Assembly: GCF_003752365.1 (NCBI RefSeq)
Contig: NZ_RJUO01000001.1
Span: forward strand, 310,001-374,000
Reading direction: 5' to 3'
Origin: Frondihabitans sp. PhB188
GTDB taxonomy: Bacteria; Actinomycetota; Actinomycetes; Actinomycetales; Microbacteriaceae
Length of the DNA: 64,000 nt
Of the stretch, positions 1 through 64,000 are shown piece after piece. The notes below the pieces were generated by a model. The model searched no databases and had not been told where the DNA came from. It worked only from the letters and a program-made list of their open reading frames with translations. The position numbers and the translations under genes were made by a program. Positions within the stretch are counted from its first letter, which is position 1. Every line of letters begins with the position of its first letter.

Positions 1-402
1 GTGTCGCTCGACCGCCCGGAGCTGCGCGGTGCGGGTCACGTGGATCCTGCGCAGAGGCTGGTCTTCTCGGCGCTGGTGACGCACTTCTGGTCGAACGACG
101 GCTTCCTGCCGGGGTCGGCGGCGATCCTGGGGCGCGTCGGGGAGCTAGCCGGGATCCCGGCGGCGCTGGTCCACGGGCGGCGAGACATCAGCGGTCCGGC
201 GTCGACGGCCTGGCGGCTGCACCGGGCGTGGGCGGGGAGCGCGCTCACGATCGTGGAGGACGAGGCGCACGGCGGGGAGCGCGAGATGGCGGCGCTGGCC
301 GCGGCGCTCGACGGGTTCGCGGGGCGTCGGCGCGCTAGGCCCGCCGTATCGGCAGGCTCCCTCCGTTCGGGCGGCGGGTTCGTGCCGATCCGGCGGGCGT
401 GA
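1..402 (+). CDS. pip: Proline iminopeptidase, C-terminal part (5' end outside window)
   Basis: C-terminal ~133 residues of an alpha/beta-hydrolase peptidase that removes N-terminal proline from peptides in the cytoplasm. The stretch with SNDGFL, then HGRRDISGP (Asp of the catalytic triad) and the aromatic LHRAW block, followed by EDEAHGG (catalytic His), is typical of actinobacterial prolyl aminopeptidases. The nucleophile serine and cap domain lie upstream of the window, so the GTG at base 1 is only the frame, not a start. After the conserved His there is a ~40-residue Arg/Ala/Gly-rich tail. It converges with the acyl-CoA dehydrogenase-like gene 76 bp away. Confidence 0.75.
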   Translation: MSLDRPELRGAGHVDPAQRLVFSALVTHFWSNDGFLPGSAAILGRVGELAGIPAALVHGRRDISGPASTAWRLHRAWAGSALTIVEDEAHGGEREMAALAAALDGFAGRRRARPAVSAGSLRSGGGFVPIRRA

Positions 403-478
403 GCGCATTCGGCGCTGGACCCCGCGGAACGGCGCCGACCCCTTGGAGCGGCGCAGGAGTGCGTCCGCGGCGGCGGGT

Positions 479-1726
479 CTAGCGCTCGTCCGCGGCCTCG
501 GCGTCTGGCCCGCCGCCCGTCGGCCCGCCGCCGCCCGTCGGCCCGCCGCCGCCCGTCGGCCCGCCGCCCGCAGGCCCGCCCACCGGCCCCAGCCACCGGC
601 TCGCCACCGTCGCGTGAGCGGAGTCGGTCGACGACGGGTGGAACCGTCCGGCCAGCACGTCGCGGTACAGCCGCCCGAGCTCCGTGTCGGCGCGGTACGA
701 CGAGCCGCCCGCCACGGTCACGGCCCGGTCGACGACGCGGGTCGCGGTCTCGGTGGCCCGGACCTTGAGGCCGACGAGACGCGGAAACCAGTCGGGGCCG
801 TTGTCGACGAGGTCGTCGAGTTCCTGCGCGATGGTGTCGACCTGGGGCTCGAGACCGTCGAGGTCGATGGCGGCGTCGGCGATGCGCCAGCGCACGACCG
901 GGTCGGCGGCGGTCGACTCGCCGGTGCGGCGGGACGTCCGCGCGGTGGCGGCCTCGACGGCGAGGTCGAGCGCGCGGCGGGCGATCCCCCGGTACACGGC
1001 GGCGACGAGGGTCTCGAAGGCGGCGAAGATGCCGAAGACGAGCGGGTCGGCCGAGGGCCCGACGGGCAGCACGCGCACGATCCGGGATGCGGGGACGTGC
1101 GCCCCCGTCAGGCGGGTGGTGTGGCTCTGGGTGGCGCGCATGCCGACGGTGTCCCAGTCGCCGAGCGACTCGTGGCCGCCGTCGTCGCGGCGCAGGAAGC
1201 CGTGGGCGATCTCGTCGGACGGCGTGCGTCCGAAGACGCCGAGGCGGGTCCACACGGGTGAGAGCGACGTGAAGATCTTCGTGCCGGTGTACCGATAGCC
1301 ACCCGCGCCGTCGGGCGCCGCCTCGGTGACGGAGTCGAACAGCACGAGGTCGTTGCCCGGCTCGCTGACGCCGAACGCGAAGACCTCCCCCGCGGCCGCG
1401 TCGTCGAGCACGAGCCGCAGTGAGTCGTCGCCGCGCGCTGCGAGCAGCGACGCCGTGACGGTCCAGACGAGGTGCATGTTGACGGCCAGCGCCGTCGCCG
1501 GGGCCGCCGTCGCCAGGCGTGACTGCAGCGCTGCGATCTGCCGCATGCCGAGCCCGAGCCCGCCCTGCGCCACCGGCACGGCCGCCCTGAGGTAGCCGAG
1601 CGCCACGAGCTCGTCGAAGTCCTCCTGCGGAAACGCGTTGGCCGCGTCGTACCCGGCTGCCCGCGCGCGGAACCTCTCGAGCAGGTCGGCCGAGAGCAGG
1701 GGCGCAGGAACTTCCGTGGTCACCAT
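479..1726 (-). CDS. Acyl-CoA dehydrogenase-like flavoprotein with Gly-Pro repeat tail
   Basis: About 415 residues with the acyl-CoA dehydrogenase layout: N-terminal helical domain (residues ~10-110), a middle beta domain with the FAD-contacting FGVSEPGN and FTSLSPV segments (~115-215), and a C-terminal helical domain. It probably oxidises an acyl-CoA or acts as a related flavin monooxygenase; the substrate is not evident and I could not assign the catalytic Glu. The last ~35 residues are a low-complexity GGGGPT repeat encoded by an 18-bp tandem repeat, unlike the rest of the family. The ATG at 1726 is very close to a GAGG; the GTG at 1723 (VTTEV) has better spacing. Divergent from the SGNH hydrolase with only 22 bp between. 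Confidence 0.7.
   Translation of the reverse strand: MVTTEVPAPLLSADLLERFRARAAGYDAANAFPQEDFDELVALGYLRAAVPVAQGGLGLGMRQIAALQSRLATAAPATALAVNMHLVWTVTASLLAARGDDSLRLVLDDAAAGEVFAFGVSEPGNDLVLFDSVTEAAPDGAGGYRYTGTKIFTSLSPVWTRLGVFGRTPSDEIAHGFLRRDDGGHESLGDWDTVGMRATQSHTTRLTGAHVPASRIVRVLPVGPSADPLVFGIFAAFETLVAAVYRGIARRALDLAVEAATARTSRRTGESTAADPVVRWRIADAAIDLDGLEPQVDTIAQELDDLVDNGPDWFPRLVGLKVRATETATRVVDRAVTVAGGSSYRADTELGRLYRDVLAGRFHPSSTDSAHATVASRWLGPVGGPAGGGPTGGGGPTGGGGPTGGGPDAEAADER
505..575. repeat. 18-bp tandem repeat encoding GGGGPT
   Basis: About three full and flanking partial copies of an 18-bp GC-only unit, read on the minus strand as Gly-Gly-Gly-Gly-Pro-Thr at the C-terminus of the acyl-CoA dehydrogenase-like protein. 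The copies are almost identical at the DNA level, which suggests recent slippage expansion. Confidence 0.75.
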
Positions 1727-1736
1727 TCCTCAAAGG

Positions 1737-1742
1737 TACGTT
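1737..1742 (+). promoter_or_regulatory. Candidate leaderless -10 box of the SGNH hydrolase gene
   Basis: TACGTT ends six bases before the ATG at 1749. No Shine-Dalgarno sequence is present, so a leaderless transcript starting at the ATG is likely. Confidence 0.45.
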
Positions 1743-1748
1743 TGTTCC

Positions 1749-2546
1749 ATGACACAAGCCCACCCGTGGTCCCGCTACGTCGCGATCGGCGACTCGTTCA
1801 CCGAGGGCATCGGCGACCCCGATCCGACGTCGACCGGCGGCAATCGCGGCTGGGCCGACCGGGTGGCCGAGGTGCTCGCCTCGACGACCGACGGCTTCGC
1901 CTACGCCAACCTCGCGATCCGCGGCCGGCTCCTGCAGCAGATCATCGACGAGCAGGCGCAGGCCGCCCTCGACCTCCGCCCCGACCTGATCAGCGTGTCG
2001 GCGGGCGGCAACGACATCATCCGCCCCGGCACCGACCCTGACGAGGTCGCCGGCCGTCTGGAGGGACTCGTCGAGACGCTGTCGTCGCAGGGCGCCACCG
2101 TGGTGCTGTTCACCGGGCCCGACATCGGCGCGACGCCGGTGCTCGGCCGGATCCGGGGCAAGGTCGCGATCTACAACGAGAACGTGCAGGCCATCGCGCT
2201 GCGGCACGACGCGGTCGTCGCGAACATGTGGGCGATGCGCGACCTCGCCGACAGCCGCATGTGGGCGCCCGACCGTCTGCACTTCTCGCCGCTCGGCCAC
2301 CACACGATCGCCCGCATGGTGCTGGCCGCGCTCGCCGTCGACAACGACCTCCTCGCGTCCGAGCTGCCCGCCGCCGAGCTCCGCCAGTGGCGGGAGGCGC
2401 GCCGCGAGGACATCGGCTGGGCGCGCGAGTACCTCGTGCCGTGGGTGCTGCGGCGGGTGCGCCACCAGTCGTCGGGCGACGGCCTGGGGCCGAAGCGGCC
2501 GGAGCCGATGTCGGTTCCGCCCTACGGCGCCGGGACGGAGTCGTAG
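1749..2546 (+). CDS. SGNH/GDSL-family hydrolase
   Basis: A 265-residue cytoplasmic-type SGNH esterase or lipase: block I GDSFTEG with nucleophile Ser16, block III GGND at 86-89, and block V DRLHFSP with Asp175 and His178. It has no signal peptide. The substrate cannot be told from sequence; relatives deacylate lipids or cleave acetyl esters. Start ATG is chosen because GDS then lies near the N-terminus as usual, and because of the leaderless -10 box; a longer frame upstream overlaps the divergent gene. Converges with the D,D-carboxypeptidase gene; an inverted repeat covers both stop codons. Confidence 0.82.
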   Translation: MTQAHPWSRYVAIGDSFTEGIGDPDPTSTGGNRGWADRVAEVLASTTDGFAYANLAIRGRLLQQIIDEQAQAALDLRPDLISVSAGGNDIIRPGTDPDEVAGRLEGLVETLSSQGATVVLFTGPDIGATPVLGRIRGKVAIYNENVQAIALRHDAVVANMWAMRDLADSRMWAPDRLHFSPLGHHTIARMVLAALAVDNDLLASELPAAELRQWREARREDIGWAREYLVPWVLRRVRHQSSGDGLGPKRPEPMSVPPYGAGTES

Positions 2547-2575
2547 CCGCTCAGCGGCAGATGCGATAGCGGCTA
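2544..2575. terminator. Possible bidirectional terminator over two stop codons
   Basis: 8-bp inverted repeat (2544-2551 and 2568-2575, TAGCCGCT/AGCGGCTA). It contains the stop codons of both convergent genes. There is no T-tract, so this is tentative. Confidence 0.3.
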
Positions 2576-3823
2576 GAACACCGACGACGGGTTCGTCAGG
2601 CGCCACCACGCGTCGGGCTCGGTCATCGCCCGATCGAGCACGAGCGGCACGGTGGTGACCGACGAGCCGATCGTGACCCTGAGCGTCCCGACCTTCGAGC
2701 CGGCCGTGGCCTCCCCCACGGTGTCGAGCGCAGGAACGGCCTTCACGGTCGCCGACCCGTAGACGAGCTTCGACACCGTCTTCGCGGCGACAGCGTGGGC
2801 GTTCGAGCCCCACTCGGTGTCGTACGACCCGTACACGTCGTCGGCCGTCACCGCTGTGACGGTCTGGAAACCCGACTTGACGCTCGTCAGCAGCTTCGCC
2901 ACGTCGACGTCGAGCGAGTCGTGGTCGACCCCGCCCAGCATGACGCCGACCACCGTCACGGTGTGGCCGAGCACCTCCTCTCTCGTGGCGAACAGGAGAC
3001 AGGCCCCCGCCTCGTCGAGGGTGCCGGTCTTGATTCCGACGACGTCGTCGATGCCGAGCAGCTTGTTCGAGTTCTCGACCGTGCCGACGACGGGGATGTC
3101 GACCGACTTCGTCGACACGATGGACGCGATGTCGGGGTTGGCGAGCGCGAGCTTGCCGAGCTTCACGAGGTCGGTCGCCGTCGACCGGTTGGCCGCGTTC
3201 AGCCCGGTCGGCTCGACGAGCGTCGTGTGGTTCAGCCCGTGCTCCTTCAGCCAGGCCTTCGCCGCCGTGACGTAGGCCTGGTTCGAGCCGAACGCCCAGT
3301 AGGCGAGCGCGCTGGCGTAGTTGTTGGCCGACTTGATCAGCGCGACCTGGAGGGTCTGCTTCTCGGTGAGCGTGAGACCGGCGGGCATGGCGGCGACCTC
3401 GCCGTCCTGCGCCAGATAGGTGTCGTACAGCGCCCGGTCGGACGCCGTGAACGTGATGTCCGGCCCCGAGCCGCCGTCGAGCGGCTTCTTCGAGAGCACG
3501 ACGAGCGCGGTCACGATCTTCGAGATCGACGCGATCGAGCGCGGCTTCGAGTCGCCCGAGGTCGTCAGGCTGTCGTCGAACCCGACGGCCTCGACCGCCG
3601 TGGCCCCGTAGTCGGGGAAGCGCAGCGAGAGCGCCTTCTCGGTGGGCGCGGTGTACTTCGTGACCTCGGCCGACGCGGGTGCGATGGGGGCGAGGAGGGA
3701 GGCCGGAACGTAGACGCCGACGGCGATGACGGCGGCGACGACGACGACGGCGGCGATCCGCCGACGGACGGCGCCGGGGCGGCGCGCGCTGCCGCGACCG
3801 CGGGCCGAGCGGCGGGCGCTCAC
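2573..3823 (-). CDS. D-alanyl-D-alanine carboxypeptidase (penicillin-binding protein, S11-type)
   Basis: A 416-residue DacA-type enzyme trimming the terminal D-Ala from peptidoglycan stem peptides outside the membrane. Residues ~22-45 form an N-terminal membrane anchor or signal after an Arg-rich start. The penicillin-binding motifs are present: SxxK (Ser99-Lys102), SAN (Ser165-Asn167) and KTG (265-267). A C-terminal beta domain of ~100 residues follows. The GTG start at 3823 overlaps the TGA of the upstream RNA methyltransferase gene as GTGA, so the two are translationally coupled. That coupling of a cell-wall enzyme with an RNA methyltransferase is more likely positional than functional. 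Confidence 0.85.
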   Translation of the reverse strand: MSARRSARGRGSARRPGAVRRRIAAVVVVAAVIAVGVYVPASLLAPIAPASAEVTKYTAPTEKALSLRFPDYGATAVEAVGFDDSLTTSGDSKPRSIASISKIVTALVVLSKKPLDGGSGPDITFTASDRALYDTYLAQDGEVAAMPAGLTLTEKQTLQVALIKSANNYASALAYWAFGSNQAYVTAAKAWLKEHGLNHTTLVEPTGLNAANRSTATDLVKLGKLALANPDIASIVSTKSVDIPVVGTVENSNKLLGIDDVVGIKTGTLDEAGACLLFATREEVLGHTVTVVGVMLGGVDHDSLDVDVAKLLTSVKSGFQTVTAVTADDVYGSYDTEWGSNAHAVAAKTVSKLVYGSATVKAVPALDTVGEATAGSKVGTLRVTIGSSVTTVPLVLDRAMTEPDAWWRLTNPSSVF

Positions 3824-4653
3824 TGAGCGGCCTCTGCGCCACCCGAGCCCGGAGAGACGCGCAGCGACCACAGCACGACGGCCGACGCCGCCGCCACGTT
3901 CAGACTGTCCACGCCGTGCAGCATCGGGATCGTCACGACCGTGTCGGCCGCCTCGAGCGCCCGGTGCGAGAGGCCATCGCCCTCGGTGCCGAACAGCATG
4001 GCGATCTTGTCGGGCGGGTCGGCCGCGTAGGCGTCGAGCGTCACCGCGTCGTCGCGGAGCGCGAGCGCGGCGATGTCGAAGCCGGCAGCGCGCAGGAACT
4101 CCGCGCCCTCCGGCCAGTCGGGCAGCCGAGTCCACGGAACCTGCAGCACCGTGCCCATGGACACGCGCACGCTGCGGCGGTACAGCGGGTCGGCCGAGCG
4201 CGGGGTCACCAGCACGGCGTCGGCCCCGAGGCCCGCCACCGCCCGGAAGATCGCGCCCACGTTGGTGTGGTCGACGATGTCTTCGAGCACGACGACGCGA
4301 CGGGCGCCCTCGAGCACCGACTCGACGCTCGGCAGCTCGGGGCGGTGCATGGCCGCGAGGGCGCCGCGGTGCAGGTGGTACCCGGTGAGCTCTTCGAGCA
4401 CGTCGGCCTCGCCGACGAAGATCTGGCCGTCGTACTGCTCGACGAGGGGCTCGATGTCGGCCAGCCACTTCTCGCTCAGCAGCACGGAGCGCGGCACGTG
4501 GCCGGCGTCGAGGGCTCGCCGGATCACCTTCGACGACTCGGCGATGTAGAGCCCGCCCTCCGGCTCCGTCTTGCGGCGGAGCGCGACGTCGGTGAGGCGG
4601 GAGTAGTCGGCGAGCTCGTCGCGGTCGAGGTCGGTGATGCGGGTGATGCGCAC
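3820..4653 (-). CDS. SPOUT-class (TrmH/SpoU family) rRNA or tRNA methyltransferase
   Basis: A 277-residue S-adenosylmethionine-dependent 2'-O-methyltransferase. The N-terminal RNA-binding part contains the YIAESSKVI segment; the SPOUT domain shows motif 1 (DHTNVGAIFRA), motif 2 (GTEGDGLS) and motif 3 (IPMLHGVDSLNVAAA), which build the trefoil-knot cofactor site. The exact nucleotide target cannot be read from sequence. I prefer the GTG at 4653, which has GGAG six bases upstream and begins just before the conserved RITDLD segment; a TTG at 4704 would add 17 residues. First gene of a two-gene unit with the carboxypeptidase. Confidence 0.8.
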   Translation of the reverse strand: MRITRITDLDRDELADYSRLTDVALRRKTEPEGGLYIAESSKVIRRALDAGHVPRSVLLSEKWLADIEPLVEQYDGQIFVGEADVLEELTGYHLHRGALAAMHRPELPSVESVLEGARRVVVLEDIVDHTNVGAIFRAVAGLGADAVLVTPRSADPLYRRSVRVSMGTVLQVPWTRLPDWPEGAEFLRAAGFDIAALALRDDAVTLDAYAADPPDKIAMLFGTEGDGLSHRALEAADTVVTIPMLHGVDSLNVAAASAVVLWSLRVSPGSGGAEAAQ

Positions 4654-4771
4654 GGAGGGCTCCAAGGCGGGGCGCCACCGCAAGCCGGTGGCTCGCGGAA
4701 ACAAAACGGTAAAGGTTCCCGTTTAGGCTAACGTCACCCGCCTCGCAAAGAGATGTACCAGGAGCCCCACC

Positions 4772-5620
4772 ATGGCGCTAGCCACCGCACCGGCCGACAG
4801 CACCGGCACGCTCGACGCGGCGGTCCGCGCGCTCGCGGGGCGGAAGCTGGCGGTCCTCACCGGGGCGGGAGTCTCGACCGACTCCGGCATCCCCGACTAC
4901 CGGGGCGAGGGCGCCCCCGTCCGCAACCCGATGACGTTCCAGCAGTTCACCTCGGGCGGCCCCGACTTCCAGAAGCGCTACTGGGCCGGCAGCCATCTCG
5001 GCTATCGCCACTTCGCCACGGCCGCGCCCAACGACGGGCACCGCGCCCTCGCCGCCCTCGAGGCCGCCGGCATCTCCAACGGCGTCGTGACGCAGAACGT
5101 CGACGGCCTGCACCTGCGGGCCGGCTCGTCGCGCGTCGTCGACCTGCACGGCACCGTCGACCGCGTCGTCTGCCTCACCTGCGGCCAGTTCTTCGCGCGG
5201 GGCGACATCGCCGAGCGCATGGCGGCCGCGAACCCCTGGCTCGACCGCCCCGACGAGGTCCGCCTGAACCCCGACGGAGACGTCGACGTGACCGACATCG
5301 CCGGCTTCAGCGTGCCCCAGTGCACCGTGTGCGGCGGCGTTCTGAAGCCCGACGTGGTCTTCTTCGGTGAGTTCGTGCCGGTGGAGCGCTTCGCCGAGGC
5401 GCGCGCCATGGTGCAGTCGGCCGAGGCGCTCGTCGTCGCCGGCTCGTCGCTGGTCGTGAACTCCGGCATCCGCCTCCTCGAGACGGCGCTCCGCAAGAAG
5501 CTGCCCGTCGTCATCATCAACCGCGGGGTGACGAAAGGCGACTCGCGCGCCGCCGTTAAGCTGAACGCCGGCACGTCGGAGTCCCTGACGGCCCTTGCCA
5601 AACGGCTCGCCGCCGCGTGA
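4772..5620 (+). CDS. Sir2-family NAD-dependent protein deacylase
   Basis: A 282-residue sirtuin that removes acyl groups from lysines using NAD+. The NAD-binding GAGVSTDSGIPDYR lies at 31-44, QNVD at 108-111, the catalytic His at 126 (DLHG) and a zinc ribbon with Cys134/Cys137 and Cys184/Cys187. The good AGGAG before the ATG supports the start. It is divergent from the RNA methyltransferase and followed 31 bp later by a histidine phosphatase on the same strand. Confidence 0.9.
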   Translation: MALATAPADSTGTLDAAVRALAGRKLAVLTGAGVSTDSGIPDYRGEGAPVRNPMTFQQFTSGGPDFQKRYWAGSHLGYRHFATAAPNDGHRALAALEAAGISNGVVTQNVDGLHLRAGSSRVVDLHGTVDRVVCLTCGQFFARGDIAERMAAANPWLDRPDEVRLNPDGDVDVTDIAGFSVPQCTVCGGVLKPDVVFFGEFVPVERFAEARAMVQSAEALVVAGSSLVVNSGIRLLETALRKKLPVVIINRGVTKGDSRAAVKLNAGTSESLTALAKRLAAA

Positions 5621-5651
5621 ACCCGCGGTCGGCGCCCCTCTGGAGGACGAC

Positions 5652-6290
5652 ATGACCCGGCTGTACCTGGTGCGACACGGCGAGACCGACTGGAACGCCG
5701 CCCGGCGAATCCAGGGATCGACCGACATCCCGCTGAACGACCGGGGCCGCTCGCAGGCCGCGGCCGCCGCCGAGCTGCTGGCCCGTCGCCGCTTCGACGC
5801 CGTCGTCGCGAGCCCGCTGAGCCGCGCGTTCGAGACAGGCGCCATCATCGCCTCCCGGCTCGGGCTCGACGAGCCCGCCGTCGACCCGCAGGTCGTCGAG
5901 CGCAGCTACGGCCAGGCCGAGGGCCTCACCTTCGAGGAGGTCGAGGCGCGGTTCCCCGACGGCGTCGCCGTGCCCGGGCGGGAGAGCCGCACGGCCGTGC
6001 TGCAGCGGGTGGAGGCGGCGCTGCTCGCCATCGCCGAGGAGCGCCCCGGCCAGTCCGTCGTGGTCGCGACCCACGGCGCCGTGATCCGCGGCATCGTGAA
6101 CCACGTCGCGCCCGAGACCGACGCCAACGCGGGAGTGCCCATCCGCAACGGGTCCATCCACTCGTTCGAGGTCGTCGACGGCGCCCTCGCGCTCGTGGCC
6201 TTCGACGATCCGATCGAGGTCGAGTCGGAGGCGCCGGGCCGCTACTCGTTCGACTACCAGAACGCGCTCGAGGGTCGCGGCGACGCCTAG
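5652..6290 (+). CDS. Histidine phosphatase family protein
   Basis: A 212-residue phosphoglycerate-mutase-like phosphatase. The signature RHGE is at residues 8-11 (His9 is phosphorylated during catalysis) and a second catalytic His lies in VVATHGA. The substrate is unknown; members act on sugar phosphates, cofactors or other phosphoesters. The ATG at 5652 has GGAGG six bases upstream. Probably co-transcribed with the sirtuin. It ends 4 bp into the convergent glycosyltransferase gene (6287), so the two 3' ends overlap. Confidence 0.8.
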   Translation: MTRLYLVRHGETDWNAARRIQGSTDIPLNDRGRSQAAAAAELLARRRFDAVVASPLSRAFETGAIIASRLGLDEPAVDPQVVERSYGQAEGLTFEEVEARFPDGVAVPGRESRTAVLQRVEAALLAIAEERPGQSVVVATHGAVIRGIVNHVAPETDANAGVPIRNGSIHSFEVVDGALALVAFDDPIEVESEAPGRYSFDYQNALEGRGDA

Positions 6291-7345
6291 CGCCCCACCC
6301 GCTCCAGCACGTCGAGCAGAGCCGCGGCCGACGACGCCCAGCTGTAGTGCGACGCCTGAGCGAGCCCGGCGGCCGAGCGCCGCTCCCACTCCCCCGGCTC
6401 CTCCAGTCGGCGCACGGCCGCGGCGATCGACGCCGGCGACTCCGGGTCGAAGTAGAGCGCTGCGTCGCCGCCGATCTCGCGGAAGATCGGGATGTCGCTG
6501 ACCACGGCCGGTGTGCCGAGCGCCATGCCCTCGATCACCGGGATGCCGAACCCCTCGGCCTTCGACGCGGTGACGACGGCCGTCGCGCCGAGCAGCGTGT
6601 CGCGGTACTCCTCGTCGCTCGCACCGCCGTGGAAGACCAGAGACCCCTCGGGAGCCGAGGCCTCGAGGGCGAGGCGCTCGGCGTCCGAGACCCGGCTCAT
6701 GAGGTGGAGGCGGTAGCCGGCGAGCAGGCTCAGCGCGCGGGCGAGCGCGACGACGTTCTTGTACGGCATGAAGGAGCCCATGTACACGAGGTCGCGGGTG
6801 GGCGGCGAGTTCCTGCGCCCGGGCTCCTGCGGATCGGCCGCGTTCGCGACCACGGTCACGGGCCGGCGGGTGAGGCGGTGGTCGGCCATCTCGCGGGCCG
6901 TCGTCTCGCTGACCGTCACGACGGCGTCGGCGCTGTTGAGCAGCAGGCGCTGAGGCCACCAGGCGAGGTGGTAGAGGCGCCAGAGCAGGCGGATGGGCGC
7001 TGCGAACTCGGGCGGCGGCGTGCGGTTCGTGTAGTAGATCAGGTCGTGCAGCGTCTTCACGAGCCGGTAGCGGCGGCCGAGCGTGCCCATGGTCTGCATC
7101 GGGGTCCAGACGACGTCGGGGCGCAGGCGGTTCACCTGGAGCGCCACGAGCGGCTCGAGGGGGCTGGTCGGCGCCGACACCAGCGCGTGCGGAGCGTCCG
7201 GGAGCTTGTCGAGCTGGCGGCGGTCGCTCACGAGCATCGTCACGTCGTGGAGCTCGGCGAGCTCGCCGACGACGCCCGCCGTGAAGCGGCTGATGCCGTC
7301 GTGGCGTCCGGTGCGCACGTAGCGGCAGTCGACGACGATCCTCAC
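6287..7345 (-). CDS. Glycosyltransferase, GT4-like (GT-B fold)
   Basis: A 352-residue cytoplasmic or membrane-peripheral glycosyltransferase. The C-terminal donor-binding half has the ASKAEGFGIPVIEGMA segment with the E(x7)E pair typical of GT4 enzymes, preceded by YMGSFMPYKNV. The acceptor is unknown. The start GTG at 7345 overlaps the TGA of the upstream alpha/beta-hydrolase gene as GTGA. The Trp/Leu-rich stretch around residues 115-140 could sit against the membrane. Confidence 0.8.
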   Translation of the reverse strand: MRIVVDCRYVRTGRHDGISRFTAGVVGELAELHDVTMLVSDRRQLDKLPDAPHALVSAPTSPLEPLVALQVNRLRPDVVWTPMQTMGTLGRRYRLVKTLHDLIYYTNRTPPPEFAAPIRLLWRLYHLAWWPQRLLLNSADAVVTVSETTAREMADHRLTRRPVTVVANAADPQEPGRRNSPPTRDLVYMGSFMPYKNVVALARALSLLAGYRLHLMSRVSDAERLALEASAPEGSLVFHGGASDEEYRDTLLGATAVVTASKAEGFGIPVIEGMALGTPAVVSDIPIFREIGGDAALYFDPESPASIAAAVRRLEEPGEWERRSAAGLAQASHYSWASSAAALLDVLERVGR

Positions 7346-8274
7346 GACGCGGGCCCGAGCGTCGCCAGGAAGTCGGTGATCATCGCCGCCGCCTCGCGGG
7401 GCTTCTCGTAGTGGATCAGGTGGCCGACGCCGTGGATGACGTCGAGCTGCGCGTCGGCGAAGAGGCCCTGGAGCTCGTACTGCGCCGGGAGGGCGGTGAT
7501 GTCGTCGCGGTCGGCGGCGATCAGCAGCGCAGGAACTCGGATCTGCCGCGCATACGTCGACACATCGCTCGACACGGAGGCCTTGAACGCGTCGAGCACG
7601 ACCTTCCGCGACGCGAACCACGAGAAGTAGGTGTCGTGCTGATCGTGCACCCAGGCGCGCAAGGTCTTCGACCGGGTCTTGACCATCGCGAGGCTCGCGA
7701 CGCGGGTGACGGCGCGCAGCCTCAGGACCGGGCCGCCGATCGACTCGGGAAGACCGGCGCCCGCCCAGTAGTAGAACACCGCGAGGCGCGTGAGCACGCC
7801 GCGCGGGCCCGACAGCGCCGGGGCGGCGATCGGATTGACCAGGATCAGCGCGCGCACGTCGAGGCCCGAGGCGACGGCCGCGCTCGTCACGATCGACCCG
7901 AACGAGTGGCCCAGCACGACGGTGTCGGCACCCTGGCCGATCGCGGCGAGGAACCCGCGGAGCCACTCGGCGTAGACGGCGGTGCTGTGCTCGCGGCCCG
8001 GGAGGAGCGCGGACTCGCCGAAGCCGGGGAGGTCGGGAGAGATCACGCGGACCGCGCCCGAGTGGACGCCGTCGAGGAAGGCGACCACCGGCTCGAGACC
8101 GTGGTGCTCGCCGCGGAAGCCGTGGACGGCGACGATCGTCGTGGGGGCGTCGTCTCGGCCGTACACCCAGTAGCGCGCCGTGGCTCCGAGCACGCGGGCC
8201 TCGAGGCGCACGGTGGGGATGCTCGCGAGCTCATCGGCGTACGGCGAGGCGACGGACGGCACAGGCGTGATCAT
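7342..8274 (-). CDS. Alpha/beta-fold hydrolase
   Basis: A 310-residue serine hydrolase of the alpha/beta fold: HGFRGEHHG oxyanion region, nucleophile elbow GHSFGS, acid residue in ADRDD, and catalytic His in GVGHLIHYEKP. The last motif resembles esterases and C-C bond hydrolases, but no substrate can be assigned. Upstream partner of the glycosyltransferase through a GTGA overlap; together they may modify a lipid-linked or secondary sugar product, which is inference only. Confidence 0.75.
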   Translation of the reverse strand: MITPVPSVASPYADELASIPTVRLEARVLGATARYWVYGRDDAPTTIVAVHGFRGEHHGLEPVVAFLDGVHSGAVRVISPDLPGFGESALLPGREHSTAVYAEWLRGFLAAIGQGADTVVLGHSFGSIVTSAAVASGLDVRALILVNPIAAPALSGPRGVLTRLAVFYYWAGAGLPESIGGPVLRLRAVTRVASLAMVKTRSKTLRAWVHDQHDTYFSWFASRKVVLDAFKASVSSDVSTYARQIRVPALLIAADRDDITALPAQYELQGLFADAQLDVIHGVGHLIHYEKPREAAAMITDFLATLGPAS

Positions 8275-8385
8275 CCGACCAGTGTAGGGACGGCCGTCCG
8301 GCCAATCTGGGCGACGCCCGGCACCCTCGTCATAGAGTGGGCCCACCTGCCGGGGCCCGCGCCGGCTAGCGATCGAAGGAGAACG

Positions 8386-10167
8386 GTGAGCTTCACTGCC
8401 CCCATCCAGACGCCCGGACTCACCCTCGACCCGCAGTGGTATCGGCGGAGCGTGTTCTACGAGGTCATGGTCCGCTCGTTCGTCGACAGCAACGGCGACG
8501 GGGCGGGCGACATCGCCGGGCTCTCGTCGCGGCTCGACTACCTGCAGTGGCTCGGCATCGACTGCCTCTGGATGCCGCCGTTCTTCCAGTCGCCCCTGCG
8601 CGACGGCGGCTACGACATCTCGGACTACAAGGCGATCCTCCCCGAGTTCGGAACCCTCGACGAGTTCCGCGACCTCGTCACCAAGGCCCACGAGCGCAAC
8701 ATGCGCATCGTCATCGACATGGTGATCAACCACACGTCCGACCAGCACGAGTGGTTCAAGCAGTCGCGCGAAGACCCCGACGGCCCGTACGGCGACTTCT
8801 ACACGTGGAGCGACACCGACGAGAAGTACGAGAACATCCGCATCATCTTCGTCGACACCGAGGAGAGCAACTGGACGTTCGACCCCGTGCGCCGCCAGTT
8901 CTTCTTCCACCGGTTCTTCTCGCACCAGCCCGACCTCAACTTCGAGAACCCGAAGGTGCACGAGGCCGTCTACGACGTGATCCGGCACTGGCTCGATCTC
9001 GGCGTCGACGGGATCCGCCTGGACGCGATCCCGTACCTCTACCAGTCCGACGACGGCAACGGCGAGGGCGAGCCCTCGACCCACGAGTTCGTCAAGAGGC
9101 TCCGCACGATGGTCGACGAGGAGTACCCCGGCCGCATCATGATCGCCGAGGCCAACCAGTGGCCCCGCGAGGTGGCGGCGTTCTTCGGCACCGACGACGA
9201 GCCCGAGTGCCACATGGCGTTCGACTTCCCGGTCATGCCGCGCATCTTCTACTCGCTGCGCTCGCAGGACGCCGGCGAGCTCAAGCGGATCCTGTCCGAG
9301 ACGACCGACGTTCCCGAGAGCGCGGGGTGGGGGGTGTTCCTCCGCAACCACGACGAGCTCACGCTCGAGATGGTCAGCGAGGAGTACCGCCAGGCCATGT
9401 ACGGCTGGTACGCCTACGACCCGCGGATGCGATCGAACATCGGCATCCGCCGGCGCCTGGCGCCGCTTCTCGACAACTCGCGCGCCGAGCTGGAGCTCGC
9501 CCACGCGCTCCTCTTCGCCCTGAAGGGCTCGCCGTTCCTGTATTACGGCGACGAAATCGGCATGGGCGACAACATCTGGCTCAACGACCGCGACGCGTCG
9601 CGCACGCCGATGCAGTGGACGCCCGACCGCAACGCCGGCTTCTCGACGGCCGACCCGGGCAAGCTGTACCTGCCGGTCGTCCAGTCGCTCGTGTACAACT
9701 ACTCGCTGGTGAACGTCGAGAGCCAGCTGGCTCAGTCGCGCTCCCTGCTGCACTGGATCCGCAACGTCATCCACGTGCGCAAGGCCCATCCCACGTTCGG
9801 GCTCGGCACCATGGAGGTGCTCGGCACGAACCACGGGTCGACTCTCGCCTTCGTCCGCTCGTACCAGGGGTCGGGCACCGACTTCGGCGACGCCGCCGAG
9901 GAGGTGCTGTGCGTGTTCTCGTTCGCGCACAACCCGGTGTCCGTCACCGTCTCCGCTCCCGAGCTGGCCGGCCGGACCCTCACCGACCTGTTCGCGGGCG
10001 GGGCGTTCCCGAGCTTCGACGCGGAGGGCAACGTCACGCTGACGCTCGGCACGCAGGCCTTCTTCTGGCTGCACGTCGGGCCGGCACCCGTTCCCGCGCT
10101 GCCGCCGTCGTCGATCCCGGTGTCGTCGACCTCGGAGCCCACGACCCCGGTCGCCCCTGGCGAGTGA
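8386..10167 (+). CDS. treS: Maltose alpha-D-glucosyltransferase / trehalose synthase
   Basis: A 593-residue GH13 enzyme interconverting maltose and trehalose. The catalytic set is visible: nucleophile Asp213 (DGIRLDAIP), acid/base Glu255 (IAEANQWP) and the third Asp323 (RNHDEL). Its length matches TreS without the maltokinase fusion seen in some actinobacteria. The GTG start has AAGGAG five bases upstream. A Pro/Ser/Thr-rich 30-residue tail ends the protein. With glgA and glgC elsewhere in the window it points to trehalose-glycogen exchange; maltokinase and glgE are not in the window. Confidence 0.93.
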   Translation: MSFTAPIQTPGLTLDPQWYRRSVFYEVMVRSFVDSNGDGAGDIAGLSSRLDYLQWLGIDCLWMPPFFQSPLRDGGYDISDYKAILPEFGTLDEFRDLVTKAHERNMRIVIDMVINHTSDQHEWFKQSREDPDGPYGDFYTWSDTDEKYENIRIIFVDTEESNWTFDPVRRQFFFHRFFSHQPDLNFENPKVHEAVYDVIRHWLDLGVDGIRLDAIPYLYQSDDGNGEGEPSTHEFVKRLRTMVDEEYPGRIMIAEANQWPREVAAFFGTDDEPECHMAFDFPVMPRIFYSLRSQDAGELKRILSETTDVPESAGWGVFLRNHDELTLEMVSEEYRQAMYGWYAYDPRMRSNIGIRRRLAPLLDNSRAELELAHALLFALKGSPFLYYGDEIGMGDNIWLNDRDASRTPMQWTPDRNAGFSTADPGKLYLPVVQSLVYNYSLVNVESQLAQSRSLLHWIRNVIHVRKAHPTFGLGTMEVLGTNHGSTLAFVRSYQGSGTDFGDAAEEVLCVFSFAHNPVSVTVSAPELAGRTLTDLFAGGAFPSFDAEGNVTLTLGTQAFFWLHVGPAPVPALPPSSIPVSSTSEPTTPVAPGE

Positions 10168-10183
10168 TGTCGGCGGCCTCTCG

Positions 10184-10189
10184 TAGGCT
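10184..10189 (+). promoter_or_regulatory. Candidate leaderless -10 box of the exonuclease gene
   Basis: TAGGCT ends six bases before the GTG at 10196. No ribosome binding site is visible, which fits a leaderless start. Confidence 0.45.
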
Positions 10190-10195
10190 GTCCGT

Positions 10196-10921
10196 GTGAG
10201 TGAAGCTGCAGTCGGCCCCGTCCCCGTCCGCTGGTGGGACGGCCTCGGCGTGTTCGACCTCGAGACCACGGGTATCGACGTCGAGACCGCCCGCATCGTG
10301 ACCGCGCACGTCGGCATCATCGACTCCACGGGCGAGTCCATCGCCCATGGCGAGTGGATCGCCGACCCCGGTGTCGAGATCCCCGAGCAGGCCGCAGCCG
10401 TGCACGGCGTCACCACCGAGCGCGCCCGGGCCGAGGGGCGGCCTGCCGTCGAGGTCGTGGCCGAGATCATCGCCGCCCTGCGCGCCGTCTTCGAGCGAGG
10501 CGTGCCGCTCGTCATCTACAACGCCCCCTACGACCTCACCGTGCTCGACCGCGAGGCCAAGCGCCACGGCCTCGAGCCGCTGGCCGACGCGCTCGCCGCG
10601 GGCGCCTGCGTCATCGACCCGCTCGTCATCGACAAGGCCGTCGACAGGTACCGCAAGGGCAAGCGGACGCTCGAGGCCGCCGCCGCGTACTACGACGTCG
10701 TCCTCACCGACGCCCACGACGCCGGAGCCGATGCGATCGCCGCCGGCCGCGTCGCTCAGGCGATGGCTCGCCGCCACCTCGACACGCTCGACGTCCCCGC
10801 CCCCGACCTCCACACGCTTCAGGTGGGCTGGTGCGCCGACCAGGCAGCGAGCTTCCAGGAGTACATGCGGCGCAAAGACCCGACGTTCATCGCGTCGGGC
10901 GACTGGCCTGCGCGGCCGTAG
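10196..10921 (+). CDS. DEDDh 3'-5' exonuclease (DNA polymerase III epsilon-like)
   Basis: A 241-residue exonuclease-domain protein: ExoI DLETTG with Asp21 and Glu23, ExoII in YNAPYD, and ExoIII with the His-x-Asp pattern near DAHDAGADA. These residues bind the two catalytic metal ions. It is a stand-alone exonuclease, so proofreading, repair and RNA turnover are all possible. Its final codons lie in a 27-bp tandem duplication. Convergent with the XRE-cupin regulator. Confidence 0.85.
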   Translation: MSEAAVGPVPVRWWDGLGVFDLETTGIDVETARIVTAHVGIIDSTGESIAHGEWIADPGVEIPEQAAAVHGVTTERARAEGRPAVEVVAEIIAALRAVFERGVPLVIYNAPYDLTVLDREAKRHGLEPLADALAAGACVIDPLVIDKAVDRYRKGKRTLEAAAAYYDVVLTDAHDAGADAIAAGRVAQAMARRHLDTLDVPAPDLHTLQVGWCADQAASFQEYMRRKDPTFIASGDWPARP

Positions 10922-10960
10922 CGCGTGTCCGGCCCTGCGCGGCCGTAGCGTACGTCCGGC
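10907..10960. repeat. 27-bp tandem duplication over the exonuclease stop codon
   Basis: Two adjacent 27-bp copies (10907-10933, 10934-10960) that differ at three positions. The first contains the exonuclease stop codon; the second lies in the spacer before the convergent regulator gene. Confidence 0.7.
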
Positions 10961-10969
10961 TCTGCGCCG

Positions 10970-11521
10970 TCAGCCTTTCCCGCCGCTGACGAGCAGCACG
11001 CGTGTCACGGCGGGCGCGTCGTCCGGCACCCGCCAGGCGTGCGGCGCGGTCGCCTCGTGCCAGAAGGACTCCCCTGCGACGAGGCGCACCGGCGCGTCCT
11101 CGCCGACGGTGACGTCGAGCGTCCCCTCGATCACGTGAACGACGTCCTCGCCCTCGTGCGCGTACGCCGGCTCGTCGACGTGCCCCGGGGCGAGTTCGAA
11201 GAGATACGACTCGAGGGCGGAGCCGGGCCCACCGGCGATGAGCCGGGCCGACCCCGTCGAGCCTTCGCTCGCGGGGAGGTGCAGCGGCGCGTGGCGCGGG
11301 TAGGTGCCGGGCAGCAGATCGGAGGGCTGCACCTCGAGCGCCGAGGCCAGCGCGTACAGGGTCGGCACGCTCGGGTAGATCCGAGCGTTCTCGACATTCG
11401 ACAGGAACGGCTGCGACACCCCGGCGCGCCCGGCGAGCTCGCGCATGCTCCAACCGCGCCGGGTCCGCTCGGCGCGGACGGCCTGGCCGATCTCGGCCTG
11501 CAGCTCGTCGGGAGTTCCCAT
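10970..11521 (-). CDS. XRE-family transcriptional regulator with C-terminal cupin
   Basis: A 183-residue regulator: helix-turn-helix of the XRE type at about residues 11-65 (SMRELAGRAGVSQPFLSNVE) and a small-molecule-binding cupin barrel at about 100-180 (HEGEDVVHVIEGTLDV). Divergent from the flavin monooxygenase gene with a 76-bp intergenic region that holds a perfect TGATAAC/GTTATCA palindrome, so it probably represses or activates that gene and itself in response to a ligand bound by the cupin. The ATG at 11521 is supported by the leaderless -10 box. Confidence 0.85.
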   Translation of the reverse strand: MGTPDELQAEIGQAVRAERTRRGWSMRELAGRAGVSQPFLSNVENARIYPSVPTLYALASALEVQPSDLLPGTYPRHAPLHLPASEGSTGSARLIAGGPGSALESYLFELAPGHVDEPAYAHEGEDVVHVIEGTLDVTVGEDAPVRLVAGESFWHEATAPHAWRVPDDAPAVTRVLLVSGGKG

Positions 11522-11527
11522 GCCTCG

Positions 11528-11533
11528 ACCGTA
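11528..11533 (-). promoter_or_regulatory. Candidate leaderless -10 box of the XRE-cupin gene
   Basis: On the minus strand, TACGGT ends six bases before the ATG at 11521, with no Shine-Dalgarno sequence. Confidence 0.4.
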
Positions 11534-11552
11534 GCGCCTCGCCGGTCGAATG

Positions 11553-11571
11553 TGATAACTCTTTGTTATCA
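11553..11571. promoter_or_regulatory. Candidate operator of the XRE-cupin regulator
   Basis: Perfect 7-bp inverted repeat TGATAAC-N5-GTTATCA in the short divergent intergenic region, 27 bp upstream of the monooxygenase start and 32 bp upstream of the regulator start. It is AT-rich against a GC-rich background. Placement suits control of both promoters. Confidence 0.6.
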
Positions 11572-11597
11572 ACCCGCACGACCCGGCAGGAGCCCCC

Positions 11598-12959
11598 GTG
11601 ACCAAGCAGATCTTCCTCGGCGCCTTCGAGGAGCTGACCCCCAACTTCATCAGCAACGCCTGGCACCACGAGAAGGGCGACACGAGCGGCTTCGCCACGC
11701 TCGAGTACTGGCAGGAGATGGCGCGAGAGCTGGACGCGGCCGGCTTCGACTTCCTGTTCTTCGCCGAGGCGATCGGCTACCCGATGAGCGGGGACGACGT
11801 GCCGGAGGTCGTGATCCGCGAGGCCGTCCAGTTTCCCGTCCACGATCCCATGACCATCGTGTCCGGACTCGCGGCCACCGTCGACCGGCTGGGCTTCGTC
11901 GTCACGGCGTCGACGACGGCGCAGCAGCCGTACCTCAACGCCCGCGCCTTCACGACGCTCGATCACCTCACGAAGGGGCGCGTGGCGTGGAACGTCGTCA
12001 CGAGCGACAACCAGGTCGGGCTGGTCAAGCTGCTGGGCCAGCGGGAGGTGACCCCTCACGACGAGAGGTACCGTCGGGCCACGGAGTTCCTGGATCTCTC
12101 TTTCAAGCTCTGGGAGGGGGCCTGGGAGGATGACGCGATCGTGAACGACAAGGCCACGCGGACCTTCGCCGATCCCGCCAAGGTGCACCGGATCAGGCAC
12201 GACGGCGAGTACTTCCACCTCGACGGCTACTATCCGGCGACCCCGTCGGTGCAGCGGACGCCGCTCCTGCTCCAGGCGGGCACCTCGTCGGCCGGGCGCG
12301 CCTTCGCTGGCCGCTTCGCCGAGTGCGTGTTCATCCAGGACCGCGACATCGACCAGGCCGCGGCGACGGTGCGCGACCTCCGGGCCCGCGCCGTCGCGAA
12401 CGGCCGCTCGGCCGACTCGGTCCGCATCATGGACGCCGTCTCGATCGTCGTCGCCGACACCGAGGAGGAGGCCCTCGCGGCTCGCGCCATGCTCGACTCG
12501 ACGCCCTCGCGAGAGGCGGCCGCGGCGCTCTTCATGGGCTGGAGCGGCGTCGACCTGATGAAGTTCGACCTCGACCAGACGCTCGCCGAGGTCACGACCG
12601 AGGTCGGCCAGTCGATGCTGGGCATGTTCCAGCGCGGCGAGGAGAGCCCGACGGTGGCCGAGATCCTCGACCGCATCACCACGTCGATCGGCGGCCCGCG
12701 CCTGACCGGCACGCCCGAGCAGATCGCCGACGAGATGCAGCGCTTCGTCGAGGTGGCCGACGTCGACGGCTTCCTGATCGAGTACACCTACGGCGGCATG
12801 GACACCTACCGCGACTTCATCGACACGGTCATGCCCGTGCTCCGACAGCGAGGGCTCCTTCCCGAGACCCCGCGCGGCGGCACGATGCGCGACCGCCTGC
12901 TCGGAGCCGGCGACCGGCTTCCCGACAGCCACCCGGGGGCGACTCACCGGCGCCGTTGA
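11598..12959 (+). CDS. NtaA/SnaA/DszA-family FMNH2-dependent monooxygenase
   Basis: A 453-residue luciferase-like (TIM-barrel) monooxygenase using reduced FMN supplied by a separate reductase. Typical features are FDFLFFAEAIGYP near residue 50, the NARAFTTLDHLTKGRVAWN block (residues ~115-135, ending WNVVTS), and the ERYRRATEFLDLSFKLWEG segment. Family substrates include nitrilotriacetate, dibenzothiophene sulfone and alkyl thioethers; the substrate here is unknown. Probably controlled by the divergent XRE-cupin regulator. No flavin reductase or transporter is adjacent. Confidence 0.85.
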   Translation: MTKQIFLGAFEELTPNFISNAWHHEKGDTSGFATLEYWQEMARELDAAGFDFLFFAEAIGYPMSGDDVPEVVIREAVQFPVHDPMTIVSGLAATVDRLGFVVTASTTAQQPYLNARAFTTLDHLTKGRVAWNVVTSDNQVGLVKLLGQREVTPHDERYRRATEFLDLSFKLWEGAWEDDAIVNDKATRTFADPAKVHRIRHDGEYFHLDGYYPATPSVQRTPLLLQAGTSSAGRAFAGRFAECVFIQDRDIDQAAATVRDLRARAVANGRSADSVRIMDAVSIVVADTEEEALAARAMLDSTPSREAAAALFMGWSGVDLMKFDLDQTLAEVTTEVGQSMLGMFQRGEESPTVAEILDRITTSIGGPRLTGTPEQIADEMQRFVEVADVDGFLIEYTYGGMDTYRDFIDTVMPVLRQRGLLPETPRGGTMRDRLLGAGDRLPDSHPGATHRRR

Positions 12960-12993
12960 ACCGACTCCACAGCACCGCACAGGAAGGCATCTG

Positions 12994-13032
12994 TAATATC
13001 GATGCACGGGGCGACAGTCGTCCCGTGCATCG
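12994..13032 (+). promoter_or_regulatory. Candidate promoter and palindrome upstream of the ter operon
   Basis: A TAATAT box (12994-12999) is followed directly by an 11-bp perfect inverted repeat (13000-13010 and 13022-13032, CGATGCACGGG/CCCGTGCATCG) that ends 24 bp before the DUF475 start. If the box is the -10, the palindrome overlaps the transcription start and would act as an operator; otherwise it is a leader hairpin. Confidence 0.4.
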
Positions 13033-13056
13033 ACAGACCTGGGGGGCTTCGCAGCC

Positions 13057-14193
13057 TTGTTCTTGAAGACGTTCGGGTGGTCCATGGTGATCACCGTCAT
13101 CGCCCTCGGCATCGCACTCGCCTACGGCGGCCCTGCCGGTCTCGCCGTCGCCGCCATCCTGGGCGTCCTGGAGATCAGCCTCAGCTTCGACAACGCGGTC
13201 GTAAACGCTCGCATCCTCGAGAGGATGAGCCCGTTCTGGCAGCGCATCTTCCTGACGGTCGGCATCCTCATCGCCGTCCTCGGCATGCGGATCCTGTTCC
13301 CGCTGATCATCGTGTCGGTGACATCGGGCCTCAACCCGGTCGAGGCCGTTCAGCTCGCGCTCGAGAAGGGTCCGATCGACACACCCGGCACCTACGCATA
13401 CATCCTCCACGACGCGCACCCGCAGATCGCAGCGTTCGGCGGCATCTTCCTGCTGATGATCTTCCTCGACTTCATGTTCGAAGAGCGCGAGATCCGCTGG
13501 ATCGGCTTCCTCGAGAAGCCCCTGGCGAAGATCGGCAGCATCAACGCCGCCTCCGTCATCGTCGGCCTCGCGGCCCTCGTGCTCGCATCGCTCGCCGCCG
13601 GCGACAAGCAGACGATCGTGCTGATAGCGGGCATCGCGGGCATGATCCTGTACTTCCTGGTCAACGGCCTCGGCGACCTTTTCGATGTCGGCGACGACGA
13701 CGTCGAGGAGGAGAACGGCGAGGGCGAGCTCGACGCCGAGTCGATCGAGAAGCGCGCCGGCCGCGTCGGCGGCGGCAACCGGGAGCTCGGCAAGGTCGTC
13801 GGCAAGGCCGCGTTCCTGCTCTTCCTCTACCTCGAGGTCATCGACGCCTCGTTCTCGTTCGACGGCGTCATCGGCGCGTTCGCTATCACCTCCGACCCGA
13901 TCATCATCGCGCTCGGCCTCGGCCTCATCGGCGCGATCTTCGTCCGGTCGCTGACGGTGTTCCTGGTCCGCCAGGGCACGCTGGATGAGTTCGTCTACCT
14001 CGACCACGGCGCGCACTGGGCGATCGGCGCGCTGTCCGTGATCCTGCTCGTCACCATCACGACCGAGGTGAGCGAGGTAGTCACCGGCCTGGTGGGCGTG
14101 CTCTTCATCCTGGCCGCCTTCATCACCTCCATCATGCGCAACCGCCGCATCGCGGCAGAGGCGCCGACGATCCCCGAGTCGGTCTCCGCCTGA
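13057..14193 (+). CDS. DUF475 integral membrane protein (TerC-like)
   Basis: A 378-residue polytopic membrane protein with about nine hydrophobic segments. Acidic, conserved intramembrane motifs typical of the TerC/DUF475 group occur twice: EISLSFDNAVVNA near residue 40 and EVIDASFSFDGVIGAF near 265, suggesting an internal repeat and metal-ion handling. A strongly acidic cytoplasmic loop (~205-235) separates the halves. The TTG at 13057 is the farthest plausible start, with a GGGGGG about 12 bases upstream; the ATG at 13084 is an alternative. First gene of the Ter operon. Confidence 0.8.
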   Translation: MFLKTFGWSMVITVIALGIALAYGGPAGLAVAAILGVLEISLSFDNAVVNARILERMSPFWQRIFLTVGILIAVLGMRILFPLIIVSVTSGLNPVEAVQLALEKGPIDTPGTYAYILHDAHPQIAAFGGIFLLMIFLDFMFEEREIRWIGFLEKPLAKIGSINAASVIVGLAALVLASLAAGDKQTIVLIAGIAGMILYFLVNGLGDLFDVGDDDVEEENGEGELDAESIEKRAGRVGGGNRELGKVVGKAAFLLFLYLEVIDASFSFDGVIGAFAITSDPIIIALGLGLIGAIFVRSLTVFLVRQGTLDEFVYLDHGAHWAIGALSVILLVTITTEVSEVVTGLVGVLFILAAFITSIMRNRRIAAEAPTIPESVSA

Positions 14194-14266
14194 CACGGCG
14201 AACCGACAGCATCACCCTGCACCGAAGCCTCGAAACCGAAGCACCGAAATCAAAGGAGATCCACCC

Positions 14267-14857
14267 ATGGGCCTGAGCCTCTCCAAAGGACAGACGCTGT
14301 CGCTGACCAAGAACGACGGCGGCGCGCTGAGCAAGGTCCGCATGGGCCTCGGCTGGGACAGCGCCGCGCCGGTGAAGCGCGGCCTCTTCGGTCGCGGCAA
14401 GGCGGCCGAGGTCGACCTCGACGCCTCGGCGATCTTCTTCGACGCCCAGGGCCAGCTCCTCGACAAGGTCTGGTTCAAGCAGCTCGCCAGCAAGGACGGC
14501 TCGGCGAAGCACACCGGCGACAACCTGACCGGCGCCGGCGACGGCGACGACGAGGTCATCCTCGTCGACCTGTCCGCCGTCTCTCCCGCCGTCGCGCAGA
14601 TCGTGTTCGTGATCTCGAGCTACAGCGGCCAGACCTTCGATCAGGTCGAGAACGCCTTCTGCCGCCTCGTCGACGACTCCACCGCCGGCACCCCCGAGGT
14701 CGCCCGGTACGAGCTGACCGACGCCGGAACGCACACCGCCATGATCATGGCGAAGGTGTCGCGCGAGGGCTCCGGCTGGGCGTTCACGGCCATCGGCAAC
14801 CGCGCTACCGGCCGTTCGGTGCTCGACCTCGTCGATCCGGCCGCCCAGGCACTCTGA
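14267..14857 (+). CDS. TerD-family protein (paralogue 1)
   Basis: A 196-residue TerD-domain protein. Members bind Ca2+ and take part in tellurite, phage and stress responses, often near the membrane with TerC. The Ca2+-binding residues are conserved in VDLDASAIFF and in GDNLTGAGDGDDE. It differs from its neighbours by a basic insertion (around residues 35-46, KRGLFGRGK). AAAGGAGA lies ten bases upstream of the ATG. Second gene of the operon, 73 bp after DUF475. Confidence 0.88.
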   Translation: MGLSLSKGQTLSLTKNDGGALSKVRMGLGWDSAAPVKRGLFGRGKAAEVDLDASAIFFDAQGQLLDKVWFKQLASKDGSAKHTGDNLTGAGDGDDEVILVDLSAVSPAVAQIVFVISSYSGQTFDQVENAFCRLVDDSTAGTPEVARYELTDAGTHTAMIMAKVSREGSGWAFTAIGNRATGRSVLDLVDPAAQAL

Positions 14858-14888
14858 ACCTCACCCGCACACGTAGAAAGGCAACACG

Positions 14889-15470
14889 ATGGCAAGCCTG
14901 TCTCTGACCAAGGGCAACAACCTCTCGCTCACGAAGGCCGACCCCGGCCTCACCCGCGCGATGGTCGGTCTTGGCTGGGATCCCCGGACGACCAGCGGCA
15001 CCGACTTCGACCTGGACGCGTCGGCGCTCCTGATCGGCGCGAACGGCAAGGTGCGGTCGAACGACGACTTCATTTTCTACAACCAGCTGCAGACGCCGAA
15101 CGGCTCGGTCGTGCATCAGGGCGACAACCGCACCGGCGAGGGCGACGGCGACGATGAGCAGATCCTCATCGACCTCAGCCTGGTCGAGGCCGATGTGCAG
15201 CGCATCGTGATCACCGTCACCATCGATCAGGGCGACGTACGCGGCCAGAACTTCGGCCAGGTGCGCGACGCGTTCTGCCGCGTCGTCAACGAGGACACCG
15301 GCTCCGAGATCGTCCGCTACGACCTCAGCGAAGACGCCGCTGCCGAGACCGCCATGATCTTCTCCGAGATCTACCGCAACGGCGCGGAGTGGAAGTTCAG
15401 GGCCGTGGGCCAGGGTTACGTGACCGGGCTGCGCGGAATCGCCACCGACTTCGGCATCGTCCTCGACTGA
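14889..15470 (+). CDS. TerD-family protein (paralogue 2)
   Basis: A 193-residue TerD-domain protein with intact Ca2+-binding segments [10 protein letters not shown] and [14 protein letters not shown], and the closing GQGY(x)TGLRGIA motif. Closest in the window to paralogue 3, from which it is separated by a 91-bp C-rich repeat-containing spacer; a recent local duplication is likely. It starts 31 bp after paralogue 1. Confidence 0.92.
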
Positions 15471-15499
15471 CGACCCCCTCCACCCGACCCCGTACGACC

Positions 15500-15543
15500 C
15501 GACACCCGATCCCCGACCCGACACCCGACACCCGATCCCCGAC
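15500..15543. repeat. 18-bp direct repeat in the spacer between TerD paralogues 2 and 3
   Basis: Identical 18-bp copies at 15500-15517 and 15526-15543, inside a C-rich, T-poor spacer with repeated CGACCC and CGACACCC blocks. Probably slippage-derived. Confidence 0.65.
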
Positions 15544-15561
15544 ACGACTCAGGAGCATCCC

Positions 15562-16140
15562 ATGGCAGGACTCACCCTCGAAAAGGGCAACAACCTCTCC
15601 CTCACCAAGACCAGCCCCGGCCTCACCATCGCGACCGTCGGCCTGGGCTGGGACCCCCGCACCACCTCGGGCGAGGCGTTCGACCTCGACGCCTCGGCGC
15701 TCCTCGTCAGCGCCTCCGGGAAGGTCCGCTCGTCGGCCGACTTCATCTTCTACAACCAGAAGCAGTCGGCGAACGGCTCGGTCGTCCACCTCGGCGACAA
15801 CCGCACCGGTGACGGCGACGGCGACGACGAGCAGATCTCCGTCGATCTTCGCAGCGTCGAGTCCGACGTCGAGCGCGTCGTCATCGCCGTGTCGATCGAC
15901 AAGGCCGACGAGCGCCGTCAGAACTTCGGCCAGGTCCGCGCGGCGTACTGCCGCGTCGTCGACCAGGACGGCACCGAGATTGTCCGCTTCGACCTCAGCG
16001 AGGACGCCGCGCCCGAGACCGCCATGGTCTTCGCCGAGGTGTACCGCAACGGCGAAGAATGGAAGTTCAAGGCCGTCGGCCAGGGCTACACCACCGGCCT
16101 CGCCGGCATCGCCGGCGACTTCGGCGTCTCCTTCGGCTGA
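15562..16140 (+). CDS. TerD-family protein (paralogue 3)
   Basis: A 192-residue TerD-domain protein with intact Ca2+-binding segments ([24 protein letters not shown]) and the C-terminal GQGYTTGLAGIA motif. AGGAG lies seven bases before the ATG. Nearly collinear with paralogue 2. It precedes the TelA gene by 41 bp. Confidence 0.92.
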   Translation: MAGLTLEKGNNLSLTKTSPGLTIATVGLGWDPRTTSGEAFDLDASALLVSASGKVRSSADFIFYNQKQSANGSVVHLGDNRTGDGDGDDEQISVDLRSVESDVERVVIAVSIDKADERRQNFGQVRAAYCRVVDQDGTEIVRFDLSEDAAPETAMVFAEVYRNGEEWKFKAVGQGYTTGLAGIAGDFGVSFG

Positions 16141-16181
16141 TAGCGCATAGCCCACCACCACCCTTTCTGCGAGGATCAAGC

Positions 16182-17414
16182 ATGGCCACTCCCCTGACTC
16201 CCCCCGACTCGTCCGACCAGGGCGCCGACCTCGTCCTGCGCGCTCCCGACGCGCCCGAGATCGTGCAGGCCGACGACGCCCCCGGCATGGTGCCGGTCCC
16301 CGCGGACCGTCAGGCCGAGATCCAGCGCCAGGCTCGGGAGTTTGTCGACGAGGTCTCCTCGCTCGACGCTCGCAGCCCGGAGTTCACGACGAAGGTCGAG
16401 GGCATCTCGGCCATCGCCGGCACGGAGATGTCGACCTCGAGCAACTTCTCGTCGCGCATGCTCGAGCGCAGCTCCACGTCGGTGGCCGGGGCGAAGCGCG
16501 GCGGCAACAGCTCGCAGGTCAAGGTGGCGAGCACGCTCGGCCAGCTCCGGTCGACGGTCGAAGACCTCACGCCGAACCAGGCCGACCTGGGCGTCGGGCG
16601 CAAGATACTGGGGTTCATCCCGGGCGGCAACAAGCTGGCCAAGTACTTCCAGAAGTACGAGTCGGCGCAGACGCAGCTCGACGCGATCATCAAGTCGCTG
16701 ATGTCGGGTCAGGACGAGCTTCTGAAAGACAACGCGTCGCTCGCGGGTGAGAAGGTGCAGCTGTGGGAGACCATGCAGCAGCTCAGCGAGTACGCCGTCT
16801 TCGCGAAGGCGCTCGATGCGGCGACCGTCGAGAAGATCGACCAGCTGCGTTCGTCGGGCAAGATCGACGAGGCGTCGAAGCTGGAGTCCGACGTGCTGTT
16901 CGCCGTCCGCCAGCGTCACCAGGACATCCTGACGCAGCTCGCGGTCTCGGTGCAGGGCTATCTGGCGATGGACCTCATCCGCAAGAACAACGTCGAGCTG
17001 ATCAAGGGCGTCGACCGGGCGCGTACCACCACCATTGCGGCGCTCCGCACGGCCGTCATCGTCGCTCAGGCCCTCGCCAACCAGAAGATGGTGCTCGATC
17101 AGATCGACGCCATCAACACGACCACGAACAACATGATCCTGCAGACCAGCGAGATGCTGCGCGATCAGACCACTCGCATCCACGAGCAGGCGGCGAGCTC
17201 CGGCGTCAGCGTCGAGACCCTGCAGAAGGCGTTCGACAACGTCTTCGCCACCATGGACTCGATCGACACGTTCCGCGCCCAGGCGGCGAAGAACATGGAG
17301 GGCACCGTCCAGGCGCTCGAGACCGGTATCCAGAAGGCGCGTCCCTACCTCGAGCGCAGCCGTCAGAGCGAAGGAACCGAGCAGAGCACTCAGAGCGCCA
17401 TCGGCCGCTCCTGA
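16182..17414 (+). CDS. Toxic anion resistance protein, TelA/KlaA family
   Basis: A 410-residue soluble, mostly helical protein of the TelA family (tellurite and other toxic anion resistance, phage-response operons). The N-terminal ~50 residues are acidic and disordered-looking; the rest has the family's long helices, with GRKILGFIPGGNKLAKYFQ and the conserved NTTTNNMI segment. The mechanism is not established. The ATG at 16182 has GAGGA eleven bases upstream; the frame runs further 5' but there overlaps TerD paralogue 3. Fifth gene of the operon. Confidence 0.88.
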   Translation: MATPLTPPDSSDQGADLVLRAPDAPEIVQADDAPGMVPVPADRQAEIQRQAREFVDEVSSLDARSPEFTTKVEGISAIAGTEMSTSSNFSSRMLERSSTSVAGAKRGGNSSQVKVASTLGQLRSTVEDLTPNQADLGVGRKILGFIPGGNKLAKYFQKYESAQTQLDAIIKSLMSGQDELLKDNASLAGEKVQLWETMQQLSEYAVFAKALDAATVEKIDQLRSSGKIDEASKLESDVLFAVRQRHQDILTQLAVSVQGYLAMDLIRKNNVELIKGVDRARTTTIAALRTAVIVAQALANQKMVLDQIDAINTTTNNMILQTSEMLRDQTTRIHEQAASSGVSVETLQKAFDNVFATMDSIDTFRAQAAKNMEGTVQALETGIQKARPYLERSRQSEGTEQSTQSAIGRS

Positions 17415-17452
17415 CCTGCTCCTCCCCCTCCTCCAGAAAGAAGTCACCGCCG

Positions 17453-17974
17453 ATGCGCCGATTCGTCGAGTCCATCTTCGGTCGCCCCGCGGTGCCCGTC
17501 GACGATGCGAGGCCGCCCGCGGCCGTCGAGTCCGAGGCCGAGCAGACGGCTCGAGCCCTGGACGAGTTCCGGGTCTTCGTCCGACGCTCGGGGCGCGACC
17601 TGCCGACGCTCGTCTCATCGCAGCTCGGTCAGATCGACGACCTCCTCCATGTCGTGGTGCAGGCCGCTGTCGCGGAGGACGCATCGACCGAGCAGCGCTA
17701 CCTGCTCGACGCCATGGTCCGCGACTACCTGCCGACGCCCGTGCGCGGCTACCTGAGCCTCCCGGAGGCCGACCGCCAGCAGTCCACGCGCGCGACCGGA
17801 ATCCTCGTCGACCAGCTCCGGCTGCTCGAGGAGACCATCCGCGACCTCCTCAACCAGATCCGCACGCACGCCATCGCCGAGCTGTCGACGCACGGGCGCT
17901 TCCTCGCCTCAAAGTTCGACGAGGTGTCTCCCGAGCTGACCCTCCAGCGTCCGGCAGACGCGGGGACGGTCTGA
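17453..17974 (+). CDS. Uncharacterised Ter-operon protein, 173 aa
   Basis: I do not recognise a domain. The protein is soluble and mainly helical, with two probable long helices (residues ~35-75 and ~105-155) that could form a coiled coil (VDQLRLLEETIRDLLNQIR). It begins with a short basic segment, MRRFVESIFGR, which could associate with a membrane. Its stop overlaps the next TerD start (TGATG), and it follows TelA by 38 bp, so it is an integral operon member; a partner role for TelA is the natural guess. No frameshift or truncation is seen. Confidence 0.75.
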   Translation: MRRFVESIFGRPAVPVDDARPPAAVESEAEQTARALDEFRVFVRRSGRDLPTLVSSQLGQIDDLLHVVVQAAVAEDASTEQRYLLDAMVRDYLPTPVRGYLSLPEADRQQSTRATGILVDQLRLLEETIRDLLNQIRTHAIAELSTHGRFLASKFDEVSPELTLQRPADAGTV

Positions 17975-18525
17975 TGGCAGGCATCGTCGCCGGCGGCAAC
18001 GCCTCTCTCACCGCCGAGAACCCCGGCCTGGATCAGGTGCTCGTCGGGCTCGGCTGGGACGTCATCCCGTCGCGCGGCCCGCAGTCCGAGATCACCCCGA
18101 TGGCGCTCCTCGTCGGATCCGACGGCAAGGCGCTGTCGAACGAGCACCTCGTCTACTTCAACCAGATCCAGTCGCAGGATGCATCGGTGGCCTTCATCGG
18201 CGGCGACGACGACGAGCAGATCGACGTCGACCTGATCTCCGTGCCGGCCACGGTGTCGCGCATCGTCTTCATCGTCTACGTCGACCCCGACGTGCGCGGC
18301 CCGGGCACCTTCTCGGCCGTGCGCTCGGCTCACATCCGCGTGGCGAGGCCCGACGGCTCCGAGCTCGTGCGCTTCGACCTGAACAGCATCGAGAACCGCT
18401 CGATCAACGCGATGATCTTCGGCGAGCTCTACCGCCATCGCGACGAATGGAAGTTCCGCGCCCTCGGCCAGGGCTACACGACCGGGCTGAAGGGCGTCGC
18501 CGACGACTTCGCCGTGACGGTCTGA
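17974..18525 (+). CDS. TerD-family protein (paralogue 4, degenerate Ca2+ sites)
   Basis: A 183-residue TerD-domain protein. The fold-specific parts remain (VGLGWDV, YFNQIQSQ, GQGYTTGLKGVA), but the Ca2+-binding DLDASALL of the paralogues is replaced by EITPMALL and the GDN(x)TG(x)GDGDDEQ loop is shortened to GGDDDEQ. It may have lost Ca2+ binding and work as a structural partner. It is translationally coupled to the upstream 173-aa gene by a TGATG overlap. Confidence 0.88.
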   Translation: MAGIVAGGNASLTAENPGLDQVLVGLGWDVIPSRGPQSEITPMALLVGSDGKALSNEHLVYFNQIQSQDASVAFIGGDDDEQIDVDLISVPATVSRIVFIVYVDPDVRGPGTFSAVRSAHIRVARPDGSELVRFDLNSIENRSINAMIFGELYRHRDEWKFRALGQGYTTGLKGVADDFAVTV

Positions 18526-18538
18526 CGGCGGCCGTCGT

Positions 18539-19312
18539 ATGCCCGTCGTCCGCACAGACCTGCCGTTCTTGAAGCGGAGGGTCCCACCTCGCTCGGCTTC
18601 GACGAGCGCTCCCGCGGGCCCCCCTGCCGTCCGGCCCGTGTCCGCGCCGTCTGCCGGCCTCTCGCTCGCGCCGACAGCCCCGACGCCGCCCGCCCCGACG
18701 CCAACAGCACCGACGCCGCCCGTCCCGACGCCGAAAGCCTCGCCGCCGCCCGCCCAGCCGGCCGCGCCCGCCCGCGGCCCGCTGCGGACACCCGCTCCCG
18801 CCCCCGGCGCCCGCCTCTTCCCTGCCCCGATGCCGTCGCGCCTCGCCGAGCTCGACGCCGAGAACCCCGTCGTCCGCCTCGACGTGCTGCGCTCCTCGAT
18901 CGGCAGCCTCCTCGTCGACGGCGTCGAGACGGCCGTGTGGGAGTCCGTCACCGGGGTGTCGGGCTCAGAGACCCCGGCCGGCGATGTGGTCGGCACCGTC
19001 GTCGCGACGTCGGGCAACCGGCCGCTCGTCGGGTTCGACGGCCGACTGGCCGTGGTCACGCTGCGGCACGTGCGCGAGCTGCGCCGCGCCCTCTTCGTCG
19101 GGGCACCCGCGGGAAGCCTGGGCGTCCGACTCTTCGACGGGACGACGATCACCGCGACCGGCGACGGGCCGGGCCCCGTTGTCGTGCTGGTCCTCGTGAT
19201 CGACGGCCTGGTCGAGATCCGGGTGGCGACGGCGGCCGCGTCGCCAGAAGTTCACGCGGAGTTCGGCTTCGAGCTGACACGCCGCTTCGACTTTCACAGC
19301 GGCAATGGTTGA
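18539..19312 (+). CDS. Uncharacterised Ter-operon protein with Pro-rich linker, 257 aa
   Basis: No family recognised. The N-terminus is short and basic (MPVVRTDLPFLKRR), then residues ~20-95 are a Pro/Ala/Thr low-complexity linker with repeated APTPP-type units, and residues ~100-257 form a compact domain rich in beta strands (PVVRLDVLRSSIGSLLVDG; VVVLVLVIDGLVEIRVA). The last domain could be a diverged TerD-like or similar beta-sandwich module, but I cannot demonstrate this. It lies 13 bp after TerD paralogue 4 and 9 bp before the lyase gene, so it belongs to the operon. Confidence 0.7.
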   Translation: MPVVRTDLPFLKRRVPPRSASTSAPAGPPAVRPVSAPSAGLSLAPTAPTPPAPTPTAPTPPVPTPKASPPPAQPAAPARGPLRTPAPAPGARLFPAPMPSRLAELDAENPVVRLDVLRSSIGSLLVDGVETAVWESVTGVSGSETPAGDVVGTVVATSGNRPLVGFDGRLAVVTLRHVRELRRALFVGAPAGSLGVRLFDGTTITATGDGPGPVVVLVLVIDGLVEIRVATAAASPEVHAEFGFELTRRFDFHSGNG

Positions 19313-19321
19313 GAATCAGGG

Positions 19322-20485
19322 ATGCGCCATTTCGCCTTCCTGAGCGACGACGACAGGACCCGCCTCTTCCACACACCGCCGGTCGACCTTCACCACTCCT
19401 CTGATCCGAGACTGCTGGCCACCGCGCTGGGCGCGACGCTGTACACGCCGGGCGATCGTCCCGAGCTCGCCGCGTCGGTGATCAAGCAGTCGAAGAAGGG
19501 CGCCGTCAGCATGGTGCTGTGCCTCGAGGACAGCATCGCCGACTCGGCCGTTCCCGCCGCCGAAGACAACGTCGCAGCGACACTGGTCGAGCTGCACGGC
19601 TGCGGCGAGCTCCCGCTGCTGTTCGTCCGCGTCCGCACCCCCGAGCAGATCCTGCTGCTGGCCGAGCGCGCGGGTGCGGCGCTGAGCGTCCTGGCAGGCT
19701 TCGTCGTGCCCAAATTCCGCAACGACGACGGCTACGGCCAGCGGTTCTTCGACGCGCTCCACGAGGTGACGGACCGCGGGCTCGTCCCCGACCACCGGCT
19801 GCGGCTCATGCCGATCCTCGAATCCCCCGCGATGATCCACGCCGAGACGCGCACGCAGGTGCTCTCCGAGATCGCCCGCGTGCTCCTCGACAACCGCGAC
19901 GACGTCCTGGCCGTCCGCATCGGCACGACCGATCTGTCCAGCGTCTTCGGGCTCCGGCGTGGCCGAGACCTGACGATCTACGACGTCCAGGTGGTGGCCG
20001 CGGTCATCGGCGACATCGTCAACGTGCTCGGTCGAGGCTCCGACGGCTTCGTGATCACGGGGCCGGTGTGGGAGCACTACGCCGACACCGAGCGCCTCCT
20101 TCGTCCGCAGCTGCGCCTCACGCCGTTCACGGAGGCCAACGAGGAGGCTCTCCGCCGGGAGCTGCTCGTCCGCAACTTCGACGGCCTTCTCCGTGAGATC
20201 ACGCTCGACCACGCCAACGGCCTCCTCGGCAAGACGGTGATCCACCCGACCCACGTCGCGCTCGTCCACGCGCTGAGCGTCATCAGCCACGAGGAGTATC
20301 TCGATGCCACGGCGATCACCCAGCCCGGGGCCGGCGGTGTCGCCGCGTCCCCGTCGCGCAACAAGATGAACGAGATGAAGCCGCACCAGATGTGGGCCGA
20401 GAAGACCCTTCAGCGCGCCGACGCGTTCGGCGTGGCCGCTGCCGACGCGACGTTCGTCGACTTCCTCGAAGTGAGCATGCTGTGA
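19322..20485 (+). CDS. HpcH/HpaI aldolase / citrate-lyase-beta-like enzyme of the Ter module
   Basis: A 387-residue TIM-barrel enzyme related to CitE. LYTPGDRP near the N-terminus, the VLCLEDSIAD metal-binding segment, and LRLMPILESPAMI are family hallmarks. In Ter-associated biosynthetic gene sets, proposed by comparative genomics to make a nucleoside-like or other small metabolite, such a lyase accompanies a PRTase, StiP and a HAD phosphatase, exactly as here. Its true substrate is unknown. Its TGA overlaps the next start (GTGA). Confidence 0.82.
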   Translation: MRHFAFLSDDDRTRLFHTPPVDLHHSSDPRLLATALGATLYTPGDRPELAASVIKQSKKGAVSMVLCLEDSIADSAVPAAEDNVAATLVELHGCGELPLLFVRVRTPEQILLLAERAGAALSVLAGFVVPKFRNDDGYGQRFFDALHEVTDRGLVPDHRLRLMPILESPAMIHAETRTQVLSEIARVLLDNRDDVLAVRIGTTDLSSVFGLRRGRDLTIYDVQVVAAVIGDIVNVLGRGSDGFVITGPVWEHYADTERLLRPQLRLTPFTEANEEALRRELLVRNFDGLLREITLDHANGLLGKTVIHPTHVALVHALSVISHEEYLDATAITQPGAGGVAASPSRNKMNEMKPHQMWAEKTLQRADAFGVAAADATFVDFLEVSML

Positions 20486-23022
20486 CCGCCGCTGCCGGCG
20501 CCCCGAGCGTCGACCCCGTCTGGACGGGCGGCTGGGTCGCCGACCGCCTCGGAGCCCGCATCGAGTCCGACCCCGTCCGCAGCCTGGTCCCCGTCGAGGC
20601 GCTCGTCGGGCTGGCGCTCCGCCGCAACCCTCGCCGCGCTCACCTGCTCGTCTCGACGGTCCTGGCGAAGCACGTGCCGACGCCGCCCCTGCTCGTCGAG
20701 TCGGCGGGAGCGCTGCTCGGCGTGCTGGTCGCCGACCGGCTGGAGGGGCGCGACGCCGCCGCTCGGGCCGGGCTGGCACGCGACCTGGCCGACGAGCTGA
20801 CCGGGGCAGGAACCGACCTCTGGAGCCTCCGTGACCGTCTGCACCGCCTCGAGTTCCTGCACCCCGCCGTGACCACTCTGGGCTATGCCGAGACCGCCAC
20901 CGGCCTCGGGCGGCTCGTGGCCGACCAGCTGGGCGCCTACTACCTGCACTCGACCCGCCGCGCCGTGCCCGGTCTCGAGCCGGTGGCCGGTTTCGAGGAG
21001 GAGCACTCTCACGCCACGGGCCACCGCCTCGTGCCGAGCGCCGCCGACTGGCTGAAGCCGCGGGGCACGGTCGTGCTCGTCGACGACGAGTTCAGCACCG
21101 GCACCACTGCAATCAACACCGTGCGCGCCCTCCACGCGCTCGAGCCGCAGTCGCGCTATGTCGTGGCGGCTCTCGTCGACCTGCGCGGCGACGCCGACCG
21201 CGCCCGCTTCGACGTCCTGGCCGCGGAGCTCGGGGTCGCCGTCGACGTCGTCTCGCTCGGCGCCGGCTCGATCCACCTGCCGGAGGGGTTCGCTGCCGCA
21301 GCCTCCGAGCACGTCGGCGACGTCGCCCCGGCAGCGACGCCCCGCGCACTCGCGGATGTCGCGCGTGTCAGCATCTCGGCGAGCGTGCCGTCGGACCGCG
21401 CGGGCTCCCCCGCGGCCCTCCGCGTCGCACCATCGCGAGAGGCCGCCGCCTCGCTCGCCGCGCGGCTCGCCGAGCTGCCCGCCGCGCGCACTCTCGTGCT
21501 CGCCACCGAGGAGAACATGGCGTTCCCCGTCCAGGTCGCAGCCGCTCTCGATCAGCTCCAGCCGGGCGTGCTGTTCTCGTCGACCACCCGGTCTCCGATC
21601 GCGCCGGTGGACGACCCGCAGTACGCCATCCGCTCGGCAGCCCGCTTCGCGTCGCACGACCGCACCATCGACGGGCCGGGCCCGCGCTTCGCGTACAACC
21701 TGACCGCTGGCGGGGAGCGCTTCGACAGGATCGTCCTGATGCCCGAGCCCGGCACGACCCTGGATGCGCTGTCGCGGCAGGGCGGCCCGCTCGAAGCTCT
21801 GAGAGCCCGGGCCGACGAGGTCGTCGTGGCGACCGTGGAAGGCGACACCGTGAACGAGTCGATGCCCCTCGAGCCCCTTCGCGGCCCCGCGTTCGGCTCG
21901 TACGAGCCCGACGAGGTCGGCTGGCTGCTGCAGGACCTCGGCGGCGTCGCGCTCGAGGCCCCCGCCGCCGACCGCGAGGCGGCCATCCAATCGGGTCGGG
22001 CGCACTACGCCGAGTCGCTGCCGCAGGAGTACGTGCCGAGCGACGACTACCAGCGGCTCTACGCCGAGGCTCTCGATCGCTCGGCGGCGCGTGTCGCCCT
22101 CGCCGTCGGAGTCGCGGCCGAGCTGGTCATGGACGGGCGCGAGCGGCCACCGGTGCTCGTGTCGCTGGCACGAGCCGGCACGCCCATCGGGATCCTGATG
22201 CGGCGCTGGATCGCGCGGACGCACGGCGCCGACTCTCCTCACCGTGCTCCCTTCCACTACACGATGAGCATCGTGCGCGGCGTCGGCATCGACACGACCG
22301 CCCTCGCCTGGCTGGCCGAGCGCCACGACCCCGCCGACGTCGTCTTCGTCGACGGCTGGACCGGCAAGGGCGCTATCGCCCGCGAGCTCACCGCCGCGCT
22401 CGACCAGCACGCGGCCGATACCGGAGTCCGCTTCTCGGACGACCTCGTCGTTCTGGCCGACCCCGGCCACTGCGTCCGTACCTTCGGCACGCGCGACGAC
22501 TACCTGATCCCGTCGGCCTGCCTCAACTCGACTGTGTCGGGCCTCGTCTCACGGACGGTCTACAGCGAGAAGCTCATCGCCCCCGGGGAGTTCCACGGCG
22601 CGAAGTTCTACTCTGAGCTGGCCGGAAGCGACGTGTCGCGCGCCTTCCTCGACGCGGTCGAGTCGCACTTCGAGTCCGTGCGCGCCGACGCCGAGGCGGC
22701 CGCCGCCGAGCTGGTCTCGACCGACCGCACCCCGACGTGGGAGGGCTGGGCCGCCGTCGAGCGGCTGCAGCGCGAGTACGGCCTCGACGACGTCAACCTC
22801 GTGAAGCCCGGCGTCGGGGAGACCACCCGGGTGCTGCTGCGCCGAGTGCCCTGGAAGATCCTCGTGCGACCCGATGCCCTCAGCGACGTCGCGCACGTGC
22901 TCCTCCTGGCGCGCCAGCGCGGCGTCGACGTCGTCGAGGTCGACGACCTGCCCTACAGCTGCGTCGGGCTGATCAAGCCGCTGGCCGATGGCGAGCAGGA
23001 CGCCGCGCAGGGCAGCGTCTGA
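20482..23022 (+). CDS. PRTase-TRSP-StiP-PELOTA fusion protein of the Ter module
   Basis: An 846-residue multidomain protein. Order: phosphoribosyltransferase (~1-270) with PRPP loop VVLVDDEFSTGTTA at 198-211; TRSP domain (~290-480; GGERFDRIVLMPEPGTT); StiP domain (~505-745; LVSLARAGTPIGILMRR, FVDGWTGKGAI and a conserved ADPGHC with Cys near 663); and a C-terminal PELOTA-type RNA-binding-like domain (~785-835; RRVPWKILVRPDALSDVAH). In many genomes these are two proteins. The assignment follows families defined computationally; no reaction is established. The GTG overlaps the lyase stop; the TGA overlaps the HAD start. Confidence 0.82.
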   Translation: MTAAAGAPSVDPVWTGGWVADRLGARIESDPVRSLVPVEALVGLALRRNPRRAHLLVSTVLAKHVPTPPLLVESAGALLGVLVADRLEGRDAAARAGLARDLADELTGAGTDLWSLRDRLHRLEFLHPAVTTLGYAETATGLGRLVADQLGAYYLHSTRRAVPGLEPVAGFEEEHSHATGHRLVPSAADWLKPRGTVVLVDDEFSTGTTAINTVRALHALEPQSRYVVAALVDLRGDADRARFDVLAAELGVAVDVVSLGAGSIHLPEGFAAAASEHVGDVAPAATPRALADVARVSISASVPSDRAGSPAALRVAPSREAAASLAARLAELPAARTLVLATEENMAFPVQVAAALDQLQPGVLFSSTTRSPIAPVDDPQYAIRSAARFASHDRTIDGPGPRFAYNLTAGGERFDRIVLMPEPGTTLDALSRQGGPLEALRARADEVVVATVEGDTVNESMPLEPLRGPAFGSYEPDEVGWLLQDLGGVALEAPAADREAAIQSGRAHYAESLPQEYVPSDDYQRLYAEALDRSAARVALAVGVAAELVMDGRERPPVLVSLARAGTPIGILMRRWIARTHGADSPHRAPFHYTMSIVRGVGIDTTALAWLAERHDPADVVFVDGWTGKGAIARELTAALDQHAADTGVRFSDDLVVLADPGHCVRTFGTRDDYLIPSACLNSTVSGLVSRTVYSEKLIAPGEFHGAKFYSELAGSDVSRAFLDAVESHFESVRADAEAAAAELVSTDRTPTWEGWAAVERLQREYGLDDVNLVKPGVGETTRVLLRRVPWKILVRPDALSDVAHVLLLARQRGVDVVEVDDLPYSCVGLIKPLADGEQDAAQGSV

Positions 23023-23855
23023 TGCCCGCGATCGTCGCCTCCGACCTCGACCGCACGCTGATCTACTCGGCAGGAGCCCTGATGCTCGACGGCACGGACG
23101 CCGAGGCACCGCTGCTGACGGTGGCCGAGGTGTACAACGGCGCGCCGCTGTCGTACCTCACACGGGACGCCGAAGACGGCTTGGAGCGGCTGGCGGAGCG
23201 CGGCGTCTTCGTCCCGGTCACCACGCGCACGGTGGCTCAGTACCGCCGGGTGCGTCTCCCCCGTGCCCCCCACGACTGGGCGGTCACGACGAACGGCGGC
23301 GTCATCCTGCACCGCGGCGAGCCCGATGCCGACTGGACGGCGACCGTCGCGGCTCGGCTTGAGCACGCCTGTGCCCCGCTGGCCGAGATCGAGGCGCTCG
23401 TTCCGCGACCTGGCGACCACCCCGCGTTCCTGCGCCTGAACCATGCCGAAGAGCTCTTCGTCTACGCGATCATCGATCGGGCGAACCTGCCTGCCGACGA
23501 GCTCTCCGCACTGACCGACGCGTGCGAGGCCCGCGGCTGGACCGTCTCGCTTCAGGGTCGCAAGCTCTACCTGGTGCCGTCGCCGCTGACGAAGAGCGCC
23601 GCAATCGCTGAGATCGCCGCGCGCACCGGGGCTGATCGGGTCGTGGCCGCGGGCGACTCGCTGCTCGACCTCGACCTGCTGCGCTACGCCGACGCGGCGA
23701 TCCGGCCGGCGCACGGCGAGCTGCACGACGCCGGGATCACGCTCCCGCACCTCGAGGTCACCGCCGCCCGCGGCGTGATGGCCGGCCAGGAGATCGTCGA
23801 GCGGCTCGTCGCAGCGGTCGACGCTCCCGTCGTGGCCGCGCCCGTCGCTCCGTAG
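23022..23855 (+). CDS. HAD-superfamily phosphatase of the Ter module
   Basis: A 277-residue Cof/sucrose-phosphatase-like HAD enzyme. Catalytic Asp8 and Asp10 lie in ASDLDRTL; motif III Lys is in SPLTKSAAI and motif IV in AAGDSLLDLDLL. The middle ~120 residues form the C2 cap. It would remove a phosphate from the product of the PRTase/lyase module. The ATG overlaps the upstream stop (TGATG). Last gene of the operon; a long palindrome follows 30 bp later. Confidence 0.85.
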   Translation: MPAIVASDLDRTLIYSAGALMLDGTDAEAPLLTVAEVYNGAPLSYLTRDAEDGLERLAERGVFVPVTTRTVAQYRRVRLPRAPHDWAVTTNGGVILHRGEPDADWTATVAARLEHACAPLAEIEALVPRPGDHPAFLRLNHAEELFVYAIIDRANLPADELSALTDACEARGWTVSLQGRKLYLVPSPLTKSAAIAEIAARTGADRVVAAGDSLLDLDLLRYADAAIRPAHGELHDAGITLPHLEVTAARGVMAGQEIVERLVAAVDAPVVAAPVAP

Positions 23856-23885
23856 CCTCGCCGCGCCATCGCCGCACCACCGCCG

Positions 23886-23943
23886 CACCACGATCGGGAC
23901 TCCGCACCGCTTCGTGCGGTGGTGCCGAGTCCCGATCGTGGTG
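23886..23943 (+). terminator. Long palindrome ending the ter operon
   Basis: 16-bp perfect arms (23886-23901, 23928-23943) and an inner CCGCAC/GTGCGG stem, together a 58-nt hairpin. There is no clear T-tract. Position after the last ter gene suggests transcription termination. Confidence 0.6.
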
Positions 23944-23971
23944 CCCGGGCCGCCGCGCGCCTCCGGAAACG

Positions 23972-24010
23972 CCGAAGGGCGCCGCACACCGAGTGTGCGA
24001 CGCCCTTCGG
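23972..24010 (-). terminator. Terminator of rpmE2
   Basis: 10-bp outer arms (23972-23981, 24001-24010) plus an inner CGCACAC/GTGTGCG stem, about 40 bp downstream of the rpmE2 stop codon. It is back to back with the ter-operon palindrome. Confidence 0.6.
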
Positions 24011-24024
24011 GAGGAGCCTGCGGC

Positions 24025-24070
24025 TTACTTGCTGCCGAAGTTCTTCCTGTTACTTGCTGCCGAAGTTCTT
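24025..24070. repeat. 21-bp direct repeat duplicating the rpmE2 3' end
   Basis: Identical 21-bp copies at 24025-24045 and 24050-24070. The second is the functional end of rpmE2 (KNFGSK and stop); the first is an extra copy of the same codons just downstream. Confidence 0.85.
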
Positions 24071-24301
24071 GAAGCGCTGGTTGAACTTCTCGACGCGACC
24101 GGCCGAGTCGAGGATGCGCTGCTTGCCCGTGTAGAACGGGTGCGAAGCCGACGAGATCTCGACGTCGATGACGGGGTACGTGACGCCGTCGATCTCGATC
24201 GTCTTGTCGCTGGTCGCGGTGGAGCGCGTGAGGAACGTCTCGCCCGAGGCAAGGTCGCGGAACACGATGGGGTTGTACGCGGGGTGGGTATCGGTCTTCA
24301 T
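24050..24301 (-). CDS. rpmE2: 50S ribosomal protein L31, type B
   Basis: An 83-residue ribosomal protein of the large subunit. It begins [16 protein letters not shown] and contains [12 protein letters not shown], the normal L31 signature. It lacks the cysteine pairs of zinc-binding L31, so it is the zinc-independent type B that replaces the zinc form when zinc is scarce. Monocistronic, with its own terminator. The 3' end has been duplicated as a 21-bp fragment downstream. Confidence 0.95.
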
Positions 24302-24416
24302 GGCTGTTCCTCAAAGGTCTGTGGTCGGACTGGTTTTTGCCAGCCCCGGGATGTCGGCCGAATGCACGGCGCAAACAGCTGTCAACGATACCAGATGGGC
24401 GGGGCTCGCCGCGCTG

Positions 24417-24869
24417 CTAGTCGAACTCGGGGCGGCGCAGGATCCGCGCCCACCACGTGCCCTCGGCGACCGCGGGCGGATCCTGCGCCCCGAGGGTCTG
24501 GCGCAGGGTCGCAAGGCGCTCGGACCGGGCGATCGGCGCGGCCGCGACGGGGTCGGCGAGGGTCTCGCCGCGGTGGAGGGCGGCGAGCCGGGCCCGCGCC
24601 TCATCGACGGTCATCTTCGCCGGCACGGCCGGGCGGTCGCCGAGGTAGAACACGCGGAACGCCTCGAGAAAGCCCTCGAGTGAGGCGATCGACGAGTTGA
24701 CGAACCGGGGGTTGGCCCCGCTGGGGTCGACGATGCGCACGGTGCCATCGACGTCGCGCACGATCAGCTCGGCGTCGGGACTCCAGACGTGGCCGATGCG
24801 GCCGCTCTGAGCTCGGTCGCGGTCGTCGGCCTCGTAGAGCTCGATCCCGAACCGGGCATCGGAGACCAC
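24417..24869 (-). CDS. SUKH-like (SMI1/KNR4-type) protein, tentative
   Basis: A 150-residue protein. A beta-rich first half (ELIVRDVDGTVRIVDPSG) followed by FVNSSIASLEGFLEAFRVF resembles the end of SUKH-4-type immunity proteins, where 'VNSS' and a following helix are characteristic. If right, it could be an orphan immunity protein; no toxin gene is adjacent. The GTG start directly follows the ABC ATPase stop codon (TAG GTG), so it is co-transcribed with, and perhaps reinitiated after, that gene. The assignment is tentative. Confidence 0.5.
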   Translation of the reverse strand: MVSDARFGIELYEADDRDRAQSGRIGHVWSPDAELIVRDVDGTVRIVDPSGANPRFVNSSIASLEGFLEAFRVFYLGDRPAVPAKMTVDEARARLAALHRGETLADPVAAAPIARSERLATLRQTLGAQDPPAVAEGTWWARILRRPEFD

Positions 24870-25652
<783 letters not shown>

Positions 25653-25659
25653 GGCTAGA

Positions 25660-25665
25660 ACTCTA
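25660..25665 (-). promoter_or_regulatory. Candidate -10 box of the ABC ATPase gene
   Basis: TAGAGT on the minus strand, seven bases before the ATG at 25652 with no Shine-Dalgarno sequence; likely a leaderless or near-leaderless start. Confidence 0.35.
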
Positions 25666-25691
25666 GGCCACCGAGGTGGGAGGAGGCGGCG

Positions 25692-26873
25692 CTACGCGAG
25701 CGAGTTGTAGACCTTCACGGTCTCTTCGGCGATCGACGACCAGCTGAACTCCGACTCGGCCCGCAGGCGGCCCGCGCGGCCCATGAGCCTCGCCATTCCG
25801 GGGTCCGAGAGGGCGTGGGTCAGGGTGGCCGCGAGGTCGCCGACGAACCTGTCGGCGTCGAGCGGCGTGCCGGTGCCGTCGGTGGCCTGGTCGATCGGCA
25901 CGAGCCAGCCGGTCAGCTGGTCGGCGACGACCTCCGGGATGCCGCCGGTCGCCGTGCCCACGACCGGGACGCCGCAGGCCATCGCCTCGAGGTTCACGAT
26001 GCCGAGAGGCTCGTAGATCGACGGGCAGACGAAGACCGTCGCGGCCGAGAGCACGGCGCAGAGCTGGTCGCGAGGCAGGATCTTCTCGATCCAGACCACG
26101 CCCGTGCGAGTCTGCTGGAGCTCTTCGACCAGGCCGGTGACCTCGCGCATGATCTCAGGGGTGTCAGGGGCCCCGGCACACAGGATCAGCTGCACGTCGG
26201 CGGGCAGCGACGCGGCGGCTCGCAGGAGGTACGGGAGGCCCTTCTGGCGGGTGATGCGGCCGACGAACACGACGGCGGGCCGGTCGGGGTCGATGCCGAG
26301 CGAGCGCACGAGCTCGGGCTCGTCGAGGCGGCGCCAGCCCTCGAGGTCGATGCCGTTGTAGACGACGCTGACCTTCGACTCGTCGACCTGCGGGTAGGAG
26401 CGGAGGATGTCGCGGCGCATGCCGTCGCTCACCGCGATGATGTGGTCGGCCGACTCGTAGGCCTGGCGCTCGATCCAGCTCGACACGCGGTAGCCGCCGC
26501 CGAGCTGCTCGGCCTTCCACGGCCGGAGCGGCTCGAGAGAGTGCGCGGTGAGCACGTGAGGCACGTCGTGGAGGAGCTGCGCGAGCTGGCCGGCGGCATT
26601 GGCGTACCAGGTGTGCGAGTGGACGACGTCGGCGCCAGCCACGTCGTCGGCGATCGAGACGTCGACGCCGAGGGTTTTGAGGGCTCCGTTGCGCCCGGCG
26701 AGCTCAGGCAGGTCGGGATAGCCCGTCGTGCCGTCCTCGGCGATCGTCTCCCCGAAGGCACGGACGCGAACGTCGATGGACTCCCGGAGCGCCTTGACGA
26801 GCTCCGTCACGTGGACGCCGGCACCGCCGTAGACGTTCGGAGGGTATTCCTTGGTGATCACATCGACTCGCAC
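25692..26873 (-). CDS. glgA: Glycogen synthase / alpha-maltose-1-phosphate synthase (GT4 type)
   Basis: A 393-residue GT4 glycosyltransferase of the actinobacterial GlgA/GlgM kind: N-terminal ITKEYPPNVYGGAGVHV, then FVGRITRQKGLPYLL and SIYEPLGIVNLEAMACG with the E(x7)E motif. It transfers glucose from ADP-glucose (made by GlgC) to glycogen or to glucose-1-phosphate. The GTG at 26873 starts the conserved VRVDVITKEYPP; an upstream ATG at 26921 would add residues encoded only by the att repeat. Its normal divergent partner glgC now lies 8.4 kb away because of the inserted element. Confidence 0.9.
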   Translation of the reverse strand: MRVDVITKEYPPNVYGGAGVHVTELVKALRESIDVRVRAFGETIAEDGTTGYPDLPELAGRNGALKTLGVDVSIADDVAGADVVHSHTWYANAAGQLAQLLHDVPHVLTAHSLEPLRPWKAEQLGGGYRVSSWIERQAYESADHIIAVSDGMRRDILRSYPQVDESKVSVVYNGIDLEGWRRLDEPELVRSLGIDPDRPAVVFVGRITRQKGLPYLLRAAASLPADVQLILCAGAPDTPEIMREVTGLVEELQQTRTGVVWIEKILPRDQLCAVLSAATVFVCPSIYEPLGIVNLEAMACGVPVVGTATGGIPEVVADQLTGWLVPIDQATDGTGTPLDADRFVGDLAATLTHALSDPGMARLMGRAGRLRAESEFSWSSIAEETVKVYNSLA

Positions 26874-26879
26874 GGGTTC

Positions 26880-26885
26880 ACCGTA
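26880..26885 (-). promoter_or_regulatory. Candidate leaderless -10 box of glgA
   Basis: TACGGT on the minus strand ends six bases before the GTG at 26873. Five of its bases lie in the 40-bp att repeat. Confidence 0.45.
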
Positions 26886-26920
26886 GTCGTCCGGACGCGA
26901 AACGTGCCATTCTGGCCCCA
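26881..26920. repeat. attL, 40-bp core repeat
   Basis: Identical to 35299-35338. It covers 40 of the 47 bp between the glgA start (26873) and the original glgC start, with seven further host bases on the glgA side. Confidence 0.9.
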
Positions 26921-27123
26921 CCGATTCGCCCGCTCACCGGCCACACGCGGAAGCCATCAAAGCGGAGAATCAAGGTTCAGTTCATGAATTGAGTCTGATG
27001 CTGAGGCCAAATTTAGCTGATCAAGGCACGTTCTAGGCACAAACGCACAAGTACACACACAGTCATCTGAGAGACCACGCCTTCTGGCATACCTTCCAGC
27101 ACACCTTCGGGCATGCTTGCCGC
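26921..27123. other. Left end of the element, no gene
   Basis: About 200 bp of AT-richer DNA without a supportable gene. It holds the left copy of the 17-bp candidate integrase arm site (27024-27040). Confidence 0.5.
27024..27040. promoter_or_regulatory. Candidate integrase arm-type site, left
   Basis: 17-bp sequence matching 35194-35210 at 15 positions, in the same orientation, 104 bp inside attL. The shared core is CTAGGCA. Confidence 0.45.
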
Positions 27124-27246
27124 ATGGAAGAGCCGGAAAGCGAACGGTGGGCACGCATTATGCGGGAGCGTGAGGCGAAGACCCGAGACCACAGCCTGAA
27201 GGTTCTAGACGCATTCAAGGCGGCAAGGAAGGCTCGACGTGGTTGA
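27124..27246 (+). CDS. Small element protein, 40 aa
   Basis: A 40-residue highly charged peptide (MEEPESERWARIM..., then several Lys/Arg), probably helical. Not recognised. It overlaps the next gene by 8 bp, a common arrangement for translationally coupled phage genes, which is the main support that it is real. Confidence 0.45.
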   Translation: MEEPESERWARIMREREAKTRDHSLKVLDAFKAARKARRG

Positions 27247-27472
27247 GGACAAGGTGTTGGAGAACCGCCTGCGCCGAGAGGCTGAGCGTCGTGGCTACAT
27301 GTTGGTGAAGTCACGCCGACGCGATCCCAAGGCCCTCGACTACGGCCTCTACGCCTTGGTCGTCGACATGGCCGGGAACCGGGCAGGGCGGTACGGAGGA
27401 CAGGCTGCTATCAGCGCATTCGAGAACGGCTTCGGCATGACGCTCGCTGAGGTCGAGAAGGAACTGAGCTAG
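27239..27472 (+). CDS. Small element protein, 77 aa
   Basis: A 77-residue basic then acidic protein. The central SRRRDPKALDYGLYALV stretch is of a kind I associate with short proteins in actinobacterial mobile elements, but I know no function. The GTG start overlaps the preceding 40-aa gene. Soluble, no cysteines, no membrane segment. Confidence 0.6.
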   Translation: MVEDKVLENRLRREAERRGYMLVKSRRRDPKALDYGLYALVVDMAGNRAGRYGGQAAISAFENGFGMTLAEVEKELS

Positions 27473-27473
27473 T

Positions 27474-27700
27474 TACTTGTCCAGCGGGGTGCCTACCACC
27501 TTGTTGGTGATGGTCCGGACGGCCTGCGACATCGACTGCCCAGAGGTCAGGCCAAAGCTGGCAACCATGTAGCGGACCCCTTCTGCCCAGTCGACGAGGA
27601 GGGCTCCGCTCTGCCGTGTTCTGGCTCTGGTTGAAGAGCGTCTTCATGCGGAGATCGCTGAGGACCGCATCCTTCATCTCGTTGATGACACCGTCAGTGA
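27474..27700 (-). pseudogene. Frameshifted gene remnant
   Basis: On the minus strand, one frame gives LTDGVINEMKDAVLSDLR... up to about 27612, and a different frame continues with GALLVDWAEGVRYMVASFGL through TPLDK and a stop at 27474. Joining the two gives a coherent ~75-residue protein, so a single-base indel near 27600-27612 is likely. Upstream of the first part the frame closes with TAG, so this is a C-terminal relic. No family recognised. Confidence 0.45.
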
Positions 27701-27753
27701 GTGGCTAAGCCGTCCGGGGACAGAGATTTTGAGAAGGACCTTGGCGGCATCGA

Positions 27754-28341
27754 CTACAACGTGAGATGCCCGCCTTCGATGGCCCCCTGGATGTACGTCG
27801 CGACGCTGAGAACGCGATTCGCGCGTTCGGTCAGCGTCATGTGGATGGCCGCGTCACTCCCATCAAACTGGGCGCGCTCGCTGATGAGCCATCTTCCGTA
27901 GTCGCCATGTAGGTAGCGGCCATAGAAGAAGTCGTCCAGCATGTTTTCATCTGTGTAGCCCTCGGGTACACCCGCAACGTGGTGGAGTCCCCAGTCACTC
28001 ATCTTCTCTACGTTCGAGATCGCATTTAGCCAGTCAGAGTCGCGTGCCTCTCCCCCGTCTGCCGCCGTCCTGAGGGCGATGAGAACCGAACTGAGCTTCA
28101 GCTTGTCCCGTGGCGCGAAGTACTTCCGGAGAATTGCCCCATGCAGGACGACTGTCCAGCGGGTCTCATCGTCTTGGCCATACCCAAGCCAGTTGACCGA
28201 TGAGCTGAGGGGGAAGGCTGCCTGAAGCCGTTTGTAGTCCTCGACGGTGGCCAGGAAGTGACGCAACTTGTTCTTGGCCGCCTGTCGCTTGATCGTGTCC
28301 GTCACGGAAGCAGTGTCGCACTTCCGAAAGCATCCAAACAT
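27754..28341 (-). CDS. Uncharacterised element protein, 195 aa
   Basis: A 195-residue soluble protein, not recognised. It has a basic N-terminal part (TIKRQAAKNKLRHFL) and a Trp/Tyr-rich rest (SVNWLGYGQDDETRW; DDFFYGRYLHGDYGRW), suggesting a compact alpha/beta domain. Codon use is less GC-biased than in the host. Divergent from the DUF4145 gene with only 13 bp between the ATG codons, so the two probably share regulation; a GTG at 28305 is an alternative start leaving more room for promoters. Confidence 0.65.
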   Translation of the reverse strand: MFGCFRKCDTASVTDTIKRQAAKNKLRHFLATVEDYKRLQAAFPLSSSVNWLGYGQDDETRWTVVLHGAILRKYFAPRDKLKLSSVLIALRTAADGGEARDSDWLNAISNVEKMSDWGLHHVAGVPEGYTDENMLDDFFYGRYLHGDYGRWLISERAQFDGSDAAIHMTLTERANRVLSVATYIQGAIEGGHLTL

Positions 28342-28354
28342 CTAGAGTTCCAGC

Positions 28355-29227
28355 ATGGCCAACAAGCTCTCCGCCGCCGACCGTGCTCCAGCGCGGAACA
28401 AGCCTCGATTCGATTGCCCGCATTGTGGGGCCTACGCGAGCCAGACCTGGTTCAAGCTCTATCGGGATGTCGGCTCGGAAGACTACGGCCACCCCGAATT
28501 CGAGCTGGTCACTGATGGCAAAGAAATCGGCCTACAACTCGCAGCAGGACCGGGAACACCCATTCCATTTCCCAGCAGCGCAGAGATGGCCTCCGCCGCC
28601 GCAGAGGCCTGGCTGAATAAATCGCGTCATCCTGGCGAATGGATGCAGTCGCTCTGTACGTCTTGCGAGGACTACGCCACGTGGCGAAGTGAAGACTTGA
28701 TTTACCCAGGCACCTCGATCACGCCTCCACCATCCGAAGACATGCCGGAGGACGTAGCAGCTCTGTACGAGGAAGCTCGCGCCGTCGTATCGGTATCTCG
28801 GCGGGCGGGCGCAGCACTCGCACGGGCCACCATGGAAGCCCTTATCAAGCGCATCGACCCGGATGCCCCGAAGCCGATGAACCTTGACAATCGCATCGCA
28901 CGGATTATCCCTACGGTGTCGTCGTCGTTGGGGCAAATGCTTACAGTCATCCGGCACGTCGGGAACAAGACGCTGCACGTCGAGGAAAATCCGGATGCCG
29001 CGACTCGCCTGGTCTTAGACGAAACGCAGACCGAGATTGTTGACCTCATTTTCCAGTCGATCAACGACCTGGTAGACGAGAGAATTACTCGGCCGCTGGC
29101 GGCGGCCTCGGTTCTCAGGCTCGTCCCCGAGTCCGTCAGGTCACGGGTTCCAGGGCTGGCCGACATCATGGAAGGCGCTCCTGGCAATCCACTCGACGGG
29201 CTAGGGACAACCCCGGAGACGATCTAA
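28355..29227 (+). CDS. DUF4145 domain protein with N-terminal zinc-ribbon motif
   Basis: A 290-residue protein. Near the N-terminus CPHCGAY and later CTSCEDY supply two Cys pairs typical of a zinc ribbon. Residues ~130-245 match the helical DUF4145 pattern: ALYEEARAVVSVSRRAGAAL, ALIKRI and IRHVGNKTLHVEE. DUF4145 is HEPN-related and turns up in restriction, defence and mobile loci, but its activity is not established. As element cargo divergent from an unknown gene, a defence or host-takeover role is possible; this is inference. Confidence 0.7.
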   Translation: MANKLSAADRAPARNKPRFDCPHCGAYASQTWFKLYRDVGSEDYGHPEFELVTDGKEIGLQLAAGPGTPIPFPSSAEMASAAAEAWLNKSRHPGEWMQSLCTSCEDYATWRSEDLIYPGTSITPPPSEDMPEDVAALYEEARAVVSVSRRAGAALARATMEALIKRIDPDAPKPMNLDNRIARIIPTVSSSLGQMLTVIRHVGNKTLHVEENPDAATRLVLDETQTEIVDLIFQSINDLVDERITRPLAAASVLRLVPESVRSRVPGLADIMEGAPGNPLDGLGTTPETI

Positions 29228-29261
29228 GGAGAGCGTCGGTAGCTCGGGGCAGTCTCTGCCT

Positions 29262-29573
29262 ATGGGAGTTCGAGGCTCGGGCGAAGCGCTCAACAAGATT
29301 TTAGGGCAATCCCCCGCATCACATCCGTTCGCGTTCGGATCGTTCGGGCACTGGGTTATCCAGCAACGGCCTGCATCTCCGCTGGGGTGGGTGCTCGCGC
29401 GGAACGACTCCGGCGTATGGGTCTTCGATGCTTACGCACGATGCCGCGACAACACGGGCCGACGACCTTGGCTAAAGACCTTCAAGTCTCTTAACTCCGC
29501 AGTCGCTTGGATGCTCCAGCACGAACGAGAGTTACGGGACCTCATGGACAGGAGCGACCCGGAGCCGGAGTAG
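29262..29573 (+). CDS. Uncharacterised element protein, 103 aa
   Basis: A 103-residue soluble protein with several Trp residues (FGHWVIQQRP; LGWVLARND; GRRPWLKTFKSLNSAVAWML) and an acidic tail. Not recognised. It lies 34 bp after the DUF4145 gene on the same strand and may share its transcript. Confidence 0.55.
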   Translation: MGVRGSGEALNKILGQSPASHPFAFGSFGHWVIQQRPASPLGWVLARNDSGVWVFDAYARCRDNTGRRPWLKTFKSLNSAVAWMLQHERELRDLMDRSDPEPE

Positions 29574-29654
29574 GGCTGCGTCTCAGTACCCACGGCAACG
29601 ACACAGAACTGTCAGAATTGTGTGGGGCCACTTCTACTTCCGAGAGGCCTTTAC

Positions 29655-30047
29655 ATGACCGAGTACCCGCACATCGTCCAAGCACGCGACCCTTGGGGCA
29701 ACGTTGCTCAGCTAAGTCCTACCGACGCATACGGCGAACCTAGCGTCATGCCAAACGTCCTTGAAGTGGGCCAGCACGTCCACTTCGTAGTGGAGGCCAG
29801 CGAGCCGGTTACGTGGGTGCCATTTGCACCAGGTGCTCGCATCGACGTGACTCCCGTTGTCGGCCAGGTTGTGGAGTTCGACTGGGTTGTGACGGAATCG
29901 CAGGTTCGACTCCGGTCGGCCTTCTTGTTCCACGCGGTGGGTGAGGGCCGCTTCCACCGCCACGGCGAGCATGACGACACGGTTCAGTTCGTCTACGAGG
30001 TTCAACCCGCCGACGTGGAGTCATGGCAGGCGTACGCCGGGGCCTGA
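29655..30047 (+). CDS. Uncharacterised element protein, 130 aa
   Basis: A 130-residue soluble, probably beta-rich protein with two His clusters (FLFHAVGEGRFHRHGEHDD) that could bind metal. Not recognised. The ATG at 29655 has GAGG nine bases upstream; the frame opens earlier at 29622 without a good ribosome binding site. Last rightward gene of the left half of the element. Confidence 0.55.
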   Translation: MTEYPHIVQARDPWGNVAQLSPTDAYGEPSVMPNVLEVGQHVHFVVEASEPVTWVPFAPGARIDVTPVVGQVVEFDWVVTESQVRLRSAFLFHAVGEGRFHRHGEHDDTVQFVYEVQPADVESWQAYAGA

Positions 30048-30135
30048 AGGGCCAGAGCGGCGCTCCCCGCGCAGCCCGGCCTAGGTTGCTTTTGGGCGCT
30101 CAGAGCTGCCCTGGGCGGCTTCCCGCCATACTCCC

Positions 30136-30747
30136 CTAAGCGTCGTCGGCAACCCTGTAGGCATTGAGGTATCGATAGATGGTCGGCACGCTGGTCCCAA
30201 GCGTTGTCGCTATGTCGGCCACCTTCTCGCCCTCGTCCGAGAGTCGAATGGCTAGGGCGGCCTTCTTGGAGTCGAGTGCTCGGGGGCGGCCTCCGAAGCG
30301 GCCCTGAGCGCGTGCCTCAGCCAGGCCAGATCGAGTGCGACGCAAGATGAAACGGCGCTCCATCTGAGCCATGATCGCCAGGAAGCCCATCATTGCCTCG
30401 CCCATATCGGTTGTGCTGTCTACGCCGTCTGCAATGCTCTTGACGTGAATGCCGCGCTCGCGGAGGTCGGCAATTGTCACGATGACGTGGCCGGAGTTAC
30501 GCCCAAGGCGGTCAAGCTCTGCAACGACGACCAAGTCGCCGGGTGTCACGTTCGCGAGCATTCTGTCGAACTCGGGCCTGGAGGTCTTCGCTCCGCTCTG
30601 ACCGCTGTCTACGTAGAGGGCGTGGTTCGTAATCCCTGCGTCGCGGAGTGCAGAGAGCTGCCGGGCCTCATCTTGCTTGTCAGTGCTGACGCGGGCGTAG
30701 CCGACGACGGTACCGGTCGGGGAGACGTGGGGGGAAGTCATGACCAC
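30136..30747 (-). CDS. Serine recombinase, resolvase/invertase family
   Basis: A 203-residue small serine recombinase. The catalytic Ser sits in GYARVSTDKQ near residue 20; the conserved resolvase segments LDRLGRNSGHVI, GIHVKSI and GFLAIMAQMERRFILRRT follow, and residues ~155-200 form the DNA-binding helix-turn-helix (GEKVADIATTLGTSVPTIYRYL). It would resolve or invert DNA at paired sites; the inverted repeats just upstream are candidates. The ATG at 30741 or GTG at 30747 may start it. Full length, all key residues present. Confidence 0.88.
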   Translation of the reverse strand: MVMTSPHVSPTGTVVGYARVSTDKQDEARQLSALRDAGITNHALYVDSGQSGAKTSRPEFDRMLANVTPGDLVVVAELDRLGRNSGHVIVTIADLRERGIHVKSIADGVDSTTDMGEAMMGFLAIMAQMERRFILRRTRSGLAEARAQGRFGGRPRALDSKKAALAIRLSDEGEKVADIATTLGTSVPTIYRYLNAYRVADDA

Positions 30748-31095
30748 AGATTATCAATAGTCGTCTATCCAAAACAAGAATGTGGGGCAGGTTCCGTAGT
30801 CGAGTTTTGAGAACTGGATCGAGGTCCGAGAGCGGTTGTCCGGGGCGGTTCAGAAGTTCTCGCTAACCGATCGTTTTTGAGAAGACCGTCTCCACGTTCT
30901 GCCGAAGACGCAGACCGGCCCACTCGCTGACAAACTTCCCGGATTGTGGAATGCGAGTGGGCCGGGGCATTGGGGTGCGGGCCGGATCAGCTCGCCGAAA
31001 CCTCCGGCCCGCACTGGTCGCAGTTTCCAGGCCAACAAACCTAACTGCGACCTCTTCGGCGACCCAAGGAGTAAGCGCCGAAGCTGTGTTCGGAA
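30748..31095. other. 348-bp gene-free stretch with serial hairpins
   Basis: No supportable gene. The left part (30748-30914) contains the recombinase promoter region and a weak 7-bp inverted repeat (30809-30815, 30855-30861); the right part is almost wholly occupied by perfect inverted repeats listed separately. Confidence 0.6.
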
Positions 31096-31110
31096 CTACT
31101 TTGTTCCGAA
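30915..31110. repeat. Five consecutive perfect inverted repeats
   Basis: Stem 1: 30915-30927 with 30953-30965 (13 bp). Stem 2: 30975-30986 with 31003-31014 (12 bp). Stem 3: 31016-31025 with 31043-31052 (10 bp). Stem 4: 31054-31061 with 31076-31083 (8 bp). Stem 5: 31089-31096 with 31103-31110 (8 bp), which overlaps the 3' end of the next gene. All arms are perfect, loops are 6-25 nt, and neighbouring stems are 1-9 nt apart. Candidate replication or transfer origin, packaging site, recombinase site or structured RNA. Confidence 0.75.
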
Positions 31111-31326
31111 AATCTTGTTTTTCACGAGTTGCTGGAGCGGGGTGGGTACCTCTACCTCGCCGCCCTCAGTGAAGGCCCGGACGACTCCGGCGAGGTCCAG
31201 CACCCACGCGAGCGCACCGTCTTGGACTCGGACGACCTTGCAGCCGCTAGGGAGGCCGTAGGAGGCTGATCCAACCTGTAGGCGGGCACGACCTCCGATT
31301 GAGGGACGGAAGAGCTTTAGCGCCAT
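31096..31326 (-). CDS. Small element protein, 76 aa
   Basis: A 76-residue protein starting MALKLFRPSIGGRARL, with a predicted beta-rich middle (CKVVRVQDGALAWVLDLAGVVRAF). Not recognised. The ATG at 31326 has GAGGAGG about nine bases upstream and overlaps the end of the preceding gene by 10 bp, so the set is translationally coupled. Its stop codon lies inside the fifth hairpin. Confidence 0.6.
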   Translation of the reverse strand: MALKLFRPSIGGRARLQVGSASYGLPSGCKVVRVQDGALAWVLDLAGVVRAFTEGGEVEVPTPLQQLVKNKIFGTK

Positions 31327-31718
31327 GCTGAGGCCTCCTCGGCCCACTCGGTAGTACGTCGCACGAGAGTGGCGAAGGTTCGGAGATCAATCACGACGTA
31401 GCCAGCGCTCGGCTCGTGGCCCGGGCGACTCCAAACGCCCGCGTAAAACGGGTTTCCGGCCTGCTCAGCGGCCTCGCGGGCTTCATCGATACCGCTGGAG
31501 AAGTAGGGGCGACGCTCTGCCCTGGTGATGACCGACCACCCGTCAAGACCAAGAATGTCGCCGTGGCCGTCTACCCCGTCTACGGGGTCGATCCGGGTGC
31601 GGTTCTCTCGGCGCTGGAGCGCGGGGAGTCCATGTGCTTGCAGGAACATCACGACCTCGCGTCGCCAGCGGACTCCGGCGCGCTTGGGGTGAAAATCTTG
31701 TTTGGACGCGTCAGGCAT
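31317..31718 (-). CDS. Phage-type PD-(D/E)XK nuclease-like protein, probably inactive
   Basis: A 133-residue protein resembling short actinophage nuclease or Holliday-junction-resolvase-like proteins: a basic N-terminal half, then VDGHGDILGLDGWSV, EAREAAEQAGN and a late AGYVVIDLRTFATLVR strand-helix. In such proteins the segment after GLDGW normally reads ExK; here it is ITRAERR, so the catalytic pair seems lost. The start MPDASK at 31718 is favoured because it overlaps the upstream gene by 8 bp. Confidence 0.5.
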   Translation of the reverse strand: MPDASKQDFHPKRAGVRWRREVVMFLQAHGLPALQRRENRTRIDPVDGVDGHGDILGLDGWSVITRAERRPYFSSGIDEAREAAEQAGNPFYAGVWSRPGHEPSAGYVVIDLRTFATLVRRTTEWAEEASAWR

Positions 31719-32208
31719 AGAGACCGCCTCGACGTGGGGCAGGCGACGGCGACACTGCGCCATCCGTGGGGCGGTCAGCCGAGAAGCGGGCTGTCTCAGT
31801 CGAAGTCGGCTGGCCCGCACCGTAACGGCTCAGGACTGCTCGGAGGGCCTTCGCCCTGTCCCCCTCGTCTGCGACCGCCCATGCGGCGCTTTGTGCCTTC
31901 GCTCGGTTAAGTTCCCAGACCGGATCGCCTTGGACCCAGGTCTCTGTGTCGTCTGGCCACGGGCCTGGCGCGAAGCGAACCTCGCCCCACTTCTCGATTT
32001 GGCCCTCCGCGTCATTCACGAGGTCAAGCCAGCTAACGCCGTGCTTATTTTTCGTTGCCTCGATCAGATCAGCGGTGATCGTCACGGTTCGACCTCGCTC
32101 GACTACCTCGCCGCCGCTAAACAATCCACCGCCGACCGGGAGCGTGGCAGCCGTCAGGGCGTGGAAGCGCTCGCCGGGGCTTGCGTGGAAAGTCTTGTTC
32201 GTTGTCAT
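31711..32208 (-). CDS. Uncharacterised phage-type protein, 165 aa
   Basis: A 165-residue soluble protein with a beta-rich first half (GRTVTITADLIEATKNKHG; VSWLDLVNDAEGQIEKWGEV) and a Pro/Ser/Ala-rich tail. Not recognised; the gene order and overlaps (4 bp with the preceding gene, 8 bp with the next) are those of a phage early operon. Confidence 0.6.
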   Translation of the reverse strand: MTTNKTFHASPGERFHALTAATLPVGGGLFSGGEVVERGRTVTITADLIEATKNKHGVSWLDLVNDAEGQIEKWGEVRFAPGPWPDDTETWVQGDPVWELNRAKAQSAAWAVADEGDRAKALRAVLSRYGAGQPTSTETARFSADRPTDGAVSPSPAPRRGGLYA

Positions 32209-32774
32209 GCGTGAACCGCCTTACTGAGTTGAGTTTCTGAACTGAGCGCGTGGCCCTCTAGGGCTGTGGCCATCTCGTCGGCACCAAGTGCACGGAGTCG
32301 GGAGGCGATGGCACGACCGAGTGCCGGGTCTACGCGTGTGGCGATCCCGACCGCCGTGGCCAGGCGCTCGCCGTCGCGCAACTGGTCGAGCACTTCCAAG
32401 TCATCTACGCCTAGGCGGTCGAAGAGGGCTTCCAGGGCGCGAACCTCGGCGGTACCGGCTCGGAGTGCTACCGAACGTTCTCCATCGTCTAGGGCGCTCA
32501 AGCGAGCGTCACGAGCGGAGTCGGCCACGTCAGCGACGCGAGAGATCAGGTCGGACGTGGACAGGCTCTCAGCGCCTCGTAGGGCTTGGCGAGCTTCGGG
32601 CGCAAGATGACTCCGAATGTGACGGCGGACCGAATCAGCAGAAACGCCGTGGTCTCGCGAAAGGCGCGCAATCGGAGTGCCCGCGATAATTCCAGCGTCG
32701 ATCTCGGAAAGGTCAGCGTGGGCGCAGATCGTGCAAGGGCGACCGATTTTGCCAGGAACCTTGGTTTGATCCAT
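32205..32774 (-). CDS. HTH protein with Cys pair, phage/mobile-element type
   Basis: A 189-residue protein. Its N-terminus has RPCTICAHADLSEIDAGI followed by a helix-turn-helix (ARLSRDHGVSADSVRRHIRSH), an arrangement seen in mobile-element DNA-binding proteins and small-terminase-like proteins. The remaining ~130 residues are helical and acidic. It could regulate the operon or mark DNA for packaging; no large terminase is present. First gene of the four-gene overlapping set. GAGGAG lies about 11 bases upstream. Confidence 0.6.
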   Translation of the reverse strand: MDQTKVPGKIGRPCTICAHADLSEIDAGIIAGTPIARLSRDHGVSADSVRRHIRSHLAPEARQALRGAESLSTSDLISRVADVADSARDARLSALDDGERSVALRAGTAEVRALEALFDRLGVDDLEVLDQLRDGERLATAVGIATRVDPALGRAIASRLRALGADEMATALEGHALSSETQLSKAVHA

Positions 32775-32865
32775 CGTGGCGGCGCTCCTCTCGAAATCCT
32801 CTTCATAGGACTATCGGCGCGGCGTGAGCAAACTTGCACCGTTCAGACGTTTTTCTTTGCAGTCG

Positions 32866-33879
32866 TCACAGAGTCAGTTCATCCGCCCAGGCCGTTAGAT
32901 CGTCGTCGGGGACGCAGCGGGCGTTATCCACAGGTGTTGTGGAGTCTCCATTCATGATCTGGTCCCAGTCGTCGCGTTCGTAGTGACGCGTCTTTGGGAA
33001 GGCGACGCTGTAGGACCGGCGACGTGGCTTCGGTGGTACAGGCTCAGCGGTTGCCCCTGGCAGATATACCTCCGGCTTAGTCGATACAGGCTCTGATTCT
33101 TGTTCTGCTCGCTCCTGAGGCTTATCTGTCAGTGCCTGCTTCCGGTATCGCGAGATCGTCCGCTCCGTCACTCCCAAGGCCTTGGCCTGCTCCGTGATCG
33201 ACAGGTGCTCCAGCCCCTCCAAGGAGTGCTTCGGCTTCCGCTTGGAGGTCTTGCCACCTTTCCGACCGGCGACGCTGAGCTTGGTCTTGAAGTCCGCGTC
33301 CCACACGTCCAAGGCGAACACGGCAGCACTCTGCGTCATCCGCTCCACGGCGGCGAGACTGAAGCCCTTGCTCTGCCCTACGTCGTCGTAGTCGGACAGG
33401 AAGCCATACGGCTTGTTGTCCATCACGTACTCCCAGAGGTAGTCCTCCAAGTGCTTCTGCTTCAGGGAGGCCACTGTCAGGCCGTTGTCGTCGCCGTGCA
33501 TGAGTTCCCGGAGTTCCTGGTGACTCTCGGCCTCCATGACGGCAGAGAGCCACTGGCGGCTGATCTGCTTCCCGATCCGGTCATCACCCACGAGAGCATG
33601 AAGCTCGAAGATCGTGAGCTTCTGCCGTCTCTCGTTCAGGTGCCGGAGTGCAATGGAAACCAAGTGACGGCCTACCTGCCTGTAGTAGGAGTCCTCAGGG
33701 TCGATGGTCCACGTATGCAGAGGGAAGGCAAGAGCCAGCTTCTCCGGGAATTCCTTCTTCCGTCTTCCTTCAGCTCTCGCTTTCCAGAGCTTTCGCTGAG
33801 CCTCAGTAGGAGCACTAGGAGCTGTAGTGCTCTCTGGCTCTCCGTGGAGATGCACGTTATCTGTCAGTGGGAAAGTCAT
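32866..33879 (-). CDS. Element HTH protein, possible replication initiator or regulator, 337 aa
   Basis: A 337-residue protein. Residues ~30-200 are a helical alpha/beta region with no motif I can name; around 215-255 lies a basic stretch (GRKGGKTSKRKPK) and a helix-turn-helix (LSITEQAKALGVTERTISRYRK); the C-terminal 80 residues are Pro/Glu-rich and disordered. The size and layout suit a replication or control protein of a plasmid-like element, but this is inference. ATG at 33879 has AGGAG eight bases upstream; the longer frame from 33918 lacks a ribosome binding site. Confidence 0.6.
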   Translation of the reverse strand: MTFPLTDNVHLHGEPESTTAPSAPTEAQRKLWKARAEGRRKKEFPEKLALAFPLHTWTIDPEDSYYRQVGRHLVSIALRHLNERRQKLTIFELHALVGDDRIGKQISRQWLSAVMEAESHQELRELMHGDDNGLTVASLKQKHLEDYLWEYVMDNKPYGFLSDYDDVGQSKGFSLAAVERMTQSAAVFALDVWDADFKTKLSVAGRKGGKTSKRKPKHSLEGLEHLSITEQAKALGVTERTISRYRKQALTDKPQERAEQESEPVSTKPEVYLPGATAEPVPPKPRRRSYSVAFPKTRHYERDDWDQIMNGDSTTPVDNARCVPDDDLTAWADELTL

Positions 33880-33975
33880 CTTGGACTCCTTGCTTGGCGG
33901 GTTGAACTGCTCCTCCATCTACGATCGGCGCGGAGTCGACGCAGTTCACCTGTAGTACGCCGCAGAACGCGAGAA

Positions 33976-34011
33976 CCCCCACGTTGAAGAGATGACGCTT
34001 CAACGTGGGGG
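33976..34011 (-). terminator. Hairpin after the integrase gene
   Basis: 14-bp perfect arms (33976-33989, 33998-34011, CCCCCACGTTGAAG and its complement) with an 8-base loop, 50 bp beyond the integrase stop. GC-strong stem, no T-tract. Confidence 0.6.
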
Positions 34012-34032
34012 AGCAAATTCCCGCCAAGGAAT

Positions 34033-34048
34033 CGGTATAACTATACCG
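34033..34048. promoter_or_regulatory. Palindrome CGGTATA-N2-TATACCG
   Basis: Perfect 7-bp arms with a 2-bp spacer, AT-rich centre, 12 bp beyond the integrase stop codon. It looks like a small repressor operator and lies upstream of the leftward HTH gene. Confidence 0.35.
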
Positions 34049-34060
34049 CTAGCGAGCGAG

Positions 34061-35161
34061 TCACTGGCTGCTCTCCGCTCGTGAGGCTTTCTTGCCGGTT
34101 GCAAGTTGCTCCACGAGGACCGCGGATACTTTCAGGGCTGCCTCCCTTCGACGCTGGTCGTCGGAGTGCATGTAGTGCAAGGCGCTCCGGATGTCGGCAT
34201 GTCCGCCGCGTTGCATGACCTCTTCAATCGAGAGTCCCGACTGCGCGGCGACAGACAACCCCATGTGCCGTAGATCGTGCGGGCGGATGTTTGGGAGGCC
34301 GGAGTCCTCACGGAGTTTGGCCCACGTCCGTCTGAACCACGAGTCATTGATCGGCTTGCCTCGGGACGTGGTGAAGAGCGGAGTCATCGGGAGGCGGGGA
34401 TTCTTGGCGAGGTAGTCGCGGAGTGCATTCAGGCCAGGTGCGAGCAGGACGACGGTCCTGGTGGTTCCCGTCTTGGTCGGGCTGACGACTTGGGCGCGAA
34501 GCTGTTTCGAAATCGTCACCGTTCCTGTCTCCAGGTCCACGTCACTACGGAGTAAAGCTCGTAATTCGCCGATCCTGACGTGGGAGGCGAGCATGGTCCA
34601 CAACACCGGCAGGAAGCCCTCTGGGGCCGCGTCTAAGAGCTTCTGGAAGTCTCGAAGCGTATACGTCTTCGGAGCCTCTGCCGTGGCCCGCATAGCGCCT
34701 CGGACGGTCGGCTTGACCGCTAGCTCCTCCCACTCGACAGCAAGGCTCAGATAGGCGCTGAGAGCCGTGTAGGCGTTCCTGCGGACGTTGACAGACGCGT
34801 CCATGGTGTCGAGCCAAATCGTGATCCGGCGCTTGGTGATGTCCTTCAGCGCGACGTGGCCGAACGTCGGCAAGATGCGGAGCCTGAGGTGTCCTCGGTC
34901 GTTGGTGATCGTTCCCGCCCTCAGGGTCTGCTCACGGTGTCGGAGAGCCAGTGGCGCGAACTCTCCGAAGGTCATGGCTCCCTTGGTTTCGTCCACCCAC
35001 GCGTCCCGACTGAGGTCGGCTTGGACTCGTGCCAGAGCGTCTTTTGCCGCCTTCAGAGTGTCGAAGCTCCCCACGGTCCTCTGACGCTTGTCTGGACCCC
35101 AATAGCGGGCCTGGACCTTGCCAGAAGGAAGCGTGCGGGTGGTACCGAAGGAGCGAGTCAT
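34061..35161 (-). CDS. int: Tyrosine site-specific integrase
   Basis: A 366-residue phage-type integrase. Residues ~1-60 form an arm-binding-like AP2/SAM-like start (GKVQARYWGPDKRQRTVGSF), ~65-150 the core-binding SAM-like domain, and ~165-350 the catalytic domain with Arg196 (HVRIGELR), Lys230, His295 and Arg298 (HDLRH), His321 (GGHADI) and nucleophile Tyr330. All catalytic residues are present, so the element may still move. It lies beside attR, as usual, and is transcribed away from it. GC content is lower than in host genes. Confidence 0.95.
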   Translation of the reverse strand: MTRSFGTTRTLPSGKVQARYWGPDKRQRTVGSFDTLKAAKDALARVQADLSRDAWVDETKGAMTFGEFAPLALRHREQTLRAGTITNDRGHLRLRILPTFGHVALKDITKRRITIWLDTMDASVNVRRNAYTALSAYLSLAVEWEELAVKPTVRGAMRATAEAPKTYTLRDFQKLLDAAPEGFLPVLWTMLASHVRIGELRALLRSDVDLETGTVTISKQLRAQVVSPTKTGTTRTVVLLAPGLNALRDYLAKNPRLPMTPLFTTSRGKPINDSWFRRTWAKLREDSGLPNIRPHDLRHMGLSVAAQSGLSIEEVMQRGGHADIRSALHYMHSDDQRRREAALKVSAVLVEQLATGKKASRAESSQ

Positions 35162-35193
35162 GTTCGTGCCGATCTCGTGACGACCGACCTTCT

Positions 35194-35210
35194 AGGCACG
35201 CTCTAGGCAT
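35194..35210. promoter_or_regulatory. Candidate integrase arm-type site, right
   Basis: Matches the left site (27024-27040) at 15 of 17 positions, same orientation, 88 bp inside attR. A further TCTAGGCAC starts three bases upstream (35191), giving two CTAGGCA units 11 bp apart. Confidence 0.45.
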
Positions 35211-35298
35211 GAGCGCGACAGGTGCCGATCTGCACCAGACCGAAAACAAGAATTTCCGGCGTGATTCTCCCGGTAATTCCATGTTGCGCGACCGGGTG

Positions 35299-35338
35299 CC
35301 GTAGTCGTCCGGACGCGAAACGTGCCATTCTGGCCCCA
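35299..35338. repeat. attR, 40-bp core repeat
   Basis: Identical to 26881-26920; its last base is the A of the glgC ATG, so integration keeps the glgC start codon and its -10 box intact. Confidence 0.9.
35326..35331 (+). promoter_or_regulatory. Candidate leaderless -10 box of glgC
   Basis: CATTCT ends six bases before the glgC ATG, inside attR; no Shine-Dalgarno sequence is present. Confidence 0.35.
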
Positions 35339-36579
35339 TGGCATCAAAGAAGATCTTCGGCATCGTCCTCGCCGGCGGAGAGGGCAAGCGACTCATGCCC
35401 CTCACGGCCGACCGTGCGAAGCCCGCAGTCCCCTTCGGCGGCAACTACCGCCTCGTCGACTTCGCGCTCTCCAATCTCATCAACTCGGGGCTGCGGCAGA
35501 TCGTGGTCCTGACGCAGTACAAGTCGCACAGCCTCGACCGGCACGTGTCGCAGACCTGGAGCATCGAGGGCCTCCTCGGCGCCTACGTCGCCTCGGTGCC
35601 CGCGCAGCAGCGCCTCGGCAAGCGCTGGTTCGCCGGCAGCGCCGACGCGATCCTGCAGAGCCTCAACCTGCTCCGCGACGAGAAGCCCGACATCGTCGTC
35701 GTGGTCGGCGCCGACCACGTGTACCGCATGGACTTCGAGCAGATGGTCGAGGCGCACATCGCCTCCGGCAAGAGCGCCACCGTCGCGGCCATCCGCCAGC
35801 CGATCTCGCTCGCAGACCAGTTCGGCGTCATTCAGACGAACGCCGACGACGCGACGCTGATCGACGCGTTCCTGGAGAAGCCCAAGAACCCCGTCGGGCT
35901 CGCCGACTCGCCCGACGAGGTCCTCGCCTCGATGGGCAACTACGTCTTCAACGCCGACGCGCTCATCGACGCCGTCCTCCGCGACGGCGAGAACGCTGAG
36001 TCCGACCACGACATGGGCGGCGACATCATCCCCGACTTCGTGTCGCGCGGAGACGCCGCCGTGTACGACCTCAACCGCAACGAGGTCCCGGGCTCGACCG
36101 AGCGCGACCGCTACTACTGGCGCGACGTCGGGACCATCGACTCGTTCTACGACGCACACCGCGACCTCATCGCAGCGCTGCCGGTGTTCAACCTGTACAA
36201 CACCGACTGGCCGATCTTCAGCCAGCAGCTCAACTCGCCGCCGGCCAAGTTCGGGCGCGACGAGCACGGCAACCCGGGCTCGGTCATCGAGTCGATCGTC
36301 TCGCTCGGCACGCTGGCCGTCGGCTCGCACATCGAGCGCAGCGTCGTCGGCCCCTGGAACACCCTCGACTCCGGCTCCCGTGTCGTCGACTCGGTGCTGT
36401 TCGACCGGATCTACGTCGGCAAGAACTCCATCGTGAACCGCGCCATCCTCGACAAGGACGTCGTGATCGTCGATGGAGCGCACGTGGGTCTCGACGCCGA
36501 GGCCGACCGGGCTCGCGGCTTCACCGTGACACCGTCGGGCATCACCGTCGTCGGCAAGGGCGTCCGAGTAGAGCAGTAG
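35338..36579 (+). CDS. glgC: Glucose-1-phosphate adenylyltransferase
   Basis: A 413-residue ADP-glucose pyrophosphorylase making ADP-glucose from ATP and glucose-1-phosphate, the donor for GlgA. N-terminal nucleotidyltransferase domain with [13 protein letters not shown] and the [16 protein letters not shown] substrate segment; C-terminal left-handed beta-helix from about residue 300 ([21 protein letters not shown]). Complete. Normally divergent from glgA; the mobile element now separates them, but its promoter region is reconstituted in attR. Confidence 0.96.
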
Positions 36580-36642
36580 GGCGCGCACGGTCTCGTGCTG
36601 TCCGAAGCTCGATCGTCCGCGTAACGGGGGGCGGCGCGCCGA

Positions 36643-36648
36643 TACGAT
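36643..36648 (+). promoter_or_regulatory. Candidate leaderless -10 box of serB
   Basis: TACGAT ends six bases before the GTG at 36655. Confidence 0.4.
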
Positions 36649-36654
36649 ACGTGC

Positions 36655-37293
36655 GTGCCACGATTCCTGCTCGTCCTCGACGTCGACTCCACGCTCATCG
36701 AGAACGAGGTGATCGAGCTCCTGGCTGACGCCGCGGGCAGCCACGACCGGGTCCGCGAGATCACCGAGCGCGCGATGGCGGGCGAGATCGACTTCGCCGA
36801 GAGTCTGCGCGAGCGCGTCGCCACCCTCGAGGGGCTGCCCGAGTCGTGCTTCGACGATGCCCGGGCCCGGGTGCGCGTGACCGACGGCGTCGCCGAGATG
36901 ATCGCCGGAGTCCACGCGGCCGACGGACTCGTCGGCGTGGTCTCGGGCGGGTTCCACGAGATCCTCGACCCTCTGGCGCAGGAACTCGGCCTCGACCACT
37001 GGCGAGCCAACCGCCTCGGGGCCCGTGACGGCCGCCTTACCGGACTCGTCGACGGACCGGTCGTCGACGCCGTTGCGAAGGCGTCCGCCCTCGCCCAGTG
37101 GGCCGCTGCCGCCGGAATCCCGCTGGCCCGCACCGTCGCCGTCGGCGACGGCGCCAACGACCTCGAGATGATGCGCGAGGCGGGGCTCAGCGTCGCCTTC
37201 GACGCGAAGCCCCGCGTGCGCGCTCAGGCCGACGTGGCGATGCCGCACCGAGACCTGTCGCAGGTACTGGCCCTGCTCGGCCTGAAGGGCTGA
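36655..37293 (+). CDS. serB: Phosphoserine phosphatase
   Basis: A 212-residue HAD phosphatase for the last step of serine synthesis. Catalytic Asp9 and Asp11 lie in LDVDSTLIENE; the later VVSGGFHEI and VGDGANDLEMM motifs match SerB closely. It lacks the N-terminal ACT domain that longer actinobacterial SerB proteins carry. GTG start in a leaderless context. Convergent with fabG 33 bp away. Confidence 0.88.
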   Translation: MPRFLLVLDVDSTLIENEVIELLADAAGSHDRVREITERAMAGEIDFAESLRERVATLEGLPESCFDDARARVRVTDGVAEMIAGVHAADGLVGVVSGGFHEILDPLAQELGLDHWRANRLGARDGRLTGLVDGPVVDAVAKASALAQWAAAAGIPLARTVAVGDGANDLEMMREAGLSVAFDAKPRVRAQADVAMPHRDLSQVLALLGLKG

Positions 37294-37326
37294 CCCCACC
37301 CTTGCCGAACGCGGCGCGAGACGTCG

Positions 37327-38037
37327 TCAGTGGCCCATGCCGAGGCCGCCGTCGACGGGGATGACCGCGCCGCTGATGTAGCCGGCGTGGTCGCCGGCGA
37401 GGAACGACACGGCGCCGGTGATGTCGTCGACCGAGCCGAAGCGGGCGAGCGGGATGCTGCGGCGGTACTCCTGCTGCTGGGCCTCGGGGAGCACGGCCGT
37501 CATATCGGTCTCGACGAAGCCCGGGGCGACGACGTTGGTCGTGATGCCGCGGGCGCCGAGCTCGCGGGTGAGCGAGCGGGCGAAGCCGACGAGGCCCGAT
37601 TTCGACGCGGCGTAGTTGACCTGGCCCGCACTGCCGTAGAGGCCCACGACGCTGGAGATGAGGATGATCCGGCCGAAACGGGCCTTGAGCATCCCCTTCG
37701 AGGCACGCTTAACGACCCGGAAGGTGCCGCCCAGGTTCGTGTCGATCACGCTGGTGAAGTCGTCCTCCGACATGCGCATGAGAAGGGTGTCCCTGGTGAT
37801 GCCGGCATTGGCGACCACCACCTCGACCGGACCGAGCTCGGCCTCGACGGCGGTGAACGCGGCGTCGATGGACGCGGAGTCGGTCATCTCGGCCTGCACG
37901 GTCATCGTGCCCTCGGGTCCGGAGCCCGAGCGGGCTGTGACGGCCACGCGGTGGCCGTCGGCGGCGAACTGCTGGGCGATGGCGTAGCCGATGCCGCGGT
38001 TGCCGCCGGTGACGAGGACTGTGCGGGGCGTGGTCAT
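37327..38037 (-). CDS. fabG: 3-oxoacyl-ACP reductase FabG-like SDR
   Basis: A 236-residue short-chain dehydrogenase: NADP-binding TGGNRGIG, NAG in VVANAGITRD, catalytic Ser in ILISSVVG and YAASK (Tyr-x3-Lys). The PGFVETDM and C-terminal GAVIPVDGGLGMGH segments match FabG of fatty acid elongation. Start ATG with GGAG six bases upstream. No other fab genes are adjacent, so the physiological substrate is inferred from similarity. Confidence 0.85.
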   Translation of the reverse strand: MTTPRTVLVTGGNRGIGYAIAQQFAADGHRVAVTARSGSGPEGTMTVQAEMTDSASIDAAFTAVEAELGPVEVVVANAGITRDTLLMRMSEDDFTSVIDTNLGGTFRVVKRASKGMLKARFGRIILISSVVGLYGSAGQVNYAASKSGLVGFARSLTRELGARGITTNVVAPGFVETDMTAVLPEAQQQEYRRSIPLARFGSVDDITGAVSFLAGDHAGYISGAVIPVDGGLGMGH

Positions 38038-38170
38038 GAGGAACTCCGTCTCTGTGTGATTGCTTGACGCCGAGCCTCCCAAGGCCCGGACGACCCGGAC
38101 AAGCCTAGTGTTCATGGAGCACCGTCCTAGAATCGGCGGATGCTCCGCCCCGACCCGAGCCCGTGAGGGA

Positions 38171-38563
38171 ATGAAGATCAGAACGAAGAAGACCACCGCG
38201 AACGCGATCACCTCGCTTCCGCCGTCGCCCTACGACGAGCGCCGCGGTCGGATGATTCGGTACTCGCTCGCCATGCTCGTGCGTCTCGTCTGCATCATCG
38301 TCGCCTTCCTGGTCCCCGGCTGGTGGGCTCTCGCTCCGGCGATCGGGGCCATCGTGCTGCCCTACGTCGCGGTGGTCCTGGCCAACGTCGGAGCCGAGGG
38401 ACAGCGCGGCGACGTCCAGCGCCCCGGCGGCGTGGAGCTGTACCGGCCTCAGCAGGCCGACGCTCCCGGCTACGGTCCGACGCCCGACGCGTTCCCCTAC
38501 GATCGGTCGACCGACCAGCCGTCCGCGCGAGACGCTCCGTCGGGCGACGACCGCCGCTCGTGA
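38171..38563 (+). CDS. DUF3099 membrane protein
   Basis: A 130-residue protein with the DUF3099 pattern: AITSLPPSPYDERRGRMIRYSLAMLVRLVCI, two membrane helices (~30-48 and ~53-72) and the closing LPYVAVVLANV. The C-terminal ~55 residues are hydrophilic and Pro/Asp-rich. The function is unknown. Its TGA overlaps the next start (GTGA), and the set of three leads to SURF1, so a link to respiratory-chain assembly is suggested by context. Confidence 0.8.
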   Translation: MKIRTKKTTANAITSLPPSPYDERRGRMIRYSLAMLVRLVCIIVAFLVPGWWALAPAIGAIVLPYVAVVLANVGAEGQRGDVQRPGGVELYRPQQADAPGYGPTPDAFPYDRSTDQPSARDAPSGDDRRS

Positions 38564-38805
38564 TCATCGGCTCCGAGGGGCCGTCGGCTCCCCAGTGCTC
38601 CCGTGCGGGGTGCCGAGCCGACGCGATTCGTGGCGTCCACTGGCGCAACCCCAGGATCCACGGCATCGACCGGGTGAAGGTCTGGGCGGCCTGCGACGAG
38701 CACGTAGACTTTCTCGCAGAATTCCTGCGGTCGCGCGACTTCCCGGTCATCGTCACCGCCCTGGGCGAGACCGTCGACTCGGTCGGAGTGGAGACGACCT
38801 CGTGA
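38560..38805 (+). CDS. Uncharacterised Cys-containing small protein, 81 aa
   Basis: An 81-residue soluble protein with three Cys and a His in a zinc-finger-like order: QCSRAGCRADAIRGVHWRNP, then AACDEHVDFLAEFL. Probably a small metal-binding protein. It is coupled at both ends, by GTGA overlaps with DUF3099 upstream and SURF1 downstream, which strongly supports that it is a real gene. Confidence 0.75.
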   Translation: MIIGSEGPSAPQCSRAGCRADAIRGVHWRNPRIHGIDRVKVWAACDEHVDFLAEFLRSRDFPVIVTALGETVDSVGVETTS

Positions 38806-39686
38806 AGGAGTGGCGCTTCGCCTTCTCACGCAAGTGGGTCGGCTACTTCGCCGTTGCGGTCGTGTTCGCCATCGTCTGCGCGTTCCTGTCGCACTGGCAG
38901 TGGGAGCGTCGCGGTGAGAACCTCGCCCTGCAGCACACGCTCCAGGCCAACTACGACGCCGAGCCCGTGCCGCTGGCCGACGTGCTCACGAACCTCGACT
39001 CGTACTCATCGGCCGACGAGTTCAAGCCGGTCACGGTGACCGGCACGTACCTCGCCGACGACTTCTTCCTCGCCCGCGACCGCAGCTACAACGGCTACCC
39101 CGGATTCGAGGTGCTCGTGCCGCTCGAGACCTCGACCGGCGAGGTCTTCGTGATCGACCGCGGCTGGGTGCCCACGGGCAACACGCACGACTACCCCGAC
39201 TCCATCCCTGCTCCCCCGTCGGGCACCGTCACGGTGGTCGCGCGCCTCGCGGCCACCGAGGCCGACGTTCCCGGCCGCACGGACATCCCGAAGACCAACG
39301 AGCTCGCGGTGATCAAGCCGTCGACCATCGGCGAGCGACTCGGACTCCCGACCTACACGGCGGCGTTCGGGCAGCTCAAGACAGAGACGCCCGCCGCCTC
39401 GACCCTGCCGAAGCTCGCCCAGAAGCCGTCGGTCGACTACGGCCTCAATCTGTCGTATGCGATCCAGTGGGTCATGTTCGCCCTCGCCGCGTTCGGCTTC
39501 TTCATCTACGTCATCCGCCAGGAGTACGACGCGCGGAACTCCGACGAGGAGGACCAGCGCTGGCTCGACGAGGAGCGCGAGCGCAAGCGCCTCAAACGCG
39601 GGCCCGACGACGCCGAGATCGAAGACGCGCACCTCGACGAGGTCGGGTGGGAGGAGTCGACGCCCGGAGCCGGCATCAGCCGGTAG
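38802..39686 (+). CDS. SURF1-family cytochrome oxidase assembly protein
   Basis: A 294-residue membrane protein with an N-terminal helix (~11-30) ending SHWQWERR, a large extracytoplasmic domain with RDRSYNGYPGFEVLVPL and VFVIDRGWVP, and a C-terminal helix (YAIQWVMFALAAFGFFIYVI). This is the SURF1 topology. It helps to insert heme A into cytochrome c oxidase subunit I, matching the ctaA/ctaB genes further on. The last 60 residues are a charged cytoplasmic tail. GTG start coupled to the upstream gene. Confidence 0.88.
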   Translation: MKEWRFAFSRKWVGYFAVAVVFAIVCAFLSHWQWERRGENLALQHTLQANYDAEPVPLADVLTNLDSYSSADEFKPVTVTGTYLADDFFLARDRSYNGYPGFEVLVPLETSTGEVFVIDRGWVPTGNTHDYPDSIPAPPSGTVTVVARLAATEADVPGRTDIPKTNELAVIKPSTIGERLGLPTYTAAFGQLKTETPAASTLPKLAQKPSVDYGLNLSYAIQWVMFALAAFGFFIYVIRQEYDARNSDEEDQRWLDEERERKRLKRGPDDAEIEDAHLDEVGWEESTPGAGISR

Positions 39687-39727
39687 TCGGGCGGCGGGCT
39701 CGGAGTTCCTGCGCCCGCGGTTTCGGG

Positions 39728-39789
39728 CCGCGAGATGGCCGTGCCTGTCGTCTCACGGGGTGAGGTCGACAGGCACGGCCATCTCGCGG
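39728..39789. terminator. 62-nt near-perfect palindrome between convergent genes
   Basis: 23-bp perfect arms (39728-39750, 39767-39789) with an inner CTCAC/GTGAG stem. It lies between the SURF1 and ABC-F genes, so it probably terminates both. An AGTTCCTGCGC copy lies just left of it. Confidence 0.7.
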
Positions 39790-39800
39790 GTCCGAAGGCG

Positions 39801-41399
<1,599 letters not shown>

Positions 41400-41536
41400 A
41401 GCAAAAGTCCAATCATCTGAGGAGGTGTCCACAACGCCGCCCGCCGGTGGGCCGCCCCTAGGATGAAAGGGATCAGCGTGGGACCGTGTCTCGGTGCCAG
41501 TGGCGCCGATCAACCTACCCATTCTAGGAGATCTGC

Positions 41537-42154
41537 ATGACGAACACCGCCGCCGCGACCACGAGGCCCGTCCTCGCCGACCGTTTCGTGTCTCGCAGCC
41601 TCGCCACCGACGCCGCGCTCGTGCTCGGCGGCGTCGCCTTCACCGGCCTGCTGGCCCAGATCGAGATCCCTCTCTGGCCCGTTCCGATCACCGGTCAGAC
41701 CCTCGCCGTCATGCTCGTCGGCGCCACCCTCGGCCTCCGCCGCGGTGCCCTCTCGCTCGCGCTCTACGCGCTGATCGGCCTCATCGGAGCGCCGATCTTC
41801 GCCGGTCACGCCGGCGGCGTCTCGAGCCTCCAGCTGCCGAGCTTCGGCTTCATCATCGGCTTCATCCCCGCGGCCGCCCTGGTCGGCTGGCTCTCCGAGC
41901 GCAACTGGGACCGCCACGTGGTCCGCTCGCTCGCCGCCTTCCTCGGGGCCAGCCTGATCCCGTTCGCGTTCGGCCTCCCCTACCTCGGCTTCGCGCTGGC
42001 GAACCTCGGCTACCCGCACTCCGTCGCCGACGTCCTCGCGGCCGGCTTCACGCCGTTCATCGTCGGCGGCCTCGTCAAGTGGGTCATCGCGGCCGGCAGC
42101 CTCCCTCTGCTGTGGCGTGCCGTGCGCGCGATCGACCAGCGCCGCTCGAACTAG
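41537..42154 (+). CDS. bioY: Biotin transporter substrate-binding component BioY
   Basis: A 205-residue membrane protein with about six helices and the BioY motifs VPITGQTLAVMLVGATLG and GAPIFAGHAGG. It is the S-component of an ECF-type biotin importer; bioM and bioN are not adjacent. AGGAG lies seven bases before the ATG. Followed by a strong terminator. Confidence 0.92.
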   Translation: MTNTAAATTRPVLADRFVSRSLATDAALVLGGVAFTGLLAQIEIPLWPVPITGQTLAVMLVGATLGLRRGALSLALYALIGLIGAPIFAGHAGGVSSLQLPSFGFIIGFIPAAALVGWLSERNWDRHVVRSLAAFLGASLIPFAFGLPYLGFALANLGYPHSVADVLAAGFTPFIVGGLVKWVIAAGSLPLLWRAVRAIDQRRSN

Positions 42155-42161
42155 CACTGGT

Positions 42162-42201
42162 CGACGAAGGGCCCCCGCCACATGGCGGGGGCCCTTCGTC
42201 G
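42162..42201 (+). terminator. Terminator of bioY
   Basis: 18-bp perfect arms (42162-42179, 42184-42201) with a 4-base ACAT loop, 7 bp after the bioY stop codon; followed by GTTGG rather than a T-tract. Confidence 0.75.
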
Positions 42202-42245
42202 TTGGCGCACAGCAACTGCTCAGTCGCAGGAGCCAGCCCGGCGTC

Positions 42246-42578
42246 TCAGATCGAGAAGCCGATGGCGCGCATCATGTCGCGGCCGTCGTCGGTGATCCGC
42301 TCGGGACCCCACGGCGGCATCCACACCCAGTTGATGCGGAACGCCTCCACGACGCCGTCGAGCGCGTTGGCGGTCTCGGATTCGATCACGTCGGTGAGAG
42401 GGCAGCCGGCACTGGTCAGGGTCATGCTGATGATCAGCGCGTTCTCGACCTCGTCGTCCAGGGCGAGGTCGTAGATGAGGCCGAGGTCGACCACGTTGAC
42501 GCCGAGCTCGGGGTCCATGACCTCTTTCAGGGCCTCTTCGACCTGATCGAACTTCTCGGGCGCGAGTGCGACGGGCAT
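42246..42578 (-). CDS. sufT: SufT-type metal-sulfur cluster assembly factor (MIP18/DUF59)
   Basis: A 110-residue DUF59 protein: EVMDPELGVNVVDLGLIYDL near the N-terminus and the conserved Cys in TSAGCPLTD. Such proteins help mature or deliver Fe-S clusters and commonly end actinobacterial suf operons. Its ATG is 2 bp from the sufC stop codon, so it is co-transcribed. No sufS or sufU lies between it and sufC. Confidence 0.85.
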   Translation of the reverse strand: MPVALAPEKFDQVEEALKEVMDPELGVNVVDLGLIYDLALDDEVENALIISMTLTSAGCPLTDVIESETANALDGVVEAFRINWVWMPPWGPERITDDGRDMMRAIGFSI

Positions 42579-42580
42579 GA

Positions 42581-43357
42581 TCAGGCTCCCGCGGCGGCTG
42601 CAGCGGCGGCCGTCACGTAGCGGTCGTAGCCCTCGTTCTCGAGCTGGTCGGCCAGCTCGGGGCCGCCCTGCTCGGCGACGTGGCCGTCGACGAAGACGTG
42701 CACGAAGTCGGGCTTGATGTAGCGGAGGATGCGCGTGTAGTGCGTGATCATCAGGATGCCGAGGTCGGTCGCCGCGTGCGCGCGGTTGACCCCCTCGGAG
42801 ACGATCTTGAGCGCGTCGACGTCGAGGCCGGAGTCGGTCTCGTCGAGGATCGCGAACTTCGGCTTGAGGAGCTCGAGCTGCATGATCTCGTGGCGCTTCT
42901 TCTCGCCACCGGAGAAGCCCTCGTTGACGTTGCGCTCGGCGAACGAGGAGTCCATCTTCAGGTCGCTCATGTGCTGGCGGAGGTCTTTGACCCACGTGCG
43001 GAGTGCGGGAGCCTCGCCGTCGAGGGCCGTCTTGGCCGTGCGGAGGAAGTTCGCGACCGTGACGCCGGGGATCTCGACCGGGTACTGCATCGCCAGGAAG
43101 AGGCCGGCCTTGGCGCGCTCGTCGACCGTCATGTCGAGGACCTCGACGCCGTCGAGCATGATGGAGCCGCCGTCGACCTTGTAGCGAGGGTGTCCCGCGA
43201 TCGTGTAAGCGAGAGTGGACTTGCCGGAGCCGTTCGGGCCCATGACGGCGTGGATCTCACCCTTGTTGATGGTGAGGTCGACACCCTTGAGAATGGGCTT
43301 GTTGCCCTGCTCGGTGTCGATCGAGACCTGGAGGTCGCGGATTTCGAGGGTTGACAT
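42581..43357 (-). CDS. sufC: Fe-S cluster assembly ATPase SufC
   Basis: A 258-residue ABC-type ATPase of the SufBCD scaffold: Walker A GPNGSGKST (40-48), FSGGEKKRHEI signature and ILDETDSGLDVDAL Walker B, the last being typical of SufC. It ends in an Ala-rich tail. It powers conformational change of SufBD for cluster assembly in the cytoplasm. Preceded by the Rieske-type ferredoxin gene. Confidence 0.95.
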   Translation of the reverse strand: MSTLEIRDLQVSIDTEQGNKPILKGVDLTINKGEIHAVMGPNGSGKSTLAYTIAGHPRYKVDGGSIMLDGVEVLDMTVDERAKAGLFLAMQYPVEIPGVTVANFLRTAKTALDGEAPALRTWVKDLRQHMSDLKMDSSFAERNVNEGFSGGEKKRHEIMQLELLKPKFAILDETDSGLDVDALKIVSEGVNRAHAATDLGILMITHYTRILRYIKPDFVHVFVDGHVAEQGGPELADQLENEGYDRYVTAAAAAAAGA

Positions 43358-43398
43358 GCGATTCCTTTGAGTGAAGCGGGGAAGAAGAGCGGAGGGCG

Positions 43399-43746
43399 TC
43401 AGGCTGCTGGCGGAGCCGACGCGGGGGTGACGTCGACGTAGACCTGGCCGTCCACGACCGAGACGGGGAAGACCGGCACCGGCTCGTAGGCCGGAAGCGT
43501 CAGCGGCTTGCCCGAGGTGAGCTCGAACTTCGAGCCGTGGGCCCAGCACTCGAGGGTGTCGTCTTCGACGAAGCCCTCCGACAGCGAGATGTCGCCGTGG
43601 GTGCAGGTGTCGCCGAGTGCGTGCAGCTGGCCCGCCGAGTCGCGGACGACCGCGACAGCCACGCCGTCGACGACGACGCGGAGCGCCTCGGAGACGCTGA
43701 CATCGGCCTCGGAGCAGACGGGCTGCCCCTGCGCTGTCGGGGCCAT
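43399..43746 (-). CDS. Rieske-type [2Fe-2S] ferredoxin in the suf operon
   Basis: A 115-residue single-domain Rieske protein: ligands Cys48 and His50 (CTHGD) and Cys67 and His70 (CWAHG). It resembles ferredoxin subunits of non-heme iron oxygenases. Inside suf operons it likely supplies electrons to cluster assembly or delivers clusters. The ATG overlaps the last base of the sufD stop codon. Confidence 0.88.
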   Translation of the reverse strand: MAPTAQGQPVCSEADVSVSEALRVVVDGVAVAVVRDSAGQLHALGDTCTHGDISLSEGFVEDDTLECWAHGSKFELTSGKPLTLPAYEPVPVFPVSVVDGQVYVDVTPASAPPAA

Positions 43747-45122
43747 CAGTGCGTTCCCCCGGGAGAGGTGCCCTCGCCGGTCACCCCGGCGGCGACGTCG
43801 GGCTCGCTCGTCACGTGGTCGGTTCCGACGGCGACTGCGGCTCCGGGCTGGGAGTCGACGTAGGGAGCGCGCGCCTTCCGGCCCGGCGCACCGGCGGCGT
43901 TGGCCTCGGCTCGGGCCTGGGCGCCGTCGGCGAGCTCGGCTTCGAGAGCCGCGATGAGGCGCTCCTCGAGGGCGGGTTCGCCGATGTGCTGGACGATCTC
44001 GCTGAGGAACCCGAGCACGACGATGCGTCGCGCCTCCTCCTCGGGGATCCCGCGGGACTCCAGGTAGAAGAGGTGCTCATCGTCGAAGCGGCCGGTGGCG
44101 GAGGCGTGCCCTGCGCCGAGGATGTCACCCGTCTCGATCTCGAGGTTCGGGATCGAGTCGGCGCGAGTGCCCTCGGAGAGGACGAGGTTGCGGTTCTGCT
44201 CGTAGCTGTCGGTACCCGGTGCGGTCCGGCCGATCAGCACGTCGCCGATCCAGACCGTCCTTGCGCCCTCGCCCTGGAGAGCGCCCTTGTAGTTGACGCG
44301 GCTCTTCGTGCTGGGTGCGTCGTGGTTGACGTAGACCTGCTGCTCGAGGTGCTGACCGGCATCGGCGAAGTAGACCCCGTTGAGGTCGGCGTCGGCGCCC
44401 TGATCGGCGAGGTGCGCCGAGGGATTGACGCGCACGATGCTGCCGCCGAGGGTCACCACGAAGTGCTTGAGCTGCGCGTCGCGACCGATCCTGGCGAGGT
44501 GACTCGCGAGGTGGATGCCGCCGTCGTTCCACTCCTGAACGGTGACCACCGTGAGGTGCGCCCCTTCGTCGACGATGATCTCGACGTTCTCGACGAGCTG
44601 AGCGTCACCCGAGTTCTGGAGGATCACCAGACCGGACGAGTTGGGCGTCGCATGGATCACGGTGTGGCCGGCCCGGGGCGCCGCGTCGAGACCGGAGCGG
44701 CCGATCGTGATGGAGGAGGGCTCGTCGCCCGAGACCGTGACGAGCAGGACGTTCTCGACGCTCGACCAGGCGTTGGCGGAGGCGCGATCCTCGGGTGTTC
44801 CGGCGGTGCCGACGAGCTCGTGTTGGGGCGAGACCCACTCGACCGTCGCGCCGGGAGTCTCACGCGCGAGATACGCGTAGGGCGAGCCGTCGAGAGGGCC
44901 GTCGATCAGCGGACGGAGGGCCGGGACCGGGCTGAGCTTCCAGTCGACCTCGCGACCAGTGACCGCGGGGAACGCGGCGGGATCGGTCGACGAGAAGCGC
45001 TCGGAGCGGGTCTGGACGGGGATCGCCCGGTTCGCCCAGTCGCCGTCGCTGTGGGCGACGGCGCCGTGCTGAGCGGGGGCATCGATGACCGGAGCCTCGG
45101 TTGGTGCGGGAGTTGCAGACAT
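43746..45122 (-). CDS. sufD: Fe-S cluster assembly protein SufD
   Basis: A 458-residue beta-helix scaffold subunit pairing with SufB. The C-terminal third has the SufBD core motifs: NLVLSEGTRADSIPNLEIET, GAGHASATGRFDDEHLFYL and SRGIPEEEARRIV. The N-terminal ~100 residues are variable. The C-terminus has an extra Ala/Gly-rich ~60 residues. It starts directly after the sufB stop codon. Confidence 0.92.
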   Translation of the reverse strand: MSATPAPTEAPVIDAPAQHGAVAHSDGDWANRAIPVQTRSERFSSTDPAAFPAVTGREVDWKLSPVPALRPLIDGPLDGSPYAYLARETPGATVEWVSPQHELVGTAGTPEDRASANAWSSVENVLLVTVSGDEPSSITIGRSGLDAAPRAGHTVIHATPNSSGLVILQNSGDAQLVENVEIIVDEGAHLTVVTVQEWNDGGIHLASHLARIGRDAQLKHFVVTLGGSIVRVNPSAHLADQGADADLNGVYFADAGQHLEQQVYVNHDAPSTKSRVNYKGALQGEGARTVWIGDVLIGRTAPGTDSYEQNRNLVLSEGTRADSIPNLEIETGDILGAGHASATGRFDDEHLFYLESRGIPEEEARRIVVLGFLSEIVQHIGEPALEERLIAALEAELADGAQARAEANAAGAPGRKARAPYVDSQPGAAVAVGTDHVTSEPDVAAGVTGEGTSPGGTH

Positions 45123-46541
45123 CTAGCCGACGGATCCTTCCATGCTCATCTCGATGAGCTTGTTCAATTCGAGTGCGTACTCCATCGGGAGCTCGCGGGC
45201 GATCGGCTCGATGAAGCCGCGGACGATCATCGCCATGGCCTCGTCTTCCGCCATCCCGCGCGACATCAGGTAGAAGAGCTGCTCCTCGCTGACGCGCGAG
45301 ACCGTGGCCTCGTGACCGAGCTGGACGTCGTCGACGCGGATGTCGATCGCCGGGTAGGTGTCGGACCGCGAGATCGTGTCGACGAGCAGAGCGTCGCAGC
45401 GCACGGTGTTCGCGGAGTGGTGCGCTCCCTCGTCGACGCGGACCTCGCCACGGTAGCCGGCGCGGCCGCCGCCGCGGGCGATCGACTTCGAGACGATCGA
45501 CGACGTGGTGTACGGGGCCATGTGGATCATCTTGGCGCCGGCATCCTGGTGCTGGCCGGGACCGGCGAAGGCGACGGAGAGCGTCTCGCCCTTCGCGTGC
45601 TCGCCGGCGAGGTAGATCGACGGGTACTTCATCGTCACCTTGGAGCCGATGTTGCCGTCGATCCACTCCATCGTCGCGCCCTCGTGCGCGATCGCGCGCT
45701 TGGTGACGAGGTTGTAGACGTTGTTCGACCAGTTCTGGATCGTCGTGTAGCGCACGCGGGCGTTCTTCTTCACGATGATCTCGACGACGGCCGAGTGCAG
45801 CGAGTCGCTCTTGTAGATCGGAGCGGTGCAGCCCTCGATGTAGTGGACGTAGGAGTCCTCGTCGGCGATGATCAGCGTGCGCTCGAACTGGCCCATGTTC
45901 TCCGTGTTGATGCGGAAGTAGGCCTGGAGCGGGATCTCGACGCGGACGCCCTTGGGCACGTAGACGAACGAGCCGCCCGACCAGACCGCCGTGTTCAATG
46001 CAGCGAACTTGTTGTCGCCGGCCGGGATCACCGTGCCGAAGTACTCCTGGAAGATGTCGGGGTGCTCGCGGAGGGCCGTGTCGGTGTCCATGAAGATGAC
46101 GCCCTGGGCCTCGAGGTCCTCGCGGATCTGGTGGTAGACGACCTCGGACTCGTACTGAGCGGCGACGCCGGCGACGAGGCGGTTGCGCTCTGCCTCGGGG
46201 ATGCCGAGCTTCTCGTAGGTGGCCTTGATGTCGTCGGGCAGCTCTTCCCAGCTGGTCGCCTGCTTCTCGGTGGAGCGGACGAAGTACTTGATGTTGTCGA
46301 AGTCGATGCCCGAGAGGTCGGCGCCCCAGGTCGGCATGGGCTTGCGCTCGAACAGGGTGAGGCCCTTGAGACGGTTCTTGAGCATCCACTCGGGCTCGCT
46401 CTTGAGGTTCGAGATGTCGGTGACGACCTCGGGGTTCACGCCGCGGCGCGCCGAGGCGCCTGCTGCGTCGGAGTCGGCCCAGCCGAACTCGTATTGGCCG
46501 AGGCCTTCGAGCTCGGGGCGGTCAATCAACACGTCTGACAT
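45123..46541 (-). CDS. sufB: Fe-S cluster assembly protein SufB
   Basis: A 472-residue Suf[41 protein letters not shown] and [19 protein letters not shown] are diagnostic; it forms the cluster-building complex with SufC and SufD. I see no intein. The start ATG at 46541 has a GGAAGAGG ribosome binding site; an upstream extension to 46589 is unlikely. First gene of the leftward suf operon; no SufR repressor gene precedes it here. Confidence 0.96.
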
Positions 46542-46774
46542 TCGTACCTCTTCCTTTGCCGACTCGAACCTGTACGTCCGTTGCGGCATTCCCGTTGCTG
46601 GGTGACCCCACGGCAGCAGCCGCGGGGATGGGTTCAGGCTCGCACCCAGATCAGCCTCAATAGAATTGACTTCGTCTTGATCTGCGGTCTGCGTCGACTC
46701 ACCGAAACGGGTGTCTTCCTGAACTCATCGATTCTACAGGTCGAGACTCCAAAAGGAACGAAGGGCAGCAATCC
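46542..46774. promoter_or_regulatory. Divergent promoter region sufB-ctaA
   Basis: 233 bp between divergent genes. It holds a TAGAAT box (46661-46666, + strand) within a small palindrome TCAAT-AGA-ATTGA (46657-46669), itself inside a 7-bp inverted repeat CAGATCA/TGATCTG (46647-46653, 46678-46684). These nested dyads are the best candidate regulator site for the suf or ctaA promoters. Confidence 0.4.
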
Positions 46775-47740
46775 GTGACCAACGCTCAGGCTGGGCCTGC
46801 GGGCATCCTCGCCCGTCTCCTCGACTATCTCCCCGCGACGATCGACCGCCGTGTCCGTGTCGTCGCCTGGGCGTCGCTCGCCTGCCAGCTGCTGCTCGTC
46901 GGCACCGGCGGCCTCGTCCGACTCACGGGGTCGGGCCTCGGCTGCCCCACCTGGCCGCAGTGCAGCGCCGGATCGTTCGTGACGACGCCGGAGATGGGCT
47001 TGCACGGCGTCATCGAGTTCGGCAACCGGCTGCTCACGTTCGTGCTGGTGATCGTCGTCATCGCCGCGTTCCTGGCCGTGTTCCGCATGCGACGAGTCCG
47101 CCGCGACCTGTTCTGGCTGACGTTCATCCAGGGCATGAGCATTCCGTTCCAGGCCGTCCTCGGCGGCATCAGCGTGCTTGCCAAGCTCAACCCGTACGTC
47201 GTCGGCTCGCACTTCATCGTCTCGATGGTCCTGGTCCGCATCACCGCGACGCTCGTCTACCGCGTCTACAACGGTCCACGCGGTGACTCCCCCGCCACTC
47301 CCCGCTGGCACGCCGCCGTCACGCGCGTCGCGGCCGTCTTCGTCGCGATCACCGTCGTGCTGGGCATCCTGACGACCGGCGCGGGTCCGCACGCAGGAGA
47401 CGCGAACACGCACCGCAACGGCTTCGACCCGAAGACGATCGAGGTGCTCCACGCCGTCCCTGCCTTCGCCGTGTTCGCGCTGACCCTCGTGCTCGTGGCC
47501 GGCGCCTTCCGGCTCGGGCTCCAGCACCGCTTCGTGCTGATGCTCCTCGGCGTCGAGGTCGCTCAGATCATCGTCGGCCTCGTGCAGGCCAACACCGGCC
47601 TGCCGGCGTTCCTCGTGGGTGCGCACCTCGTGCTGGCGGGGCTGCTCGTCGCCGCCATGACGGCGGTGACGCACACGCTCGAGAACGACGCCGATCTCGC
47701 CAAGCCGGTGCCGGAGGCGGCCGTCAGCGCGACGGCCTAG
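46775..47740 (+). CDS. ctaA: Heme A synthase
   Basis: A 321-residue polytopic membrane protein (about eight helices) converting heme O to heme A. The Cys pair in GLGCPTWPQC near residue 60, and conserved His in HGVIEFGNRLLT, GSHFIVSM, EVLHAVPA and GAHLVLAG, match CtaA. The GTG start follows AAGGAACGAAGG. It is divergent from suf and convergent with ctaB, so the two heme A genes are oppositely oriented neighbours. Confidence 0.93.
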   Translation: MTNAQAGPAGILARLLDYLPATIDRRVRVVAWASLACQLLLVGTGGLVRLTGSGLGCPTWPQCSAGSFVTTPEMGLHGVIEFGNRLLTFVLVIVVIAAFLAVFRMRRVRRDLFWLTFIQGMSIPFQAVLGGISVLAKLNPYVVGSHFIVSMVLVRITATLVYRVYNGPRGDSPATPRWHAAVTRVAAVFVAITVVLGILTTGAGPHAGDANTHRNGFDPKTIEVLHAVPAFAVFALTLVLVAGAFRLGLQHRFVLMLLGVEVAQIIVGLVQANTGLPAFLVGAHLVLAGLLVAAMTAVTHTLENDADLAKPVPEAAVSATA

Positions 47741-47788
47741 GCGGTTCCTGCTACTGGCCCACAGGGGCGGGAGCCAGATGGATGGAAG

Positions 47789-48721
47789 CTAGAAGGGCAG
47801 GAGCGGGTCGATGCCGACCGCGATGAAGAGCAGCGTCAAGTACGTGATCGAAGCGTGGAAGACCTTCATCGGCTTGACCTCGGCCACCTCGGTGATGGCA
47901 CGGCCGTAGAGGCGGTGGCCCTCGACGATGAACCAGATGCCGCTCGCGACGGCCACGACGGTGTAGACGACACCCATGTGCGCGACGGGGATGAGCAGCA
48001 CGGAGCACACGACGGTCGCCCAGGCGTACAGGATCACCTGGAGGCCGACGTGGGCGCGGCCGCGAACCACGGCGAGCATCGGCACGCCGACGGACGCGTA
48101 GTCGTCGCGGTAGCGCATCGACAGCGGCCAGTAGTGCGGCGGAGTCCAGAGGAAGATCACCATGAAGAGGATCACGGGCGCCCAGGACAGCGAGTTCGTG
48201 ACGGCCGCCCAGCCGATGAGCACCGGCATGCAGCCGGCGATGCCGCCCCAGACGATGTTCTGCGGGGTGCGGCGCTTGAGCCAGAGCGTGTAGACGAAGA
48301 CGTAGAAGAGGATCGCGGCGAGCGACAGGGCGGCCGCCAGGATGTTGACCGTCAGCGCGAGCCAGGCGATGGAGGCGATGCCCATGGCGTACGAGAAGAC
48401 GAGGGCCTCGCGGTCGGTGACGTCGCCGGTCACGAGGGCGCGGTCTTTGGTGCGCTTCATGACCCGGTCGATGTCGCGGTCGATGTAGCAGTTGAACGCG
48501 GAGGCCGAGCCGGCGCTGAGGGCGCCGCCGACGAGGGTCGCGACGACGAGCCAGACCGGGGGCACGCCGCCCTGGGCCAGGAACATGGTCGGGATGGTCG
48601 TGACGAGCAGGAGCTCCATGACGCGTGGCTTGGTCAGGGAGATGTAGCCCCTGACCTTGCGGGCGACACCGACGGGCTCCTTCTTGGCGGAGCCGGCGGG
48701 GGTGTCGATTGCTGCAGTCAT
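47789..48721 (-). CDS. ctaB: Protoheme IX farnesyltransferase (heme O synthase)
   Basis: A 310-residue UbiA-family membrane prenyltransferase with about nine helices. The diphosphate-binding Asp motif is in [19 protein letters not shown], and the second conserved loop is [15 protein letters not shown]. It attaches farnesyl to heme B; CtaA then makes heme A. Its 5' end faces the transketolase operon across a 408-bp gap. Confidence 0.95.
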
Positions 48722-49129
48722 CGGTCCTCAAACGTTGTGCGACTCGCCCGGAGGCGGCGCCGAGGCGAACCCGGCGCATGCGTCGTCGCAAGCGAGTCTG
48801 TGGCCTCGTGAAGTCTAATCGATGATTGTCTGCGCTCAGCGCGAATCGATGCGACGCGAGCGGGCGAAGGGTGCCCTGACCTCTCTATACTTGGGGGTGC
48901 TTGCCAGTTGCAGGGCCCAGGGCGCCGATCACACAGTCCGTGTCGATGTCGTTCCTAGAGGTATGCCCGGCAGCAGGCCCGGAGGGCTCGTATGCAACAA
49001 GTGCGTCCCGGGGTCGAGTCGATGAAGCCTCGGCGAGCATGTCAGTGTCTTCGACAGACACGGTGCGGGATCGACAACCCGCCCAATCCTGCAACAAGAC
49101 AATCTCGCATCAAGAAGGGTCATCTTCAA
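48722..49129. promoter_or_regulatory. 408-bp divergent region ctaB-tkt
   Basis: No gene supported. It contains a TATACT box (48886-48891) on the + strand, which would give tkt a leader of about 230 nt, and on the minus strand TAGACT (48812-48817) as a candidate ctaB box. A small hairpin, GTGTCT/AGACAC (49045-49061), lies in the presumed tkt leader. Confidence 0.4.
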
Positions 49130-51232
49130 GTGGCAGATCTGCAATGGGAATCCATTGACAACAAGGCAGTGAACACTGTCCGCGTTCTCGCGGCCGACGC
49201 GGTGGAGAAGGTGGGCAACGGCCACCCCGGCACGGCCATGAGCCTCGCTCCTGCCGCCTACCTCCTCTTCCAGAAGGTCATGCACCGCGACCCCAGCGAC
49301 AGCACCTGGATCGGTCGCGACCGCTTCATCCTGTCCGTCGGCCACTCGTCGCTGACGCAGTACATCCAGTTCTACCTCGGCGGCTACGGCCTCGAGCTCG
49401 AAGACCTGGAGCAGCTCCGCACGTGGGGCTCGAAGACCCCGGGTCACCCCGAGTACGGCCACACCGACGGAATCGAGATCACCACCGGCCCCCTGGGCCA
49501 GGGTCTCGCCAGCTCCGTCGGCTTCGCCTACGCGGCCCGCTTCGAGCGCGGCCTGTTCGACCCGGAGGCCCCCGCCGGCACCAGCCCCTTCGACCACTTC
49601 GTCTACGTGATCGCCGGCGACGGCGACATGCAGGAGGGCGTGACCAGCGAGGCCGCCTCGCTCGCCGGCCACCAGCAGCTCGGCAACCTGATCGCGATCT
49701 ACGACTCGAACCAGATCTCGATCGAGGACGACACGAACATCGCCTTCACCGAGGACGTCCACAAGCGCTTCGAGGCCTACGACTGGCACGTCCAGGTCGT
49801 CGACTGGAAGAAGACCGGCGAGTACGTCGAAGACGTCGCCGAGCTGAACGACGCCATCGAGCGCGCCCAGGGCGTCACCGACAAGCCGTCGCTGATCATC
49901 CTCAAGACCATCATCGCGTGGCCGTCGCCCACCAAGCAGGGCTCCGGCAAGTCGCACGGCTCCGCTCTCGGCGCCGAAGAGATCGCCGGCCTCAAGCGCT
50001 TCCTCGAGTTCGACCCGGAGAAGTCGTTCGACGTCGACCCCGAGGTCCTGTCGCACACCCGCAAGGCCGTCGAGCGCGGCCAGGCCCAGCACGCCGAGTG
50101 GAACACCAGGCTCGACGAGTGGGCTGCGGCGAACCCCGACAAGAAGGCCCTCCTCGACCGCATGCTCGCGGGCGAGCTGCCCGATGGCCTCGAGGCGGCG
50201 CTGCCCGTCTTCGAGCCCGGCAAAGAGGTCTCGACCCGCGCCGCCTCCGGCAAGGTCATCAACGCCATCGCCGGCGTCGTCCCCGAGTTCTGGGGCGGCT
50301 CGGCCGACCTCGCCGAGTCGAACCTCACCACGATCTCGAGCGCGCAGTCGTTCGTGCCGTCGGAGTGGTCGACCCACGAGTGGACGGGCAACCCCTACGG
50401 CCGCGTCCTCCACTTCGGCATCCGCGAGCACGCCATGGGCTCGATCCTCAACGGCATCGCGCTGCACGGCAACACGCGCCCCTTCGGCGGAACGTTCCTG
50501 ATCTTCTCCGACTACATGCGCCCGGCAGTCCGACTCGCCGCCCTCATGAAGTCGCCGGTCACCTACGTCTGGACCCACGACTCCGTCGCTCTCGGCGAGG
50601 ACGGCCCGACGCACCAGCCGGTCGAGCAGCTCGCTGCCCTGCGCGCGATCCCGGGCCTCGACATGGTGCGCCCCGCCGACGCCAACGAGACCGCCTACGC
50701 CTGGCTGACGATCCTGCAGCGCTTCTCCGGCCCCGCCGGCCTCGCGCTCAGCCGCCAGAACCTCCCCGTCTTCGAGCGCGGCGACGGCGACGCCGTCGGC
50801 GAGACCTTCGCCTCGGCGAAGAACGTCGCCAAGGGCGCCTACGTCCTGGCCGAGGCCCCGGGCGGAACCCCCGACGTGATCCTCATCGCTACCGGATCCG
50901 AGGTCCAGATCGCTGTCGACGCCCGCGAGGCGCTTCGCGGCGAGGGCATCAACGCCCGAGTCGTCTCGGCCCCGAGCCTCGAGTGGTTCGACGAGCAGTC
51001 GGACGAGTACAAGGAGTCCGTGCTCCCGTCGTCGATCAAGGCGCGCGTCTCGATCGAGGCCGCCATCGCCATGCCGTGGCGCGGCATCGTCGGCGACGCC
51101 GGCCGCTCCGTGTCGATCGAGCACTTCGGCGCCTCGGCCGACTACAAGACCCTCTACAAGAAGTTCGGCATGACGACCGAGGCCGCGGTCGCCGCTGCCA
51201 AGGACTCGCTGAACTCGCTGGCCGCCCTGTAA
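49130..51232 (+). CDS. tkt: Transketolase
   Basis: A 700-residue thiamine diphosphate enzyme of the pentose phosphate pathway. Features: [13 protein letters not shown], the ThDP/metal motif [19 protein letters not shown], catalytic Glu region [11 protein letters not shown], and the C-terminal ATGSEVQIA domain. GTG ([13 protein letters not shown]) chosen because the family N-terminus starts there; GAAGG lies about 12 bases upstream. It leads tkt-tal-zwf-opcA-pgl, all on the + strand. Confidence 0.95.
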
Positions 51233-51264
51233 CGGGCGACGAGCCAGACGAAGGAAGAAGAAAA

Positions 51265-52392
51265 ATGACTGACACCCAGACCACCGCCACCACCCCCACC
51301 GCCGAGTTGTCGGCTGCGGGCGTGAGCATCTGGCTCGACGACCTGTCGCGCGAGCGCATCAAGTCCGAGGGCCTGCAGAAGCTGATCGCCGAGCGCAACG
51401 TCGTCGGCGTGACCACGAACCCGACGATCTTCGCATCGGCTCTCGCCAAGGGCGAGGCCTACGACGAGCAGGTCGCCGAGCTGGCCAAGGCCGGCACCGG
51501 CGTCACCGACGCGGTCTTCGAGATCACGACGGACGACGTCGCGGATGCCTGCAACGTCTTCAAGCCGATCTACGACTCGACCGCCGGCTTCGACGGCCGC
51601 GTCTCGATCGAGGTCGAGCCGGGGCTCGCTCACGACGCCGCCGGCACGATCAGCCAGGCCAAGCAGCTCTACGCGAAGGTCGACAAAGAGAACGTCCTCA
51701 TCAAGATTCCGGCGACCATCGAGGGTCTCGAGGCCATCACCGCCGTCATCGCCGAGGGCATCAGCGTCAACGTCACGCTGATCTTCTCGCTCGAGCGCTA
51801 CCGTGCCGTGATCCAGGCCTACCTGGCCGGTCTCGAGCAGGCCAAGGCCGCCGGCAAGGACCTCTCGAAGATCCACTCGGTCGCCTCCTTCTTCGTGTCG
51901 CGCGTCGACACCGAGATCGACAAGCGCCTCGAGGCCGTCGGCACCGACGAGGCCAAGGCACTCAAGGGCAAGGCGGGCGTCGCGAATGCCCAGCTCGCCT
52001 ACGAGGTCTACGAGCAGGCCTTCGCCACCGAGCGCGCCACGGGCCTCCTGGCCGCCGGCGCCAACAAGCAGCGTCCGCTCTGGGCCTCGACCGGCGTGAA
52101 GGACCCTGCGGTCCTCGATACCACGTACGTGGTCGAGCTCGTCGCCGCCGACGTCGTCAACACCATGCCGGAGAAGACCCTCGAGGCCACCTTCGACCAC
52201 GGAGTCATCGCCGGCGACACCATCACGGGCTCCTACGCCGCCGCCAACGAGGTCATGGACGCCATCGCGGCCCAGGGCATCTCGTACGACGACGTCGTCG
52301 GGGTGCTCGAGTCGGAGGGCGTCGACAAGTTCATCGTCTCCTGGAACGAGCTGCTCGACACGGTCACGGCCGCTCTCGAGGCTGCCAAGTAG
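51265..52392 (+). CDS. tal: Transaldolase
   Basis: A 375-residue transaldolase of the long actinobacterial type. The Schiff-base Lys147 is in NVLIKIPAT; other motifs are [12 protein letters not shown] and [10 protein letters not shown]. It exchanges a three-carbon unit between sugar phosphates in the pentose phosphate pathway. AAGGAAG lies upstream of the ATG. A terminator follows, so zwf may also have its own promoter. Confidence 0.95.
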
Positions 52393-52436
52393 CAGTGATC
52401 CAAGCGATCAGCATCAGCGCAACCCGCTGACAACGA

Positions 52437-52466
52437 GGCGGGCGCGGGGTCATCCCCGCGCCCGCC
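52437..52466 (+). terminator. Rho-independent terminator after tal
   Basis: 13-bp perfect GC arms (52437-52449, 52454-52466), TCAT loop, followed by TTCTT. The best canonical terminator in the window. Confidence 0.8.
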
Positions 52467-52545
52467 TTCTTGCCGCCCGGGCCCTGCTGCACGTCGGGGC
52501 GGCGCGCACGTCACAGCACTACGAGGCAAGGACAACGATTCGACA

Positions 52546-54090
52546 ATGGCACCGGTGGAAATCACGCCGGAGTTCAACCCTCTGAGGTTGCCCTCCGACC
52601 GCCGACTCAACCGCATAGCCGGTCCGAGCGGCCTCATCATCTTCGGCGTGACAGGCGATCTGTCACGCAAGAAGCTGATGCCGGCCGTGTACGACCTGGC
52701 CAATCGCGGCCTCCTCCCCCCGGGCTTCGCTCTCGTCGGCTTCGCTCGGCGCGAGTGGGAGGACCAGGATTTCGAGCAGGTCGTCTACGAGGCGGTCAAG
52801 CAGCACGCTCGCACCCCCTTCGACGAAGACGTCTGGCGTCAGCTCAAAGAGGGGATCCGGTTCGTCCAGGGCTCCTTCGACGACGCGAGCGCCTTCGCCG
52901 AGCTCAAGCAGACCATCGACGAGCTCGACACCGAGCGCGGCACGATGGGCAATCACGCGTTCTACCTGTCCATCCCTCCGAAGGCGTTCCCGCTCGTGAC
53001 CGAGCAGCTCCGCAACTCCGGCCTGGCCGACGACACGGCGGACGGCGCCTGGCGCCGCGTGGTCATCGAGAAGCCGTTCGGTTCCGACCTGACGACCGCG
53101 CGCGAGCTCAACGCCGTCGTCGAGACCGTCTTCGAACCCGACTCGGTGTTCCGCATCGACCACTATCTCGGCAAGGAGACCGTCCAGAACCTCCTGACGC
53201 TGCGTTTCGCCAACCAGATGTACGAGCCGCTGTGGAACAGCAACTACGTCGACCACGTGCAGATCACGATGGCCGAGGACATTGGCGTGGCCGGCCGGGC
53301 CGGCTACTACGACGGCATCGGCGCGGCGCGCGACGTCATTCAGAACCACCTGCTCCAGCTCCTCGCCCTCACGGCGATGGAAGAGCCCGTGAGCTTCGGC
53401 GCGAAGGACCTCCGGGCCGAGAAGGAGAAGGTCCTCTCCGCCGTCCGCATCCCCGAAGACCTCTCGAAGGGCACCGCTCGCGGGCAGTACTCCGGTGGCT
53501 GGCAAGGCGGCGAGAAGGTGCTCGGCTTCCTGGAGGAGGGCGGCATGAACCCCGACTCCGTCACGGAGACCTTCGCGGCGATCAAGCTCGAGATCGCGAC
53601 GCGTCGCTGGTCGGGAGTCCCGTTCTACCTCCGTGCCGGCAAGCGCCTCGGCCGCCGGGTCACGGAGATCGCGGTCGTCTTCAAGCGCGTCCCCGAGAAC
53701 GTCTTCGGTCTGGGTGACGGTGCCGAGCTCGGCCAGAACGCCCTCGTCATCCGCGTGCAGCCCGACGAGGGCGTCACGCTCCGCTTCGGCTCCAAGGTCC
53801 CCGGCATCGGCACCCAGGTGCGCGACGTCACGATGGACTTCGGCTACGGCCACGCCTTCACCGAAGCGAGTCCCGAGGCCTACGAGCGTTTGATCCTCGA
53901 CGTCCTCCTCGGCGACCCGCCGCTGTTCCCCCGTCACGAAGAGGTGGAGCTCTCGTGGAAGATCCTCGACCCGATCGAGGAGTTCTGGGCGACGCAGGGC
54001 CAGCCCGATCAGTACCGACCCGGCACGTGGGGCCCCGCCTCCGCCGATGAGCTCATGGCCCGTGACGGCCGAACCTGGAGGCGTCCGTGA
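52546..54090 (+). CDS. zwf: Glucose-6-phosphate 1-dehydrogenase
   Basis: A 514-residue enzyme making 6-phosphogluconolactone and NADPH. N-terminal NADP site IIFGVTGDLSRKKLMPAVYDL and active-site RIDHYLGKETVQN near residue 203; EKPFGSDL follows the usual pattern. Its stop codon overlaps the opcA start (GTGA). Confidence 0.97.
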   Translation: MAPVEITPEFNPLRLPSDRRLNRIAGPSGLIIFGVTGDLSRKKLMPAVYDLANRGLLPPGFALVGFARREWEDQDFEQVVYEAVKQHARTPFDEDVWRQLKEGIRFVQGSFDDASAFAELKQTIDELDTERGTMGNHAFYLSIPPKAFPLVTEQLRNSGLADDTADGAWRRVVIEKPFGSDLTTARELNAVVETVFEPDSVFRIDHYLGKETVQNLLTLRFANQMYEPLWNSNYVDHVQITMAEDIGVAGRAGYYDGIGAARDVIQNHLLQLLALTAMEEPVSFGAKDLRAEKEKVLSAVRIPEDLSKGTARGQYSGGWQGGEKVLGFLEEGGMNPDSVTETFAAIKLEIATRRWSGVPFYLRAGKRLGRRVTEIAVVFKRVPENVFGLGDGAELGQNALVIRVQPDEGVTLRFGSKVPGIGTQVRDVTMDFGYGHAFTEASPEAYERLILDVLLGDPPLFPRHEEVELSWKILDPIEEFWATQGQPDQYRPGTWGPASADELMARDGRTWRRP

Positions 54091-55037
54091 TCGTCGATCT
54101 TCCCGACAGCACCATCAGCCACATCTCGAAGGCCCTCGTCAAGATCCGCGAGGAGGGCGGCGTGGTCGCCCTCGGTCGCGTGCTCACGCTGGTCATCTCC
54201 ACGAGCCTCGGGCACGAGGAGGAGGCCATCGAGGCCGCCAACGAGGCGTCGCGCGAGCACCCGATGCGCGTCATCGTGATCTCGACCGAAGACGACGGCG
54301 CCGACGGCTCCGAGGCCCGCCTCGACGCCCAGATCCGTGTGGGCGGCGACGCCGGCGCGAGCGAGGTCATCCTGCTCCGCGCGTACGGAGACATCGCGGC
54401 CGACGAGGAGGGGCTGGTCACGGGCCTGCTCCTGCCCGACGCTCCGGTCGTCGCCTGGTGGCCGGGCAAGGCGCCCGCCGTCGTCTCGGAGTCGCCCCTG
54501 GGCAGGATCGCGCAGCGCCGCATCACCGACGCCGCCGCGCAGAGCAATCCCCTCCAGTCGATCGTCGACCTGGCGTCGACGTACGAACCGGGCGACACCG
54601 ACTTCGCGTGGACCCGCCTCACCCTCTGGCGCACGCAGCTCGCCGCGGCTCTCGACCAGCCGCCGTACGAGCCCGTGACCGCTGTCGAGGTGTCCGGAGC
54701 AGCCGACTCCCCGTCGACGCTTCTTCTCGCGGCCTGGCTCCGCCTGCAGCTGCAGGTCCCGGTGGATCACTCGCTCACGACCCGGGCGACCGGCTCGAGC
54801 GGCATCCACGGCGTCAAGCTGATCCGCGAATCGGGCCCTATCGAGCTCGAGCGGTCGATCGTGAACGTCGCCACGCTGTCGCAGCCGGGGCAGCCCGTGC
54901 ACGACCTGTCGCTGCCACGCCGGTCCCTGCGCGACTGCCTGGCCGAGGAACTCCGTAGACTCGACCCAGACTCCCTGTTCGGGAATGTCGTGAAGACCGG
55001 CGTGAAGCAATTGCGCGACGACCAAGAAAGCAACTGA
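54087..55037 (+). CDS. opcA: Glucose-6-phosphate dehydrogenase assembly protein OpcA
   Basis: A 316-residue OpcA: N-terminal IVDLPDSTISHISKAL, then GRVLTLVIST, MRVIVISTEDDGADGSEARLDAQI (in part) and LLLPDAPVVAWWPG are characteristic. It promotes assembly or activity of the zwf product in actinobacteria and cyanobacteria. GTG start overlapping the zwf stop; pgl begins 2 bp after its own stop. Confidence 0.92.
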   Translation: MIVDLPDSTISHISKALVKIREEGGVVALGRVLTLVISTSLGHEEEAIEAANEASREHPMRVIVISTEDDGADGSEARLDAQIRVGGDAGASEVILLRAYGDIAADEEGLVTGLLLPDAPVVAWWPGKAPAVVSESPLGRIAQRRITDAAAQSNPLQSIVDLASTYEPGDTDFAWTRLTLWRTQLAAALDQPPYEPVTAVEVSGAADSPSTLLLAAWLRLQLQVPVDHSLTTRATGSSGIHGVKLIRESGPIELERSIVNVATLSQPGQPVHDLSLPRRSLRDCLAEELRRLDPDSLFGNVVKTGVKQLRDDQESN

Positions 55038-55039
55038 GA

Positions 55040-55810
55040 GTGACGAATGAACGCCGGGTGCTCGTTCACCCTGACAAGCAGAGCCTCGGCGCATCCGTCG
55101 CGGCCCGCTTCATCACCAAGATCATCGATGTCATCGAGGAGCAGGACTACGCCTCCGTCGTCCTGAGCGGCGGTTCGGTCAGCACCCTCGTGCTCGCAGC
55201 GATCAACCGGTCTGAGGCGCGCGACAGCGTCGACTGGTCGAAGGTGTCCTTCTGGTGGTCTGACGAGCGCTGGGTCGAGGCTGACAGCGCCGACCGCAAC
55301 GACAAGCAGAACGGCATCGATCTGCTCGACCACATCGGCGTTCCCGCCGAGAACGTGCACCGCTTCGCCGCAGTGGGTGAGCTCGCCTCTGTCGACGAGG
55401 CCGCGTCCGCGTACGTGGCCGAGCTCAAGGAGTTCGCGCAGGGTGACGACGAGTCGCCCCGCTTCGACATCACACTGCTCGGCGTCGGGCCCGATGGTCA
55501 CGTCGCGTCGCTGTTCCCGGACAAGCCGCAGATCAGTGCGACCGAGCCGACTGTCCTCACGATCGACGACTCCCCCAAGCCGCCGCCCGTCCGCCTCTCG
55601 CTCAGTCTCCCGGCGATCAACAACTCCCAACGCGTGTGGATGATCCTCGCGGGCGCTGAGAAGGCCGCGTCGCTCGGGCTCGCCCTCGCGGGTGCCGGCG
55701 CCGACCAGGTGCCGGTGGCGGGCGTCAAGGGCCGCAAGCGCACCGTGTTCTTCGTCGACAAAGACGCTGCCGCAGAAGTACCCGAGCAGCTCATCGCCTC
55801 GACGTACTAG
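55040..55810 (+). CDS. pgl: 6-phosphogluconolactonase
   Basis: A 256-residue DevB/SOL-type lactonase hydrolysing 6-phosphogluconolactone. Conserved LSGGSV, WWSDERWV, LLGVGPDGHVASLFP and a late VAGVKGRKRTV segment. GTG start directly after opcA. The last gene of the pathway operon, with a hairpin behind it. Confidence 0.93.
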   Translation: MTNERRVLVHPDKQSLGASVAARFITKIIDVIEEQDYASVVLSGGSVSTLVLAAINRSEARDSVDWSKVSFWWSDERWVEADSADRNDKQNGIDLLDHIGVPAENVHRFAAVGELASVDEAASAYVAELKEFAQGDDESPRFDITLLGVGPDGHVASLFPDKPQISATEPTVLTIDDSPKPPPVRLSLSLPAINNSQRVWMILAGAEKAASLGLALAGAGADQVPVAGVKGRKRTVFFVDKDAAAEVPEQLIASTY

Positions 55811-55821
55811 TCGCGGCATCT

Positions 55822-55857
55822 CGAAGCGCGCACGCCCCTCAGGGTGTGCGCGCTTCG
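55822..55857 (+). terminator. Terminator of the zwf-opcA-pgl unit
   Basis: 12-bp perfect arms (55822-55833, 55846-55857, CGAAGCGCGCAC and complement), 12-base loop, 12 bp after the pgl stop codon. Confidence 0.65.
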
Positions 55858-55889
55858 TCGTTCGTGCCGGGCGACTCAGAGGGGCGCAG

Positions 55890-55938
55890 GAACTGGCAGA
55901 GGCCCCCGAACATGACGCTCGGAGGCCTCTGCCAGTTC
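55890..55938 (-). terminator. Palindrome after rbpA
   Basis: 15-bp perfect arms (55890-55904, 55924-55938, GAACTGGCAGAGGCC and complement), just downstream of the rbpA stop codon on the minus strand. Its left arm overlaps an AGTTCCTGCGC copy. Confidence 0.65.
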
Positions 55939-55956
55939 GTGCGGAAAGCCGCGGCG

Positions 55957-56328
55957 CTACGCCTTCTTGGCCGGAACCTTGCCGCGACGCTGGCGGAGCT
56001 GCTGAAGCGCCTCGTCGAGGAGCTGTGCCGCCTCTTCTTCGGTGCGACGCTCTTTCACGTAGGCGAGGTGCGTCTTGTACGGCTCGAGCTTCGCGACCAC
56101 AGGCGGGTTGTCTTTGTCGCGACCGGCCGGCAGGCCGCTCGAGGGCGAGTCGACCGTCTCGGGGATCTCTTCGTCGGGGACATTCGCCGCGAAGTGGCGG
56201 ACGACCTCGTTGCCGAGGGCATCCCAGTAGGAGATGGTGATCCGCTCCGCGTGGAAGCCGCGGTCTTGTTCGCCCATGGGACCTGCGCCGACGCGAGACC
56301 CACGGATTGCGCTGCCGCCTGAAGCCAT
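55957..56328 (-). CDS. rbpA: RNA polymerase-binding protein RbpA
   Basis: A 123-residue RbpA: the N-terminal tail with RGSRVGAGPMGEQDRG, the core ITISYWDALGNEVVRHFA, and the sigma-interacting end PYKTHLAYVKERRTEEEAAQLL. It binds RNA polymerase and the principal sigma factor and stabilises open complexes; it is found only in actinobacteria. The core lacks the zinc cysteines present in some RbpA proteins. Its ATG overlaps the secG stop by one base or so. Confidence 0.93.
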   Translation of the reverse strand: MASGGSAIRGSRVGAGPMGEQDRGFHAERITISYWDALGNEVVRHFAANVPDEEIPETVDSPSSGLPAGRDKDNPPVVAKLEPYKTHLAYVKERRTEEEAAQLLDEALQQLRQRRGKVPAKKA

Positions 56329-56579
56329 TACGAACCTGCCGAGAACTTGGTGATGAGGCCGAGGACCACGATCGAGGTGATCCAGATCAGGCCGAGGATG
56401 ACGGTGATGCGGTTGAGGTTGCGCTCAGCGACCCCCGACGCGCCGAGGTTGCTGGTGACGCCGCCGCCGAACATGTCGGAGAGGCCACCACCACGCCCGC
56501 GGTGAAGGAGGATGAGGAGGGTCAGCAGGAGGCTCGTGATGCCGAGCACCACCTGCAGTACGACCTGGAGAATTTGCAC
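56328..56579 (-). CDS. secG: Preprotein translocase subunit SecG
   Basis: An 83-residue membrane protein with two helices (~3-23 and ~55-77) around the conserved GRGGGLSDMFGGG loop. Part of the SecYEG channel. The GTG start has AAGG six bases upstream. It follows tpiA by 55 bp, the usual place in actinobacteria. Confidence 0.93.
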   Translation of the reverse strand: MQILQVVLQVVLGITSLLLTLLILLHRGRGGGLSDMFGGGVTSNLGASGVAERNLNRITVILGLIWITSIVVLGLITKFSAGS

Positions 56580-56634
56580 GGAGAACCTTTCGAGGGGCGG
56601 GCCGACAGCAATTATAACTGGACGGCCCGCTGTT

Positions 56635-57423
56635 TCAGACTCCGACGTGGTTCTGGTAGCGGATGATGCTCGCGAACTCGGTGATATCGAGGCTCGCACC
56701 GCCCACCAGCGCGCCGTCGACGTCGGGCTCGCGCATGAACGAGGCGATGTTCGACGCCTTCACGCTGCCGCCGTAGAGGACCCGCGTCGAGGCCGCGGCG
56801 TCGGCTCCGAGGAGGTCGACCAGAGTCGCGCGGAGGGCGGCGCAGACCTGCTGGGCCTGGTCGGGCGTCGCCGCCTGGCCGGAGCCGATGGCCCACACGG
56901 GCTCGTAGGCGACGACGATCTCGGCAGAGGACGGAACGGCCGCCAGGGCGGCCTTGAGCTGGGCGACGGGCACGGCGCTCGGACCGTGCTTCTCGAGATC
57001 GTCGGCCGTCTCGCCGACGCAGACGACCGGCACGAGGCCGTTGCGGTGAGCCGCGGCGACCTTGCTGGCCACGACCTCGTCGGACTCGAGGTGGATCGTG
57101 CGGCGTTCGGAGTGGCCGACGATGACGTACTTCACGGCGAGCTTTGACAGGAAGGCGCCCGAGATGTCGCCGGTGAAGGCTCCGGAGTCGTTGTCGGAGA
57201 GGTCCTGCGCACCCAGCTCGAGCTCGAGCTTGTCGGCGTCGATCAGGGTCTGCACGCTGCGGAGGTCGGTGAACGGGGGGAAGATCGCCGCCTCGACGGT
57301 AGCGGCATCGTGCTTCGCGTCTTTGAGGTTCCACGCGAGCTTCTGCACGAAGGCGATCGACTGCAGGTGGTCGAGGTTCATCTTCCAGTTGCCGGCGATG
57401 AGCGGGCGACGTGCGGTTACCAT
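56635..57423 (-). CDS. tpiA: Triosephosphate isomerase
   Basis: A 262-residue TIM-barrel enzyme interconverting DHAP and glyceraldehyde-3-phosphate. Active residues Lys14 (GNWKMN), His104 (VGHSERR) and Glu174 (YEPVWAIG). The ATG overlaps the end of pgk by 7 bp, so the genes are translationally coupled. Confidence 0.97.
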   Translation of the reverse strand: MVTARRPLIAGNWKMNLDHLQSIAFVQKLAWNLKDAKHDAATVEAAIFPPFTDLRSVQTLIDADKLELELGAQDLSDNDSGAFTGDISGAFLSKLAVKYVIVGHSERRTIHLESDEVVASKVAAAHRNGLVPVVCVGETADDLEKHGPSAVPVAQLKAALAAVPSSAEIVVAYEPVWAIGSGQAATPDQAQQVCAALRATLVDLLGADAAASTRVLYGGSVKASNIASFMREPDVDGALVGGASLDITEFASIIRYQNHVGV

Positions 57424-58628
57424 CCGAGGACCTCCAGTCCGGGGAGCTTCTTGCCCTCGAGGAACTCGAGGCTGGCGCCACCGCCGGTCGAGATGTGACC
57501 GAACTGGTCGTCGTGGAACCCGAGGGCCCGGACGGCGGAGGCGGAGTCGCCGCCGCCGACGACACCGAGGCCGGAGACCTCGGTCAGCGCCTGGGCGACG
57601 GTCTTGGTGCCGGCGGCGAACGCGTCGAACTCGAACACGCCCATGGGGCCGTTCCAGAAGACGGTGGTGGACGCCGTGATGATGTCGGCGAACGCCTTCG
57701 CCGTGTCGGGGCCGATGTCGAGTCCGATGCCGTCCGCTCCGAAGCCGGTGGACTCGATCGCGTCGGCTGCGACCGTCTCGTGCTCGGCATCGGCCGAGAA
57801 GCCGGAGGCGACCACGACATCGGTCGGCAGGACGAGGTCGATGCCGCGCGACTCCGCGTCGGCGATGTAGCCGCGGACCCGGTCGAGCTGGTCGGCCTCG
57901 AGCAGGCTCTTGCCCACGGCGTGGCCCTGGGCCGCGAGGAACGTGAAGAGCATTCCGCCGCCGATCAGGAGATTGTCGACTCGAGGGAGCAGGTGCTCGA
58001 TGACGCCGAGCTTGTCGGAGACCTTCGAGCCTCCGAGCACGACCGTGTAGGGGCGCTCGGGATTCTCGGTCAGGCGGTCGAGAACCTTCAGCTCGGTCTC
58101 GATGAGTGAGCCGGCCGCGCTCGGGAGGAGCTGCGGCAGGTCGTACACGCTGGCCTGCTTTCGGTGTACGACACCAAAGCCGTCCGAGACGAAGGCCTCG
58201 CCGAGAGCTGCGAGCTCCGCGGCGAAGGCCTTCCTCTCGTCGTCGCTCTTCGACGTCTCGGCAGCCTGGAACCGGAGGTTCTCGAGCACCGTGATCTGGC
58301 CGTCGGTCATCGTCATGACCGCGTCGGTCGTCGCCTGACCGGTCGTCTCGGAGGCGAAGCCCACCGACTTGACCAGCAGCTCGCTCAGTCGCTGGGCGAC
58401 CGGCGCGAGGCTGTATTCGGGCTTGACCTCGCCGTCGGGGCGGCCGAGGTGCGAGATCACGATGACTCGTGCCCCCGCGTTGATCAGGGTGTTCAAGGTT
58501 CCCAGCGAAGCGCGGACGCGACCGTCATCGGTGATCACGCCGTCTTTCAACGGCACGTTCAGGTCGCAGCGGACGATGACGCGCTTGCCGGAGAGGGTTC
58601 CGAGGGAGTCGAGGGTACGAAGAGGCAT
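57417..58628 (-). CDS. pgk: Phosphoglycerate kinase
   Basis: A 403-residue kinase making ATP from 1,3-bisphosphoglycerate. N-terminal VIVRCDLNVPLKDG, VISHLGRPDGEVKP, VLGGSKVSDKLGVIEHL and the C-terminal GGGDSASAV nucleotide-binding segment are all present. It follows gap by 55 bp. Confidence 0.97.
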   Translation of the reverse strand: MPLRTLDSLGTLSGKRVIVRCDLNVPLKDGVITDDGRVRASLGTLNTLINAGARVIVISHLGRPDGEVKPEYSLAPVAQRLSELLVKSVGFASETTGQATTDAVMTMTDGQITVLENLRFQAAETSKSDDERKAFAAELAALGEAFVSDGFGVVHRKQASVYDLPQLLPSAAGSLIETELKVLDRLTENPERPYTVVLGGSKVSDKLGVIEHLLPRVDNLLIGGGMLFTFLAAQGHAVGKSLLEADQLDRVRGYIADAESRGIDLVLPTDVVVASGFSADAEHETVAADAIESTGFGADGIGLDIGPDTAKAFADIITASTTVFWNGPMGVFEFDAFAAGTKTVAQALTEVSGLGVVGGGDSASAVRALGFHDDQFGHISTGGGASLEFLEGKKLPGLEVLGW

Positions 58629-58683
58629 TGAGTGGCCTGTCTCTGTTCTAGATCGCAGACGTCTGGGCAGTCGTGAGACTAGC

Positions 58684-59703
<1,020 letters not shown>

Positions 59704-59786
59704 TCAGGCGCCGGGAGGCGCTTCGTGATGGGGCTTGTGGCTAGGAAAGACGAGCTGTGGGCCTCTACGACAGTAGCGCAGAGGGG

Positions 59787-60410
59787 TCAGAGGACGATGA
59801 GGCCGTCGGTCTTGGTCGTGGCGGCTGTGTAGCGGTCTTGGACGTTCTGCCAGGAGACGATGTTCCAGAACGCCTTGATGTAGTCGGCGCGGACGTTCTT
59901 GTAGTCGAGGTAGTAGGCGTGCTCCCAGACGTCGAGCATCAGCAGGGGCACGAGGCCGAAGGGCACGTTGCCCTGCTGGTCGAAGAGCTGGAAGATGCTG
60001 AGCTTCTGGCCCACGATGTCGTAGGCGAGGACGGCCCAGCCGGAGCCCTGGACGCCGAGGCCGACGGCAGTGAAGTGCGCGACGAACTGGTCGAACGAGC
60101 CGAACTGGTCATCGATGACGGACGCGAGGTCGCCGGTGGGCTTGTCGCCGCCGTCCGGGGACATGTTGGTCCAGAAGATGGAGTGGTTGACGTGGCCGCC
60201 GAGGTTGAACGCCAGGTCTTTCTCGAGCTTGTTGACGTTCGCGAGGTTGCCGCTCTCGCGGGCTTCGGCGAGGGCCGCGTTGGCGGTGTTCGCGCCGGCG
60301 ACGTAGGTCGCGTGGTGCTTGGAGTGGTGCAGCTCCATGATCTGGCCCGAGATGCTCGGCGCGAGGGCCGAGTAGTCGTACGCAAGGTCGGGAAGAGTGT
60401 ATTCGGCCAT
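59787..60410 (-). CDS. sodA: Superoxide dismutase (Fe/Mn family)
   Basis: A 207-residue SOD with all four metal ligands: His28 (ELHHSKHH), His76 (HVNHSIFW), Asp160 and His164 ([11 protein letters not shown]). No signal peptide, so cytoplasmic. AGGAG lies eight bases upstream of the ATG. It sits between whiA and gap, where actinobacterial genomes often have nothing. Confidence 0.95.
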
Positions 60411-60577
60411 CGTCGTCTCCTAGCTAGCGGTGCGGTTCGGTGCTGACTGGCCCAGTGTAGTGACGGCTCAGCGAACGGTGATCGCGCGCGACGCAAACCT
60501 TCAGGAAACCCCGGGGGGTGCCTGACCAAACTCGTGGGTGCCGGTCGGAGAGTTCCTGCGCCCCGGTGTTCGGTCGG

Positions 60578-61558
60578 CTAGTCGAGGTCGAGGTCGGCCG
60601 GCAGGTTCGCCTCGGTGCCTGGGATGCCGTCGTCGGCGGCCTTCTTGTCGGCCATCGCGAGGAGACGGCGGATGCGGCCGGCGACGGCGTCTTTCGTCAT
60701 CGGCGGGTCGGCGTGGTGGCCGAGCTCGTCGAGGCTGGCGTCGCGGTGCGCGAGGCGGAGCTCGCCGGCGTAGCGGAGGTGGTCGGGGATCTCGTCGCCG
60801 AGGATCTCCATGGCGCGGTCGACGCGGGCGCAGGCGGCGACGGCGGCCTGGGCCGAACGGCGGAGGTTCGCGTCGTCGAAGTTGACCAGGCGATTGGCCG
60901 TGGCGCGGACCTCGCGGCGCTGACGGAGCTCCTCCCAGTCGCTGACGCTCTTCTCGGCGCCCATCTGCTTGAGCATGGCGCTGATCGACTCGCCGTCGCG
61001 GATGACGACTCGGTGGACGCCGCGGACCTCGCGGGCCTTGGCGGCGATGCCGAGGCGGCCGGCGGCGCCGACGAGAGCCATGGCGGCCTCGTTTCCGGGG
61101 CAGACGACCTCGAGAGCTGCCGAGCGGCCCGGGTCGGTGAGCGAGCCCTGAGCGAGGAAGGCGCCGCGCCAGATGGCGGCGAGGTCTTCGCGGGAGCCGG
61201 TCGTGAGGCGGTTGGGGAGGCCGCGCACGGGGCGGCGTCGGGCGTCCATCAGACCGGTCTGGCGCGCGAGGGTCTCGCCCGCCTCGTGGACGCGGACGAG
61301 GTAGTGGCTGGTGCGGCGGAGGCCGGTCGCGGCGATCACCGAGACGTCGCTGCGGGCACCGTAGAGCTCGGCGAGGTCTTTGCGGACCCGACGGGCGAGC
61401 AGCGCGCTGTCGAGCTCGGCCTCGACGGCGATGCGCCCCGAGATGACATGCAGACCGCCGGCGAATCGAAGAACCGTGGCGACCTCGGCCGCTCGGACCG
61501 TGGTCTTCTGGACCTCCACTCGCGCGAGTTCTTCTTTGACGTCGGCGGTTTGAGCCAC
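60578..61558 (-). CDS. whiA: DNA-binding protein WhiA
   Basis: A 326-residue WhiA: N-terminal LAGLIDADG-like region ([42 protein letters not shown]) that has lost endonuclease residues, and a C-terminal helix-turn-helix ([24 protein letters not shown], in part). It controls division and sporulation genes in actinobacteria. Start GTG at 61558 with GAGGA eight bases upstream. Confidence 0.94.
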
Positions 61559-61656
61559 AGCGGTTCCTCACATGTTTCGGGATGGGCGCTTCGCTGGCGA
61601 AGCGGTCGGGGTGCCGACCTCGGCAGGCACGGGCAACGGCTGGGCCGATCGCGGGA

Positions 61657-62556
61657 TCACTCGCGACCGAGGTCGCGGTGCTTCACGCTGACGGCTACTC
61701 CCGGGAGTCCACGCAGATGCGCGGCCAGCTCGCCGACGAGGGTCACCGATCGGTGTTTTCCGCCCGTACAGCCGATAGCGATCGTAGCGTGTCTCTTGTT
61801 CTCGCGCTGATAGCCGGCCATCACAGGCTCGAGGGCGGCGCCGAACGCCACGATGAACTGGCGCGCCCCCGGTTGCCCCAGGACGTACTGCTGGACGTCG
61901 TCGTCGAGTCCGTTGTGCGCCCGGAGCTCGGGCACCCAGTAGGGGTTCGGCAGGAAGCGCGCGTCTCCGATCATGTCGGCGTCGGTCGGCAGTCCGTACT
62001 TGAAGCCGAAGCTCAGGACGGTGACCTGCACCCCGGGGGTCTCGGGGGCGGCGAACTTCTCGGTGATCGTGGTCGCGAGCTGGTGGATGTTCAGCTCGGA
62101 GGTGTCGATGATGATGTCGCTCGACTCGCGGAGCTCTTCCATGCGGCTGCGCTCGGCGAGGATGCCGTCGAGGAGCGTGCCGTCGCCCTGGAGCGGGTGC
62201 GGACGGCGGACCTGCTCGAATCGGCGGACCAGAGCGGCGTCGGTCGCGTCGAGGAACAGCACGCGCACCTTCTGCGGCATGGACTCCTGCAGCGCCCGCA
62301 CGGCCTCCTGCGCCTCGGAGAAGAGGCGGCCGCCGCGCACGTCGACCACGGCGGCGACCTTCGGGAGGGAGTCGCCCGCGCGTTCGGCGAGGTCGATCAG
62401 AGGTCGCAGCATCTGGGCGGGCAGATTGTCGACCACGTACCAGCCGAGGTCTTCGAGGGCGTTGCCGACAGTGGAGCGGCCGGCGCCCGACATTCCGCTG
62501 ACGATCAGGACGTCCTGTTGCTCGGCGGCGCTCGGGGCTCCTACGGTGTCCGTCAC
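61657..62556 (-). CDS. rapZ: RNase adapter protein RapZ (nucleotide-binding)
   Basis: A 299-residue P-loop protein: Walker [10 protein letters not shown] (21-29), Walker B-like [10 protein letters not shown], and the C-terminal [10 protein letters not shown] motif of the RapZ/YvcJ family. The name follows the family; in Gram-positive bacteria its RNA or nucleotide role is less defined. The GTG overlaps the uvrC stop codon (GTGA). Between it and whiA no yvcK gene is present. Confidence 0.93.
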
Positions 62557-64000
62557 GCCTCGCCCTCCGTCGTGGTCGAGACGAGTGTATCGGCAGGCTC
62601 CTCCGTCGAGGCGGGATTCGCGGCCTGAGTACCGCCGCCGAGCGTCGCGACGATGCTGTCGGCGAGCTTCGGCCCGATGCCCTTCACCTCCGCGATGTCG
62701 TGAGCGGTCGCGGTCTTCAAGCGCGAGACCGAGCCGAAGTGCTTGAGCAGCATGGCGACCCGGGCGGCGCCAAGACCGGGGATCTCGGAGAGCTGCGTCG
62801 CCACGTCCTTCTTGCGCTTCTGCCGCTGGAAGGTGATCGCGAAGCGGTGCGCCTCGTCGCGGATCCGCTGGATCAGGAAGAGCGCGTCGGAGTTGCGCGG
62901 AAGGATCACCGGGAAGTCGTCGTCGGGCAGCCAGATCTCCTCCAGCCGCTTGGCGATGCCGCAGAGCTGGATGCCGGTGACGCCGAGGTCGTCCATCGCG
63001 CGCTGAGCCGCGGCGACCTGCGGCTGGCCGCCGTCGACGATCAGGAGGTTCGGGCGGTAGGCGAAGCGCTTGCGCTGCTCCCCCACCTCCTCGACGGGCG
63101 CCAGCTCGTCGTCGAGGCGGGCCAGGCGCCTCGTGAGCGTCTGGTGGATCGACTCGGTGTCGTCGGTCGACGACGGGATGCTGAACCGTCGGTACTGGTC
63201 TTTGCGAGGCAGGCCGTCTTCGAAGACGACCATCGAGGCGACGATGTTGGTGCCCTGCAGGTGCGAGACGTCGTAGCACTCCATCCGCAGGGGCGCCTCG
63301 TCCATGCCGAGGGCCTCCTGGATGTCGGCCAGCGCGGTCGAGCGCGTCGCGAAGTCGGCGCTCCTCCGCGTCTTGTAGAGCATGAGCGCTTGTCCGGCGT
63401 TGATCGCCGCGGTCTGCATCAGGTTCGCCTTGTCACCGCGCTCCGGCGTGTGAAGCGCCACTCGGCCCCGGACCCGGCCGTCGGCGCTGCCCTCGCGTCG
63501 CAGGTCGGTCAGCCATGTCTCGAGGGCCTCCGCGTCGTCGGGCAGTGCCGGCACCACGATCTCGCGCGGCAGGTCGCCGCCTTTGCTGTAGACGTCTTGA
63601 ACGGCCTGCTCGACGATGTCGCCGGTCGAGATGTCGATCTCTTTGTCGAGCACCCACGCCCGGGCCCCGCGGATGCGGCCGCCTCGCACGGTGAAGAGCT
63701 GCACGGCCGCCGCGAGCTCGTCTTCCGCGACGGCGAACAGGTCGAGATCGACGGAATCGCGCAGGACCACGGCCGACTTCTCGAGCACGGCCTCGAGGGC
63801 GCCCACCTGGTCGCGGTACATCGCGGCCTCCTCGTACCGCTGCTCTTCGGCGGCGACCTTCATCAGGCGCTGCCGCTCGGCGATCACCTTGCGGTCGTAG
63901 CTGCCCATGAAGCGCACGAACTCGTCGACGATCGCCCGGTGCTCCTCGACGGTGACCCGCCCCGAGCACGGCCCTCCGCAGCGGCCGATCTGCCCGGGAA
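62553..64000 (-). CDS. uvrC: Excinuclease ABC subunit C, C-terminal part (5' end outside window)
   Basis: The C-terminal ~482 residues of UvrC. Visible: the end of the N-terminal GIY-YIG half with [12 protein letters not shown] (the Cys-rich element), the UVR motif [18 protein letters not shown], the RNase H-like endonuclease domain ([30 protein letters not shown]) and tandem helix-hairpin-helix motifs near the end ([35 protein letters not shown]). It makes the incisions of nucleotide excision repair with UvrAB. Coupled to rapZ. Confidence 0.96.

Follow-up and report, generated by a model that had tools for sequence, protein, structure and literature searches.

Intergenic att sites make up 22.8% of the 1,757,053 island assignments produced by TIGER/Islander, as given in the available part of the source (PMC12424338). 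Among streptococcal ICEs, those at ftsK, rbgA and ebfC insert site-specifically at 5' ends, and the 15 to 64 bp upstream of the start are left unaltered by integration of the ftsK ICE (PMC4701971, partial text). SpyCI of Streptococcus pyogenes, a small island with its own integrase, occupies the 5' end of a housekeeping gene and bears on the expression of the flanking gene; it cuts mutL from its promoter, and mutL is silent until excision (PMC3430984 and PMC4689407, partial texts). The element of Frondihabitans sp. PhB188 described here resembles these ICEs in its insertion at 5' ends, and SpyCI in its small size, its own integrase, its housekeeping neighbors and a possible bearing on their expression. 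It differs from SpyCI in that both flanking genes, glgA and glgC, are predicted to keep promoter copies.

In the 64-kb window (the whole stretch of DNA that was analyzed), glgA for glycogen synthase (25692..26873, minus strand; TIGR02149) and glgC for glucose-1-phosphate adenylyltransferase (35338..36579, plus strand; NF002023) are divergent and flank an 8.4-kb insert with a GC content of 61%, compared to 71% and 69% in the flanks. The insert is bounded by 40-bp direct repeats, the attL core (26881..26920) and the attR core (35299..35338), which by direct comparison are the same letter for letter; identity ends leftward at 26880 (a) versus 35298 (g) and rightward at 26921 (c) versus 35339 (t). 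Searched with a 160-bp probe on the left copy, the 3.79-Mb assembly gave two hits at E ≤ 0.001, namely, the two repeats, and no third copy was found. The preliminary description of identical repeats at both ends was thus borne out, as was its placement of the last core base on the A of the glgC ATG (35338). The glgA GTG lies at 26873 on the minus strand, glgA proteins of relatives align from residue 1, and TIGR02149 covers residues 1 to 391. Without the element, 46 bp would separate the start codons, or the 47 bp proposed earlier if the A of the ATG is counted. No tRNA gene was found within the window, in agreement with the earlier view of an intergenic site rather than a tRNA gene, but such sites are not rare according to the part of PMC12424338 available.

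It is highly probable that an 8.4-kb integrative element entered by integrase recombination at a promoter-bearing attB core and that the promoters were separated as a result. Sequence and comparison directly show the repeats, the empty site in other genomes, an integrase gene close to the right repeat and the different base composition. The element's own tyrosine integrase would have joined a 40-bp attP core to an identical 40-bp attB core representing nearly the whole glgA-glgC intergenic region.

The glgA -10 box TACGGT (26880..26885, minus strand) lies 6 nt before the GTG in leaderless geometry, with five bases in the core and the sixth being the chromosomal base 26880. The glgC -10 box CATTCT (35326..35331, plus strand) lies 6 nt before the ATG and wholly inside the core, so the earlier placement of both boxes in or at the edge of the core was accurate. 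The CATTCT of Frondihabitans departs from TAnnnT but aligns with the TAnnnT of other genera, which was present 5 to 8 nt ahead of the start codon in 16 of 16 genera for glgA and in 13 of 16 for glgC (shuffle means, 0.5 and 0.6; none of 5,000 mononucleotide shuffles as high for either gene). These counts use one locus per genus, a second g31 locus (L054) being omitted, and lean to nearer relatives, the 15 other genera having been chosen near the top of the glgC match list; the glgC start of L058 was set 3 bases late, and by eye its box stands 7 nt ahead of the ATG, in which case the count would be 14 of 16. Across seven Frondihabitans sites, the two longest invariant core stretches, GTAGTCG and AACGTGCCATTCTG, are where each -35 region (17- to 18-nt spacer) meets the -10 box of the other gene with an overlap of 1 to 2 bases. 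Two observations weigh against the promoter reading, namely, the CATTCT box and the absence of a good -35 consensus at 16- to 19-nt spacing for both genes. The comparison supports divergent leaderless promoters from which glgA and glgC would be read, and the core should contain nearly both of them, overlapping so far that mutual exclusion is expected.

With the putative -10 boxes at or near both core edges and the -35 regions inside the core, each gene would retain the stretch from -35 to its start codon after integration. The attL core would carry the glgA promoter in use and an orphan glgC promoter copy pointing into the element, and the attR core the glgC promoter in use and an orphan glgA copy. 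Of these inward-facing orphans, the left one is intact, and the right one has the -10 sequence TACGGC instead of TACGGT, lacking its -7 T. Each gene should thereby keep its own promoter copy, and both are predicted still to work. Since the att core makes up almost all of the promoter, a mobile element could be accommodated inside a 46-bp intergenic region and neither gene shows an evident loss of sequence.

The regulatory step is less firm. In the empty site, two promoters within the same 46 bp would exclude each other, and insertion would end this direct coupling and leave a separate promoter copy for each gene; such uncoupling is plausible and the promoter geometry fits it. It is about an even chance, however, that the integrase recognizes this 40-mer, that the core consists of promoter DNA by accident and that the insertion is tolerated, with glgA and glgC expression unchanged or damaged and with no regulatory meaning. 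This explanation contests only the regulatory step and not integration. Intergenic sites are common targets (PMC12424338), and an element inserted at a 5' end can either spare the DNA upstream or substitute it (PMC4701971), both as stated in partial texts; set against it, the core stops exactly at the A of the glgC start and spans both promoters nearly to the base, which suits tolerance at least. The orphan glgC promoter at attL could also transcribe two overlapping small open reading frames (ORFs) at the left end of the element (27124-27246 and 27239-27472, plus strand; 40 and 77 amino acids [aa]) located downstream of it. We regard as rather unlikely the stronger proposal that an overlapping bidirectional promoter was targeted and turned into two independent promoters, with glgA and glgC rewired and the captured attL promoter driving the left-end genes.

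Returning to integration itself, the gene for a tyrosine integrase of 366 aa (34061..35161, minus strand; PF00589, 3.8e-22; PF14659, 6.1e-07; phrog_1, 1.2e-60) lies 137 bp from the right repeat, and R, HxxR, GH and Y motifs, which we take to be the catalytic ones, are readable in its sequence. The intact catalytic domain (PF00589 and phrog_1), the terminal direct repeats and the single-copy empty site in relatives are as expected of a tyrosine-integrase integrative element. Repeat comparison revealed two copies of a 13-mer containing TCTAGGCA beside the integrase gene (35187..35210, plus strand), which are candidate arm-type sites, and a third arm-like copy near the left end (27028..27040, plus strand). 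Exact TCTAGGCA occurs three times in the window, each time close to the element ends; with one mismatch, the arm-like 10-mer occurs four times, two of them outside the element, against 1.1 expected, a modest excess reached in 4 of 100 shuffles. Inverted core-type integrase sites at 70% or more were not found in the core, and no excisionase was recognized in the element. The lack of such inverted repeats would suit an origin of the 40-bp repeat by transposase-type target duplication or homologous recombination, as would the serine resolvase/invertase gene of the element (30136..30747, minus strand), the product of which matches IS607 transposases below threshold (32 bits, with the cut-off at 110). 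We consider this origin very improbable: 40 bp far exceeds the 2 to 13 bp of DDE transposases (PMC4701971, partial text), no DDE transposase was recognized among the scanned ORFs, and the nearby integrase gene and the arm-like repeats near both ends also speak against it.

In all six Frondihabitans congeners, a single diverged core copy lies between adjacent, divergent glgA and glgC, and the joined flanks of PhB188 align there in one piece. The element is absent from all six; four have no DNA match to it, and G005 and G006 have short matches only (reported spans reach 227 bases, at 67%; best scoring, 173 bases at 72%). Element-free relatives with glgA and glgC still far apart had been set beforehand as the outcome that would speak against insertion; among 85 Microbacteriaceae genomes with both genes among the matches listed, congeners included, the gap was 36 to 162 bp in 84, and only in PhB188 was it 8,464 bp. 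Least credible is the idea of old repeats held alike by selection on the divergent promoter module, with the genes between them native to the lineage: the core does hold conserved promoter blocks, but no second copy or intervening genes occur between glgA and glgC in any of the six congeners, the GC content of the element differs from that of the flanks, attL and attR agree at the core bases that vary from species to species, and in our view the empty sites refute it. The agreement of the two cores even at species-variable bases implies an attP that fitted this species before integration, a point that counts against the integration account, and with the element found in one genome only, its target specificity is judged from one insertion. 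The gap is at most 51 bp in 61 of the 84 uninterrupted genomes and 45 to 51 bp in 60, and the strain represents a natural experiment in which this close arrangement is broken, so that one can test how far overlapping promoters help to coordinate glycogen synthesis. The integrase, whose 40-bp site is not in a tRNA gene, is also a possible tool for Frondihabitans.

The remaining genes of the element offer few assignments. On the minus strand are a 350-aa protein (32866..33918) with a helix-turn-helix match below the Pfam cut-off, a 189-aa protein (32205..32774), a 165-aa protein (31711..32208), and ORFs of 167 aa (31317..31820) and 83 aa (31096..31347) with no family match. Relatives of the 350-aa protein, all weak, occur at two of five related-integrase loci, with nothing confirmed in viral contigs and nothing in plasmids, and those of the 189-aa protein at three of five; for the 165-aa protein, a search of 396 family genomes gave relatives in 12 besides PhB188, and there was one weak match in phages, with nothing confirmed in viral contigs. 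A DUF4145 protein (28355..29227, plus strand) resembles PD-T7-4 and is candidate anti-phage defense cargo (PADLOC PDLC04109, 2e-34, residues 89 to 264 on positions 37 to 202 of the 211-position profile, a model with no curated cut-off in the table); it also matches PF13643 (1.6e-05) and PDB chain 9y9c (3.7e-20). No conjugation, translocase or replication genes were recognized among the element ORFs covered (Pfam, 12 of 13; PHROGs, 10 of 13; NCBIfam, 8 of 13). The element does not class as an ICE, the actinomycete type included, with no conjugation genes recognized and several ORFs matching no family, nor as a prophage, with no PHROGs match to virion structural genes in 10 of 13 ORFs. Its size and gene content would fit a phage satellite.

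Thirteen other integrases at 29 to 36% identity were found in 398 family genomes (loci L024 to L036), and a pattern scan confirmed no closer relatives in genome or viral contigs; phage matches were all below 60% identity, those listed near 28%. Six of these integrases have a tRNA gene no more than 1.5 kb away (four Gly and two Ser), and seven have no tRNA in the stretch examined, one of these being cut by a contig end. G036 was considered as a second element at glgA-glgC and rejected, its integrase lying ~6 kb beyond glgC and its gap being 47 bp. For the relatives of the element in G227 and G073, no second tRNA-end copy longer than 13 bases was found in the stretch examined; with their ends not found, their cargo is called neighboring only. 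Some of the 13 loci resemble the PhB188 element in encoding a resolvase and proteins related to its backbone set, the resolvase of G227 being 82% identical over 187 aa, but none is known at glgA-glgC.

A literature search lying mostly outside subscription journals yielded no paper treating glgA, glgC, attB and an integrase together, and nothing on a glgA-glgC insertion site by title or abstract start. TnGBS ICEs share promoter-linked intergenic insertion with the PhB188 element, but they use a DDE transposase, insert 15 to 16 bp upstream of -35 boxes with a short target duplication, and do so at many sites (PMC4701971, partial text). In the same source, the streptococcal ICEs insert at the 5' end of one gene, with the rbgA or ebfC promoter replaced, whereas in PhB188 one core serves two divergent genes, and no conjugation genes were recognized. 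Since att sites between genes, and 5'-end insertions that keep the DNA upstream intact, are already described in these partial texts, the type of element is not unprecedented; its target is an elegant one.

The element is bounded by two 40-bp direct repeats (26881-26920, attL core, and 35299-35338, attR core), which were identical at every base on sequence comparison. When the left copy and its surroundings were used as a 160-bp probe, these two places were the only matches in the 3,793,925-base assembly (E ≤ 0.001). The G+C content of the 8,378 bases between the repeats was 61%, with 71% in the left flank (approximately 10 kb) and 69% in the right flank (10 kb). No tRNA gene was found by the search within the window. 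The identical repeats and the intergenic location outside a tRNA gene, as proposed in the preliminary description, were both borne out by these data.

Congeners were searched with the right core and the glgC start in seven genomes of the genus, including that of the window. When the left flank, one core, and the right flank of the window were joined, the sequence aligned in a single piece in all six congeners with 84 to 89% identity, beginning at base 10 in two of them, and 32 to 37 core bases matched. The predicted empty site, with one core between neighboring glgA and glgC, was therefore present in 6/6 congeners. The conserved right-hand portion of the core was used as a pattern to scan named genomes, the records of which may omit genomes very close to that of the window, and yielded eight loci, two from Frondihabitans and six from Frigoribacterium; glgA was adjacent to glgC in all eight, and no integrase relatives were seen at them.

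Of 396 Microbacteriaceae genomes, 321 had a glgC match and 319 a glgA match. The gap was compared in the 85 genomes found in both lists of placed glgA and glgC, among the matches listed, and in all 85 the two genes were divergent on one contig. Element-free relatives with glgA and glgC far apart were absent from these 85: the gap measured 36 to 162 bp in 84 genomes (≤51 bp in 61 of them) and 8,464 bp in the window genome alone. The main reading of an integrated element thus holds, together with the observation behind it, and is now better supported than originally.

The suggestion that leaderless -10 boxes lie in or at the edge of the core was supported by comparison, as TAnnnT was observed 5 to 8 nt before the glgA start in 16/16 genera and before the glgC start in 13/16, the genus of the window included (mononucleotide shuffles, mean 0.5 and 0.6, respectively; 0/5000 reached the observed value for either gene). 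This spacing is expected of leaderless transcription in actinobacterial promoters. The glgC box, CATTCT at the same distance in Frondihabitans and the Frigoribacterium locus used, retains A at position 2 and T at position 6, the positions that matter most in a -10 box. Spacers of 17 to 18 nt place each -35 against the -10 of the other gene with 1 to 2 bases overlapping, so both promoters share the same 46 bp. Across the seven Frondihabitans sites, the two longest core segments without variation, GTAGTCG and AACGTGCCATTCTG, sit at the two -35/-10 meeting places; no good consensus was seen in the -35 hexamers of glgA and glgC. From the known size of the RNA polymerase footprint, we infer that polymerase can bind only one of the two promoters at a time.

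After integration, glgA (minus strand, start at 26873) retains at attL its native start, its -10 box including chromosomal base 26880, and the entire core upstream, and glgC (start at 35338) retains at attR its ATG and the entire core upstream, in agreement with the claim that each gene keeps its own promoter copy. Beyond each core, the upstream DNA of both genes now belongs to the element. An orphan promoter directed into the element is present in each core as well and may contribute to element expression. In attL, all bases of the glgC-type box are preserved, and two short ORFs that overlap each other (27124-27246 and 27239-27472) lie in front of it. At attR, the glgA-type box is TACGGC because base 35298 is g, and this orphan promoter is probably weak. 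The identity of attL and attR at all 40 bases extends to those variable among congeners, which indicates that attP would already have matched the promoter of the window's species; either the donor belonged to this species or to one very close to it, or the two copies became identical later.

Domain matches identified a tyrosine integrase gene 137 bp from attR. The exact motif TCTAGGCA occurred three times in the window (27032, 35191, and 35202), all near the element ends, as would arm-type integrase sites. When one mismatch was allowed in the full 10-mer, four window matches were obtained versus 1.1 expected, 4/100 shuffles were as high, and two of the four matches lie outside the element; the arm-like motif alone is therefore modest evidence. 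A perfect 14-bp inverted repeat with an 8-nt loop (33976-34011), approximately 50 bp downstream of int, is perhaps a terminator.

Besides the integrase gene, the element contains a gene for a serine resolvase, one whose product matched a helix-turn-helix family weakly, and several ORFs without a known family. Neither conjugation nor virion genes were recognized among the 13 ORFs picked, with scans covering 12 ORFs for Pfam, 10 for PHROGs, and 8 for NCBIfam. The minus-strand ORF 27754-28341, without a family match, appears by eye to run on in another frame towards 27474, like a broken gene. The cargo gene 28355-29227 matched the PADLOC model PD-T7-4 (2e-34), which originates from a selection for phage defense, and its protein matched the solved DUF4145 protein 9y9c (3.7e-20). 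By eye, its N-terminal part beyond the PD-T7-4 match contains CxxC pairs, zinc ribbon-like.

Integrases with 29 to 36% identity were found in 13 family genomes besides that of the window (398 searched). A tRNA gene lies within 1.5 kb of six of them (four Gly and two Ser), and seven, one cut by a contig end, have none within this distance. In genome G036, the related integrase (L045:13079-14125) is located approximately 6 kb beyond glgC, outside the glgA-glgC gap. Relatives of the 350-aa (32866-33918), 189-aa (32205-32774), and 165-aa (31711-32208) proteins, all encoded on the minus strand, keep their order at the G146 locus, where a resolvase is also present; the G227 locus has relatives of the 350- and 189-aa proteins, and its resolvase shares 82% identity over 187 aa with that of the element; the G073 locus has a relative of the 189-aa protein and a resolvase. 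Besides the window genome, 12 of 396 genomes encode a relative of the 165-aa protein, which lies approximately 6 kb or less from the related integrase in four of the 12 (G134, G146, G168, and G314) among the coordinates listed. Defense-like genes in G146 and G227 were noted as near the related integrase, with no membership of the elements implied. In G146, an AriA-like ATPase gene (L049:13349-15468, 2.5e-35) overlaps a 307-aa gene without a family match, a pair reminiscent of a two-gene defense system; in G227, L046:16137-19484 encodes an AAA_13 ATPase and part of a Type ISP restriction enzyme. These loci may represent a family of small islands whose defense cargo can be exchanged; several of the integrases would use tRNA genes, and this one would have come to use the glgA-glgC promoter.

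A literature search, limited in coverage, found no paper on a glgA-glgC integration site. In the TIGER/Islander resource, which lists 1,757,053 island assignments, 22.8% are at intergenic sites (PMC12424338). Streptococcal ICEs use 5' ends of genes, where some leave the upstream 15 to 64 bp unchanged and others replace the promoter (PMC4701971). SpyCI separates mutL from its own promoter (PMC3430984). This kind of element is already known, and what stands out is the target, an overlapping divergent promoter that is used almost in full as the core.
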